A stretch of 64,000 nt of DNA from Ptiloglossa arizonensis (taxonomy: Eukaryota > Arthropoda > Insecta > Hymenoptera > Colletidae). The notes beneath the pieces are model-generated. The model was not told the DNA's origin, did not search any database, and saw only the letters and a program-made list of their open reading frames with translations. Below, piece by piece: positions 1 to 64,000 of the stretch (position 1 is the stretch's first letter; each line of letters opens with the position of its first letter). Both the position numbers and the translations under genes were made by a program. The stretch lies in the NCBI RefSeq assembly GCF_051014685.1, contig NC_135059.1:2170001-2234000 (forward strand), given 5' to 3'.

Positions 1-54
1 CTATACTGTTCAATAAGTTTTACCGAACGACAAAACTTATTGAACAATCTAGTA
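1..54. mobile_element. Mariner-type terminal-repeat-only remnant
   Basis: Two inverted arms, TGTTCAATAAGTTTT and AAAACTTATTGAACA, are joined by about 10 bp, with TA dinucleotides at 4-5 and 53-54. The arms match the ends of the longer MITE copies at 5736, 49705 and 55140, so this looks like an element reduced to its two terminal inverted repeats. The left tip lacks the AGGT seen in other copies. There is no room for a transposase. The assignment to the Tc1/mariner superfamily rests on the TA duplications and the style of the terminal repeat. Confidence 0.6.
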
Positions 55-3000
55 TCACCACATCGACGTTACTCGTCATCGATGATTCGAAGCCGGTGGA
101 TTTACCGTGTCGATAGAATTTTCATGTCAACTGGAGACTCTCTCATGGCCCGCTGCGCTGTTTAGCCGGATCGTCGCGCGTTAAACGAGCAAAGCAGATC
201 CATCGGAGCTGGTAATTGCGGCGCTCGATAGGAATTCGCGATAGCGACAATTTATTATCAAACTGATAAGCGGCTGAGTGCACTTCCTACCCGTGGATAA
301 TGGCGGTCGTTCGACGACGAACAATGGCGAGACCATCGGGGGCCTCGTGGGTGAAGGTAGGCCGACAGGTAGTCGCAACATTCCCATCGTGCCTCGCGCA
401 AAACTCACCTGCTACCGGTTAGCTCGGTCTGTCACCATATGCCGACCCAACAATCCCAGCTTTCCCAAGCCAAAGCCGACCCGTAGGGGCTGTTTCCATC
501 GAACGTTCGTCAAACATGTGGATCGACGATTTTCAGCGGTCATTGTCGCAGCGGCGACGGTTTATGGCGACGAAGTGGGTCTGGTCGTGTTATGCCGACA
601 AACCACTGCTGAAATTTCCTCAGATATGCCTGAAAACGTTCCAAAAGGCTTGGACTATTCTCCCCCTTCGCTTGACGTTAGGAGAAGTGGAGGGTAGACA
701 CCAGTGTACCAAAGTCTGCACCGTCCTTTGTCTTCGGGAAATTAACATCGAATTTTCGCAGCGCATTGTTGCATTGTAATCCGATGGAAACAACTTTATT
801 GCGCTCTATATTAAGGGTCGTAAACTCGTAGCGCTCACAATGCAGGAAATTAACAAGGAAAGTATTTGCCGAGGATGTGGGCAACGCTGGCTACGTGACT
901 TTCCGTAGATTTCGGCGTGTCAACCGGGAACAATTTTTACTTTTTATGGCACCATTGCTCGATCAACCAACGAATATTCGTTTATGCTGGCTATTTGCTC
1001 GCAGATGAAGGAGTCACGAGGCAATTTGCTCGATCATTAGGATTTTCTGCGCCTTTGGAGATTTTCATAACAAAACGTACATACTTCTAGGTATGTGTAC
1101 GGTAACCGTGTACGGTAAAACATCGATTATCGAAACACATTTTCGGTGGTCGATTCGAAGATGTAGGAGCAAAGAATTTCAAACCATCGTATTGAAACAA
1201 CCTACCAAATCGAAGATCACGCTTACCATCTTCTGAAATCGAAGTACACCCAGTTGCTAACAATACAAGTATAAGAAATTACAAATGTAAATATTGTAAC
1301 GAAGATACGGTACCAAACTCGAAGCTTGAAAGAAACTCGAATACCCAAAGAAAGTTGAGCAAACAGCGATAGCGACTGAAAGAACAAAATCGCGTGTAGG
1401 TAATGATTATCGTTATTATTTCCAGCTTTTTATCTACCGATAGCAGTGTTCCTTCCTTTTGATTATTAATTTCGTAACGGTACATTGTTCAAGCGCTTCG
1501 GTATTAATATTTTTGGTACTCCAAGTTCCGTTGACCGACGTTCCATTGTACTAGAAACTTGTATCCACTGTACCAAAAACAGAACGTAACGTTTCGACCG
1601 CTAAGAATATCGAGATTCTGGTATCGTCGACAAAAATCCTCCAAGGGTCAAAAGGAGCTCGTAGATTCAACAGGACACCGTATATAATCGGCACTTGCCG
1701 AAACTCGAAGGACCTGCTCGTCGCCACTCGAGTTTCAAGGATCTCGTTGGATACGAAGAGGGCACGGGGGGTCTACGAGCGGGCTCGCGAAAAAACCCAG
1801 AAACGGTCGGCGACCATTGCCATCGCTACGGAAACAATTGCCAGGGAAAACACCCGGGCAGGTCATCATTGAGTCGAGGCCATCATAAGGTGCAAACTTT
1901 TCTTCGGAGCACGTTTAGGGCACAACACGTGGACCGACTTTGCTGGTGGTGCATTCAACTGTCTACAGGATAACTGGTGGTATATTTTATTCGGGGTACC
2001 GGTTGCTGGTGGCCGTACTGTCGGTTAATCCCGCATTACAACCGTAATCACGGGAAAACCCAAATTACGAACGTGCCCTCGACACCGAGAACAGAACCAT
2101 CGATGCCACGCCTACGAGCTTGGATTTTCCCCGACCGATCGAACTTGGAGCAATATGGAAAACTTCAGGTGCAATCACGCATCGATATCGAACGAATACT
2201 AACGGTGCGATCATTCGAAACGATGCACTGTTTCTAAATAGAGAAATTGTAAGTAGAGGTAGTTTTTGGAGTACCTAGGTGGGATCGACCTATTGGTATA
2301 TTCTACGGAAGAAAATAGTGCATACTATTTTTTATTGCATAGATGCAATACATAATGCATCAACATTGGTATCGACCTATAATATAAACTCAGATCAATA
2401 TGTATTCGACGATTTAGTTTGTACCAGCAAAGTTACAACGCTTTCGACCGTCGTTTTGGTCCCCTTCCAAAGTAAGAAACGATACAATTTAATTATAAAA
2501 TTAAGAAGATTATCAAATAATTTGTTCACCTATCGAATACTATGCCTGTACGGATCAAATTATCGAATATATATTTTTCCTCCGCGAGCAAATTTTACAA
2601 ACAATTTAAACTTGTAATACTAGTTTACAGTATTAACGATTATAATATGGTATTGATTTTGAAATACTGCTATTATAGTATGCAGAGAGAAAAATTAAAT
2701 AAACGCAAGTTTCATTTTACTATCGTGAAAGCACAAATCGCAAGGGCAAGTTAATCTTGATCGCGTCTCATAAGCGTGTAATATTTTAACTTTACGATTT
2801 GTGTTTACAATTAAAGCAAGCGAGGCAATATGTTTTATCGCACTGAAAACATTTGATGTTTACTCATTTGGCTCTTATTCCAGCCTCTTGGATACTAGCG
2901 ATATTTGCATAGCAAGAAACGCATCTTTTATGCGCTAATTTTCTGAAATATTTCACGGCAGTTTAGATAAGCAAACAAAACATACTTAAATTCCTATCAT

Positions 3001-3720
3001 ATTCGATAAGTTTAAACGGAAATATAGGTATTTTAGCAGTAAATTTATGTATACGAACGCGAAACGTATTCCGTTTAAAACTGTTTCGTTCGAGCTATTA
3101 ATACCGACTTTGTGTTTGCTCAACGCTCGGGTTTGTTTAGCTCAGAAAATGCAAATTCAGATTCAGATTCAAAATTTATACGATACATATACATAATCGT
3201 AAGATCCTACCAAGTATAAGAAAAATCGGACGCGTGGGTACATTTTCAAATTATTGTAAATGATCTAAACTCGAAAAGCAACTCGCGACATACCTTACAC
3301 GAAATTTAGAGCGAAACTAATCCGAAAATGATAAAAGAAGATAATCGACACGATAAAGGATAATTTAAGACTGTTCGTTCTACGGTCGAATCCTTGGCGT
3401 ACAATATAAATTGCACGTATTAACCCTCCGTTGTAATGGTAGACAATGTCGCGTTACGAGCAACAGCGGGCAGAAAGTATTCTAAGGTTGATGGTAAAAT
3501 TCTCCCGCTCGAATTCCATTTCACGAACAACAATGTAAAGCCAAAAATGGTGAACGGCTTGGTACGCGTACCACTGTACGTATTCCAATCCAGACGGTTC
3601 GAAATGGGGATCGTGCGTGTAATCTCGTCAAAACTCCGACGCGAAGTACACCGTGATCATGTTTTCGTGCATACTGGTTGAAAATAAAAAGAATTATTTA
3701 AGAAAGTTGCGTGCGCGACA
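55..3720. other. Gene-free interval, mixed composition
   Basis: No coding region, RNA gene or strong repeat is supported here. 55-900 and 1600-2250 are CpG-rich; 2250-3400 is AT-rich. Open frames of up to 139 codons exist but show no recognisable domain, and opposite-strand frames are also open. Confidence 0.5.
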
Positions 3721-4320
3721 AAGGCGACGGACTTTCACAAAAGAAAACGACACCGATTCTCGAGGCCTCGAAATCGGCCGAGCGAGACGGGTGGCTTTAA
3801 ACGCATTTTAATTCAATCGTTCGGCCGCGAGTCGCGCAGGGTCACGGCACAGGGTCAATCGTATGCTAATTGCCAGCCAAAAGACGAGCTCGCGCGACTC
3901 CGAGCAGGAAGAGCCCCGATGAACGTATACCTGCGTGGAGGACGATCGAGGTGTAGCCGCGGCGGGCAAGGTCTTTGAACCTACGCCGTTGGCCCCGTAA
4001 TGCACCGTTGTCGTTGAATTGTTCTGCATAAATTGATGATGAGCGAATGTAAGACGCGCGAATGCACGCACCGTGGGACGAAGACGAATCGTCCTGGAGA
4101 GCTACGGGCCCCCGGGGGCCACGCCTCCAGTCGACGTTAATTATCACCGATTCGAACCCCGAGCGCCTTTCGAACTCTCGAACCTCTCGATCGAACGCTC
4201 GATTTATAGCCGTGAAGCGAGACCCGCGCGAGCATCTTAATAGTAATATTGTATGCGTGACCATGTACGATTTTTACGATCCTGTCGTTGACTCTGTAGC
4301 TGGGCCCTCTTTGATGTAAC
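3721..4320. other. GC-rich island, possibly regulatory
   Basis: This block is clearly richer in GC than its flanks and contains a perfect 14-bp palindrome, GGCCCCCGGGGGCC, at 4107-4120. The open frames on both strands here follow from composition and encode no recognisable domain. A conserved non-coding element is possible but cannot be shown from one sequence. Confidence 0.25.
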
Positions 4321-4519
4321 GGCGGCGAGGAACAACCTACCTTTCGTTTCTACGTTACGCGATCGTGCAACCATGTAGAGATTCGGGTATCGAGCGGTAG
4401 ACTCCATTCCGAATAACCGAACACGAGTCAATTCGTTTTCGAGTCTTCCGCCGAGTTACTTTTCGTTTAAAGAGACGATTAAAAGTCACCTGTGCGCGGA
4501 GCAACGAAACTCGAGTGTC

Positions 4520-4565
4520 GATCGGTTCGATGTTTACGAGAAGATCGGTTCGATGTTTACGAGAA
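4520..4565. repeat. Short tandem duplication, 23 bp x 2
   Basis: A 23-bp unit beginning GATCGGTTCGATG occurs twice head to tail without mismatch. It is a simple local duplication. Confidence 0.85.
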
Positions 4566-5735
4566 GCGTTAGATGTTGACAACACGGTGTTCTGAGCACC
4601 GTTAACGCCAATTAGTTGAACGTTTACAAGATTGCTCGAAATACATTCGAGCAGTGTCTTCTTTATGTCGTATTGTACCGCGCAAAAATACAAAACCACT
4701 TGAACGAATTTAAAATTTTCCAGATTACGTACTAAAGTACGTTCGATCGATTCTACAGGCGACTCTATTCGTTCGACAGAGTCCGTCGATTGAGTTCTCT
4801 CATTACTATCGTTGCACAGTTTCTCGTATTCCCCTGTATTTTGCAACGCGAAGGGTTACCAGCTCCGATCGTCCACGGTCGTAATTCACGATCGAAAACG
4901 GGCATCGTTTCCGTTCTCCAGCGCGACGCAGCAACGTCTCGACGAAGACGAACGATAAAAGATAAAAATGCCCGGTACCCTCGAATAACATCGAAACAAG
5001 GTGGACGTGTACTCGCGCGAGGCCGGCTATAACCACGCTCTTATCCACCTCCTCGATTTTTTTCCCCGAGGTTTGTACCTCTCGACATGTGCAGCACGAT
5101 CACCTTCCGCGCGTCCTTGGTGGTACGTGCCCGAACACAAATCCTCCACCGAAGTCCCGGAGGCTGGCCGTCACGTGTTTTCGGGCCTTGCCTTACCTGT
5201 TCGTCTGTAATACCTGCGACACACATGGCGCGCACACCGTCGAATCCTCGAAGCGTGAGTACACGTTACGTTCCTGCACCTGCATTAATGAACCAGACGG
5301 ACATTAATAAAGCAGTGCCGGCGCGGCGAGTCGCACGTGGACCGCATATGCACGGCCGCGGGGAAATGGGACCGAGCGAACGGGGCCCGTTTGCGAAACA
5401 TCCGTGAACCCCGCTGGAAGAGGCCCCTCTTACCGTAATCGGAGAACAGGAGAAGATTTTTAACAGAGAACCGTGTTTATTTTCGTTAAACAGCGGGCCT
5501 GGTTCCCCGAGACGAATTTCCAAACCGATAACCGGATTGTTCATCCGTGCGTGCATTCCGTCGACCGGCGTTTACCGAACTTGTTTAATCACGGAACACT
5601 TTATCTCGCAATATATTTACGGAACACTAAAGGTACCCATACACGATCAATATTATCGAAGCAATGATGTTGCATCGATAATATCTAAAAACTGTTCGGG
5701 AGGCTCTATTACATTGATACAATACGCATCTAATA
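4566..5735. other. Gene-free interval
   Basis: CpG-rich between about 4780 and 5460, then progressively AT-rich towards the MITE at 5736. No exon, RNA gene or repeat was recognised. Confidence 0.45.
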
Positions 5736-5946
5736 CGTTGCTCGATAAGTTTTGTCGTTCGATGAGAAACAGAGCTATTGGGTTCGTCGTTTTATTTTTA
5801 TAAAGATGGTACTACTGTCTGACGAACTTGTGTGAAGTTTCATGTAGATCTGTCGACTAGTTCGTATACTTACAGTTGTTCAAACGTTAAAGTGTTATAG
5901 TATTTTTTCGTAATGGAAAGACGACAGAACTTATCAAAGAACCTAG
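5736..5946 (-). mobile_element. Mariner-type MITE, diverged copy
   Basis: A ~211-bp non-autonomous element. Its left end carries CTCGATAAGTTTTGTCG and its right end the inverse form CGACAGAACTTATC followed by CCTAG and a TA dinucleotide at 5947-5948. The interior (GAAACTTCACRY and GTCGACTMGTTCGTA motifs read in inverse) matches the copies at 49705-49897 and 55140-55360, but in the opposite orientation. It encodes no transposase. Terminal mismatches and the degraded left tip show this is an old copy. Tc1/mariner superfamily is inferred from the TA target and end sequence. Confidence 0.75.
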
Positions 5947-5948
5947 TA

Positions 5949-8000
5949 TACAGCAAACGTTTAATCCGTATATATGATATATTGCACAATACTGCTTGCG
6001 CAGTATACGCGTTTCAATGTAGCGACAGGATTTCAATAACGATAAACACTTTTCGATTGTTTCAGCGTATTGCGTCAATCGACGATACAATCCCCAGACG
6101 ATCAATATTAATACAAATATTCGATACTCCACGATAATACAGCCATAGCACCATATGTGGTACCTCTTCTACTCTTGTGTGGAAATTCTTACATCGAAAA
6201 CCGTGTAATTAATCGAATTCGTTTCATTCTTAAAAACAGAATTATAATACAAAGACACGTATATTAATATCCCGAAATTACATTTAAAATTGAAACTGTA
6301 CTCTACGCGAGGAAAATTTTATACAATACACGTAACGAAATATCGCGTATTCGTTACGAGTGTATCGTTGCTTTTCCATTGATATCCTCAAAGTGTACAG
6401 AGTTTGTGCAAAGTATGCTAGAATCTCTTCGATTATGTCGTATTAATAACCGAAAGAGAATAATGGTAAAATAATTGATAATCGTTATAACGATATCAAA
6501 GTTTTTAAATCATGAAACTAAAAAGCAGCGCGGTACGTGTGATATAGTGTGGTGTCTATCTGGCAAAATTATTATTTAGACAAAAAAGGCCAAATAAAAA
6601 TAAAAGATAAAGCACGTTTGATCGGTTATTCGTTCGGTAAGAACTACCAATCGGAAGGAAATAAAATTATGTTTCACGACAAACGAATTTTTTCGAACGA
6701 TTATTCAACTTCATAGGAATTGCAAGTAACTCGTTGTACGGCGTAATTATTCGTCATCTATCGTACGAATAAAATTTTGCACATTTACCATCCATCTATT
6801 CACGACGTCACACGTTCAGATTTGTTTCGCTGACTCATTTGTGGATCGAATAGACAAAACTACAGAACGTATCTACACACGTTGCAGAGAAAAAAAGAAA
6901 GCAGACAGTCTTTTGTTATGAAAAACTCACGCATTTGTGTACGCGCGTGCCGTATCCACCGTTGCGTACTGTAAATGTATCGTAATTTTGCAACACCCTC
7001 TATAAATAGTCGTTTACAAAAAGAGTACGCAGAGTGTTAACAAAAATGCACGTTCCTTACGTGCTAATATAAATCGGAAAATCCTTTTCAAATTTACAAT
7101 CCGAGACTTCGTTATCGAGACACGATCGATTAAACCTTTTACTCGTTTCAACTTCATCGACACGCGTTTAAGCGTCTTCAAATAGTAAAATGATAAAGAA
7201 TTGGTCCTGAAAAACGATTTCACGTTTTCCTTACTATTTTACAATTGTCTAAACCCGAACAATCATTTACAAAAAGTAAACCCTTAACAAGTTGTTTGTA
7301 CAAACCACGATAAGAAACGAAAGTCAAGATACTACCTTGACAAATGTGTATAAGTTATGTATGTAGCACACTTCGAAATTTATCGTGCGAAAATTATTAA
7401 ATTATTTTTAATGTAAAACTGTAATTGAAAAATAATGTAATTCATAATTATAAAAATACACTGAAATAAACCGTGTCGTACGTGTCAGTGATTCGAGCAG
7501 CTGCGATAAACTATCGTAATCGAGTTTACGAAGTGAAACTTACGAAAAAAACGATGTGTCAACGTTTCGTGACTGAACGTAGAATTGTAACGTATTCCCT
7601 GTGAGGTTGTCGCGAATTATCCCCGATACCTTCTTGCGTTTCTCGCTCTCGTCTGTGAGATAATACGTATACAAGGTCGAGGAAGAAGATAGCTGCGATG
7701 AAATTATACCTATCGTCCTCTCGAGTTGTCTCGAGGCAATAGGAGACAATTGGAAAGGGAACACCGCGAATGTCGCGTTCGGGAAGAACTCGATGATCGA
7801 TCGAAAATTTCGCCACTGGTAACGAAATCGTGTTTGCTCGCAATAACCGCACCTGTGTTCGACGAAACTCGAAGGACACCGCGAGCGGAACCGGAGCGAA
7901 GTTTACGCTCACGGACACGTTCAACGACGACAAAATCGCGGAATCTGCGGTTCGAGGAAGCCCACCGATTCCGAATACGTCGACCGGACTGTATTGACTC
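5949..8000. other. AT-rich gene-free interval
   Basis: Mostly AT-rich, with many short A/T runs. GCAACACCCTCTATA at about 6988-7002 resembles the degenerate end of insect elements that terminate in an AACACCCTGTATA-like sequence, but no partner end was found. No gene was recognised. Confidence 0.4.
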
Positions 8001-11000
8001 AGGAAATGAGGTCATCGAAATGTGATTTCATTTCACCGGCGATGGTGCATCGGTCGCTGATAGCGGACGAGGACGTGAGCCGCGGCTAGTAACCGCGTTT
8101 CAATTCCACGTACAAGCTCGCGGAAAGTTGATGCATTGTGGCACGTGTCCGCTCCTTCTATTCGCGTCGTGGCCTCTTTCGGTCGTGGCAAGTGTATTTT
8201 ATAATAGACCCGGGAATATTATTTTTCGCCTTCTCCTGCGCCAAGTAGTGCCCTTCGAATTGTAGCGTTTTTAATTGTACTCGGTTTTTCTTATTACCAC
8301 GTGTAATACGTATAATATGTAATATATATAATTACGTTTTCATCGTAGTCCGGCTGAATTATTCGCGGATGTAAAATATTATTCGATCGTATTATTTCAA
8401 GACTCGTGATATGCAACGATTTTCTTCGATTTTCTAGACTCGACTCGATGGAATGTACAATTCTTTAGAACTAGATCGAAACGCTCTTCAACGAGCGAAC
8501 GAACAACGAATACGAAGCATCGGTGGACGTAGTGTAGTTCGAACCGGTAGGATTGTTTATATATCCTTACATTGGATCAATAGTTACCGCAGACAAATAC
8601 GCAAAGACTTACGAAATGACCCGATACGATGGTAAATATCCTGAAACAACACATCGGAAGATTAAGGTACCAGAGATAAACATCGAAAATATCAAACTTC
8701 TCGAAATCTCGACGTATTCTATAATACACGGATTAAATGCTCGGTATTCGATGAATATAAAAATGCTACGTGACATCGATATTGAAGGATATTCGTTCCA
8801 AAAGTACCGGTATCGAAAATCGCTACCGAGTGTTCCACGTGACCGAAGCGTAATTAGAAAACGGTTCGATGCAAAACGATACTCGATCCTCTTGCATCGA
8901 TGGTATCGATACGTTACCGGTCTCTTTGGCAATTACGGTAGCGCGATCCCTGGAACAGCGCGTGTTGGTCGTTGTCGATAACTTTCAACGACCACCCCGA
9001 TCGAATCGCGTTTTACTCACAATTTCGTCGAAACGAGCAACCCTGAATGCAACCGTACGACGTATCGGCGCAACGCGCAGCAATTACACCTGCATCGGGA
9101 CGACATGGATTTACGGCCGCACGAATCGGACTTTACGAGAATAATAAAATCGGTCCGATCGTAATTCAACGGTGCGCGTCTCTATTCGATCTATCGAGCC
9201 CGGGGCCCGTTGCAGATCGATATCTCGCCCGGAGAAGATATCCCACGGTGTGAACATCGCCGCGGCACTCTCGTCATTCGATGGGCCCACTTTATCGGTG
9301 CCCCGAGCACTAAAATTCCCGCTCGGTATCGGTTTAAAGCGGCTCCGCCGCCCCCGCCGCCCCCTCCGCCACCGTGGCTGTTATCGACGCCACGTAGGCT
9401 CGCGGTACCTCGATGTTAATATTATTCAAATATCTTAATAGCTCGTGCCCACGGAGGGTCGGCCGGTGTTCCCGCGCCGTGGTCCCGGGCCCCCCCTTTC
9501 GACTTCGTCGATTGTAACGCGCTCGTAAGCACGTACTTTATAAACCGTGAATCGCGAGTAACCGTGGCTCGAGAGGTTCCACAGGAATCGGCCGAGTCGC
9601 GGTCTCCGTGTCGTCTTCGGGAGACGAGTTCCCGGGGGCCGTTAAGGACTCGCCGCTCGGAGGGCCCGCGGAGAATTCTGTTTCTAGAAACTGTGCTTAA
9701 TGTAGACATTGTTCGAGACCGGTACTCGGTGCCGTGCTCGGAAAAAGGGTGCTCAACCTCGAGCCACGACTTTTCCAAAACCGGAACGAAGCGCCCGAAA
9801 AATGTTCGAAGGTCCAGATCGATTGGCCACTCAAGGTCGCACACTCTCCATCGCGAAGCAGAGATCGGACAAAATCGCACGATGAACGAGTAGCATCTAC
9901 GTGACATTTATTCGGTTTCATTTTTACCCGTTCGTTACGAAATATTTCGCGGTTATAATTTTGATTCAACTAGTCGCGGATGTATTATATTTACTTATTT
10001 TCGGTTACTATTTCACCGTGAAACTTACAATACAGCTGTATAATTCAAATGAATACAAAATCGAGAAGATTGTACACGTAGACGGGTCTTCGAGATAAAC
10101 GCGTTCAAAATCAGAGAGAAGCTATCGTTCAAAATATTCTAAGATTTGAACAGAGTTGGTGCAAGGATAAGAAAAATATTAGTGAATAAAATCGGTAAAA
10201 GCGATCGTTTTTAAACAAGATAAATAGATCGACGAAAAGAAAGTGTAGAGTTATTCGAAACATTCTCCACGATACAATTTAGCGTTTCGTGAAGTCGATT
10301 CCTCTTTATCCGACATTTATCGAGTTACCAAGTGACTTACGGACAGGAGTCACGGCACCGGGAATATTTCAGGAACGTGGCGAAGTATCCGAGACAAAAT
10401 TACGATCTACGGTCGCGTTAAACTCGATCTCAAGCTCAAGGTCGCTTTCCCCGATCGCTCCGCGTACGACTTCTGCTTTTACGCATGGAAAGACGTTCCA
10501 TCGTACGAAACTGACAGTGGTGGGGGGTCTGTTTTCTCGTCGGTGACCTTCAACGGCCAATTGATCGCGTCGAAGCTACGACCGATGGAAATCGATGGCG
10601 AGAATGTTTCCCGCGGATAAGCGTATCTACGAGGTGTTGCTTCTCTCGAGGATTATTATGCGGTATCGAGTTTTAGATCTACCGTTTTACTTTCGAATCC
10701 TCGGCTAAGGAGATAAGACTTATCGCGAATTAGGTAGGACGCGAATCGGATTCCAACCGAATGGAAACAAGACGGGGAGAAAGTACGGGACGAGAGAACT
10801 CGGTTCTGTCTCTCCCACGTGTAAGCGCATCTCGGTTAAGTAAACCACAATTCATCGATTCGTTGGTTTCGTAACGTTGCCGGATTGTTTCGACTCGATC
10901 GCGCAGTCGTCGCGACGCTATCGAGTTCAACGCGAGGTTTACGCGAGGAACTTTTTTACTTCACGAAACGTGTCCAATATAGGTACGTCCCGAAGACTCG

Positions 11001-12057
11001 TGGCTCCCATCGACCGTGTGAAACTTTTGCATACCTCTAGGAAGCTCGGTTTTCGCGGAAGCGGGTTCTACGACCGTACTTATGTCCGTAGAGCGTATTG
11101 GGTTTCTACGTTCAGGAACAACCAAGTCCGAATGTTTCGTAGCAATTGTTTCGCGAGATTCGGAACGTCTGTCGTGGCACGGTAGCTGATTATTAAATAA
11201 AGATAAAATTTCTAAAAATTACAGATCGGTTTCAGTTTTGGAATTAAAATTCTAAAGTATTTTCGATCGAATTAATCAGCGTTGCTAAAACGAGCGAAAT
11301 CCGAGCTTGCCACGAAAGTAGATATATTTTACCAAATATTTTACCAGTTGGTCGTTGAATGTTATCTATAAGACTTGCATTTAACGTGTGTTTTCGCTAT
11401 GGACGACGGAAAGCTAAAAATTTGTTTCTTACACGCTGACATTTAATTGCAACATCGATACACGATGTGCAATTAATGCACGCATAAGTATACGTCTTGG
11501 GTATAAAAATTCAAGAGAACGTGTAGAAAATGTATAATTTAAATTAACAACAGTTTCACCATCTCGAGTTCTTCTTACAATTTTTACGTCTCGAGTTTCC
11601 GTTCATCGAAGAAGAAAACCGGCGACACGATCGGCGGTCTTTTTCAAATCGCGACGCATTTTTCGTCGATGAAGCGTTTGGATTTCTCGGCGGACTACCA
11701 ACGAAATTGGGGAAAAGTAACGCGTGAATACACGTTTCATAAATTTGTCCGCCTACGTAGTTAAAATTGGCCACTGTGCGCCGATCCATCGCGTTGAAAT
11801 TCGAGGCAGAGAGTTCGGCGTGAGCACCTCTGATTCCGCGCTGAATCGAGCGAGTCCGTGCACGCGGGTGGGCCCAATGGGCCACGAGTCCCACGCGGGT
11901 CCGCGTTCTCGCACCACACACGCACCGGCATTAACACCTGACCTTACGCTATCTACGGAGTGTAGATTCATTATCGGGCATAAATTACGCCGGAAAAACC
12001 TCGGGGAACTCGATACGCTGGCAGCGCTCGGTTTCGCGTTTTATTGGGAGTCCGACT
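8001..12057. other. Gene-free interval with GC-rich island near 9170-9900
   Basis: Two overlapping open frames at 8553-8981 (+) and 8609-8932 (-) have no recognisable domain and appear to be chance openings. 9170-9900 is GC-rich with a CCG/CCCCC-rich patch at about 9343-9378. 11720-12057 is also CpG-rich and runs without a break into the first unit of the 253-bp array, so that unit marks the original locus. No RNA gene was seen. Confidence 0.4.
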
Positions 12058-13070
12058 TCTTGTTCGGGCCCCGAGCGTACCTATTGAACGTGCCTCGAAA
12101 CTCGCATTGCGATGCTCTTCTTTTTTTCCCTCGAATATATTTATGCTGGGATTGCATCGTAAAAACGACCATTACCGTTAACGCTTGTTTTCGTAAGGAA
12201 AAGTTTCGAAAAATCTACTAGGTCGTTCGATAAGTTTCGTCGAACGATAAAACTTAGTAAGTACTGTTCGATAAGTTTTATCGAACTATTCAAAATTGTT
12301 TAAAATGAATTCTTGTTCGGGCCCCGAGCGTACCTATTGAACGTGCCTCGAAACTCGCATCGCGATGCTCTTCTTTTTTCCCCTCGAATATATTTATGCT
12401 GGGATTGCATCGTAAAAACGACCATTACCGTTAACGCTTGTTTTCGTAAGGAAAAGTTTCGAAAAATCTACTAGGTCGTTCGATAAGTTTCGTCGAACGA
12501 TAAAACCTAGTAAGTACTGTTCGATAAGTTTTATCGAACTATTCAAAATCGTTTAAAATGAATTCTTATTCGGGCCCCGAGCGTACCTATTGAACGTGCC
12601 TCGAAACTCGCATCGCGATGCTCTTCTTTTTTCCCCTCGAATATATTTATGCTGGGATTACATCGTAAAAACGACCATTACCGTTAACGCTTGTTTTCGT
12701 AAGGAAAAGTTACGAAAAATCTACTAGGTCGTTCGATAAGTTTCGTCGAACGATAAAACCTAGTAAGTACTGTTCGATAAGTTTTATCGAACTATTCAAA
12801 ATCGTTTAAAATGAATTCTTATTCGGGCCCCGAGCGTACCTATTGAACGTGCCTCGAAACTCGCATCGCGATGCTCTTCTTTTTTCCCCTCGAATATATT
12901 TATGCTGGGATTACATCGTAAAAACGACCATTACCGTTAACGCTTGTTTTCGTAAGGAAAAGTTTCGAAAAATCTACTAGGTCGTTCGATAAGTTTCGTC
13001 GAACGATAAAACCTAGTAAGTACTGTTCGATAAGTTTTATCGAACTATTCAAAATCGTTTAAAATGAATT
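12058..13070. repeat. 253-bp tandem array, four copies, containing mariner terminal repeats
   Basis: The marker TTCGGGCCCCGAGCG recurs at strictly 253-bp spacing (12063, 12316, 12569 and 12822). Each unit has about 160 bp of ordinary sequence, ending in a CGTAAGGAAAAGTT-like stretch, then CTACTAGG and two back-to-back mariner-type palindromes (GTTCGATAAGTTTYRTCGAAC forms). Units differ by only a few substitutions, so amplification is recent relative to the terminal-repeat insertion. The first unit is continuous with unique sequence on its left. The last is followed at about 13072-13098 by another terminal-repeat end. Confidence 0.95.
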
Positions 13071-13071
13071 T

Positions 13072-13100
13072 TATCGTTCGATAAAACTTATCGAACAACA
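13072..13100. mobile_element. Mariner-type terminal repeat fragment at array end
   Basis: ATCGTTCGATAAAACTTATC followed by GAACAAC closes the 253-bp array and matches the terminal-repeat ends elsewhere in the window. It is followed by the ATGGCCTATTG sequence that also follows the terminal-repeat remnant at 15661-15712. Confidence 0.55.
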
Positions 13101-14257
13101 TATGGCCTATTGAAAATCGGTAGAAGTCTTGGAGTATTTAATAGAAGAGCGAATCGATAATAATTTTCCTTCGACGCGTAATTCGTTACTTAGAGATTCT
13201 AGAAATGCTTTATACTCGATGGAACTCGTCGAGCATCTTGTATCAAATTATAATTACGAATCTTTGTACATTTAATAAAGCAAACTTTTAACAGAATGCT
13301 AGCACACATAAATACAGTTCTATCGAATCTTACAACGTCGAACACGATCCGTGACATATTCTCGGACAATGCTTACATAATAATCTATAATTTGCACAAT
13401 ATCGCCGATCTAGACGTTTACCACAAGATTTATTACCAACATTCGTGCATAATGTTCACATCGCGATAATATATCCTTAAATATACACGCTGGTACGATA
13501 TTAGCCGTAGGTTTGTAACCTTTGAGGGAACTTGCGCCAACTCGTTCTACATTATTCCCTTCTGTTGCGGTCGAATAAAGAATTTTGCTCAATATTGTAG
13601 ATTTAAAGTTAAGAAAAACACACACACAGTTTACATGTATTTAATGAAATGGTAATTTATTTAAGGATAGAAAATAAGAAATACAATTATAGAGCGGCTG
13701 CGTTCTGTTCGATGTTTGGAACGAAACTTTAGAAACGGAGAGTCAAAAGAGGAGACGGTCAGCCCGTTGCAGCTCTCAAGTGTTTATATTTGACCCTACT
13801 ATCGTCAGGGTTCCAAACGTCGGAGACGCAACACGACAATGTATATCGTTGTTCTTAAACACTCAAAATCGCGCCATTCCTAACGCTAATTATATCTACG
13901 CCTATCCAACATTCTAAATTTTCAGTCTATAAAATGTTAACGCGTTCTCAAACTTCCTCGACGTCTTGACTTATAAAAGCAAACTCTTTTAACACGATTG
14001 CGCTTAAACTTTCATATTCTCATCTCAAAATCCGATACAATTTCGATGAAAATCGGTCCACGAATAGCGATCGTTACTCTCGCAATCTCGTGGTTTTTCC
14101 GCTACGTATTCTTTGTTCGTGAAAAATAAAAGAACGTTTTCCCGTGAATCTTAAAGAAATATATAGTACGAACTCTATTCGATAATTTTCTCCGTGGCAT
14201 ATTTAAAGCACAATCTTTTTCGTCGGAAAGTACAAGTAACGTTTCCATTGACGACGG
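13101..14257. other. Gene-free interval with a short Cys-rich frame
   Basis: Mostly AT-rich. On the minus strand, 13330-13456 is open for about 41 codons and ends in a stop. Its last 33 residues carry seven cysteines (ending CKHCPRICHGSC), which could be a zinc-binding remnant of an old transposase or could be chance. Upstream in-frame stops and the lack of any extended match make it non-functional as read. Confidence 0.3.
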
Positions 14258-14386
14258 AAATTCGGTTTCGTTCAACCCTTTGAAGTGTCTTTTTTTATTT
14301 CATTTTTCTCCGTGTCGAGTACAAAGGATACGAATACAAAGAAGTATCGACCGGTGATACGGACGTTTTGTATACCACGATCCGAC
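14258..14386 (+). repeat. Dispersed direct repeat, copy 1
   Basis: About 129 bp beginning AAATTCGGTTTCGTTCAACC and ending TATACCACGATCCGA. It is repeated in the same orientation at 15195-15320 with small indels. It matches no element I can name and has no coding potential. Confidence 0.85.
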
Positions 14387-15194
14387 GACGAGACAATTAA
14401 TTCGGGATAAAAAGGGTTAAAAAGCGGAAATCGAAGAAGAGATTCTACCGAGACGTTTACCAACGAAAGAAATGGAAAAATTGGTAACGAGAAATTATAA
14501 CGGATCGTTTGATCGTCCCTGCAGCGAGCATAAAATCCGCTGGTTAGCAATTAGCGTAGCCGAGCGGTCGCTTTCCCGGCGTAACTTAGACGTCGCGATA
14601 GATATTAAAGCGTAGTTCCACAGGCACGAGGATTCGCGCTGCGGAGGAGCGTAACGCACGTCGCGGAAGAATCATTCTGTTCTGGTCGCGCGAGTAAATG
14701 TAAGCTTCGATCGACCGGCTCGTGAAAACGTGGAAATTATGCGAGCCACTAAACAATCGGACGTATCACGCAGAACGCTCTTTAATGTCGGCTTGAACGG
14801 AACAGCTTAATCTCGGAGAGATATCGCGAACCAGAACCCGTTCCCGGTGGATCGTGCTCGTTTTATATCGGGGTGCACCGCGCCGTTTCCAGAATTCCGC
14901 CGACGCCCCGATGAGATTGAAATTCACCCATAAAGGAGAATAATCTCGTCTCCGCGAAGGCGAGGTGCCGTCGTCCGAACGGCGCCCATCAAAGTAATAA
15001 AACCGACGGCGTAAACGCCCACGCGGTTCCGCGACGACCGATAGAAGCCGCGGTTTCTGGCCCACACGATTCCTCCGCGAGCTTCCACCTGGATTTTCCT
15101 CTCGAGCGTGGAAATCCACCGATCACGAGCTCTTCCGTTTCTCGATCCGTTGATCGAAATTCCGGGGGAACGTTTTTACGACGATATTCGTCGT
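14387..15194. other. Gene-free interval between the two direct repeats
   Basis: A CpG-rich stretch, especially 14560-15180. The open frame at 14766-15119 (-) is Arg/Ser-rich and not recognised. No RNA gene was seen. Confidence 0.35.
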
Positions 15195-15320
15195 AAATTC
15201 GGTTTCGTTCAACCCTTTCAAGTGTCTATTTTTTATTCCATTTTTCTCCGTGTCGAGTACAAAGGATACGAATACGAAGAAGGATTGATCGGTGTACGGA
15301 CGTTGTATACCACGATCCGA
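15195..15320 (+). repeat. Dispersed direct repeat, copy 2
   Basis: Second copy of the repeat at 14258-14386, about 937 bp downstream in direct orientation, sharing GTGTCGAGTACAAAGGATAC and the terminal ATACCACGATCCGA. Confidence 0.85.
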
Positions 15321-15603
15321 TGAAAGAGAGCTCGGTAATACGGGATTACGCGCTATAACATTATTCGATCGAACGTATAGTTCGTATCGAGATCTGTGCG
15401 TTTATTAGAAAATAAATGTTCGCGATGCGACGAAACTTTTTCTCGTTCGGTTAGTTGAAATTTGCAACGAAGACAAAGTTTCTCTTTGAATAAATGCGGA
15501 GATGTGTTCAATTTTTGTTACGTTTTCGAAAAGTGCGTACGAAACTTGCAACGATACTGGTGTCGAACAATTTATTATTTATAGTTTGCTTTACGTATTA
15601 CCT

Positions 15604-15745
15604 AAACACGACTATTATCGTTAACGTTTGTTTTCGTAAGGAAAAGTTTCGAAAAATCTACTAGGTTGTTCGATAAGTTTTATCGAACGACAAAACTTAT
15701 TGAACAACTTAGTATTATACATACGGCCTATTGGAAATCGGTGGT
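15604..15745 (+). repeat. Single-copy relative of the 253-bp array unit and its right flank
   Basis: The left part (CGTTAACGTTTGTTTTCGTA and following) matches the end of the array unit, and the right part (GGCCTATTGGAAATCGGT) matches the sequence just after the array near 13103. Between them lies the terminal-repeat remnant 15661-15712. The two loci therefore share both flanks, which points to a duplicated larger sequence, with the tandem expansion happening in only one copy. Confidence 0.8.
15661..15712. mobile_element. Mariner-type terminal-repeat-only element, 52 bp
   Basis: CTAGGTTGTTCGATAAGTTT and AAACTTATTGAACAACTTAG face each other across a ~12-bp centre, with TA at 15659-15660 and 15713-15714. 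The arms differ at about two positions. This is the cleanest example of the two-terminal-repeat form in the window. Confidence 0.8.
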
Positions 15746-18201
15746 AAGGTGAAAATTTAGTTTGTTTTCGAAGCAACTGCTCCCCTTAACGATTACTATT
15801 CTTCGGTGCTTACGTATTAAAAAGTATGACGATTCAATTTTTCAGTATTTTCTCCATTTCTGTTTCAACACTTACGTATTACTAGTCGAAATTTTTGCCA
15901 ATTTTCTCCAATTCTTTTCCAATGTGCACCAACCCAATCGCGCGAATTCTTCCCTTTGTCGTCCAGAACGGTGATCGGTCCATCCATTTTCGTGAATGTC
16001 GACATTTTCGAGGGTCGTTGCGAAAGCGTGTACGTTGTTGAATATCGCGATGCGAGGGTCGCGCGGGAGAAACGCGCGCGTTTAACTCGGGTGGTCGCCG
16101 CGAGTCGCGTTTCTCGCGTCGATGTCGCTCGAAGATTCTCTCCTGTAAAAAATGGTTTTTCGTTCTTGGAAGCGCGCGTCGTTTCTCGCGCAGACGGCCG
16201 CGTCGCGCCGGTTTCGGTGCGGGTCGCAGCCTTTCGTAAAATCTTGCGAGCGGTAAATCCTCGCGTGTAAATCACCTGTCGGACGTTAAGAGGGAGACGA
16301 AGGAGAGGAAGAAGAAGAAGTGGAAGAGAAGAAGGCGCGGTGGTTGCCAGTGAAATCGTAGGTGCGGGACGCTCGATGCCGGGACACGCGTTTCGAAACT
16401 TTTGCGAGGCAAAAATCGCACCTCGTGCGCCCCGTATGGCGAACACTACCGTCTCGGGCGTGCACCTTCGAAAAACGGTACGACCGGACCAGCTTTCCCA
16501 CCGGAGCTTCGGAATTACACATAAATCCCATTATTCTTCTACGTATCTGGAGAACACATGGTCCCGGTGTGCCGTCTTATAGACCGTAAAACCCCAAGTC
16601 CGGAATTGTACGTGCCTCGAAGCCGACTTCTATTCTATTAGGTAAATCCTTCGATCTTCGGTGGCGGTCGAGCGAGCCTCCAGCGGAACGAATTTCCTCG
16701 AAGAAAATATGACGTTTCGTAGTCTCTGGGTCGTCGAGTAGCGCTCGGTGCAAAACATCGAAGGTCGTCTCTTGTGGTACTAAAATCAAAATTTTCACAC
16801 GTGTTCTTGCCAATGGAGCGTCCTTTCGTTGTCCGAACACCATATGGACTCACGACCGTTCGAACGTGGACGTTTTAAAAACTAGGAAATTGTACAATAT
16901 GGAACGAAAAGCATTGAAACACGTTGGAACGAAAGAAAGTGTAAAATTTAATAGAGCGAAGAACAGTTTCTGTTCGACTCGTTAACGAGTATAACGTTCG
17001 TAAATATTGTATTTTTACGCTGGTATTCGCAGTGTATCGTTTTTCTTTAATCGAAACCGTGATAATAGGTACGACCGATGGTGTATTTCCTCAGTTCTCT
17101 CGATACATTGGGGATATTTTCGGATCGTTAACGCTTAAAGCTCGAAAATCGTCTTTATTTTCAAAAATCACGTCTTCGTTCCGTAACGAAAACTCGCGAA
17201 GCTTTAAATTTTCCGGGCCGTCGACCCGTCGCAATCCCTCGATAAATGCGAAAACTGTCGAACGATACGTGGAAGATCGATATCGATGTTATCGCGGGGC
17301 GAGGGTTGCCGACAAATCTCCCGTCGTCCGGCACTGGAAGGCAGGAGCTGTCAGCGGCGTAACGCGCGCGGCTACGCGATAACATCTCGGCTTTTAGCAT
17401 AAATTTGTGTTTGACGTGGGCGCCAATTAACATAGTAAATAACGACGGAGGTTTACGGTCTCGCGAGACCGATCGAACCGAACCGAGCCGAGCGTAGTCG
17501 AGTCGAGTCGAGCCGAGTCGAGAGGAGAGTAACGTGCCCCCTCGACGCCCCCGATAAAAGCTGCTGGCCTCGTGCTCGCTGCCCCTGCCCGTTCACGGGC
17601 CCAATATTTGACGAAAATAGGCCCTGGCGTCGCCCGCTGACCGCGCCAAAGCGTATCGGGCCCGATTACCGGCCGCGATCTAATGGAGCGGACCGATTAA
17701 CTTTACGATCGACCGCGGAATCAAGACGTTTCGCTGAACGGGGCCCCTGCGAGGGCAAGGATCCTCCGCAACACCACGCCGGTGAATTAATGCGCCCCAA
17801 GATCCTGGCCGTCGATAACGCGGGAACATGTCCCGATGCTCCTCTCGCCGCGCTTAGCCGCGGTCATTTTTTTCAATCGCTCGCTGCCGTGTTTCGCCGA
17901 TAACGCGCTGACATATTTCTGCGGCTACGCGATCAAGATCATCGCCGTTTCGGAAGGAGGGCTACCCGCTCGAAAATCATCGACGATGCGGCGCAACGCG
18001 CGGGGAATCGCAACGACCAACCCCCGACCCTTTCGTGTCCCTCGTACGCACAATTTATAATGATCGTAGAAATTGCACCGGTTCGTAAAAGTACAATTTA
18101 GCGACCATGTTACGGTGCAAATATGGTAGGGTGGATGTAACACTTTTCAACGCGGTGAACATAGTTGCGAGGACTTGTCGATTCGTATCGAATAAATAAA
18201 T
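15746..18201. other. Gene-free interval with GC-rich islands
   Basis: 15950-16480 and 17440-18060 are CpG-rich and open on both strands without recognisable domains. 17481-17525 is a degenerate (GAGTC)n/(GAGCC)n tract. The 17560-17830 block, with several GGGCCC sites, has the look of a conserved non-coding or CpG-rich regulatory block, but that is inference. No RNA gene was seen. Confidence 0.35.
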
Positions 18202-18335
18202 ATTGTATATTCGATTTGGTCGAATATACAATCCTTTGATTTATGAAATTATTCTACATACGCGTAACATTAAAATTTGTTTACTTGTACACAAATAGCC
18301 CTAGGAAGGCTATTTACATACCCCTAGGAAGGGGC
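18202..18335. other. Cluster of three hairpins
   Basis: 18202-18232 is a perfect 13-bp stem (ATTGTATATTCGA with its complement) around a TTTGG loop. 18293-18315 is a perfect 8-bp stem (AAATAGCC/GGCTATTT) with loop CTAGGAA. 18321-18334 is CCCC/GGGG with loop TAGGAA. The last two share the 11-mer CCCTAGGAAGG. They are too short for a standard microRNA precursor, and no function is known. Confidence 0.6.
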
Positions 18336-18872
18336 ACTGTAGAGTAGAAATTAATTATGAAAATATTACAGCACCGCATAGATTTTGTTTTTTTTTTACG
18401 ATTGATTTCCGCTTTTAGGAAGGAGCCGAGTAATTTATAAAGAGAAAGAAATTGATATTTTACGAACCGTTTCTCTCGTCTTATCGCGGTACTGTAGTTA
18501 AAAAGATCTTCTACGATACTCTGTCCGAGTTTTCGCTACTACACGTTCACTTTGATCGATTTCCACAGGAATTCGCTCGTCGTTTCCGAGGAAATACGTT
18601 CACCCTCCTAAAATGGTAAAAGTTAACGACAGTTCACGATGAACAGGAAACATATGTCCACCTTGTTCGTTCGTCGATATTCCCATGCGTATACGGAGCA
18701 AAACAACACGGTACCATTACGAAAATATTGTACTCGAAGCGTGGTATGGGAATCGCCGTTGAACTTGAAGCACAGGTGAGAGGGATCGATTTTTACGAAC
18801 ACGCTATTCGCATGCGTCCTCGCCGGCATATTTGTCAGCAGGTGTCACATCGGTCACTATGGCGATTCATCG
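18336..18872. other. Gene-free interval before the minisatellite
   Basis: AT-rich to balanced sequence with no repeat, exon or RNA gene recognised. Confidence 0.4.
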
Positions 18873-19930
18873 AAACTCGTCGACTTGTTACGAACAGAGT
18901 CGAGTAGTCATCGAAAGAATTCCAATGCAAAATGAACGAAAGAATTGAAAACTCGTCGACTTGTTACGAACAGAGTCGAGTAGTCATCGAAGGAATTCCA
19001 ATGCAAAATGAACGAAAGAATTGAAAACTCGTCGACTTGTTACGAACAGAGTCGAGTAGTCATCGAAGGAATTCCAATGCAAAATGAGCGAAAGAATTGA
19101 AAACTCGTCGACTTGTTAGGAACAGAGTCGAGTAGTCATCGAAGGAATTCCAATGTAAAATGAACGGAGGAATTGAAAACTCGTCGACTTGTTACGAACA
19201 GAGTCGAGTAGTCATCGAAAGAATTCCAATGCAAAATGAGCTAAAAAATTGAAAACTTGACTACTTGTTACGAACAGAGTCGAGTAGTCATCGAACGAAT
19301 TCCAATGCAAAATGAGCTAAAAAATTGAAAACTTAACGACTTGTTACGAACAGAGTCGAGTAGTCATTGAAGGAATTCCAATGCAAAATGAGCGAAAGAA
19401 TTGAAAACTTGTCGACTTGTTACGAACAGAGTCGAGTAGTCATCGAAAGAATTCCAATGGAAAATGAACGAAGAAATTGGAAACTTGTCGACTTGTTACG
19501 AACAGAGTCGAGTAGTCATCGAAAGAATTCCAATGGAAAATGAACGAAGGAATTGGAAACTCGTCGACTTGTTACGAACAGAGTAGTCATCGAACGAATT
19601 CCAATGTAAAATGAACGGAGGAATTGAAAACTTGTCGATTTGTTACGAACAGAGTCGAGTAGTCATCGAAGGAATTCCAATGCTAAATGAGCTAAAAAAT
19701 TGAAAACTTAACGACTTGTTACGAACAGAGTCGAGTAGTCATCGAAAGAATTCCAATGCAAAATGAACGAAAGAATTGAAAACTCGTGGACTGATTACGA
19801 ACAGAGTCGAGTAGTCATCGAAAGAATTCCAATGCAAAATGAACGAAGGAATTGGAAACTTGTCGACTTGTTACGCCAACCTGTAAGTAGTCATCGAAGG
19901 AATTTCAGTGTGAAACGAGAAGGAAAAATA
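18873..19930 (+). repeat. 76-bp minisatellite, 14 units
   Basis: The ACTCGTCGACTTGTTACGAA motif (with variants) starts at 18875 and recurs every 76 bp. The one exception is the step at 19559-19630, which is 71 bp because GTCGA is missing from one unit. The last unit (from 19858) degenerates after TTGTTACG. Within a unit, ACTCGTCGACT and AGTCGAGTAGT form an imperfect dyad around a 12-bp spacer, so a transcript would be a chain of stem-loops. Variants such as GAGCTAAAAAATTGAAAACT are shared by non-adjacent units, suggesting block-wise duplication or conversion. Confidence 0.97.
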
Positions 19931-22497
19931 TGAGACTCTCGAAACGAATCCAAAGGACGGTGTACTCGCCGAATCTGCGTTCGATTGACTACGAAGCAAA
20001 AGTCGATAATATTCATTTTCTGTTCATATTTCTCGACGAAATCGCGTTAGAGATTCGAAGTCAGTATTAGAATTCTGGTCTTCGATGTTTCTACTTTTGT
20101 ACGCAATAATTCGCACAAACATACATGCGACAAGTTTGAAATCGCAGAGACGTAAAGGGAGAGATGCGAAAAACTCGCTCCGCGCCCGACCTGTTAAGGT
20201 ACGCGAGGATCGATTCTCGAGAATTAAACGTCCATGTACCTGCACGGTGTCATCTTTACCTTTCCGTCGCATTCTCCGCGGTGTCTTTTTGCGATTAGAC
20301 GCGCGACAGAGCGCGCATGGACTAATTAGCGGCCGTGAAATCAGCCAGAGCCGATGCGGTCGATCTCGGCTCCCCTTTGCAAGCGTCTGCGGTCGCGGCG
20401 CGTCACAGTTGTTAGTCCTTAACCACCTTAACCGCCGCCGTACCAGGGACGGTTTCACTAATCGCGCGCCACCTTATACCTTCCTCCCTATTTTTTCACC
20501 GACCGAATCCAATATCACCCGACTCGATAATCGAGACAAAATTACGATCTTCGAGAATTTCGAATACAAAGTCCAAACGAAATCGCGTTTCGCCGCAACG
20601 TTTCCAGCTCTTTACGAAATTTCTCATTAATTTTATTTATTCAACGTTTTCGTTTCGTTGTAAAAATATATGCAAGGTAACGGTCCTGGCACGGGGAATT
20701 GACGAGGTTCGGCAGAGATTGTTTTACAAATATACCCTAACCTCGAGTGTGTAAATCTGGTGAATCCGAGTTAATTTTAAATAGAGCTAAGTGCAAGAGG
20801 GAAGTGATCGCGAGAACGGTTACGAGAAACAGGAGAATAATGCAACGAGCAGCAACGATCGAAAGTAAAAAACGATTCCAAGGCACGTGAATCGGATGGA
20901 ATAGAATACTTAGGGAAATTAAGCTCGAAATTTGGAATTTACTTTCTCGTATGCGTAATCGAGACGTTTTATAACACAAACGATAAATGCAGAGCAATCG
21001 AGAATTCACGGGATCGAGAAGATCAATAGTCTAGAGCAAATACGAGTTACTTTATAAATTTTATACCGCATAGACAGCTTCCAAGGAAGATAATGGTCGA
21101 TCGATGAAATTTAGGTTAAAAATAGAATTCTTGAGATACATTGTTTTCGTTACCAAGTTGTATCTTTTAAAGCAAGGCTTTGGTATCCGCGAGTTCGAGA
21201 AAGGGTAGCTAAGACAACGAGCTTGGCAGGAATTGGAACGTTGGCTAGATATTGTACACCAGTTTTGAAAAAAACTTGTCACGTTAGAGCAAACGTGTAA
21301 GCGCGTCTCGACTTCTAATTGGTAGAACGCATTTGGATGCACAAGCTGGCAGAAAGTAGTGCCTTTACCTTGGATACTAGACGAGGGAGTCTCTTAGTTG
21401 ACTATTAATCGCGAAACGGTATTCGTGTCCCGAAAAATTGGATACAAAGTCTAAATCGTTCCTTTATCGCGTTTAATCGTTACCTATTGACCATTGCTGG
21501 CACTATCATGCCGGTATATAATTCCCATGGTACACTTCGAATTCTTTTTTTTTAAACAAGAGTAACATGGACCTTCCAAATCGACTCTGTATAAACAGAG
21601 TGTTACCCAACTGGTAATACAAGCTAAAAGTGGTTGAATCTACGCGAAAAAGTAAGACTTTTTTTCGGAAAGAACTTCGTTGTATTGTGTATACCTACCG
21701 CGTTGTTCTGAATTCTTAGACGAGAAAAGGTAAATCTTGGCTAAAAAACTAAACAATTGAAAAGAAGCGAACACCTTCGAACCGTTTGATTTGACTTATC
21801 AAATTGCGCGATCTTCGTTATTTTCGTTCTCCATCCGTTAAAATTGCATAAATGTGTAAAATAAATCGATAAGTGTCCCCCTATCGCGAGTTGGTCTCCC
21901 CACGTTCTTGAAACCGGGTCGTCGCGGGTCGTCGAGGGTCGTCGCGGGTAATTCAATTGGCGAGTGTCGCGAAACGCGACGCGTTCCACCTTGCTCCATC
22001 CCTGGAACCGCGAGGAGACGTCCCGAGCCCGAGGGTACCGTAAACTCTAATCCCTGGGGACGTTGACTGATTTACGCCGGCGACACATTCCTCGCGCATG
22101 CGCCTCGCCGCGAAAGAGAAAAAAGGAACCGAGGAAGGTTTACTCGCGCCCTTGGCTGAAACTCGAAGGCGCGAAGAGGCGAGCGAGCGCGTTCTCTCTG
22201 CCAGCGGTGTAAAAAAGGTGTTCGTCGAGCGCGCGAGCGAGCGCGGGCGCTGGATCCGCGTTAAAACGAGCCAGCGCGCCGCGTTAAGGACGGGGCCGGT
22301 GCTGCTCGTAGGAAGAAAGTAGAGGAGGGGTAAAAAAAGGAAATTTAGCGGTAAATCACCCCGCTTTTGCTTCGCCCGCTCCTTTCGGGACGGCAGTTGC
22401 GTGTACTCGCGCGACGCTGGAACGCACCTACCGGAGAGATCCAGCTTGTCGTTAAACGTCCATCGGCGACGAGGTCGACGAGGACGACAGCAGCGGC
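19931..22497. other. Gene-free interval with GC-rich islands at 20160-20470 and 21900-22480
   Basis: 20160-20470 contains a homeodomain-type core (ACTAATTAGC) in GC-rich sequence. 21905-21950 is a short (GGTCGTCG)-type tandem. The longest open frame in the window (243 codons, minus strand, 21953-22684) lies across this island but is Arg/His/Ser low-complexity translated from GAC/GGT repeats, so I do not call a gene. Confidence 0.4.
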
Positions 22498-22551
22498 TAC
22501 GACGACGACGACGACGACGACGATGGTGTTGCCAATGGTGGTGGTGGTGGT
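22498..22551 (+). repeat. (ACG)n and (GGT)n microsatellites
   Basis: An ACG trinucleotide run at 22498-22523 is followed after about 13 bp by a GGT run at 22537-22551. Confidence 0.9.
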
Positions 22552-25500
22552 TCCGCGGGCCCCAAACCGCAGAACGAGAAGGGGTCTGGTTAATTTTTAT
22601 TGAGCATAAATTTGCCAAAATATTTGAGCGTGACGTGGATGGCCCGTAACTCTCGGGAATGTCCCCTCTCCCTCTCGTAGTCACGGTCCATTCTTTCGTC
22701 CTTTCGGAGTCCCGGTTCCTCCCTCCCGACCACGCTCCCTACCTCCATCCTCCCCACTCCGATGTTCTCGCTCCTGTCTCGCGTGCTGCAGCCTGCCAGC
22801 CTTCTCGCATCTACCGGGCCCGTCGGTATATTAAACGTCTTCCGATTCCCGGAATATCTCGTGGAATTCGCCGTGAATGTCCGCGCTGTCGGCCACCTTC
22901 GACCCGACATCCCGACCCGCGATCCTCCGTCGATTCCTCGACTCTGACCCCGACGACCCGCCGCCACGTACCGAAACGCCGGACCCGTTTCGACCGACCC
23001 CTCCAAACCCACGGACGATAATTAAGTTGTAAACCGTGGCTTTATATCGACCGCTCGCAATTAAGAGCCGCGAACGTAATCGGGGAGCGACGAGAACGAC
23101 GACGACGCGGAGCTTCCGAATTCGTGATCCTCGAGAAGAGCTATCGAGCAGCTCCCAGGTAGAGATCGTAGATGAGGAAACGTTTCGAGTTCGAGACAAT
23201 TGAAGATAATTTCGAAATTCGACGGGAGAATCCGAAGCAAACGCGTTGCTACGTCCTTTTTCAGCCAAGGCTTGAAAATTCGCAACGAGGTACTCCGAAC
23301 GAGCATCTTCCTTCTTGTTCTCCACTGGAATCTTCTCGTTCGTACTATTTCTAAAATAGAACATTTTGTTAAGTTTTTTCACGAGATGAAAATGGTACTC
23401 GTCTGGTCAGGTTTGTGGAAAAAATACATCTTGTACAATTTTTCTACCGAGTCTTTCGGTCTTCCAGAACTCAAAATGGTTGCTGGGTAGAGCACAATTA
23501 TTGCGTAACAGATATTAATTCGGATAGCGGGTTTCCCCAAGGTTTACGTTGGGTTTTATCTATATCTATCCATCTCATTTTATCTATAATAAACTGGAGC
23601 TCCGATAGTTGATTTTGTTCAATTAATCTGTTTGTGTTTCTCATTCACACGGGGTAAGTCACAACGCAATACGTCATAGACAAAAGTATACATAAAACGG
23701 AAAATGTCGCGATTATTCATATAGATAGTATTCCTAGGTTCCGACAGTTTATCCTCAATCTTTTCCCCTCGAGAGGCGATTCTCAATCGCCATCCAATTT
23801 AGTTTGATTTCTCTAGAGAGTAAAGTATCGTGTCTCAGTAAAATACAAGAACACGTAGAATTATTACGTTTACTTCCGATACTATAAAATATTTCATCGA
23901 AATACTTCAATTTCTCGTAGGAAAGAATTTGAAGTACGAAGTGTTAAAGGTTAAAGGAAACAAAGGTGCAAGATCAAAGTTCGACCAATAGTTCTTTGGC
24001 AACTCGTCACAAAAATACAAGATGGACGATAAAATTCTACCAAGTGTTGAAAGAGAACCAAAATGAATTATTAGACGAAATGGACAAGAATAAGTCAACG
24101 ATCTACGCGTTCGAAGAAGACGAACCTCCTCGAGACGAGACGCTGGACACCAAAAGTATACGCGAGAAAAGGAAACTGGAAATTTAGCAACACGGTAAGA
24201 GAATACGGAAAAAATCGAAATGATCCAACAATCGAAGCATTCGTTGCTGGATAAAAAATAACACTCGACATGGAACGCGGACGGTCGTCGAACACCGATC
24301 CAAATTACAGGTTCCCATTTGGGGTCGACCGTAAAACCGTTCTATCGTACAACGAGAACGACTCACGGATCTTGTTTGGGTATCCGCACAGCGGATGCTC
24401 TCCTCCGTAGTAGAAAAAAAGAATCAACGCCACGACTAACGCATCCCCCGTTTCCACCCCCGCCCAACCCCTTTTAGTTCGACGTCGGACGGTAGGTGGT
24501 AAAATATGAAAATCAATAAACATAAAAATTAACACGCCCCTAACACCTATAATTTCAGCGACGGGAACGTAACCGCGCCGTTAATACCAACATTATTACC
24601 GTGGCCGGCTCTGTGGCCGCATTATGGGTGGCCGGGCACTGTAATTTGGCAGCAGTATAACCCCCACCGGGGCCAACCGCGGCCGACGAGCGTGTCTCTT
24701 TCGTACGCTCGGTTCGAGTACATCGGTAACATACATACGTACGGGGTCCATTCGCTGTCCGTTGTCACGTGTGCGTGGATACGCGTGTAATAATGCCAGG
24801 AGATACTTGCCGCGGATATTTATGCTCTCCGTGATTCTGCGATCGTGCGCTCGCTTTCGCGACGATCGTCCACCGGGGAGACGACGCGTTCGAGATTTTT
24901 TGGTAGCCGAGAAGGACCTCTCGGTGAATTCGACGAGGGCAAAACGATCCACGGTGGAAGGACCACGCGCGATAAATGTGCGAAATTAACTCGTCGCGTA
25001 TCGAGTGTCCGATTTTTCGATCTCGCGGAGTCATCGTGTTGCCGTTGAATAATTGTGCCGACACATCGGTACGTTACGTATCAATTCGAACCGCGAAACC
25101 AGCTCTCGGACGAGCACCGTACACAAGGTTACCCGCTCGTGGATTATTTATCGAAGCGAACGCGCGGTGAAAAATTGACGCAATTTTTTTTAATAAGCCA
25201 GTTTCGAAAGCTACAGGGGACGTAGTCGAGGTCGAAACTGAAACTGTGTGGCGAGAGAAAGAAAAAAGAGCGAAGAGTAGAAATAAAATTGTGTTCGGGG
25301 TACAACGTGTGACGGTGTGTATCGAGGTTTACACCCGTACGTGTAAGTTAAGGAAAGAGATAGCGGATTGCTCCGTGTAGCAGCATTTTTAAAGGTAGGA
25401 TAAGATGGCATATTTCCGATATCCGCGGCAAGGACTGGACAAAAACTTACTCGAGTAAAAGACGACGAATAAAAACAATGCACACCGATCGAGTCGCGAC

Positions 25501-26589
25501 GTTTATTCGATCGGACGGTTCAATTTTTATCGGTTCTTTGCGCAATATTTTACTCCATAATTCGAATCGTTCGAAATTTTTATCGGGATACAAATTTTAC
25601 ATCTCCGGTTCGCGGGCAGCAAATTGCAACAGTGTCGCCGAAAGAAGGAACCTCGAAAGTTCGACGATCGGTAGAAAGGAACAATTCTCTCGCGTGCACG
25701 TATAATAGTTGGATATCCAAGTATTGGACGTAACGATGCGAATTAATCTCGGTCCTTAAATTAATTTATCCCCGGTACTTGTTCGAATTCAATTTTTTCC
25801 CATCGCATTAAAGTATTAATATATGCGCTCGAGACTAATTTTAAAAAGGAAGAATCCGACTCTACAACCATCGACGTAACCTTAAGAAACATTGATAAAG
25901 CACAATGGTCTTCGAGAAACGGTTTATTAAACACGGTACGCTTTCCTCGTTCCAATTAAAAGATTATTCCACCGTAGTTTCGACCGTTTCGATATCGTTC
26001 GATGGAAACACGAAACACGGGTAAATCCACCGTGTTCTTTTATCCCCGAGACAATTGTTCGCGCGAGAAACGCGAGCACGTTTCCGCAGACGTTCGTCCA
26101 AGCGACTCGCGCGCTCTTATAACCGCGCGGAACGACTTTTCTGCGAGTCGACGCGCCCCCGTCTGCCAAATTACACGGTTAAACGTCCTGATTTATGCGT
26201 GCGTTTTACAGCCGCGATGCACGCTGCCGAGAACCACGACAAACAAGGCACCGTGTACCATGCTGCGGTGACGTCAAAGAGACAACGAGCCTCGTTGCCG
26301 GCAACGCGAGCTTTACGGCGGCCCTTAATTGCGAGCATTATCATCCCCCGGAACAGTAACGGCGCTGCGAACGACCTAAGGTGTCTACGAGCCGCTTCGA
26401 GGCTCGCATAAACGGCGTCCTCCTTCCCGAGGGTGCTAAACGTGAAAAAAATCGTTCGCACGTTGTAATTTTTGCCCGCGAGACTTTTATTCTTCTTCCA
26501 TGAAAATCAATACGACGTCGGGGCGAAGAGTTTCCTGAAAGCGATTCAGTGGCGCAGTATTTAACCCTTGCGTTGCTGTATGACCGCGA
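22552..26589. other. Gene-free interval, alternating GC-rich and AT-rich blocks
   Basis: 22650-23110 and 24580-25150 are GC-rich; 23340-24530 and 25180-25980 are AT-rich. The open frame 23966-24187 (+) has a more protein-like composition than its neighbours but no start-codon context, domain or splice support. No gene was called. Confidence 0.35.
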
Positions 26590-26850
26590 TCTCGACCTCC
26601 GCGAAACGATCTTCGCGAGCGAGAAAGACGACCTTGAACGTTTTTCGAGCAACGTTGCTCGAAACGCTACTTCGTTTCGAGAAACAATTTTCGACTCGAG
26701 TCTCCAACAACTTCGAGTCTCCGAGATAACGAAACGACCCCGAGTATTCTCGGGAACGAGAAACGTTTCGTCTCGAGAATTCTCTCCCCGAGAAATGATC
26801 GTGTTTATGATTCTCATTTCTCGATTTTTGAGAAATTTAATCTCGAGGAA
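26590..26850. other. Palindrome-dense segment
   Basis: The segment is built from GAGAAAC, TCGAGA and GTTTCG blocks in both orientations. It includes a perfect 22-bp palindrome centred on AACGTT at 26643-26664 (arms TTTCGAGCAAC). Further inverted pairs occur at GTTTCGAGAAAC (about 26683) and TCTCGAGAATTCTC (about 26771). Either strand could fold extensively. No coding content was recognised. Confidence 0.55.
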
Positions 26851-28990
26851 ATAATCGAAATTTAGTTCGTAACGAACTATACTACGAAAGAAGTTTCTTC
26901 CGCGACCAATGACTCTCTTGGGAAAAGAAAATGTAAATTCTGCTTGTTCGAAAACTATTTACGATTCGAAATGTAACGTTTTGTCGATAATAGCGTTTTC
27001 GGGAAATTATTTACCAATAGGCATGGATATTTCTTTAGACGTATGGTTTACGTATTTATACAAGTTCTATTATAAATACCTAATTATCGATCAAATATTG
27101 CACATTTCTTCCGTTGAGTACTTTCAATACTGTTCGAAAAAAGTAGATACGAATATTTTCTAATTTTTCCCGAAATTTATCGAGAATACGAGCTAGGAAG
27201 AATCTCCTCGAGCGATGTCCGCACAAATTTTGATTTTTCGTTGGAAAATATTCATTTAAACATTTCAATTAGAATATTTTCTCCTAGTTAAAATATTGTT
27301 CTCCGACTTCTATGATTTCTCTGGCAGAAACTGAACTCCGCGCCAAAAGAATGCAAGCTTTCGAACCGTGTTGCATCGACCAAACAAACGATAGTCCAAA
27401 GATGCAGCATCCAGAAAGTAGACAGGATGAGGAAGATCTCATCTGAGTTTCGTTGTAGTCCGAGCAGTGGCTTTAGCGGCATTATCGTATTTACTTGTTG
27501 TTCCCTTAGACGCTACTCGAATTAGTGTTAAATCGAGGTGAAAGAAAAAACACTTTTTTCTCTCGAAAATGAAACTTGATCGACGCGTTTGATCTTGGCA
27601 AAATGATCCATTTTCGCGAAACAAATTCGGTAGAGCACCTTCCAAGACCGATCCACGAAAGTCAACGATTTAAAACTACGTTTTAACCGAACATCGTCCG
27701 ACCGATGAACACTGCAAAAAAGAAACACAGATCGGACCAAACTCTCCATCGTTTCTGAAACTTCAGAACGCAGCCTAAACGCGCACGACGAAAGGGTTAA
27801 AAACACCCCGTCCAGCATACCGGGGAACCCTCGGCGAGGAAAAACACCCACCGCGAAGTTTCGTGGCCGTTTTCGCGAGAGCCACGGCTCGTAAAGTCGT
27901 TCCATTGGCGAAACTGACGTCTCGAAGGTTAATCGGCAATGAAACGTCGCTATCGAGCCCTTTGTTCCTGTCGTTCGCGGCGTATATTCGAATGGAAAAT
28001 CTAAACGACCCGTAAACTATACAAAGTACGTAACTGTTGGCGGCGCGCTGGAATTAAGATAAGCGTCGTGACTCGGCCGTATCGCGGGGACTTTTCGGAC
28101 GTAAAAGCGTAGAAACGAGGAGGCTAGCGAGCGAGCGTGGCGCGGTGAAAAAGAATGGCCACGGAGCGGGTTCACCGCGGCTCGTAAAATACGTATCGTT
28201 ACAACCGTTCGCGTCGGGCCTTGTAAGCGGAACGTAGCTTGTCCTTTTGGTACTTTCGCGGCAACGACAACCGGGGAGAGCCGTGTTCCGGTCGCGGGTA
28301 GCCATTGCGAGAGACGAATTCCCGTCGCTCCGCGTAATAGCAAAAACGTTCTCGTTGGTTAGCACGTGGTGTGCCATTATCCTCCCATTTCGTCATTTTA
28401 TCTTCGTGCTCAATGACCGGCCTGATGAGCCAATAAAGCCGGGGATATGACCGCGGCCCCGCAAAAATGTCGCTGGCTAACTTCTGCCTTCCAGGCCACC
28501 GAATAATTCCTCGACGGGCCACGATCTACCCAGCCACGAGATTTCGTTGCCGAGCGAACCGAACGGAACGGAGATAATCGCCCCTCGTAGAGAAACTCGG
28601 CTAGGTACCTGCTACGAGGCTACTATTCCGCTCGGGCTGCGATTACGGTGCTTTAACGAACGATTCAGCGGAACGAATCGTTTCGGTCGCTAATGCCCTC
28701 GCCCCCCACCCACCCCTAGCGAAATAAAATCCGAGGGATTGGTAATTCGTTCGTACTGGAAACACATTTATCGCCGGTTATTAGAACAACGAAACCGTGA
28801 GCTACACCCTTCCTCGAAATTCGTAGAACGTGTATCGAAATAAAGTCGCAAAATCTCGGACGAAAATAATGGAAATTGTCGTGACTTTTAACGGGGGACT
28901 ATCTTTTCTTAGATTTTACGCTGCAGTGTTGTGCGCGGAACAAAAAATACGTGGAACAATTTGCGCAAAATCTCACCAACATCTTTGATA
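26851..28990. other. Gene-free interval
   Basis: 26860-27300 is AT-rich. 28020-28720 is GC-rich, with a CACGTG E-box near 28364 and a C-rich run (28696-28716: CCC, CCCCCC, CCC and CCCC with 1-3-base loops) that could form a G-quadruplex on the minus strand. No exon or RNA gene was recognised. Confidence 0.35.
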
Positions 28991-29687
28991 CAGTTACGAG
29001 GCTTTCTCGGTATAGATACAGGCTAACGATACCGAAGTATCGAAAATATGTGAAATTTTCAGCGAGTTACTTCAACACTGCGTGTTACTTCAATCGTTCG
29101 GACGACTAAATATCTTTTTCGTACTTGGACAATAGCGAACGTATCGCTCGTAAATGTACGCGAAGGAAGCAAAATCTTGATAATTTACATTACGATTAGG
29201 CGTGCAAAGTGGAAACATAAAATTGTAATCAAAATTTTTTTAAACAGGTAAGTGTCCCGAGATTCTTGAGCGGTGTGTATACTGTATTCTACATTTTGTG
29301 TTTTCGATCGATCTTACTTCTATTGTGCATAGGTCTTCTAGTAAAATAAATTCAGAGAGATTAGTAAATCGAGGGTAGAATGCTTTTCTTTAATCGACTA
29401 CCGGTTTCGATATGCGCTTCCTCGACCGTTTCTTCGACCAGTCGACCCTACAGCGCACAACGATTCGTATTTATAATACATCGATTCGGTTTTACACCGC
29501 TGATTTTATCTTACGGATACGCGCGAAACTGCACGCGGATATACTTCTCGAATCTTTGCAAATTTTTCACCCACAAGACCATAGAAATCACCTACGATTC
29601 TACGAAAAAAACTCGCTGAAAATTTCACATATTTTCGATACTTCGGTATAGTTACTCTGTGCCTATACCGAAAAAGTCTCCTAACTG
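28991..29687. mobile_element. Non-autonomous DNA element with 78-bp terminal inverted repeats
   Basis: 28991-29068 and 29610-29687 are inverted copies of each other with about eight mismatches by eye; the inner ~41 bp of each arm is identical. Both tips begin CAGTTA, and each is flanked by TA (28989-28990 and 29688-29689), the signature of Tc1/mariner/pogo-type insertion. The ~540-bp interior shows no transposase motif or long frame. It is probably an internally deleted or MITE-like derivative. I cannot name the family. Confidence 0.85.
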
Positions 29688-29724
29688 TACGAAATTAATT
29701 TTGAATACAAACGTAGCGATCGAG

Positions 29725-29880
29725 GAAGACTCGTTTAAAACGAGTCACTTCTCTTCGAACGTTACCTAAGGCTCGTTTAAATTCTTCTAGCTCGTTGAAA
29801 GACTCGTGTAAAATTTTGTTCGTTTCTCTTCGAACGTTAGCTACGGCTCGTTTAAATTCTCTTAACCGTGAAAACCGTTG
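29725..29880 (-). repeat. 75-bp direct duplication, in codon phase
   Basis: TCTCTTCGAACGTTA followed by GGCTCGTTTAAATTCT occurs at about 29749 and 29824, exactly 75 bp apart. The minus frame 29695-29964 is open across both, giving a 25-residue repeat with the shared core EFKRAxxNVRRE. This could be a heptad-like coiled-coil remnant or a duplication whose length is a multiple of three by chance. No homologue was recognised. Confidence 0.6.
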
Positions 29881-29964
29881 GAGAGTTCGATCGCGACGAC
29901 GCCACGATTCGCGAGGTGAGCCTTTGCAGTCTCCGCCCAACGGATCCAGGAAGAAACACAACAC

Positions 29965-31707
29965 TTACCTAGTATTCCACTTGTTATCGTTATTATTAAA
30001 TCGTGAACTCGTTGTTGGTATTAATGCGTGGATCGCTTGTTGCATTAAAATTCAATAATCCGACGGAGATAGCGAAGCGAATAAACAAGCATTGTTTGCA
30101 AAACGTGTATTTACATATAAATGTATGTGAAATGATAAACATTGGTACACGCGCGTTCATGTATATACATTTGTATGTGTGTACGTCTACGATTGTCTTT
30201 CTTATTTTATGTACGTTATTACATATATATATAAATATTTGTTTGCAACTACCTCTATCGCTTTATCGACGCTCATTGTTGTTCTCGTTCAGTTTCTGTC
30301 GATATCATATAAACTCGACGAACTTTTAACATTCTCGTTCGAAAAATGGACCAATTCTCGAGAAGATTCCAGTAATGGTTACGAGTAATTAATTAATACA
30401 AAATCCTGAAAATTTGTATCGAACTCGTTCGCCGAATAAGTTCAGACCGAGCGAGTAAACCTACGACTAAATACTTGAGATAAGATCGGTCAGGTAGCCC
30501 GAGAGAATATCAATCTTCGAAGGAATGGACGCGAAACGTCTCCATCGAGGAATCTGTACCCTATAATACGTACAACGAAACGTTATCCCAGTGTATCTCG
30601 AAGCACGTATCGATCGTTCGTCACTTAACATCTACCCGTTTATAATTTCGCTACGCGATACTTTCGAGAAATTACGCTTACCGATCTCTCGCGAAGGCAG
30701 CACGATCTTCGTAGTACGTTCGGGTGAGATCGACTCGTCGGCCCTCTAAATTTACACGGTGAAAGACCAAGAATATCTACGATCAATTTCTGCCGAAAAC
30801 AGGTTGCCGGTAGAAACACGTTCGAAACAATGTAACGAGGCTGCGCGGAGATCCCCCATGGGTATCACGGGTATCGGTGCAGCGCCTCGTCACAGAGCAC
30901 ACGAGCGAAGTGTACCGTGGCAACCGAGCGACTGCTCGGGATCGTCGGATAATATATACGTATTACGTATACAATGTGCGGTATCTTATCAACTAATCGA
31001 GCAAGAACCCGGGGGGTAAGAGAAGGGAGGGAAAGAGAGGCATCATCGGTCCTCGCCGGTTCGCGAGACCGCGTCCGAGTTACCGTTGCGATCGCATTAA
31101 AACGAACGTGCACCAGGGTGAGATGTATGTACGACCCGACGATCCCGCCGCCGCTGGCACCGTTGATCTACATCGGTAGTGATCTACCGATCTTGTGTAT
31201 AACTCGCGCGCGAATCGTGATCAGCCTTTGGGCATCAGAAGTGCAATCGTCCGGAATGGCCGTGGCCGGTGCTCGTTCCAGGGCCAGGATATACCGTTTT
31301 CTCCGTGTACGAGTCCGTCTGCCCTATTCCGCGGATGGAAACCGAGAGATCCACGATCCATATTCCCACAGAGCCGAGACCGGGGCTATCGAGCAGAACG
31401 AGATCGTTGCCACCGCGGCCGAGGGATGGCTTTTCGAGGCAATAGATCCTTCTTCGATTTCCATTTCGAGCTCCGTGCGACGCAGTCGCGCCGGATCGAC
31501 GAGTTCGGGAACCAACGAGTCCCTGGTAGCGCGATTTGCATGGAGATTGGGACGATCGGCGGTGAACCGACGCGCGTGAACTTTACCGGATCGATCGGCC
31601 ATGAGTAGACCATACGTACGCCGATCGTACGATATTGCCGACTGTATGGAACAACTGTCGGTGATGACGATCACGATGCGTGGAAAATTGAGATTTCCTT
31701 CCGATTC
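29965..31707. other. Gene-free interval
   Basis: 29965-30400 is AT-rich with microsatellite-like TATGTA sequence. 30780-31600 is GC-rich and open in several frames without a recognisable domain. Confidence 0.35.
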
Positions 31708-32230
31708 TCCGACGATCCGACGCAATACGGAATCGGTGAACTTTGGATGTTAGAAGAGCGTGCGAGAGATCCCGCAGAATTTCAAATACTCGAGCAACGA
31801 TCCTTGGGTCAACATATACTACCGAAGAAGATGAGAATCGCCGAGGTTTCTTTCCAATTATCCGACGATGGCTGCGATCCGGAATCGGTGAACTTTGTGT
31901 GTTGTAATAATATGCGAGAAACTCTCAGAGTCTGCGCAAAATTTTTGATCTTCTGGTGAACGTACAGAACGGAATAACGGATAGAGATAACGACCACAGG
32001 GCACGGAAGATTTTCGTCCCATGGTTTTCGTCCCATCGCTAGACGATCGATTGTAGTGTGGAATCGGGAAATTTCGGGTGTCGAAGTGTGCGAGAGACAC
32101 TGAGTGTACGCAAAGTTTTCGATCCTCTTGCAACGATCCTCGAGTCGACATATAAAACAAAAGGCTCGAAAGGGGGTAGTCTACAAGATATGTCCTACGA
32201 AACGGAAGAAACTTCGGAAGTCGGTATATC
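31708..32230 (+). repeat. Degenerate tandem repeat, about 150-180 bp x 3
   Basis: A block with CGACGATCCGACG-like sequence, then GGAATCGGTGAACTTTG, GTGCGAGAGA and a CAACGATCCT-type end, recurs at about 31708, 31859 and 32037. Copies have diverged by substitutions and indels. No identity is suggested. Confidence 0.6.
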
Positions 32231-32520
32231 CCGAATCGAGAGTCCATCGAGATCTCATTGAGAGATCCGTGCAATTAATCGCGATGGAAAGTTCGGAGAA
32301 ACTCGACGAGGAATTTTAATTCGATCGCTTCGCCATCTAGACGATGATCTTATTTCAGCTTATCTCGAATGAAACCGATGCAGTACACTTCGACACTAGA
32401 TTGTCCGTAATTATCATCGTCGATGAGATTTTTTTATTCGTTTTAAACCTTAACGAATGTTACCTGTTCTGTGACAGTAACTTTTATCCGATCGGACACA
32501 TAAATAAATAACCAAAGCTT

Positions 32521-32758
32521 AAAACGTTCTCTTCAATCGCGTGCGTCGTGTCCGATAGAATATGAATATAAGCTAGCTAACGCAATCGTTTGGAAAACGA
32601 TAGAAATATGCAACTTAGATATTTATTACACTCCACTTTTAAATTTATTCATTCGCTATCAATATACAGTCAATAGTACTTGAATGATTCTTGGTCTTGT
32701 TAAACGTTATGCGGCAGATTTTAAAGGCTTCAAAACCGTTAAAATATTTTGTACAAAA
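32521..32758 (+). pseudogene. LINE reverse-transcriptase C-terminal fragment
   Basis: Translation on the plus strand gives a broken frame with ANAIVWKTIEIxxLDIY and then ILGLVKRYAADFKGFKTVKI. This resembles the segment after the catalytic core in Jockey/CR1/I-type non-LTR reverse transcriptases (the 'xDLGVxFDxxLxF...LGFIKR...DF' region). A stop lies between the two parts. The fragment ends abruptly at about 32758. It is an inverted copy of 35712-35939, and both copies start at the same AAAACGTTCTCTT point. The clade is uncertain. Confidence 0.6.
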
Positions 32759-32999
32759 TGTTAACGCGTTGAAAATTTTTAAACGTACACTATTTTCACG
32801 TTATAGGTCGTCGTTCGTGTTTCGTTGTAAGTAGTCTCTTTATCTCTTCCACTGCTTTTATAGTTGCCGCGGCGAGTGAGCCAGAAGGCACATAACAGCG
32901 GCAAACCATAAAGTTCGCTCGAGTCTTTGACGGCTTTGGTAACTAATCAATAGATTTGGTAACTAATCTATAAATTTCGTTAATCAGCTCGTACTGGTA

Positions 33000-33622
33000 T
33001 TGAACGAAGACGATATCTCAATTTCATTTTCTATTTTCAATGCTTTTTCCTGCAATAGTATATCCATGAGTGAATCTCTCATTGTCCGCTATTCTGAAAA
33101 CCACGTCCAAAAGTGGTTTTCTAAATTCTCAAAACTGCACGTTCTTCTTTTTTTCAATTTTAGTTCACGGATTCCTTTAGCTGTACAGCTTCTTCATTTA
33201 CTTTTCTTTCGTTGAATACGTCGAATTGTTTCTATACAGATTTGATACTGTTCTGCTAAATTAAAGATAGTTCCTCCCATCGCGTTCAACTTCTTAAAAA
33301 TGTCAATCTTCCTTTCTATCGTTAATGAAGTTCTTTTTAGGTCCATGACAATTTAATAGTAAACCACGTCCAAAGGTGGTTTTCTAAATTCTCAAAACTG
33401 CACGTTCTTCTTTTTTTCAATTTTAGTTCACGGATTTCTTTAGCTGTACAGCTTCTTGATTTACTTTTCTTTCGTTGAATACGTCGAATTGTTTCTATAC
33501 AGATTTGATACTGTTCTGCTGAATTGAAGATAGTTTCTCCTATCGCGTTCAACTTGTTAAAAGTGTCAATCTACCTTTCTATCGTTAATGAAGTTCTTTT
33601 TAGGTCCATGACAACTTAATAG
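33000..33622 (-). pseudogene. Tigger/pogo-like transposase N-terminal fragment (CENP-B helix-turn-helix)
   Basis: Minus-strand translation gives KLNAIGETIFNSAEQYQICI, continuing into ETIRRIQRK, the layout of the first CENP-B-type (psq) helix-turn-helix. After a frameshift it continues with FENLENHLWTWF, the conserved start of the second CENP-B DNA-binding domain in Tigger/pogo/jerky transposases. Near 33000-33100 it continues RTMRDSLMDILLQEKALKIE, matching the usual 'I...KAxxI' part of that domain. The helix-turn-helix part is present twice because of a 263-bp tandem duplication. There is no DDE catalytic domain. The copy has stops and frameshifts and is not functional. Confidence 0.65.
33098..33622. 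repeat. 263-bp tandem duplication within the transposase fragment
   Basis: 33098-33359 and 33361-33622 are near-identical head-to-tail copies, beginning AACCACGTCCAAA and ending GGTCCATGACAA.TTAATAG. Few substitutions separate them, so the duplication is younger than the mutations that broke the transposase frame. Confidence 0.93.
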
Positions 33623-34615
33623 AAATTTAACTGTAATAATATACGTAATTGTGGGATTATGGAATTGTTTAGCACAAGAGAAAATGTAAATAGGACGTTT
33701 ATTTTTAGATAAATATATTACAGTCATGCAGCGGAGTATGGTTATGAACAACTGAACAGATTGTATCGATCACGTCGTTACACTAACGGAAAAAAAAAAT
33801 AGGAAAGCTGGTATCGAGCTCGTCCACCATTCCTTAACTACTCAAGTACTGCATGATATTCCAACAGTAATTGTAATAATAATTGTAATAGTACAATTTA
33901 TTACATTGTTTTAAACTTAAATAACCTCTTCTTAAAAAAAAAAAAAAAAACGATATTCACTTGTCTGTATCCCTATACAATCGAAGCTGCTGAAAGTCGA
34001 ACCGCCTTCTATGATTTGCCGCTTCGATCGTTAGTAGTCTATCGCACTTGCCGCGACAAAGAACAAAAACCTGCAAAATAAAGGACTGATTTTGTTTCGT
34101 ACCCGTCGAGCAAACCGACGATCTAGCAACTAATCGAGCCTAAAGCGTTAACGTTCCTTAAAGATTCATAAGCATTCCGTGTAAAAAAAAGCGCGAATAA
34201 AAGTCCAAAAAAGAAACGCAAACCGGAAATCTGCTTCGAAACCGACAGTCCTACGCTTGTAACGAGCCGCAGATCCCACGCAGCGTATTTGGAAAAATCG
34301 ACAGCCTCGCGAAAACGAATCGTAAACACCTGGCGGGACGAACACTTTCGTTGACAAGTCCATCGTTTAAGCGCGAACGTTCCAGCGAAAAGTACATCAA
34401 TTTGTCAGCTTAGCCTCGCTCGACGCGAAACTGGGTCGCAAACGGACATCGTTCGGTACTCGCGCGATCGTCGTCCTTGATTTCTTCGCGCGATCCTCGT
34501 TAGCGGATCGCCGTGAGCGGATCGCTTGCCATTTGTTTGAAACAAACATACGTTGATTCGGTCTGTCGACGGCTCGCGAGCGCTTCCCACAACACGGAGC
34601 GGGGGCTCTCTCGCG

Positions 34616-34617
<2 letters not shown>
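33623..34617. other. Gene-free interval
   Basis: AT-rich at first, with A runs near 33790 and 33933-33950, then CpG-rich from 34380. No gene was recognised. The A-run near 33940 could be the tail of an old retroposed copy, but no body was identified. Confidence 0.3.

Positions 34618-34648
<31 letters not shown>
34618..34648 (+). repeat. (GA)n microsatellite
   Basis: About 15 uninterrupted GA dinucleotides. Confidence 0.95.
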
Positions 34649-34652
<4 letters not shown>

Positions 34653-35279
34653 TGCTAATTCCTTATTGATGAGTGTCATTTGTTACCATCGGCTCGTTCC
34701 TGCCCTTTTCTTTCCACTCTTCCCATCGGTTCTCTCATCACCTCGAGTTCCTCTCCGCGAGGAAGACGCTCGCAGCCACCGACGTTGCGCCACGGAAAAG
34801 CTCCGAGCCGCGGACCCGGTTAATTGTCCCCGGAGGGTTCTCATTTTTCGGTACTCCCCCTATTCTCGATGGCGCCAGTTCCCTCGGCGATTTGTTAAAC
34901 GTCAGCCGGTCCGGGAACGCCGCGATCGATCGATCGATACGGTCGTTAAGTCGGTCTTCGCGTCGGCCGGCCTCGAACGTTCCACGACGTTGTTTGCATA
35001 GAACGGAAGCACGGGCCGACCATCCTTTTTTCACCGAGACGTTCAGCAGATATTCTAGGCCGGAGGTCAATTTTTTTAGCCGCTACTATGGCATTTTTTT
35101 CACCAACCGCAATGTTATTATCGCATCGGGATTCGTGCAGTGGTTTTTACCATTTTTCGAGCTGTACGCACTGGGTTTTTTTCACGAAGAAATATTTAAA
35201 ATTGTCGAAAACGCGCAACTATTGTAACGTCCCTTCGATCGAACGTGCGTGTCTGTTTGTACCTAAAGCGTATACAAAT
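34649..35279. other. Gene-free interval
   Basis: CpG-rich to about 35060, then AT-rich. The 184-codon open frame at 34673-35227 (+) shows no domain. An overlapping plus-strand frame and a minus-strand frame are also open, so I regard it as compositional. Confidence 0.3.
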
Positions 35280-35939
35280 ATTATTATTGTTATTTATTAT
35301 AGACGGAAGTCCGTTCAAAAATCCAATATTTACGTAACAAATTCTTCAAACTACCTGGGTTACTCGAAAAAAAAGTTCAAATGGTTGCTTAGTCTATTTG
35401 CTTCTAAACACGGTTTACGGGGTCAGAGTTGGCAATCATAAATCTCTAATGGGTTTAGTGAAATAATAAGGTGGGTCTCAATGACTTCGATGGTAATGCA
35501 TAAAAATGTAACTTTGCCAACGATCAGTTTGTAATCAGTTTGTTTAAGAACATCGTGTCATTAACCACTCTTCTTGTTTCGAGAGGTCGCATAAGGGCAT
35601 AGTCATGGTCTCGTTTAAAAGCTGCCAATCTCAGACACTCGTGCTGAACTTTTTCAATTTGTTGTTTATATGTCGTTAAGTGCAGAAACCAAACGAGATT
35701 CAAGACGAGAATATTTTAATGTTCTTAAAACCTTTAAAATCTGCCGCATAACGCTCAACAAAACCAAGAATCATTCAAGTACTATTGACTGTACATTGAT
35801 AACGAATAAAAAAATTGTAAAGTCAAGTGTAATAAATATCTAACTTGCATATTTCTATCGTTTTCCAAACGATTGCGTTAGCCAGCTTACATTCATATTC
35901 TATCGGACACGCACGCGATTGTAAGAGAACGTTTTTAAC
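35280..35939 (-). pseudogene. LINE reverse-transcriptase C-terminal fragment, inverted copy
   Basis: On the minus strand, 35939-35712 mirrors the plus-strand fragment at 32521-32758, including ERYAADFKGFKNIKIF. It then continues further, giving YKQQIEKVQHECLRLAAFKR and ETRRVVNDTMFLNKLI, which match the 'LEKVQ...FL...R...D..FL.KL' C-terminal region of Jockey/CR1-type non-LTR elements. Frameshifts separate the parts. The region beyond 35440 down to 35280 is only weakly assigned. It is a dead copy. Confidence 0.6.
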
Positions 35940-36554
35940 AACACTTTAAAATCGTCTGGTCGAATTGTTGCATTCTTGCGGAAACATTTTTTCGCGTCTG
36001 GGAAACTTGTCGCAAAGAAAATATCCGTGTCCAACGATCCGTTAAATTCGATCGTCCTTGCTGCCACGGTCTGGTCGAATTCGTCGAGGCGTGGACACGA
36101 GGCGGAATAAAATCAACATCGTCTGGGTTGCGCGCGAGGAGGGCGGCGTTCACGACAAAGGGGATTACCATCTCGTCCCATTCCTCTTCCACGGTGGCGG
36201 TGGTCCCGCGGGAATTATTACCGCGTTACCGACGTCGTAATGGGACTCCCACCGAATAGACGCGATAAGGAAAAAGAAATCATCGACGAAGAAGGAGAGA
36301 GAACGAAGAGGTGAAAAGTCCGTGCAGCACGCTCCAGCCAGCGCCACGGGCTTCCGTAAAGACGGGGGAGGAGGAGGAGAGGGCGAGGGAGGAACTCCAA
36401 GAATGCGACTACTCGAGAGGGCGGATAAGTAATTTTCTATTCCCGCTCTCGGATCTTCTTTTCCAGCGACATTGTGAGCAGACCGCGGGACGCGTCTTGA
36501 ATACCACTTTTAAGATGACATAGCGTTATTTTATACGAACGCTTCCGTAAAAGA

Positions 36555-36585
<31 letters not shown>

Positions 36586-36839
36586 TGTCGTCGTGTTTAC
36601 GACAGTGAACGTCGTCTTTCGCTCCGACGCAGACGCTTCGGTGCTTCTTGTCCTAGTTCGGGACCTCCGCGCTCCGATTGCGCAATTTTGTGAAATGTTT
36701 CGAAGCTGCACTCGCCGGATCGCTTTACGATTTGGTTTCTCAAGCGCGTTCTCTCGACACCAAATATGTACCGTAGGGTGCGTCGCGCGATCCGCGCGAC
36801 TCGTACCACCTCTCGTTACGTGGAAGATCGCAAGAAACG
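35940..36839. other. Gene-free interval with (TC)n tract
   Basis: A CpG-rich block at 35990-36470 is open in several frames without a domain. 36555-36579 is a (TC)n microsatellite. Confidence 0.35.
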
Positions 36840-37130
36840 ATACGGGATAAATTGAATAAAGATCTTCGAGCGGCTGTCGGTAGTTTTCGAAGGACGAAGA
36901 AAAATTGGTCTTCGGGGCAACGAACGGAAATTATTATCGCGGGGTGAGCCGCGCGATCGATACACGTACGTCGTGCGAGAAATTCCAAAGAGAACGTTAC
37001 GGAATAAATTGAATAAATATCTTCGAGTGGCTCTTGTCTGTTCTCGAGAAACGAAAAGTCGCGCGATGAGTAAAGGATCGAAAAGAATGACGCGATATAA
37101 TTTAAATAAAGACGTTCGAGTCGCTGTCGA
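36840..37130 (+). repeat. Degenerate repeat, three uneven copies
   Basis: GGGATAAATTGAATAAAGAT followed by CTTCGAGCGGCT recurs in altered form at about 36851, 37009 and 37101, with unequal spacing (158 and 92 bp). It is an old local duplication. Confidence 0.45.
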
Positions 37131-37863
37131 ACTGTTAAACGTTACCGTGCAAGCCAATGCGATAGATTTTAAATAACAAAAGAAACCACCGCTACTCATG
37201 GTCCTCTTAACCCTTTCGAAAAGTGTGCATATTGCACATCGGTAGACTGATGTTCGCACTTAAGTATGTCTTCCAACGCTACTTTGTCGTTTTCCAATAT
37301 GTACGCTTCTTCAAAAGTTACATAACAACGTATTTGGAGATTTTGCAATTATCGTAAATAAAAATACAATTTAGGGTAATCAATATATCAAATTAAAATT
37401 CTCGGTAATTTAATTCGGAATGATCAATTTTAAAACAAAGATCGACACGCAAACCCACATTACAGCTTTTACATTCCTACTTAGATTCGCGTCTTTGTCG
37501 CGTATGGTTCAAGGAAGATTTCTTGTTACACTATTATACTTTTGTACCAGACGAATTCACTCCCGAATAAAAAACCCTGAAGAAACTTGTTTCAACCTAC
37601 AGAATATATTACGTGCGTTGAAAATATTCTTCCAATAGAATCAATCCAATAATCAATATAATTGTAAATTGCGCGTCGATGAAATACTAGCCTCTGAAAA
37701 TTTGAAGGAGACCGGAGGTATCGGTCCTTGTACACGGAGGTCATCGCGTGGATTACCGTCTGTATCCGGCGCTCATAATGAAAGGGTTAAGATCGAAACG
37801 CGAACGAATTTTGAGAAACGAGCGCCCGGTAAGAGCCAATAACCGTTAGTGACGCAGCACCAC
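37131..37863. other. AT-rich gene-free interval
   Basis: Nothing recognised beyond short open frames. Confidence 0.4.
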
Positions 37864-37904
37864 CAATTAAGCGGCGTACCAGCGGTCTGATTGATCGGCT
37901 GTCA
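37864..37904 (+). promoter_or_regulatory. Candidate homeodomain/Exd-Hox/Hth site cluster
   Basis: CAATTAAG lies at 37864-37871, TGATTGAT (an Exd/Pbx-Hox type bipartite site) at 37888-37895 and CTGTCA (a Homothorax/Meis core) at 37899-37904, 3 bp apart. This spacing resembles Hox-Exd-Hth composite elements in insect enhancers. Such short motifs arise by chance, so this is a prompt for conservation analysis only. Confidence 0.2.
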
Positions 37905-38369
37905 TAAGTCACCGACCTTTTTGACACTATCCTCATCGCGGCGGGACGGGCTACGACGCGATCGCCCTTTGGCGCCCCGACGCGACGCTGCTGCCCGCTT
38001 CGACGCGAGGTGGCCGCCTCGAGTGTCTTCCACGGACATTAGTCCTCCCCCGGTGCACGTAAATTGTGCATGTGCATCGCGCGAGCGCACGAGGGGCTCG
38101 TCTTACGGAAGGTTGGCCGATGCGAGTTTGCCCGCGAGGTGCAAAACAATTCATTACCGTGTGATCTCCGACCCCGGAGCGCGAGCCGCTCATTATGGCA
38201 CACTTTGATGATCCTGGGGTGGGTGTCCCCTCCTCTCGAGCCCGAAGGGGCAGGGGTGGGCGAGTCGTTCGGTGTCAGAGCCGGAAAGTTTCGCGGTAAA
38301 AAATTCCCTTGAATATCGCGGCTCGATCTTTCGAAACGAGTACAAGAGCCAAGAATTGGAAACATTTTT
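37905..38369. other. GC-rich gene-free block
   Basis: 37930-38290 is GC-rich with GGGGTGGG and GGGGCAGGGGTGGG runs. Frames are open on both strands, with no domain. Confidence 0.3.
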
Positions 38370-38690
38370 CCATAGGCAGTACAGATGAATCGGACTTGAA
38401 AGCTCCTATTGTCTCTCTATGGAAGATTTCTTTGTAGTCGCGCCCATCTCGTGTACGTAATTAGGTATTTTAATAGAGCGAAAAAGCATGGTGGACAAAA
38501 TTAGAGAAATCTTTTCAAAAACGATTCTAAATCTTGGCCTTTGGTACCGATGGATACAATTTCAAAGCTTCTGTCGTCTGTCCATTGAGAACTTTTTGCA
38601 GTCGCACCTATCCCGTGTGCACAATTAGGGATTGTGATAGAACGAGAGAATCGAAGTGACAAAATTGGAGAAATTTTTCCATTTTACACA
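38370..38690 (+). repeat. Diverged tandem duplication, 164 bp x 2
   Basis: The AGTCGCGCCCATCTCGTGTA segment (at 38436) and its variant AGTCGCACCTATCCCGTGTG (at 38600) are 164 bp apart. Sequence on both sides (GACAAAATTRGAGAAAT, AAAGCTYCTRTYGTCT) is also shared. An old duplication with no coding signal. Confidence 0.75.
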
Positions 38691-39715
38691 CGTATATTTA
38701 ATCGTGGTGTATTATTGGCAATAGTTTTAACTGTTACTAATCGCGTTGTCGGTAGAGAGGGGGTAAAGGCATCGAGACGAAGCGAAATGGTGCGAAGCGT
38801 CGCAACAGTGGGGGCTACGGAAGATTCAAAGGTAGGGGTTTGGCGGGGTCAGCGAGATATCCCTCTTGCCTCCGTGGCGTACGCTAATCGTTTTTCCAGT
38901 AACGGATAATAGGTTACGCGTTATTGTACCCCAGGAATGGGCAACATCCACGGCTGAACGTAAAACTTTTAATGTTGTTCTTCGGTTGAACGGAGTGTTA
39001 CGTCCTCTCTCGTAACAACGAGTTAAATCAATCTTTTCTTTGCGTAATTGAAAAAGTCTTTTTTCGGTAGTCGACCTCTTCGGTGCTGGTACTCGAAAAT
39101 TATTCGTCGAGTCGTTTAACTTTTTGCATCCTCGCCGGTGATCTTCTCGCGAATAATTTCCTCTTCGCGTTTTTTTCCCCGGTTTCGTTTTAACGCTCGT
39201 TGTACAAGCTTCGGACACCGTGAGAATATCGGTGTCGAGCACACTGTACGTTTTCGGGCTTCGTGTTGAACGGAAATCCGAAGAAGCGCGACAGAAGCGG
39301 GATCGCCGACGAAATTTCCCGCGAACCACGCATCGAAGTCACCGAGAGTAGCGCACGAAAGTCTCGTATCTCTTTCGATCTCTCTCGGAAACGGAAGCGT
39401 GTGTCACGCGCGGAGAATAATAACGCAACGACGAAGCTAATTATCGGCTAAAATCCACGATAATTGCGCGAGATAAATCACGCGACGGTCGAGACGAGGC
39501 GGTTGACAATGGCGACCAAAGGTGGCTGCGCTTCCGTACCTTCGATTCCTCGAAATATAATGCACCGACAGAGGTGGGAGGTCACCCGATCCTGCTGGTT
39601 CTTACCTATATACAACGAGCGTGATAACGGTACAGACTCTTAAACGCCACGTTCTTCCGTCAAATGAAATCCTCGTGACCCGTTGGCTCCCGCATTCTTT
39701 ATCCTTTGGCCGGGC
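38691..39715. other. Gene-free interval
   Basis: CpG-rich from 39080 onward. No exon, RNA gene or repeat was recognised. Confidence 0.35.
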
Positions 39716-39729
39716 TTCTTCTTCGCCAG

Positions 39730-39787
<58 letters not shown>

Positions 39788-39790
39788 TCC
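39716..39790 (+). repeat. (CTT)n/(TCC) imperfect microsatellite
   Basis: About 75 bp of CTT triplets with CCT interruptions. The tract yields long poly-Ser, poly-Glu, poly-Lys and poly-Phe open frames that are artefacts. Confidence 0.95.
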
Positions 39791-42700
39791 GCGTCCTCCA
39801 CCCACCTTCTTGCGTCGCGTCCTCCACCCCGTAGCCTCTGTGGTCTCTCTCTCTTTTTCTCTTCCTTTCTCCAACGGTGCCTTATAACATTACAATTGCT
39901 AATACCCCCGTTGCGTCTGCTCTTGGTCGCAGTAAAGTTCGGACGTCGTAAAAGCGAGGGCGACTTGCCTCGCGCTGACATGGATGCACGTGATTACGCG
40001 CGCTTGTCACTGCCGGAACACGGGCCCTTGGAACCCCGTTCTCTTTCCACGTATTCGAAATCAGAACCGGAACCGATTGGAATAATATTCGAATATTTTA
40101 AAGGCGAGTACTCGAACGCCACTAATAAGTCTTGAATATTTCGGGAATTCGAGGATCGCTGCTAGGAACGTTCGAGTGTTCGAATGTTATTATATTATCG
40201 TTATTATTTTTCTCGATCGTATCGACCACGTACTCTTAAAATATCATAAATTGATCGATGTTCGATATACTCGAATCGCAGAAACATTCGAATAGTACTC
40301 GAACACGAAACCTCGAATTCGAAGAATGATCCCAACTCTAGGCAAAATAATTCTTCGATACTTTAAATTGGCCTTCAGCAAATTGTATCGGATATTTAAA
40401 CAAAATTATTCCATTTACGTTTCAGATATAATTGTAAGAAAATTACAGGTACAAACTGTACAGGCTGATTGAATTTATTCGAAAGTATAGACAAATTTGA
40501 AGGACTATAAACCTGACATTAGTGAGGATTGTACGACGTAGTCTCGTTTAAAATTACTGTTCGAATTTTTAAAACAACCGTACAATCGAGATGTTGCAAA
40601 ATTGTAACATTTTCTGTTATCTCTCTCGCAAAATTGAAATTGCTCGAATTGTGTCACTTTATCGAGCAGGGTTGCGACATATCCGCAAATTCGACCACTT
40701 TCGAAATATCGAATTTTACGTTGCGAGAGTTCGTAAGTGCAAACACTTTGGAACGTTAAGCGTAACGCAGTCTTTTGGTTCCGTTTGGTTGGTTTGTTAT
40801 TATCGTAAATGTCACCTGCCATTAGATGTTATCGGTAAAGCCACATAGAGCTAAAGGATAGCTGTTACTAACAGGTAAGTACAGAACGAGTAGTATTGTG
40901 TTGCGTATAGTACGTATAATCGCATAGAGATTGGCTTACAAAGTGAAATACTGAATATCTTTGATACGGTTAATGCGGGGACATATATTTATTAAGATTC
41001 TTTCGCTTCTTTTAACGACTTCTACCAGCCTGTACAATTTGTGCCCATAAGTTTGAAACACCCCATATACGGGATGCGTTTCGATACCATCGAGACACGT
41101 ACGTTCAAAATTAATACTTTCGTACGAAATCCTTCTAGGGAACGTTATCGAGACTTATCGAAACACGCGACTGTCTTATCCATACTCGTGAATTGTATCA
41201 AACTCTATACTTATTTAATTAATTGGTAACTCGTTGGAAAAAAAAAGAAGAGGGAGTAATACTCGACGATCGAGATTAAAATTTGATAAATGTTTCATAA
41301 TCGATCGAATTAAATTGTTCAAGTTTTAGGGGAAAATACAAATGCAATAAATATATACAATGATAAAAGTAGTAATTGCGTACGACAAAATTATATTGCA
41401 AATAATAATTAATCGATACGAATAATTTCTACAAAATTCGTAGAAAAATATTCGAACTATTATTTCGTAGATCGGCGATTCTTAAAGTCGTTTACCGCAC
41501 TAGAATTCGAACTTTACGAATCATAAAATTGTCCCTGAAAATTGTACAAATATACAATTTATCGATTAGTTTTACTTTATTGGTAGAGATTTCGATCACG
41601 GGCGAGTTTTCTAAACAATGTCGTTCGACACCCAATAACTAAATACGCGACTGCGAGTCGCCAGCCATCGTTCGGCGTCCGCCTATGAGGATGCATGGCG
41701 CGTGTCAAGGACCTATTCGACCCTTCGCTCAACCATCGACCTTTGGAAAGCCAAATAGCGTTGGACCGTCTCTGTCTTCGAAACATCCTCGAAATTCGTT
41801 AATCGTAAAGCCTACGCGGTAACTCGTCGGTACGAAATTAATATATGTCTAAACTTGCCAAAATTCAAAAAATTTTAATTCTCCGAATTGAAAATTTTTA
41901 TCTCTGCGTAAGTTATTCGACGCGCGCTGTGTTATAACGACACGGTACTTCGAACAAATCGATTGTTTCTACTCGAAAAAATTCCTATCGCTCGACGATA
42001 CATCGATAAGCGCGCTTGCGAAATTCGAAGCTGCCACGTTGAACGGTTTCCCCGAAAAGAAATGTCCAAACGTTGTCGAATTTTCGGGTCTCCGTGCGCG
42101 CAAGTCGTGCTCTCGGACAAAGAGCGGTACACCATTCCAGTTTTTGCAACCACCGTGCGCGATATAATTTCGTTCTCGGTTTAATTCCGCGACGTCTACC
42201 TCATTATTCGGCACCGTTGTTTATGCACGCGGGCGCGTACACGTCGACGCGCACCCACGTGCGCATTATTTCATGCACCGAGGACACGTATATACGTTTC
42301 AGAGGACCCGCGGACGGGACTTTAAACGAGCGTGCTCTTCCTGGTGCGCCGATAGTAGGTCAAGTTAATATGCCGCATTGTGATTTTTAATATCGTCCCG
42401 CTGTCGGTCGTACCCTCCGCCTTCTCGTTCCCTTTTGCCTCCTCCTTTTCTCCTCGGTCTCCACCGTCTCCTCCTTCTCCTCTTCCGCGACAATTCCGAC
42501 TGGTACTCCTCCTCCGCAAAAAAGGAACGAAAGAATTCAAGTACCGGTGGAACGACTCGTTTCGTGGCGAGGGCCAGACGGTGAAAAAAGCATTGTTGGG
42601 ATTACAATCGAGTCGCTTAATATAGAAACAACGCCTCTCCCTTTTCTTGCGTACGTGGCGCCCTCTACGCCGGCCGGACCGACACGTTTTTCTCTCCTTT

Positions 42701-45700
42701 TATTTTCCAATTTTAATTATCGCGTCGAGGCGATTCGATTCGTGGAAATCCCGCAAATTCTCGTCCGTTCGTTCGATCGCGAAACGATCACCGACCGAGA
42801 ACGGGACGTTCGAATCCCCACCTCCGATCGTTGTCGCGATCGAGCTTCCTCGGGTACCGAATTCGCGATGCTCGCAGTGTCCTTTCCAACTCCGCAAAAA
42901 TTCCGAGACCTTTTGCGAGCGAAACCTCGAGACGGTCGACTCTTCAGACTGTTCAAATACACTCGAAGTCGTTGGCGTCGAGGACGCTATGGTGCTCGCC
43001 AGCATGAAAACGCACAGACGCGGCCCACACCGTTGAAAAACCGATTAACTCGTGTCGTGGAAATTCGATTCGTCGACGCGATTTTCCTTTATACGCGCGC
43101 GAAAGATTCAAGCCTCGGTCGACCTTTGTCGCGAATTCGCGCACCGAAACTTGGTGATCGATAACTTCGTTTGCTCTTCGAATTCGATTCAATTCGTATA
43201 ATCCTTCTATCGATCTACGATAAATACTTGGGTATCTCGTTGTAGTCGCTATAAGGATTAAACGATGACTCGTAAACGATCATCGGATTAATTTAATTGC
43301 GTTTCGACCGACTCTCGCGGATCTCTTCAAAATCGACATAATCTATAGCAATAAGTCAGTGGTGGCAATTGTATAAGAAAGTGTATTCTGTTTAATTCCA
43401 ATGGTTTGCAATACCACTCGGTGTAATACCGCTCACAATTATTTCAATAATTGTTACGTAGGCGCATCGCCACGTGGCTAGACGATCTCCGATTTTCGTC
43501 CTCTTACGTAAATTTTTAGAAATCACCGTGAACGCGATTAAAATACACCTACACCCTCGTCTCGTTATCGTTGTCGTAGCAACGATTTTCGAGTTCTCGA
43601 CGTAGTATCCCAATCCTCGTGGGCATTAACAGATACCGGACACCGTATCGGTAAATCACTCGGCGGTGAGGACACGGTTGCTCGTGATCGACGAAACGAT
43701 CCCCCTGGAGATTTCTCGAGCGATCCGGGGTCCGCCTAACCTGGAAGACACGTCGCAGCCCGACAGGTACTTACGGTGGAGGAAGCTTATTAGACGGCGC
43801 GGTTGCATAACCAGGGGCGTTTAAGCGGACCTATCGGAGTCGACTGTTAACCCGGCAAGGCCCGAACGTGCCGTGGGGCCCGGTCGTGACCCAACCTGTC
43901 CGATCTACCGAGGCTTGGGCGATCTTCGCCGACCGTGCAATATTTCGCGCTTAAAGATCGCCGATCGTTAGACACTTCCGTGCTCCGTATCTTGTCAGAG
44001 GCGAAGACGATCTTTTTTTCGATCGCGTCGTGGATGCGGTTCGCTCTATTCCAGCTACCGATCGGATCCAACACCTAACCCAAACCCGGTGGAGGGTTTC
44101 TTTTTCTTCTCCCGGTTGAACGAGATAAGACGTTAGGCTCGATGAACGCCGAGGGAGATCGGAGCCGAACACAACGGAGATAGATCGAAACGGTGCCCGT
44201 GTTTTCCAAATTCGAACGAAAGATTCACGGATATAAGTTCTCTTTTTATTTCGTGACATCGAGTAAACATGGAAATTATTTTGACGTTCTATTGATCAAT
44301 TTCGAACCACGAGGCAACGATGTAAAAGAATCGAGATGTACGACGATTATAATTAACAGGTATTTCATAGGGCGTACTTCGTTGTGGAATTTAAACTCTG
44401 TTCGAATCGATGAATCGAAGAACAAGCACTAATTCAAGTTACAAGCACGAAAAGCGATCTTAAATGGATCAGTTTCGTACGTTTTCGATCGGGTAAACAC
44501 GGACCACCTTGGTCGTCGTTCCAAGCGGTTAAAATTATCCGAGACATCGCGAAGAACAACGTTCGTTTTCCGTACGGGGTTAGCGGTACAGAGGAAAGTG
44601 GCTCGGAGCAAGTGCAAAGTATCTAATACTAATTACAGGCTTTCGCTGCTCGCGATGGAAGGTACGCCTTTCGGTTATTTTGCAGCCGTTCTCTTGCGAA
44701 ATCTTCCTACCGTTATCGCTCTACGAGCGTCACGATGAACGAACGAGTCAAAGTTTCGCAATTTTCCTCGTTCGCGCGTAAAAACGAAACTCCTCGTTCG
44801 AGTATATTTTCCAGAGATGCCTTCGTAAGTATTATTCTCTCGACGAGTCCAATCACTTGTTATAAAAAAAACTTTCGGACGTTCGGACAAAACGGTGTAT
44901 TACTTATTTATTTGTAAACATAAACAGGTAATTCCGGGTAAACGGATAATATCGGACAAGAATCGCTGTAGAGGAGAAATATCGGAGCACGTAAACGACA
45001 AAATATACGTTCTTAACGTTTGCTATATGAAGACTAAAAGTTTTTGGGGAAACCTAATCTTCCACGTTGCTAAAACGAATATTCTAAAATAGAATATATT
45101 ACACCTGTATTCTAAATTAAGTTTAGTGCTTGCGAAACGATTACACTTCCAGTGTAACTTTATCCACGCGTATTACTCAGTGTTGAAATATATTCTAAAA
45201 TTGTAAAACCTTCGGTTTTCGATTGTAGCACAAGTTTATTTAAATTTTTTAAAAATACGTTATTACTTATAAAAGAATCTTTGATTATATATAGGACTAT
45301 ATTGACAAATTGCTAATTTTACATACCCTCATCTTTTTTGCGTATATCTATCCCTCGATTATTCGACAACCTAAATGTAAAACAAAAACACTCCCTTGCT
45401 GCAATAGTGCTACAAGTTAAAAGTACACGATTTGTAAATTTGAACTGTTCATCAATTTGCTTTACGGTCGTAAATCGGAAGTTGCGGCCTTTTAGATTGC
45501 ATCGTTATTATAGTGTAGCGGTAAGAATTTAGTTACCGTAATCGCGCCGGTAAGTAGGTTTATTTAAAATCTAAAGATACTCTTTTGTTTTCTAACGCGA
45601 CCAGCGGGGAAGACAAAAGGTGCGAAAACTTGTAAAAGATTTCAATGAAACGAGTGTGATTTTTTGGGTAGCAAGAATGGTATTGTAAAACGGTGTGTAA

Positions 45701-46279
45701 TAAAAGATAATAAAAAAAACGCCTTACTTGGAAAAACCCGTGTCGAAAACCATCAGACGTACGTTGTATAAATTATTCTTTCTTCCCGTGCGTTTTACGG
45801 ACCTAACCTATTTTCCACCACACGTTAGACTATATTAACAACAACATAGCCCCGCAATAATAGTAAATGAGTAATATCGTAAAACATTGATAAATCGTAT
45901 CATCGTCACTTACCTACTCGCATTTCTACATAAAATTCAACTAGACAAATATTCCTAAGATTTGTTATTTAAATCTGTATTAAATACAACGTGTATTATA
46001 TCCGTAAAATGGCACATATTATATCGATGTATCTATCGTATTTATATACACCTAGCAGTTGTCCCAAGAAAATAGATCCCCCGATTTTTCGACCCCTCGA
46101 TTATCCAACCAACCTTATGCCCCTATTATCGAATCGAATAATCGAGAAGCCTATTGTGCTTCTATTCGTTTCCAAACCGAATAACAAACTATCCTCACTG
46201 GAGGACCGTTTGTTTCCATAGCTGGGTGTTTCCTATTTTTCTTCGATTTTTACCGATTTCAGTGAAAATGGACAACAAG
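39791..46279. other. Gene-free interval
   Basis: 40080-41560 and 43200-46260 are mainly AT-rich; 42060-43180 and 43600-44100 are GC-rich. 40080-40330 is rich in TTCGAA/ACTCGA blocks in both orientations. CAAACTTATGGGCACAAATT (minus strand) ending near GAAACACCCCATATA at 41057-41071 is reminiscent of an insect MITE end. CCTCGATTATTCGACAACC (45353) and CCTCGATTATCCAACCAACC (46095) recall pogo-type ends but were not joined into an element. No gene was recognised. Confidence 0.3.
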
Positions 46280-46295
46280 CCGACGTTAACGTCGG
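46280..46295. repeat. 16-bp perfect palindrome
   Basis: CCGACGTTAACGTCGG lies 15 bp before the heptamer array and shares its TAACGT core. Confidence 0.85.
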
Positions 46296-46310
46296 ACAAC
46301 ATAACCTATA

Positions 46311-46437
46311 ACGTATAACGTGTAACTTCTAACGTTTAACGTATAACGTATAACGTATAACGTATAACGTATAACGTATAACGTATAACGTATAACGTAT
46401 AACGTATAACGTATAACGTATAACGTATAACGTATAG
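46311..46437 (+). repeat. (TAACGTA)n heptamer array
   Basis: A few diverged units (46311-46340) are followed by about 14 perfect 7-bp units (46341-46437) reading TAACGTA. Seven is not a multiple of three, so the repeated RYTLYVI peptide on the minus strand is an artefact. The motif does not resemble the G-rich telomeric repeats of insects. Confidence 0.97.
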
Positions 46438-48598
46438 TGACATTTATTGCCGGCGACGTAAACACGATGGAACCCGGAGCAACGATCGACAACAAGCGGT
46501 AACATTTTCGAGAAACACGAAACATCGATAAAATGTTTCTCGGTGTCTCCGATGTAGACGCAGACCTGAAACGCGCGACACGTGTCGTGTTATTAGCCGA
46601 CACGCGTATTCTACGATTTAATTGAAAAATGTCAACAAAAAGGAGAATACGCGAAGGCTTCGCGCGCACGCCCGACTAATCCAACAGTCCGTTATGGTCG
46701 CGCAGCCATACGGTACTGCCTTCTTCGCCCAGGTTTACGACACCTAGTACCGGTGCAAGATGTTCTCGAAAGAAGCGACCACGCTTCTCGAAAGCAACGA
46801 GGCTATTGTCGCCGGTAGCCGTGTCTCCGACTTCGAAATACGTCCGGTCGCCTCTCCGTAGACACGTATAGCGTATCGCTCGATGGCACGCGGAAGAAAT
46901 GCAGCTCTAATCGCGGACCGGCTTACTATTTGTAGCTATTTCCAGTAACCATTTGCTATACGACGATGACTCGAAGCCGGTATCGTGCCATCGATAACCC
47001 TTATACCGCACAGTTCGATCTGTGCAAACTCGAACAATGGTGGAGCGAATTAAGTTACCTCTTAACTTATCCAAGTGTTCGATACGTTCGATTACAATCT
47101 TACGAACCGTTCCTCGATCTCGCGTCGACGACACCGGAAACGTTGCTATCGCCTTTTTGGTTCTCCGTTTATTTTTCCAAAATGTTCTACTTTGGTCGCG
47201 AACGAATCGAGACCAGGTTACCAAAGATTATCTCTCCTAAACTCTATAAAAAGCCCAAATAGTAACGGGACTACGATAATAAAAATACTCGCGATTAAAA
47301 AATCATTTATTCTCAGGTACTCTCAAATCGATACTCTTCCTTTTAATATAAGACTTAAAAGAATGTTTCAATATAAGATCCGATAAATTCACTTTTGATC
47401 CGTTATCGAAACATTGCACCGCGTCTCTGCCAAAATACTCGATACTCGAGACAGCGATAACCGCGAGCGTTCGGTCCAAATATCTCGCTTCGTCTTTCGT
47501 AAATTTTGCAAACAGTACTCTAGACAAGCGTATCGTTATAAACGTGCCGCAACGCGAAGAAAACGAGTCCGATTCCGAGTCCGCCGCGACGAAATCACGC
47601 GACAGGATCCTGGAAGGCGAGTCGCGGGCTAAACTCGTCAAACGGTATTCTTCGGTGGTTTTTAATTCTCGGTCGGCGGTCGGGCGCTTATGCAAATCCG
47701 TGCGCGATTAGGTGGCTTGTTGTCCGGTCGTCCCCCGAGAGCTTTCTACCGATCGTAGAGCTAATCCATATTCGTTAATCCCGGCGTCGTTGGACGGCGT
47801 CGAGTAGGTCGGTCCTCCGTGGAAACGGTAGCTCGTGCGACGTGGGTGCAGCGTTAGCGGGTCTGTCGGGTCAATGAATCATTAGAGAGCACGGACAGGT
47901 CGCCGAGGCGCCTATCGACGACGCGTATAAACGTCGACCGCCATAATTCTCCTCCGGCGAGTCGTGCAGCCGTGGCGCGCGCGCTGTCCAATCACCGAGG
48001 CACACGGTGTCGCCCTTGCGCCCGGGCGCCTCGATTCCCGCACTTTTCAATGCGCCGGGAATAAGTGGGACGTCCCCGTGCAACGAGACACGGGGATCTC
48101 GTAAATCAACGATCGCCGTGCCGCGCGACGACGCCGACTATCGCGGAAAACCTCCACTTCCACCGACCGATTCGATTGTCAGCGAATCGACCGACCGGTT
48201 TATAGGATATCTTCGCCCTCGGTGCCCTGTCTCGATTCGTCGCGTACGCGGATTCGCGATTAGTCGGAGCCAAATAGGTTGCAACCTTCGCCCTCGTCTA
48301 CGTTTCTTTCGAAACGCGTTATCGATGATTTATCGGCCGGAAACGTCGCACGACTTTACCCCGGAGGTATCGAATCGCGGTTGACAAGCAATTGCGACCG
48401 TGGGTGGAGGAAGCGAACGGAAATCGAGCGACGCTGTTAAAAGCCACGAGCGGAGAGATCCACGAAGCACGGTTACGGGGAAAGACTTAGCGAATTTCCA
48501 TTGAAAAGGAAACTCGATTTTTGGGTATAAACTGATCGAAACGACTCGCGAGGAGAGTTTAACCATACCGAAAACCGATAACATTCAGTTTTGAACAC
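46438..48598. other. Gene-free interval
   Basis: 47700-48380 is GC-rich and open on both strands. CGATGACTCGAAGCCGGT near 46965 echoes CGATGATTCGAAGCCGGT near 80. No gene was recognised. Confidence 0.35.
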
Positions 48599-48775
48599 GT
48601 TCCCATAATAACGCATGAGACTCTTTCCGCTCCCGTAACAACGCACGACACTCCGTACGTACGACAGACCGCTGATAACCGAAATTCCTTTTGCATACGT
48701 TCCCGTAACAACTCACGAGACTCTTTCCGTTCCCATAATGACGCACTCCTTACGTAACGCAGGACACTCAGGACA
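48599..48775 (+). repeat. 100-bp tandem duplication with 30-bp sub-repeats
   Basis: GTTCCCATAATAACGCATGA at 48599 recurs as GTTCCCGTAACAACTCACGA at 48699. Each unit contains a second, shifted copy of the same motif 30 bp downstream (CTCCCGTAACAACGCACGAC and TTCCCATAATGACGCACTCC), so four related motifs occur in all. Confidence 0.75.
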
Positions 48776-49704
48776 GGAACAGATACAAAAACCCGACACA
48801 TAAGAGACAGATCACTCTCGACCCGTGATTAGATCCCCACGAATCTGTGACCGACGGTACGGCAATTAAAGTGGAATACAGAAGAAAATAATAAAGAGTT
48901 CGATCTCCCGTTGGAGATCAACATTTTTTCTATCGAATCCTTAATTATTACGCGACATGAGAGTGTAATACGGTACACCAAACGCGCCGAAGTAAATACT
49001 CTATCTTTCGTCCTTGTTAATCATCTTTGGTAAATACTCCAGCTTTTATTTTTCGGGTACACAGTGGACGAGTCGACCACGTCGCGCATTCAAAGTGAAC
49101 GGTTTACGTTGTAAAGTTCAGATTATAATATCTAGTTTATTATAATATGCAGGGATCTCGCGTATCTAGTAGTATAGTTATTGTATGTATAAGAATATAA
49201 AGTTCGAAGAAATGCGTATACAGTGATGTGTCTTGATGTGAACGATGACAGTGTCGTATGATCTTTCCGACTCTGGACTTGGAAATCGACTAAAATGAAA
49301 AATCAAAAGGAAAATGGCCAAACCGTTGACCGCGTGGCGGATGACCTTTCCACGCCAATACGAAGACAGTTCTTAAAACTGACATCGACATCTGGCACCC
49401 TTAAGATCGTTGTTGCATTCATTCCAACAGTTTAATTTCGTCTTAAGGTTGTGGTTCATTTGACGCAGTATTGGATCAGAGACCATCGGCAGTCCATGGG
49501 TTGGTACAATTTACCGCACACCTAAAGCATCGTGCTATAGCTCTCGACGCGGTGGGGCACGAAGAATTAACGAAATCGGTTCACAGGTATCCGATTTCGT
49601 AATCGTTTGAGACGCAGTGATAAGAAAACTAGAGAAATAAGTCTGACGCGTAATATCGAAAGAAACGAAGGTGCGAGTAATTATAACGATCACGAGGTAT
49701 AGTA
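48776..49704. other. Gene-free interval before the MITE
   Basis: Balanced to AT-rich sequence with no feature recognised. Confidence 0.35.
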
Positions 49705-49897
49705 AGCTGTTCAATAAGTTTTGTGGTTTCTTCCATTGTAGAAGATTACTGTGACACTTCAACTTTGAACAACTGTAAATATACAAACGAGTCGACAGAT
49801 ATACATGAAACTTCACATTTATGAAACGGTAGTACCATGTTTACAAAAATAAAACGACGAACCTAATAGCTCCATTTCTTATCGAACGAGCTCTATT
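49705..49897 (+). mobile_element. Mariner-type MITE, right end truncated
   Basis: After TA at 49703-49704 the element begins AGCTGTTCAATAAGTTTTGT. The interior carries ACGAGTCGACAGATATACAT, AAATAAAACGACGAACCT and TAGCTCCATTTCTTATCGAA, all shared with 55140-55360. The right terminal repeat is broken after ATCGAACGA, missing about 20 bp. No coding content. Confidence 0.85.
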
Positions 49898-50403
49898 AGA
49901 TCGACGTAGATGCGTTTGGAGTGCAGCGAACAATGTCGATGCGTGGATATCCTACCGCTGATTAGAAATTGTATCTGTCATTCTCTGCGAAGAACTTTTT
50001 CGCGGATAATGCACGATATTTAACGTTTACGAACAAATAAATACAGATCGACGAAGGGAGACGCTGCCGTTGCACTTGAATAACGTATAAAAAGAAGAAG
50101 CGATCCACGGTAGCGGAAATCGATCGAAAAGAGGACCAAGTGAGAGGACACTGTAACGGTGTACCGGTGTTCGAAAGAGTAAGGTTCATAAGGCTGTAAG
50201 GCATAAGGTTCAGTGTTTCGAAAGGTTGAGCGATCGAAAGGAATAAAATAAAAAATGGATTTTTCGTCTGAACGGGCAACGACACTCGGTTGACGATGCG
50301 CGGTTAAAAAGTCGAGGAACGGGTAACGGAATTAAGAGGAATCGGCGCGCATGGGCGGACGCGCGAGCCGCGTAATTGTCGGTGTTAACCCAGTTGGGCG
50401 TCT
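49898..50403. other. Gene-free interval
   Basis: Contains a short run of AAGGTTCATAAGG-type sub-repeats around 50180-50215. The minus-strand 107-codon frame at 49962-50285 has no recognisable domain. Confidence 0.3.
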
Positions 50404-50460
50404 CCGCGCGCGCATCGAGTGCGCGCGCGTTGTCGCGCGCGCGGCTGCGTTCGCGCGGGA
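50404..50460. repeat. Alternating CG tract with self-complementary arms
   Basis: CTCCGCGCGCGCATCGAGTG, then CGCGCGCG, TTGT and CGCGCGCGCG. The alternating purine-pyrimidine runs are strong Z-DNA candidates and can also pair as hairpins (GCGCGCGC arms). Confidence 0.7.
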
Positions 50461-52070
50461 CCGGTGGTGGTACGAGCCAATCGTGCGCCGTCCTTTCGTC
50501 CTACGGTAACCGCACAGCGAGCATCGCGGAGAGGGGAACGGTGAACGTCGCTCGTTGGAGACCGACCGACATCGGCGACCACGTGCACGGCCCGACGACG
50601 AAAAAATTACAATTTTTTCCCGCCTCGAATGCCCGCGCTTTTCCCGCGCTTTACAATGGAACGGATCGTTGAAATTGGTCCGGAGTGACTCACGCTCCGC
50701 TTCTGGAACGCCGACCGGCCGCATTCGCCGTTCGAGACAAACGAAAGTTGTCTCTCGCACGGTTCGCGAGGGGTTGATTTTCCATGCTCGCGCAACGATC
50801 GCCGCCACACCGATACGTGTTTTCTATCGCCGGAACGCTCCGGACCGTTTAAATCCGTTTATCGCGCGGCTCGACCGAGTACAATAACATCACCGAGATA
50901 GCGGCTAGAGCGCGGAGAGGACCGAGATGCCGAGGACAAGACCGAAGCGATCGAACGTCGCTCTCGTAGCACGGCTAGCGGCTGTACGATACTTTTTCCA
51001 AGAGGATACACCAAGGAGGAGAATAACGAGAATCGACGAATCCGGACGAGTTCGGGGATCTTGTACGACGAGTCGAACACATTCTCCATGATTTTTTCGC
51101 CCGGTGGTAGAATACGAGTGGTTCGAGAATCTATCGGAGCAACGTTGGACCGGTTACGAGATTCACGCGGCACGTGCATTGTCTTCCAATGTGTATTCAG
51201 TCTTTTGTATCGTTGTTCGTTTGTGGAATACAATTAGAATTACTATCGTTGTAATTTCGTACGGAAGATTACGATGCGCGGGATAGACGCGTCGTTTTTC
51301 GCGAGATCATCGCACTGACATGTAAACATTTTACTTAGAAAAAAAGTTCTTTTCCAGAAATCATTGTCGAAGCTACTTTTCTTGCACAAGACGTAAAGCT
51401 AAACGCTGACAATGCGTTTGGCGCGGTGTCCCGTTACGGTCGAAGCGTACCAACGAAAAAGATCGTCGCAGCGAAAGGGTTAATTCGTCGATCCCTCGGA
51501 GGACTCTTCTTCGCGATTATCCATCAACCCGCCGGGTACAAATACCGCACTGTATTCGCTCCGAGAAATCGACAAACGGTTCCGAGTACACCGACTAAAA
51601 TACAATATCCGTTTTTCGAACTGAGAACTCGATCGGTCGTAAAAATCCCATCCCGCGTTTCGATCCCGATCGATTATCGTTCCACGGGCAAGTAGGTGTC
51701 CACCGATCGAGTAAATCACGCCGGATCGATCCGCGCGATCTACGCGACGACGTAACGGCGAAAAATTCGCGGACGGTGTGTCTCTCTCGCTTATCGCGAT
51801 GGACCGCATTCGCGTGACGCGAGTCGGTGAGCAACAGGTGTCCCCGCGAGTATTTCGCGATTACGACACAAGAACGCGGGGCGGCGCGCCGCGGTGTCTC
51901 GAGGAAACTTTTCAATGGCCGTTATTCAGCGCGGTGGTTATCGATCGCGATCGCGCCCGGCCAATCGCGATCGATAGATTCCGAGCCGGTTGGCCGACAA
52001 ACGACGAACGTCGCGAGACTCGTGTCAACCGCGGGGAACTCGAACGGGTCGTTATCGAGCGCCGCGGGAA
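50461..52070. other. GC-rich gene-free interval
   Basis: CpG-rich throughout, with many overlapping open frames on both strands and no recognisable domain. Confidence 0.35.
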
Positions 52071-52112
52071 AAAAAAAAAAAGAAAAGAGAAAAGAAAAGA
52101 AAAGGAGCGCGG
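52071..52112 (+). repeat. Homopurine A/G tract
   Basis: About 42 bases of A and G only (an A run, then GAAAAGAGAAAAGAAAAG), flanked by CGCGG-type sequence. 52139-52155 just after it forms a GGGGC/GCCCC hairpin with loop TGC. Confidence 0.85.
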
Positions 52113-53399
52113 CAATAAAGTATCGCCGCGATAAATTACGAGGGGCTGCGCCCCGTTCCACGCGCTTTGCAGTCACACGGACGATCGTTATTCGATCGGC
52201 AATTAGCGGGCACGCGTTGATCGATGACTGTAACCCTGAGAATTCTCATTACCTCGATTCTTCTCTCGCGTTCGCCATAGCGTTATTCGCGAGCGGCCAT
52301 AATTAATCACGTTGCAATGGTTCGCACCAGCGAAGGGGCAAACGGTTGTTTCTCGATCTATCGTACCGATCTTCGTTACGTTTCGACCGATCGGAGGAAT
52401 CGATTCGGCCCCACGGACTTACAGTTCGTTCGACGACTCGAGAACGGAGTAGGAATATTTTGTTTTGGAGTTTCGACCCCGATCGCGACGAAGAAAGATA
52501 GAAATTAACGCGCAGAGTCGAATGGCCGTGTTGTGTTCGGATTATTCGCTTCGTGTTTCGGATCGACGAAATTAACACCGATTGACTCGGTATCGGTCGA
52601 GAAACTATCGAAAGCGAACCCAAGACGCGAGTTCGATCCAATTAAAGCGCAAAGAAACGGTACGTGGCGCGAAGGGGAGAAATTTTACGGAGAAACGACA
52701 AATAAAAAATTACCTACGCTCGTAGATTCAAAATACTCGAGAACACTGTTAACGTTCGATATCGAACTTCTACAGCAACGAAACGACGACGAAACGGTGT
52801 CCAACAGAGATCAACGAAATAGCGCATATTTCGATATCGATTTACGCGCGTGAGAGTATCGATCTAAAATTACCCAAGGGTAACGAATGCAACTGGTTCC
52901 GCGTCGATGGACGATCGAAATTTTACCGTCGAAGAATCTCGGTTCGCGTAATTTCGCAGGTCTTAACTTAGCCTCGAGATAGGGTCTTTCTTCCCCTCGC
53001 ACGATTAATTTGCGACGCGACCGCGTCGTTTCTTCTCCCATGGCTCGACGGAAGAACCGACGGCGGAGCCCGATGGCGACTCGCTCCCCCAAATTGACGA
53101 GTTATTAATTACGCTCGACCGAGAGAGAGAGAGCACACGGGTCCCCTCTTCCCTTCGTCAGCCCTCCACGCATCCCCGGTGGCGAGCCATAATTCTAGCC
53201 GCAACAGCCGGTCCCTCGGCGACGTTGCAGGTGCAAAATCCTTCGGAGTGGCATTGCACCCAAGGTCAAACACGCTGCACCGAGAGGAGCATCCTCTCTC
53301 CGGGGAGAGGAGGCCTCTCGCGCGTCGATCGAGGTAGATATCGTACGAGATTACGAAAGGCATTATCTTAATTGCCGGCCAGGAAGCTACGACGAACGC
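52113..53399. other. Gene-free interval, GC-rich towards 53130-53400
   Basis: A CCAAGGTCA match to an FTZ-F1/ERR-type monomer nuclear-receptor site lies at 53260-53268 in a GC-rich block. No exon or RNA gene was seen. Confidence 0.3.
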
Positions 53400-53459
53400 G
53401 GGGGATCCGAGGGAGGGGTCACGGCTAGTACGGGGGCGGTGGGAGGGGGTGGACGAGGG
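53400..53459 (+). other. G-quadruplex-prone G-run cluster
   Basis: 53432-53459 has four G runs (GGGGG, GGG, GGGGG, GGG) with loops of 4, 1 and 7 bases, satisfying the standard G-quadruplex pattern. 53400-53418 adds three further runs. Confidence 0.55.
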
Positions 53460-53803
53460 ATCGAACGATAGATCGACCGTCCGGCGCGATTCGATCGATG
53501 ACAAGATCGGGCACGAACAATCACCGTGACTCGCTTTAATTACCGATGGCATGGCCCATCCACGAGCTCTCCCATAGAGGGACGACCGCGGCAGTCGGAC
53601 CACCGGCCGCACAGTATGCCAACTATGCCGCTCGGAACTATGCCGCGGCGCGTCCCTCGTTAACGGACGAAACGCCGACCCGCGACACGAGCGGACACCC
53701 TCGGATAATTAACAATCGGACTCCTCGATTACGAATCGGTGACGCCGATCGATCGGGATCGATTTAGCGATTTCGTAAGGTGTCACCGGTGTCACCGGTG
53801 TCA
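53460..53803. other. Gene-free interval with short TGTCACCGG triplication
   Basis: 53779-53805 contains TGTCACCGG twice and a partial third, directly before the first copy of the 165-bp repeat. Nothing else was recognised. Confidence 0.4.
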
Positions 53804-54046
53804 CGGTTGAAACGTTGTTCAACGCGGTCGTCGCGCGACCATGACTCGACCGTTCTTTGCGCGATTGCTCGAAAGCGATCTCGATTTCCGTTTCGCTTCG
53901 AGGGGTGTTCTTTCGTAATTATGTACACGCTGAGAACACTTGGCTTGTATTGTTTATATTAATGTGGCGGCACTACCCACGCTTGCCACCAGAGGGAAAC
54001 TCACCACCAACCGTTTCCCGCAAGTTCCCGTACCTGCTCCGATCGC

Positions 54047-54054
54047 TATATATA
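54047..54054 (+). promoter_or_regulatory. TATA box inside the LTR-like insertion
   Basis: TATATATA in the context CGCTATATATATGACC. The start site expected 25-32 bp downstream falls at about 54077-54085, immediately before the 5' side of ribozyme stem III. A transcript begun there would carry the whole ribozyme at its 5' end. Confidence 0.4.
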
Positions 54055-54082
54055 TGACCTCTTACCGATCTTCCAATGTCCC

Positions 54083-54151
54083 GGCGTATAAGGCAGGGCC
54101 TGCTAGGATGCCTTACTGACGAGTCCACTAGCAGTCCCGGGATGAAACGCT
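54083..54151 (+). ncRNA. Hammerhead self-cleaving ribozyme (type III arrangement)
   Basis: Every core part is present in order. Stem III 5' strand is GGCGU (54083-54087), with the cleavage triplet GUA at 54086-54088. Stem I is UAAGGCA (54089-54095) with UGCCUUA (54109-54115), a perfect 7 bp around a 13-nt loop. Then CUGACGA (54116-54122). Stem II is GUCC (54123-54126) with GGAU (54140-54143), 4 bp including a G-U at the base where G-C is usual, around a 13-nt loop. Then GAAA (54144-54147), and stem III 3' strand CGC(U) at 54148-54151, with U54087-A54147 as the closing pair. Cleavage is expected between A54088 and U54089. Stem III is open and stems I and II are closed, which is the type III topology of plant viroid and retrozyme hammerheads. 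Activity is not shown. Confidence 0.85.
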
Positions 54152-54547
54152 TCTCCCCACTTCCTTATATTTCCGTTTTCCCTCTCTCAAACATCTTCTT
54201 ACCGCCGCCAAATTAATATTGGTTGAACCGTTGTTCAACACGGTCGTCGCGCGACCATGACTCGACCGTTCTTTGCGCGTCTTTCGACGCTCGAAAGCGA
54301 TCTCGATTTCCGTTTCGCTTCGAGGGGTGTTCTTTCGTAATTATGTACACGGTGAGAACACTTGGCTTGTATTGTTTATATTAATATTGGTTGAACCGTT
54401 GTTCAACGCTGTCGTCGCGCGACCATGACTCGACCGTTCTTTGCGCGATTGCTCGAAAGCGATCTCGATTTCCGTTTCGCTTCGAGGGGTGTTCTTTCGT
54501 AATTATGTACACGGTGAGAATATTTGGCTTGTATCATTTATATTAAT

Positions 54548-55139
54548 ATTGTAACGAGTAGAATACTATTTTTCAATGCGATGGTCGGATGCAGAGTGCG
54601 AGACTCGTCGCGTGTACGGAGAGAGCTAAAGCCCAAATGACACTTGATACGATTTGGTCTATTGTGTTTTTATTCGTGTTAACGGATGTCGCGATTATCG
54701 TTAATCTCGATTCTTATATTTCGACAAAGGGCATCGAGCTGACGCACGAGCGACGTTATTAAGGAAGAAGATGAATACGTGGACGGTTTTTCGTGTTTCG
54801 AGAGAAACGTGCACCGGGAACATAGAAATTGCAACGATGAGAGATGAAAATTTTGGAGATTATGTATCTATAGCTTCCCAGCGTGAAAATTCAACCACTG
54901 TTCGAAAGTAAATATTATAAGTATTAAAGAATTTGAGAATGCGAGCGAAGAAAGCAGAAAATTACGATTGATAAAATTTAACGTAAATTTGACGATCGGT
55001 AAAGATTCCTTCTTTAAGTTATTTCGTGCGTATTTCGGACAACGATTGCGTCGCGACGTAACGCAAGGCGGATGAACTTGGAAAATTTCGTCGCCTTTTT
55101 CAAAATTCGCTGGTAGTCAACTAACTAGACCATTTGATA
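54548..55139. other. Gene-free interval; start belongs to a dispersed repeat family
   Basis: 54490-54735 is similar, at roughly three-quarters identity by eye, to the reverse complement of 60110-60318. Shared blocks include ACTTGATACGATTTGGTCTA and GATGTCGCGATTATCGTTAA. From 54740 to 55137 nothing was recognised. Confidence 0.5.
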
Positions 55140-55360
55140 CACTAGGTTGTTCGATAAGTTTTGTCGTTTTTCCCATTTAAAAAAAAAATACTATGAAACT
55201 TGAACGTTTGAACAACCGTAAATATACGAACGAGTCGACAGATCTACGTGAAACTTCGCACACGTTCACCAAACAGTAGTATCATCTTTGTAAAAATAAA
55301 ACGACGATCCTGGTAGCTCCATTTCTTATCGAACGACAAAACTTATTGAACAACCTATTA
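55140..55360 (+). mobile_element. Mariner-type MITE, complete copy
   Basis: A 221-bp element between TA dinucleotides at 55138-55139 and 55361-55362. The left end CTAGGTTGTTCGATAAGTTT and right end AAACTTATTGAACAACCTAT are inverted repeats, continued by TGTCGTT/AACGACA. The interior (an A-run, CGAGTCGACAGATCTACGTG, AAATAAAACGACGATCCTGG) matches 49705-49897 directly and 5736-5946 in inverse. There is no coding capacity. This is the reference copy for the family in this window. Confidence 0.9.
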
Positions 55361-55532
55361 TATTCCAGCGCGGTGCGAACGTGGTCTTGCGAGACCCCTG
55401 GGGGTTCTCCCACTCTCGATCGAACGCGTTGCTATACGCGCGTCGCGTACACGAGCTTCCTTGCACGGTCCCACCGGCAACCTAGTATGCCGTGTGGAGG
55501 GGAGAAACGATCGGAAGGGGAACCGGGCACTC
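55361..55532. other. Short CpG-rich gap
   Basis: No feature recognised. Confidence 0.4.
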
Positions 55533-55565
55533 GAGGGGCCCCTACGAAAGTAGGGGGGGCCCCTC
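55533..55565 (+). other. Strong GC hairpin with GAAA tetraloop
   Basis: GAGGGGCCCCTAC (55533-55545), loop GAAA and GTAGGGGGGGCCCCTC (55550-55565) form a 13-bp stem with three extra Gs bulged on the 3' side. The C(GAAA)G closure is a GNRA-type tetraloop. It could be a terminator-like or structured-RNA element, or a simple foldback. Confidence 0.5.
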
Positions 55566-56461
55566 TGTACACCTTCGAAGCGTTCGATCGACGATTTGGC
55601 ACGGATTCGATTTGTACCTCGAAGAAATTTCACTCGACGTTTCACGGTTCTCGATGACGCTTGAAAAGAAATTTTTCCAAATTCTTCGACGACGCAGTTC
55701 GACGATAGCGGAAAGCGTAGAGGTCGATACCGTAATGTTGTACGATTCGAAAAATTTGAACGGTTGTCCCTTATTTCCACTTTCGTCGAAACGAAGGAAA
55801 CGGTGAAACCGCACGGATACACGAAAGCCGATCCGTTCGATTCGGTCCGTGCTCGAAGAAAGTTTAGTGCCCGTGGCGCGAGAAATTAATGTTCGGGACA
55901 CCTACGCGGTAACGTTGTCGCAGCACGATGTTTCCAGCTTCGTGACACTCTTTAACCGTTGTCCACCGAATCGTGAAGTCGTTAGAGGCTTGTTACACGC
56001 TACGTCTAAATCCTTTCCGGGACGGTGGAAATCGGGCGGGAAACGGCGCGTTAATTAATTCGAAATACACGCAATACGCTTTACTGTTACGAAGGTATAT
56101 CGATGCCTCGGGAGCATAAATCCTCGACGATGGTGTCGGAGAACTCGTCGTCGGCCCTTTCGTTTTTGGCTGGAATTTCGGTGAGGCTTACACGGAGGCG
56201 GATGTCACGGAATTTAGAATGCGTGGAATGCACGGGAAATGGATGGCGCAGCGTAACACTTGTCCGTTCCATGTGGTGCTCGAAATACTCTTGTCCGTAA
56301 CGAGGGGCGTGAAAGAAACACTTTTCGGGTTACCTTCCCCGAGAGAACACTCGTCTTTAATCGCTCCTCTTCGCCACTTTACCGATAACGAACCGTCTCG
56401 TTGCTACCACATTTCCGAAGATGAAAACAACGACGAAGCGCGGCTGCTGTAAATTAGGATA
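55566..56461. other. Gene-free interval
   Basis: CpG-rich with several overlapping open frames and no recognisable domain. Confidence 0.35.
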
Positions 56462-56552
56462 CTAGGCTGTTCGATAAGTATTGTCGTTTCAGGTTTCTCG
56501 ATAAGTTCGTTCGATAAAACTTCTTAAACAGTACTACATTGAACAACTTACT
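56462..56552. mobile_element. Rearranged mariner terminal-repeat remnant
   Basis: After TA at 56460-56461, CTAGGCTGTTCGATAAGTAT begins a mixture of terminal-repeat pieces (TCTCGATAAGTTCGTTCGAT, AAAACTTCTTAAACAGTACT) and closes with TTGAACAACTTA. It looks like two terminal-repeat-only elements nested or recombined. Confidence 0.6.
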
Positions 56553-57376
56553 ACTTTTTGTTTTATTCAACGATTCCTCGAATTATCGTACTATTTTTTA
56601 CAAAGTGGAAAGAAAATTTCTTTCGTCGCGCTACAGTCCGATAAACACGAAACGATAATCGTTACGAATACCGACTATTCGTTCACTAGGAAAATATCGA
56701 AAACGATTCGATGGGCGAGCGTCCAATGGTTCCAAGTCGTTGTCGTATGAACCAGTCATCGAACGAAGTCAACGAATTCGAGTAATTCGCCGCGCGTCAT
56801 TATCCAAGGTGTGGCAACGTTCAGACCGATGGGTGGGTGGCCCTGTGATTGCAAACCGCCACGTGTGAACCATGGTTGACGATTTCCAGCGAGAGTCCAA
56901 CGATCTCCTGAATCGAGATTGAACAACCGACGGAATCGTGGATAATTGTGCCCACGTTGACCCAGTACGATCGCGAAAGGAGAAAGTCGCCTAATGCGCG
57001 GGGTGCAAGGTTGAATCTTTCCGAGCAATTGTTCCCTCGAGACCCATATGGCTCCGTTGAAATATCCGCTTCCTGCGAACAGAAACGGCCCACACCTTCT
57101 CGGGAACAGAATCGGAGGCTGGCCGTAATAAGGTTCGTTAAGGTTTTTCGTGCTTTTTCGTGATTAATCGCGCCGGAATTTTTTTCAATTCTTTTTCGTT
57201 TCGTTGGTGGTTGCTGGAGTGCGGTTTAATAACCTTCGATATTGCTTATATACACACACTTCGAACGTTTAATATTTCAATGTACAATTCACAGAATGAT
57301 TCCTAGCACGTGTTTACAATGTTGGACTCTCACGAGGCCTGGGACGATCGACGTTTAAGCGGTCTCGCACTAGGCA
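56553..57376. other. Gene-free interval
   Basis: The overlapping minus frames at 56756-57093 are open, but neither shows a recognisable domain. 57130-57300 is AT-rich. Confidence 0.3.
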
Positions 57377-57430
57377 CCCACGCACGCACACGCGCACACG
57401 CGCACACGCGCACACGCGCACACGCACGCA
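57377..57430 (+). repeat. (CGCACA)n alternating purine-pyrimidine tract
   Basis: CACGCGCACACGCGCACACG-type hexamers continue for about 50 bp. Strict alternation makes it a Z-DNA candidate. Confidence 0.93.
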
Positions 57431-58966
57431 TACCGTAGTACGCGATAAGAATATTCCAGAAAAGGACGAGTACGGTATAGAAATAGATAACGTTCATAAC
57501 GAGGGATGTCGCGATTAATGACTTTTGAATACTTCAACAGGTTCGGATCGAAAGAATCGATATCTACTCCAAAGGAAGTCTCAACGAGCTCGAAATTCTT
57601 CTTCGACGTAGGCGTTGCAAGAACGTTAAACTGTTACTCGAATACGTAATTTCGCTAATATATCGCGCGGCTGTATCGATTTTTTCTCGTGCCGCGTACC
57701 ACTTTCAAAATCTCCATCGAGAATGCCATTTCATCTCGCTAATTTGCACATCGTTTATACGAATTTATTTTATGCCTTCCTTTTCGAAACACGTTATATA
57801 TAAAGTCAAACGTGTTATGCATTACTTGTGCGCGTCCAAAGGGGCATCGACCTCGATAGCCAGATTTTACGACAGAATTTACAATTTTGCTTATGTTTTA
57901 TCTTCATTACACGAGATTCCCGTTGATAAATCTCGGGGTGTTCCGATCGTAATTTGAAACATTAGACGGAAAATTACATATTTCGAGTGAAATACAAGAT
58001 AAATCTGACAGGCGGCTCGAAAGCTTTCGAGAGTTTGAACGGTAGCCATCTGACGCGCTCCGGGAGATAGGACAAGCGTTACCGATACGAAAAGGACAGA
58101 CCTCGAAAGGGTGAAGCTGCTACCTGTCGTTAGAAAAAGTGACCGAGACGGCCCATATCGGTCATTCGAATTCAACCCTCGTAAGAGCCGGTAATTTCCA
58201 AAGATTAAGAGTCCGAATTAATTACTTTCCGTAGCCCGAAACCCGGCTCGTTTCGAGATGATGGATACGCGGACATTTATAAACAAGATGGTATTCACGT
58301 GTCGTTTCTCCTTTATTCCAGTTTTCCCACGCTAATTGATCGTCGAACGTTAAATGGTGCGTCGTTAGAAACCGAATGAACTTTTTTTTTCGTTTCCTGT
58401 GGAGAATCGACTAACTTTTATTTCTCGCGACGAGTAGAACTTTTCAAAACATCACGCGTTACAAACCTTTAAGATTCTTTAAACGGGACGTAAGACGTAA
58501 GGTCGAAGTAGTGTGTCCGTTGAGTCAAATTTTTAAATCGAAGTGCAATTTTATCTCAAACTAATCAATCTTGATACAATACGTTCCGTTGATATACAAG
58601 GATAATATTTTCGGTACAAAGTTTACGCATACACGAAAATAAGTTTACATTGAAGAGTATTTTATTAAAAACGTGCTCCGCACTTGTGAGCGGGGGTTCG
58701 ATAAATACACACCGTAAAGATGTGAATGTCGAATGAAGAAAATTGAACGGAGTGACAAGGAGGCAGGTTATTTTAAACGAAAGAACTGTACACTCGTAGT
58801 GTATAAAAGTACACGTGTATAAAATAATAAAAAAAATCAAGTTCGTTGCTACGAACGACTGGTTCTCCACCGATCTACATAAACGAACACGAGTTGTCGA
58901 TCGTCGAATATTCGACACGAGTCGGCCGAAGCTATTCGGCGTTCGAACACGGGTACCTTCGTTCTA
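57431..58966. other. AT-rich gene-free interval
   Basis: GATGTCGCGATTAATGAC near 57506 resembles a block of the dispersed repeat at 54490-54735. No gene was recognised. Confidence 0.35.
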
Positions 58967-59153
58967 AAGGCGTGTTTCCACCTAGATAACATTTAGGCAA
59001 CACGTAACACGTGGCAATGGAGCACGAGACAGAGTACAGTTCCATCGAGGCAACATTTGGGCAACGTGTCGCGACAATCGCGTATCGCGTAAAAACAGGC
59101 AAGATCGAACGACACGTAGCACGTTACAAGTCGCTCGGGTGGAAACTGGCCTT
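58967..59153. mobile_element. Candidate foldback/MITE
   Basis: AAGGCGTGTTTCCACC at the left is mirrored by GGTGGAAACTGGCCTT at the right. Just inside, a 64-bp direct repeat begins at TTCCACCTAGATAACATTTA and TTCCATCGAGGCAACATTTG. The GGCAACAT-type sub-repeats resemble the ends of some insect DNA elements. The target duplication is not clear. Confidence 0.35.
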
Positions 59154-60109
59154 AAGACGTGCTCTATTCGACCGTACTCTATCGCTCCGTCTTATACCAT
59201 TCGAAGCGCGTATTATAACACTCGTCGTACAATTTCGTCCTCTGTTCTCTCACGAAACAAAATTGTCTCTCTTCTCTAAACAAAATTGTTTACCTCGGGT
59301 TTCCACGTTTCGTGTATAGCTCCTCGAGGATGGTCGTGCACGCGTCGCGACATCGACGCGATCAACGACGATTCTCGCTCTAATTACCGTCCCTAAGTTC
59401 GCCTCTGCCGCGAAACTCGAAGCTCGATGACGATCCCACAAAAGGGCCGGCAAAAAGCCCCATAGGCCACATTGACCCCGGGGTATAAAACTGGTCCCCC
59501 GTTCCGTACGCCCGGCACACCTGACCGTCGAGGATCGAGCTCTTTCATCGCTTCCCGGAAGACTCTCGTCTTCTTGCAACCCTTTACTCCGTGGTGGTAC
59601 GTGTCCCATTGTGCCGGCTGTGGAGATCGCCGGGTCCTCGGGCCAGGTGCACGCGAGTGTATCTGCCTCGGGTTCTCGGACGCGGAGAGACCCGTGATCG
59701 TCGATAATGCGACGATCGTGGCGCACCGAATTACGCGGTCTTCGATCAGGCGACCAACGATGGCTTTCGAGGTCGACACGGTATCCGCGCGCGCGATCGA
59801 CGACCGCGTGGTGCGCGATAATCCGGGAAATTGGCGAGTCACTGTCGCCGAAACGGAACGAGAGAAGCGCACGCGAGCGAGTAAATATATCGACTTTGAA
59901 ACACTACCACCGTTTCTCGCGAATAACGTCCACACGTGCGCTGGCTGGCTTGGTATTCGATTCGAGCGAAGAAAGTGACAAAGAGAGCGACGATTGAGAT
60001 TTTAATTAACTTCTATCCGAGAAAGATTTTCATTCTTTCTCGAAAAAGAGAAACTTGAATTCTCGTGATCTGTTCGAAACGTTCTGGAAAACTTAGGAGA
60101 CCGTAACCG
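59154..60109. other. Gene-free interval with a TATA-containing CpG-rich block
   Basis: 59480-59660 is GC-rich and contains GGGGTATAAAACTGG (TATAAAA at 59484-59490). A convincing initiator or a gene downstream is lacking. Frames on both strands are open, with no recognisable domain. Confidence 0.3.
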
Positions 60110-60318
60110 TTGAAATGTCGAGATCAATGAATCGAGGTTAATGATAATCGCGACACCTGTTAACGGTATAGAAAGACAATAGACTAAATCGTATCAGGTG
60201 CGATCTAAACGTTCAGGATCTCTGCTTCCGAATATCGCATTGAGACGTATCGTACTCGTTGTAATATCAATATAAGCAATAAACCAAGTGTTCTCACTGT
60301 GTATATAATTACAAAACA
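60110..60318 (-). repeat. Diverged, inverted member of the 54490-54735 repeat family
   Basis: Read on the minus strand, it carries GTGAGAACACTTGGTTTATT, GATACGATTTAGTCTATTGT and GTCGCGATTATCATTAACCT, colinear with the plus-strand blocks at 54512-54730. No coding content. Confidence 0.7.
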
Positions 60319-62905
60319 ACAGTAACCATCTAATACGATATAACCAGCTCGAATGCAAAGTTTCGTCTAAATTTATCCAACCGTTTGTCCACGTCGTGTT
60401 AATAAACGCAACCACGTACGCGAGTCCAAACGTGGATTTATACGTTTAAAGTTCGAAACGTTATCAGAAGTGTCCTTGAAACGCGTTCTCGTTCGTGAAA
60501 GTTCCGTTTCGAAATTTCTCGCGATCGAGGGATCTTTTCTGCCAGGTAAAGTAAAACAGAAAAGGGGCCGGCTCGTTCGTTCCAATATATCGAGAGAATG
60601 GCTCGTTAGGCCGTGGACGATCTTTAGGAGGGCGGACAAAACAATCTCTGCCGCGGGAGAGGCACAGCAACCTGTTACCCGGCCCTTATTCCGCTGCTTA
60701 AGGTGGCGTGCACAACAGATGGCCCGCGGTCGGGCCCTGCAGATTCCACCTGCCGCGGCCCGCAGACCTCTGGGCCCGATTCGCTAGATTCTTCCATCGT
60801 CGCGGAGATTCGGCTCGGTCCGAGGAGGCGGGTAACGGGTACGCTTAAATCAGCCGAAACGACTGTAGCTCGTATCTAAATTGGCCCGGCTATGAATTTA
60901 TTCGCGCGTAAAAATCGACGGTGCGCCGCGCTCTTCGCGCCGGCCCCGGTCTTAATGATCTCTTAACGCTCGTTCGGGGTGCCTGGGAGACGGAGATGCT
61001 ATCGTTGGGTCTGTTACGGGCCCCTCCCTGATTAACGGAGAATAAAATAGCCGATGGAAGTGTTATCGCTCGCGCGTCTTCGATAGAATTTCTCGGCCTT
61101 TATCCCGGCAATCATCGACCAGATATACTTTTACCATCGCTACGTTTCAGTTTCGCCATTCGACCACGCCGCGGGATAGATAGAAGTATATTATATTTCG
61201 TCCCGATGAAACGAATTTGATTTTCAAGTCTCCTCGTGTTCATCGATCGGTAAACGATCGACACGGTGACGAATGACACCCATGAGAAACTCGTGACGAA
61301 AACAACGTTCGGAGATCTCCTCGGATATTTTCAAATATTCAAATTTGAACGAACGAATACGAGATACGAATTTTTATTCAAACTTTCTACTTTCGTAACA
61401 AGATAAATCCAAGTAAGTCGTAAGTATCGGTTAGTGAAAAATATATAAAAGTTGTCTTTCTTACAACGGTATTTACCTATTTTTAGAAGCAAAACATTTA
61501 TCAATAATATCATCATAATCCCATCGTTGGGTAGTGTCGTTTTCGATAAAAGTTGTCGATGAATTATTTATCGAACGACGCTATTTTTTAAATAATACGG
61601 TACAAATTAAATCTTCGTGCGAATAGATGGGAAGCTTCGAGACGAAATAACAACTTTTTTCGGTCGGTTCGAGGGCCCTTGGGAACACAGGGCCCCGAGG
61701 CGTAGACCTCCACGACCTGTGCGATAATCCGCCACTGGATCGATATCTCGGATCCGTTTTACCCTCCTCCCAATGTGAAATTTTTTGTTACACTTGTACA
61801 GGGTGTTCCGGAACGAAACCGATAAACTTTGTCCGCACATTCGAGACGTTGCGAACAAAACGAATTGTATACAACGTGTACCGATTCCTTTTCGTTTTCG
61901 AGATACGTATATATGGAAACACGCGTAATTCTTCGATCAGAATACTATACCTGTGCTCGTCGAGACAAACCGTTTCGACATTATTTTCGCTCCGTATCCA
62001 AACAATCGTTCAAACAATTTGCATAAATCGGTGTGAAAACAATTTTTCGAACGCAACCATTACTCGTGATTCATACGCCTCACGTTTCGTATCTCGAGAA
62101 CAAAGACGAATCGACCCATAGTGTATATAACGCTTTTTGTGCGGAAAGGCCTTCCAAATATGCCGACGAGGTAATTAACGTAACGACCAACGGAGGTCGA
62201 AGCGTCATCGAAAGTTACTTCTTTTAAAATTACTTTCCATTTGGCGTTGATTTTCTCCAGAGTTATCGCGTTTGGAATAACGAGTCGACTTTTCGAATTT
62301 TGTCGCGTTTCGGAAAATTTCTCTTCCGTAAAATCTGACGATTCGCGAGATTCGACAGGAAATTTCTCCGGTTCGTTCGGATGGACAGGTGCTGGTTACT
62401 TTCGAGCATGGCCCTTCGTACTTACTTGGCCGCGTACGCGCGCGTGCACCGTGCAAGAAAGTATGGAAGCAAAAGCTACCTTGGCCCCTGGGCTTTTATG
62501 GCGACTGGTCCGATCGAACAGGTGCGCCGTCGTTGCGTGTATATACGCACGGATAAGAGGTTCCATTATTCCGCAGCCGTGTGTATCGTTTGGAAATATA
62601 CCGTGCAAAGAATCCTCGGTGAAGAAAAGCGAGCGCGCGGCGGTGTAATGCGACGCTGGACGGTGACAAAAGGTCGTATCGTCGCGAGGTTCGAGGTTCT
62701 GGAACGGGACGAACGACAGAGAGACCTTCCGATGTCACGAGCTTTTTCGGGCACAAAGGGTACGAGGTCGTGGCCGTCCCTTCGTTTTGTGGAAATTTTC
62801 CCTTCTCGAGGAGTAATGGGTCAACGACTCGTCGAGGGATCGACGAGGCGTTGAACAATCGGCTCGTTGCGAGTGGATCGAATAACCACGCTTAATCGAC
62901 GAAGC
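60319..62905. other. Gene-free interval with GC-rich island at 60600-61060
   Basis: The island contains E-boxes CAGATG (60716-60721) and CACCTG (60747-60752) close together, and several GGGCCC sites; it is a plausible enhancer but unproven. 61671-61700 forms an imperfect GGGCCCT/AGGGCCC hairpin. TACAGGGTGTTCCGGAAC at 61797-61814 resembles an insect MITE end without a found partner. 62240-62860 is CpG-rich and open in many frames. No gene was recognised. Confidence 0.35.
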
Positions 62906-62967
62906 TGAATATTATATATCATATATAATATAATATATTATATATTGGAATATATTATATATTGGAA
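62906..62967. repeat. (AT)-rich satellite with an 18-bp duplication
   Basis: Almost pure A/T, with AATATATTATATATTGGA twice in tandem (about 62931-62966). Confidence 0.85.
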
Positions 62968-64000
62968 ATAAAATGATACAAACTGAACGATTGTTTGTGT
63001 ATAAATTTCTCTCTTTCTTTCTCTTTCTTAGAAGCAGCTCTCTACACACACATACTACTCTTCTGTGATAGATATTATTTTATATAAGAATAATTTCAAT
63101 TTTTTTCTCCATATCGGAGTTAGAAACAATTTGTAAAACGATGTAGGATAAAATTAAAAACGGAGCGAAAATTAACACGTGGAATCGCGTTCACCGATTT
63201 CGTCATCCACTCGATGTTCCCGATGACCTACCACACGGTTGTAAATAACGAACGACGATCGTGAGCACGGTGATGACACACACGATGGCGGCGCGTTCTT
63301 TGAACACGTTACAATGTATCAAAAATTTTCGTGATGCCTTGAAATACGCGAGGAACAGGTCGCTTCCGCCCACCTTTGACTTTCATCGACAATTTTAGCG
63401 CCGCCTCGACGCTGTCTATATAAACAATTTTGTGAAATTGTAGCGCGAATTAAGTTGGATTCGCACTGTCTCTTGTACGATGTAACATTTGTAACTTTTG
63501 GAATATTCATCAAAGGTACCGCTAAACGTGAACCGAGATCGACGAAAAATGTTTAACGACATTGTTTAATTTTAATTCTGTGGTTATCAAATATGAAATA
63601 AGTAAATGTAATCGTTAGTAACGATTATCGTATAGAGCGTTAACCACGATACGATAACACTTTTGATTATAAACGAAGCAATCGATAACAAAGAAAGCTA
63701 TGGTAATTTCTAATTGACCGATTACAAATTACCAATTTATGATTCATCTTAGCGACAATTTAATAAGGATATAATTAGAGAGACTGTTAATGGTGAACAA
63801 TGTGAATCCACCTTTAAAAGGAATTCGTGGGGAATAAACTAAATTAGGGGTGCAAATTTGCGGCACGCGTGCAAAACGATTTTAAAAATATTAAAAATAG
63901 AAATAGTTTTGAAAATCAATATAAATTAAAAATATTGTCGAGTGAATCTCGAAAAATGATACGTTTAAACTAAATTACAATTTTTTTACTTTTTGACTTA
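62968..64000. other. AT-rich gene-free interval to window end
   Basis: No exon, RNA gene or repeat was recognised. Confidence 0.4.

Follow-up and report, generated by a model that had tools for sequence, protein, structure and literature searches.

A type III hammerhead ribozyme motif in a likely solo LTR of an insect genome

Retroelements that carry hammerhead ribozymes are split mostly by kingdom: in the passages cited here, type III hammerheads belong to plant LTR elements, and animal retrozymes are non-LTR elements with type I hammerheads (PMC7229834, PMC7761336). A locus in the hymenopteran Ptiloglossa arizonensis raises the question of whether a type III hammerhead can occur in insect DNA as part of a mobile element and, if so, what kind of element carries it. 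The window, i.e., the whole 64-kb stretch of DNA analysed, contains a type III hammerhead ribozyme motif at 54083–54151 on the forward strand, as found by direct reading, scripts and an Rfam model. The initial annotation described this topology as one of plants and animal hammerheads as mostly type I. Type III is not without precedent in insects, however: termite and fly genomes are reported to contain type III hammerheads whose helices are long and whose loops pair in pseudoknots (PMC7936874, in the part cited); one sentence in PMC7761336 also mentions insect type III hammerheads.

All parts that define the type III class are present at 54083–54151: a CUGANGA...GAAA core, an NUH triplet, flush stems I–III and an open-ended stem III. 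Stem III pairs GGCGU (54083–54087) with ACGCU (54147–54151) through five pairs, of which the outermost is G-U, and the cleavage triplet GUA occupies 54086–54088, so that the predicted cleavage site is expected after A54088, between 54088 and 54089. Stem I consists of seven Watson-Crick pairs (UAAGGCA, 54089–54095, with UGCCUUA, 54109–54115) and is followed by the CUGACGA box (54116–54122). Stem II has four pairs (GUCC, 54123–54126, with GGAU, 54140–54143); its core-proximal pair is G-U, where the Rfam consensus has G-C. The GAAA lies at 54144–54147, with its final A paired with U54087. Each of these parts was read directly and found by script. The earlier description of a complete motif with correct spacing is thereby borne out by reading and by a descriptor script (core, GUA triplet and stems of 7/4/5 bp), as is its perfect 7-bp stem I flush with both the triplet and the CUGANGA box.

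The bare CTGANGA...GAAA spacing is ordinary, with two occurrences in the window versus 4.15 expected, so that the signal is carried by the stems. With stems included, the type III descriptor has a single match in the 64-kb window, with the observed stems of 7/4/5 bp, and the reversed window has none even at stems of at least 4/3/3. First-order Markov controls gave no match in 300 windows at stems of at least 5/4/4. Among 2000 second-order windows there were likewise none at this setting, three matches at stems of at least 5/3/3, and 11 at stems of at least 4/3/3 (spread over 10 windows); these odds are per window and leave the number of motifs and windows first inspected out of the count. On the strength of the stems, an accidental pairing of CTGANGA with GAAA was rejected, in keeping with the original view that an accidental origin is very unlikely.

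The covariance-model check proposed in the initial annotation gave a divided result. The Rfam type III model RF00008 places the same structure with the same topology at 54081–54153, with 22.4 bits, which is below its gathering score of 48.5 bits, a curation threshold that lies outside the class definition. Over 451 bases this match has an E-value of 0.024 and is the best of the three matches listed. When the full 64-kb window was scanned against all 4227 Rfam families, no family reached its gathering score; the RF00008 match has an E-value of 3.3 (about 8e-4 for one family alone, by division) and is one of 10 sub-threshold matches, with seven of the nine others having lower E-values. Tandem type I copies in viral contigs also score below gathering (three IMG/VR copies have 24, 24 and 23.9 bits with Rfam Hammerhead_1 versus a gathering score of 34), so that a low score alone is no argument against a hammerhead, with the qualification that these comparison copies are themselves unproven hammerheads.

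The loops that close stems I and II, each of 13 nt, are complementary to each other, a property overlooked in the initial annotation. Loop I (GGGCCTGCTAGGA, 54096–54108, forward strand; GGGCCUGCUAGGA in RNA) contains CTGCTAG at 54100–54106, and loop II (ACTAGCAGTCCCG, 54127–54139, forward strand; ACUAGCAGUCCCG in RNA) contains CTAGCAG at 54128–54134. Together they provide a 7-bp Watson-Crick run (CUGCUAG/CUAGCAG), with 10 of 11 pairs in an extended version; only 0.6% of 200,000 shuffled loop pairs reach a 7-bp run. This complementarity is a candidate pseudoknot, and the hammerhead is probably stabilised by it. We consider a helix of 10–11 bp between two 13-nt loops sterically doubtful, and about 7 bp more realistic.

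The same complementarity accounts for the lowest-energy nested structure, which is not the hammerhead: it is a hairpin built on the loop–loop helix, without stems I and II (−22.5 kcal/mol versus −12.8 kcal/mol for the hammerhead without the pseudoknot). The nested folding model that yields these values is blind to the pseudoknot, and the loop duplex scored alone gives −18.4. When eight growing prefixes were folded, the best fold contained the complete stem I only at lengths of 40 and 47 nt; from 56 nt on, the competing hairpin prevailed. The selected structure could then be a long imperfect hairpin at 54096–54138, with the hammerhead core present by chance or through decay from an active ancestor. 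The energy difference points in this direction, as do the Rfam score under gathering and the G-U pair with which stem II borders the core; however, a core, a triplet and three flush stems occur together in none of the 2000 control windows at stems of at least 5/4/4, and the strands of the hairpin coincide exactly with the two loops, as a loop–loop contact predicts. A relic or misfolding look-alike is judged unlikely. That the hammerhead motif is real and not due to chance is nearly certain, and judged by its sequence the stretch at 54083–54151 is quite likely to be an active ribozyme or a recent descendant of one.

The hammerhead is contained in a 250-bp insertion (53963–54212, forward strand; TGTGGCGGC ... 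GCCGCCAAA), whose breakpoints can be placed by comparison with an empty site. Neither the insertion nor the empty site was noticed in the initial annotation. The length of 250 bp holds if TTAA is the target duplication. TTAA occurs on the left at 53959–53962 and on the right at 54213–54216, and each copy can be extended up to the 6 bp ATTAAT (53958–53963 and 54212–54217), leaving the duplication length ambiguous at 4–6 bp. The insertion interrupts a forward-strand tandem repeat of about 162 bp, with unit 1 to the left (about 53805–53963) and units 2 and 3 to the right (about 54212–54551; window self-comparison places unit 2 at 54221–54385 and unit 3 at 54389–54547). The uninterrupted target site is visible at the unit 2–3 junction, near 54380–54400: the flanks of the insertion, joined with one TTAA, match units 2 and 3 in 310 of 337 columns with gaps of 10 and 6, and the joined junction is intact, with three differences among the 80 columns around it. 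The hammerhead stretch is thus no original part of the tandem repeat, whose units run on undisturbed once the 250 bp are taken out. At 60266–60321 on the reverse strand lies a segment of about 58 bp with 83% identity to the ~162-bp unit, which may therefore itself be a dispersed repeat.

Excess CpG is a feature of Hymenoptera. The 250-bp element differs from its surroundings in this respect, with a CpG observed/expected ratio of 0.99 versus 1.82 in the whole window, a strong excess; the ratio is as low or lower in six of 1275 overlapping 250-bp windows, those covering the element included.

A target-site duplication with a demonstrable empty site, as expected of a solo LTR, is present here. 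The 5′ terminus TGTGGCGGC follows the TG rule, the 3′ terminus GCCGCCAAA ends in CCAAA, not CA, and the termini are inverted at eight of nine positions (TGTGGCGGC versus inverted TTTGGCGGC). A candidate TATA box, TATATATA, was located by script at 54047–54054 on the forward strand and is a putative promoter element. The 5′ TGT, TATATATA at 54047, the length, the TTAA duplication and the inverted termini are best explained by a solo LTR, and the 250-bp carrier is probably an LTR. The window has no second LTR or other copy of the 250-bp element at E ≤1, except chance pieces of 13–19 bases. A complete LTR retrozyme has two LTRs, each with a type III hammerhead, around a non-coding centre; with one LTR-like unit only in the window, the locus is not classed as such. 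It lacks an internal region that could carry a primer-binding site or polypurine tract, and the 250-bp element has no AATAAA-type signal.

DNA transposons that insert at TTAA have a TTAA duplication and inverted ends. A genuine hammerhead could accordingly sit in a non-LTR insertion, either a short inverted-repeat DNA element (a MITE, possibly TTAA-preferring) or a SINE-like element that acquired the ribozyme, and the duplication and ends seen here are compatible with the former; the 3′ end without CA and the absence of an LTR pair in the window also suit such an origin. The inverted match, however, extends over just 8 of 9 bp, and the 5′ TGT, the TATA box and the length suit an LTR, which makes a non-LTR carrier rather improbable. 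On balance, we favour an LTR retroelement with a type III hammerhead in its LTR, from which a solo LTR would remain at this locus.

Isolated type III hammerheads provide another point of comparison. In termites they are isolated motifs: according to the passages cited, neither HDV-like sequence nor recognisable ORFs occur within 2 kb of them. In some hymenopterans, searches for the termite and fly architecture gave no matches (PMC7936874). The present hammerhead resembles these termite and dipteran motifs and the toad and termite HDV-like RNAs in being of type III with predicted loop pairing, and it shares insect DNA with the former (PMC7936874). It could then be a copy of, or a donor for, the ribozyme of an HDV-like circular RNA of the termite or fly kind, inserted as an isolated motif, given that pseudoknotted type III hammerheads occur in insect genomes and are isolated in termites (PMC7936874). 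The details argue strongly against this: in hammerheads of HDV-like RNAs, the first stem I has 5 bp and is followed by an internal loop and an additional hairpin, and stem II has 6 bp (PMC7936874, in the part cited), whereas here a simple 7-bp stem I bears one 13-nt loop, stem II has 4 bp, and the setting is that of a mobile element, an insertion with its own boundaries, TATA box and target duplication. An HDV-like origin is thus very improbable.

If the carrier is an LTR, the position of the ribozyme within it is informative. Transcription starts about 25–30 nt behind a TATA box, and the candidate TATA box ends 28 nt upstream of the hammerhead. RNA polymerase II would be expected to start near 54075–54082 behind this box, just upstream of the ribozyme and about 113–120 bp into the element, and the transcribed part would have the ribozyme at its 5′ margin (the U3/R boundary). 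In a full copy, two LTR ribozymes would release a monomer that becomes a circle, by analogy with plant retrozymes, and LTR-retrotransposon machinery acting in trans would reverse-transcribe this circle, a route by which such an element could be mobilised. At this locus, the most that the solo LTR could do is cut RNAs that are initiated within it or transcribed through it.

A hammerhead near the transcription start in an LTR is, on the best reading by analogy, the anatomy of plant LTR retrozymes. According to the parts of these papers cited, plant retrozymes have 4-bp target duplications and LTRs of about 300–400 bp that contain a type III hammerhead, and the Jatropha elements have a duplication consensus of WWRR and frequent solo LTRs (PMC4918200); two LTR ribozymes free the plant monomer, which is found as a circle (PMC4918200, PMC7761336). 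The locus described here shares with these elements (Cervera, Urbina and de la Pena 2016, PMC4918200) a type III hammerhead in an LTR-like repeat and a 4-bp duplication, and its TTAA agrees with WWRR. NbRZ1 likewise has its promoter in the LTR: 115 bp upstream of the mapped start is enough as promoter, compared with an expected start at ~113–120 bp here, and its ribozyme trims the transcript at the 5′ end (PMC12029980, in the passages cited). Differences from plant LTR retrozymes are that the repeat has 250 bp instead of 300–400 bp and lies in an insect-like genome, and that neither a two-LTR copy nor a primer-binding site or polypurine tract is seen at this locus. Moreover, a Watson-Crick pseudoknot is predicted here, whereas the loops of plant type III hammerheads are described as being in non-canonical contact, with no helix (PMC7936874).

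Among small animal elements, metazoan non-LTR retrozymes (Cervera and de la Pena 2020, PMC7229834) also combine a hammerhead with a small non-coding mobile repeat in an animal genome, but as described in the part cited they have type I hammerheads, tandem units of about 150–450 bp, no LTR and duplications of more than 4 bp. Hymenopteran TRIM elements (PbTRIM) are small LTR-type elements of an insect that also occur as solo LTRs and have 4-bp A+T-rich target duplications; their LTRs differ in length (152–184 bp), and the main text of the PbTRIM paper does not use the word ribozyme (PMC3532108). Full-text literature searches yielded no recognised animal LTR with a hammerhead among the matches listed. 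The ribozyme thus adds a member to an established class, and its carrier would be a novel variant should it prove to be an LTR.

A wider proposal is that animals have LTR retrozymes. We put this forward tentatively, in two forms. The solo LTR could derive from an insect family whose genomic RNA is cut at both LTRs by a pseudoknotted type III hammerhead and circularised, a possible family that may have evolved independently or be akin to the plant one. Alternatively, and with equal reserve, the ribozyme could belong to the LTR of an autonomous insect retrotransposon, in which it might process that element's own genomic RNA. If true, a type III ribozyme in an insect LTR would run counter to the kingdom division, and insect type III hammerheads, known in termites as isolated motifs, would gain a mobile carrier. 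A source shared by plant LTR retrozymes and viroids with insect elements would also become directly testable; one sentence in PMC7761336 names transfer from type III-bearing organisms such as bacteria or insects as an option.

Searches for relatives covered the window and several sequence collections. The window has 71 stop-to-stop ORFs of at least 120 aa; in a search for coding remnants near the insertion, a Pfam scan of eight of them gave no match at E ≤0.01 for any of the eight. No tRNA genes were found in the window. A phage collection, which is not expected to include insect DNA, contained no relative of the element. In viral contigs, where insect DNA is likewise not expected, the LTR-end pattern and the stem I–core pattern had no matches, and the core–stem II pattern had three (L001–L003). 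L001 and L003 were rejected as relatives, being tandem type I hammerheads without visible relation, and L002 has no Rfam match at E ≤1. The 19-base LTR-end pattern has three matches in prokaryotic genome contigs (insect DNA not expected), all in bacterial records; these were also rejected, with little in common beyond the pattern by eye (five further bases downstream in L005 and one upstream in L006).

The tandem type I hammerhead-like motifs of the IMG/VR contigs lie at L003:4537–5428 and L001:1912–2292. L003 has three such motifs, with spacings of 457 and 346; compared by eye, the third of these has a stem III hairpin of altered sequence relative to the first, in which the pairing is preserved (ACACTCCATTGAGTGT versus CTACCACCTGGTAG). 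Two of the copies, at L001 2262 and L003 5348, have no listed Rfam match at E ≤1.

Other repeats are present elsewhere in the window. Four tandem units of 253 bp with 98% matches occupy 12057–13074, a 76-bp unit is repeated in tandem about 13 times at 18873–19875, a 263-bp unit is directly duplicated with 95% matches at 33098–33622, and the heptamer ATAACGT occurs in about 19 copies at 46301–46436.
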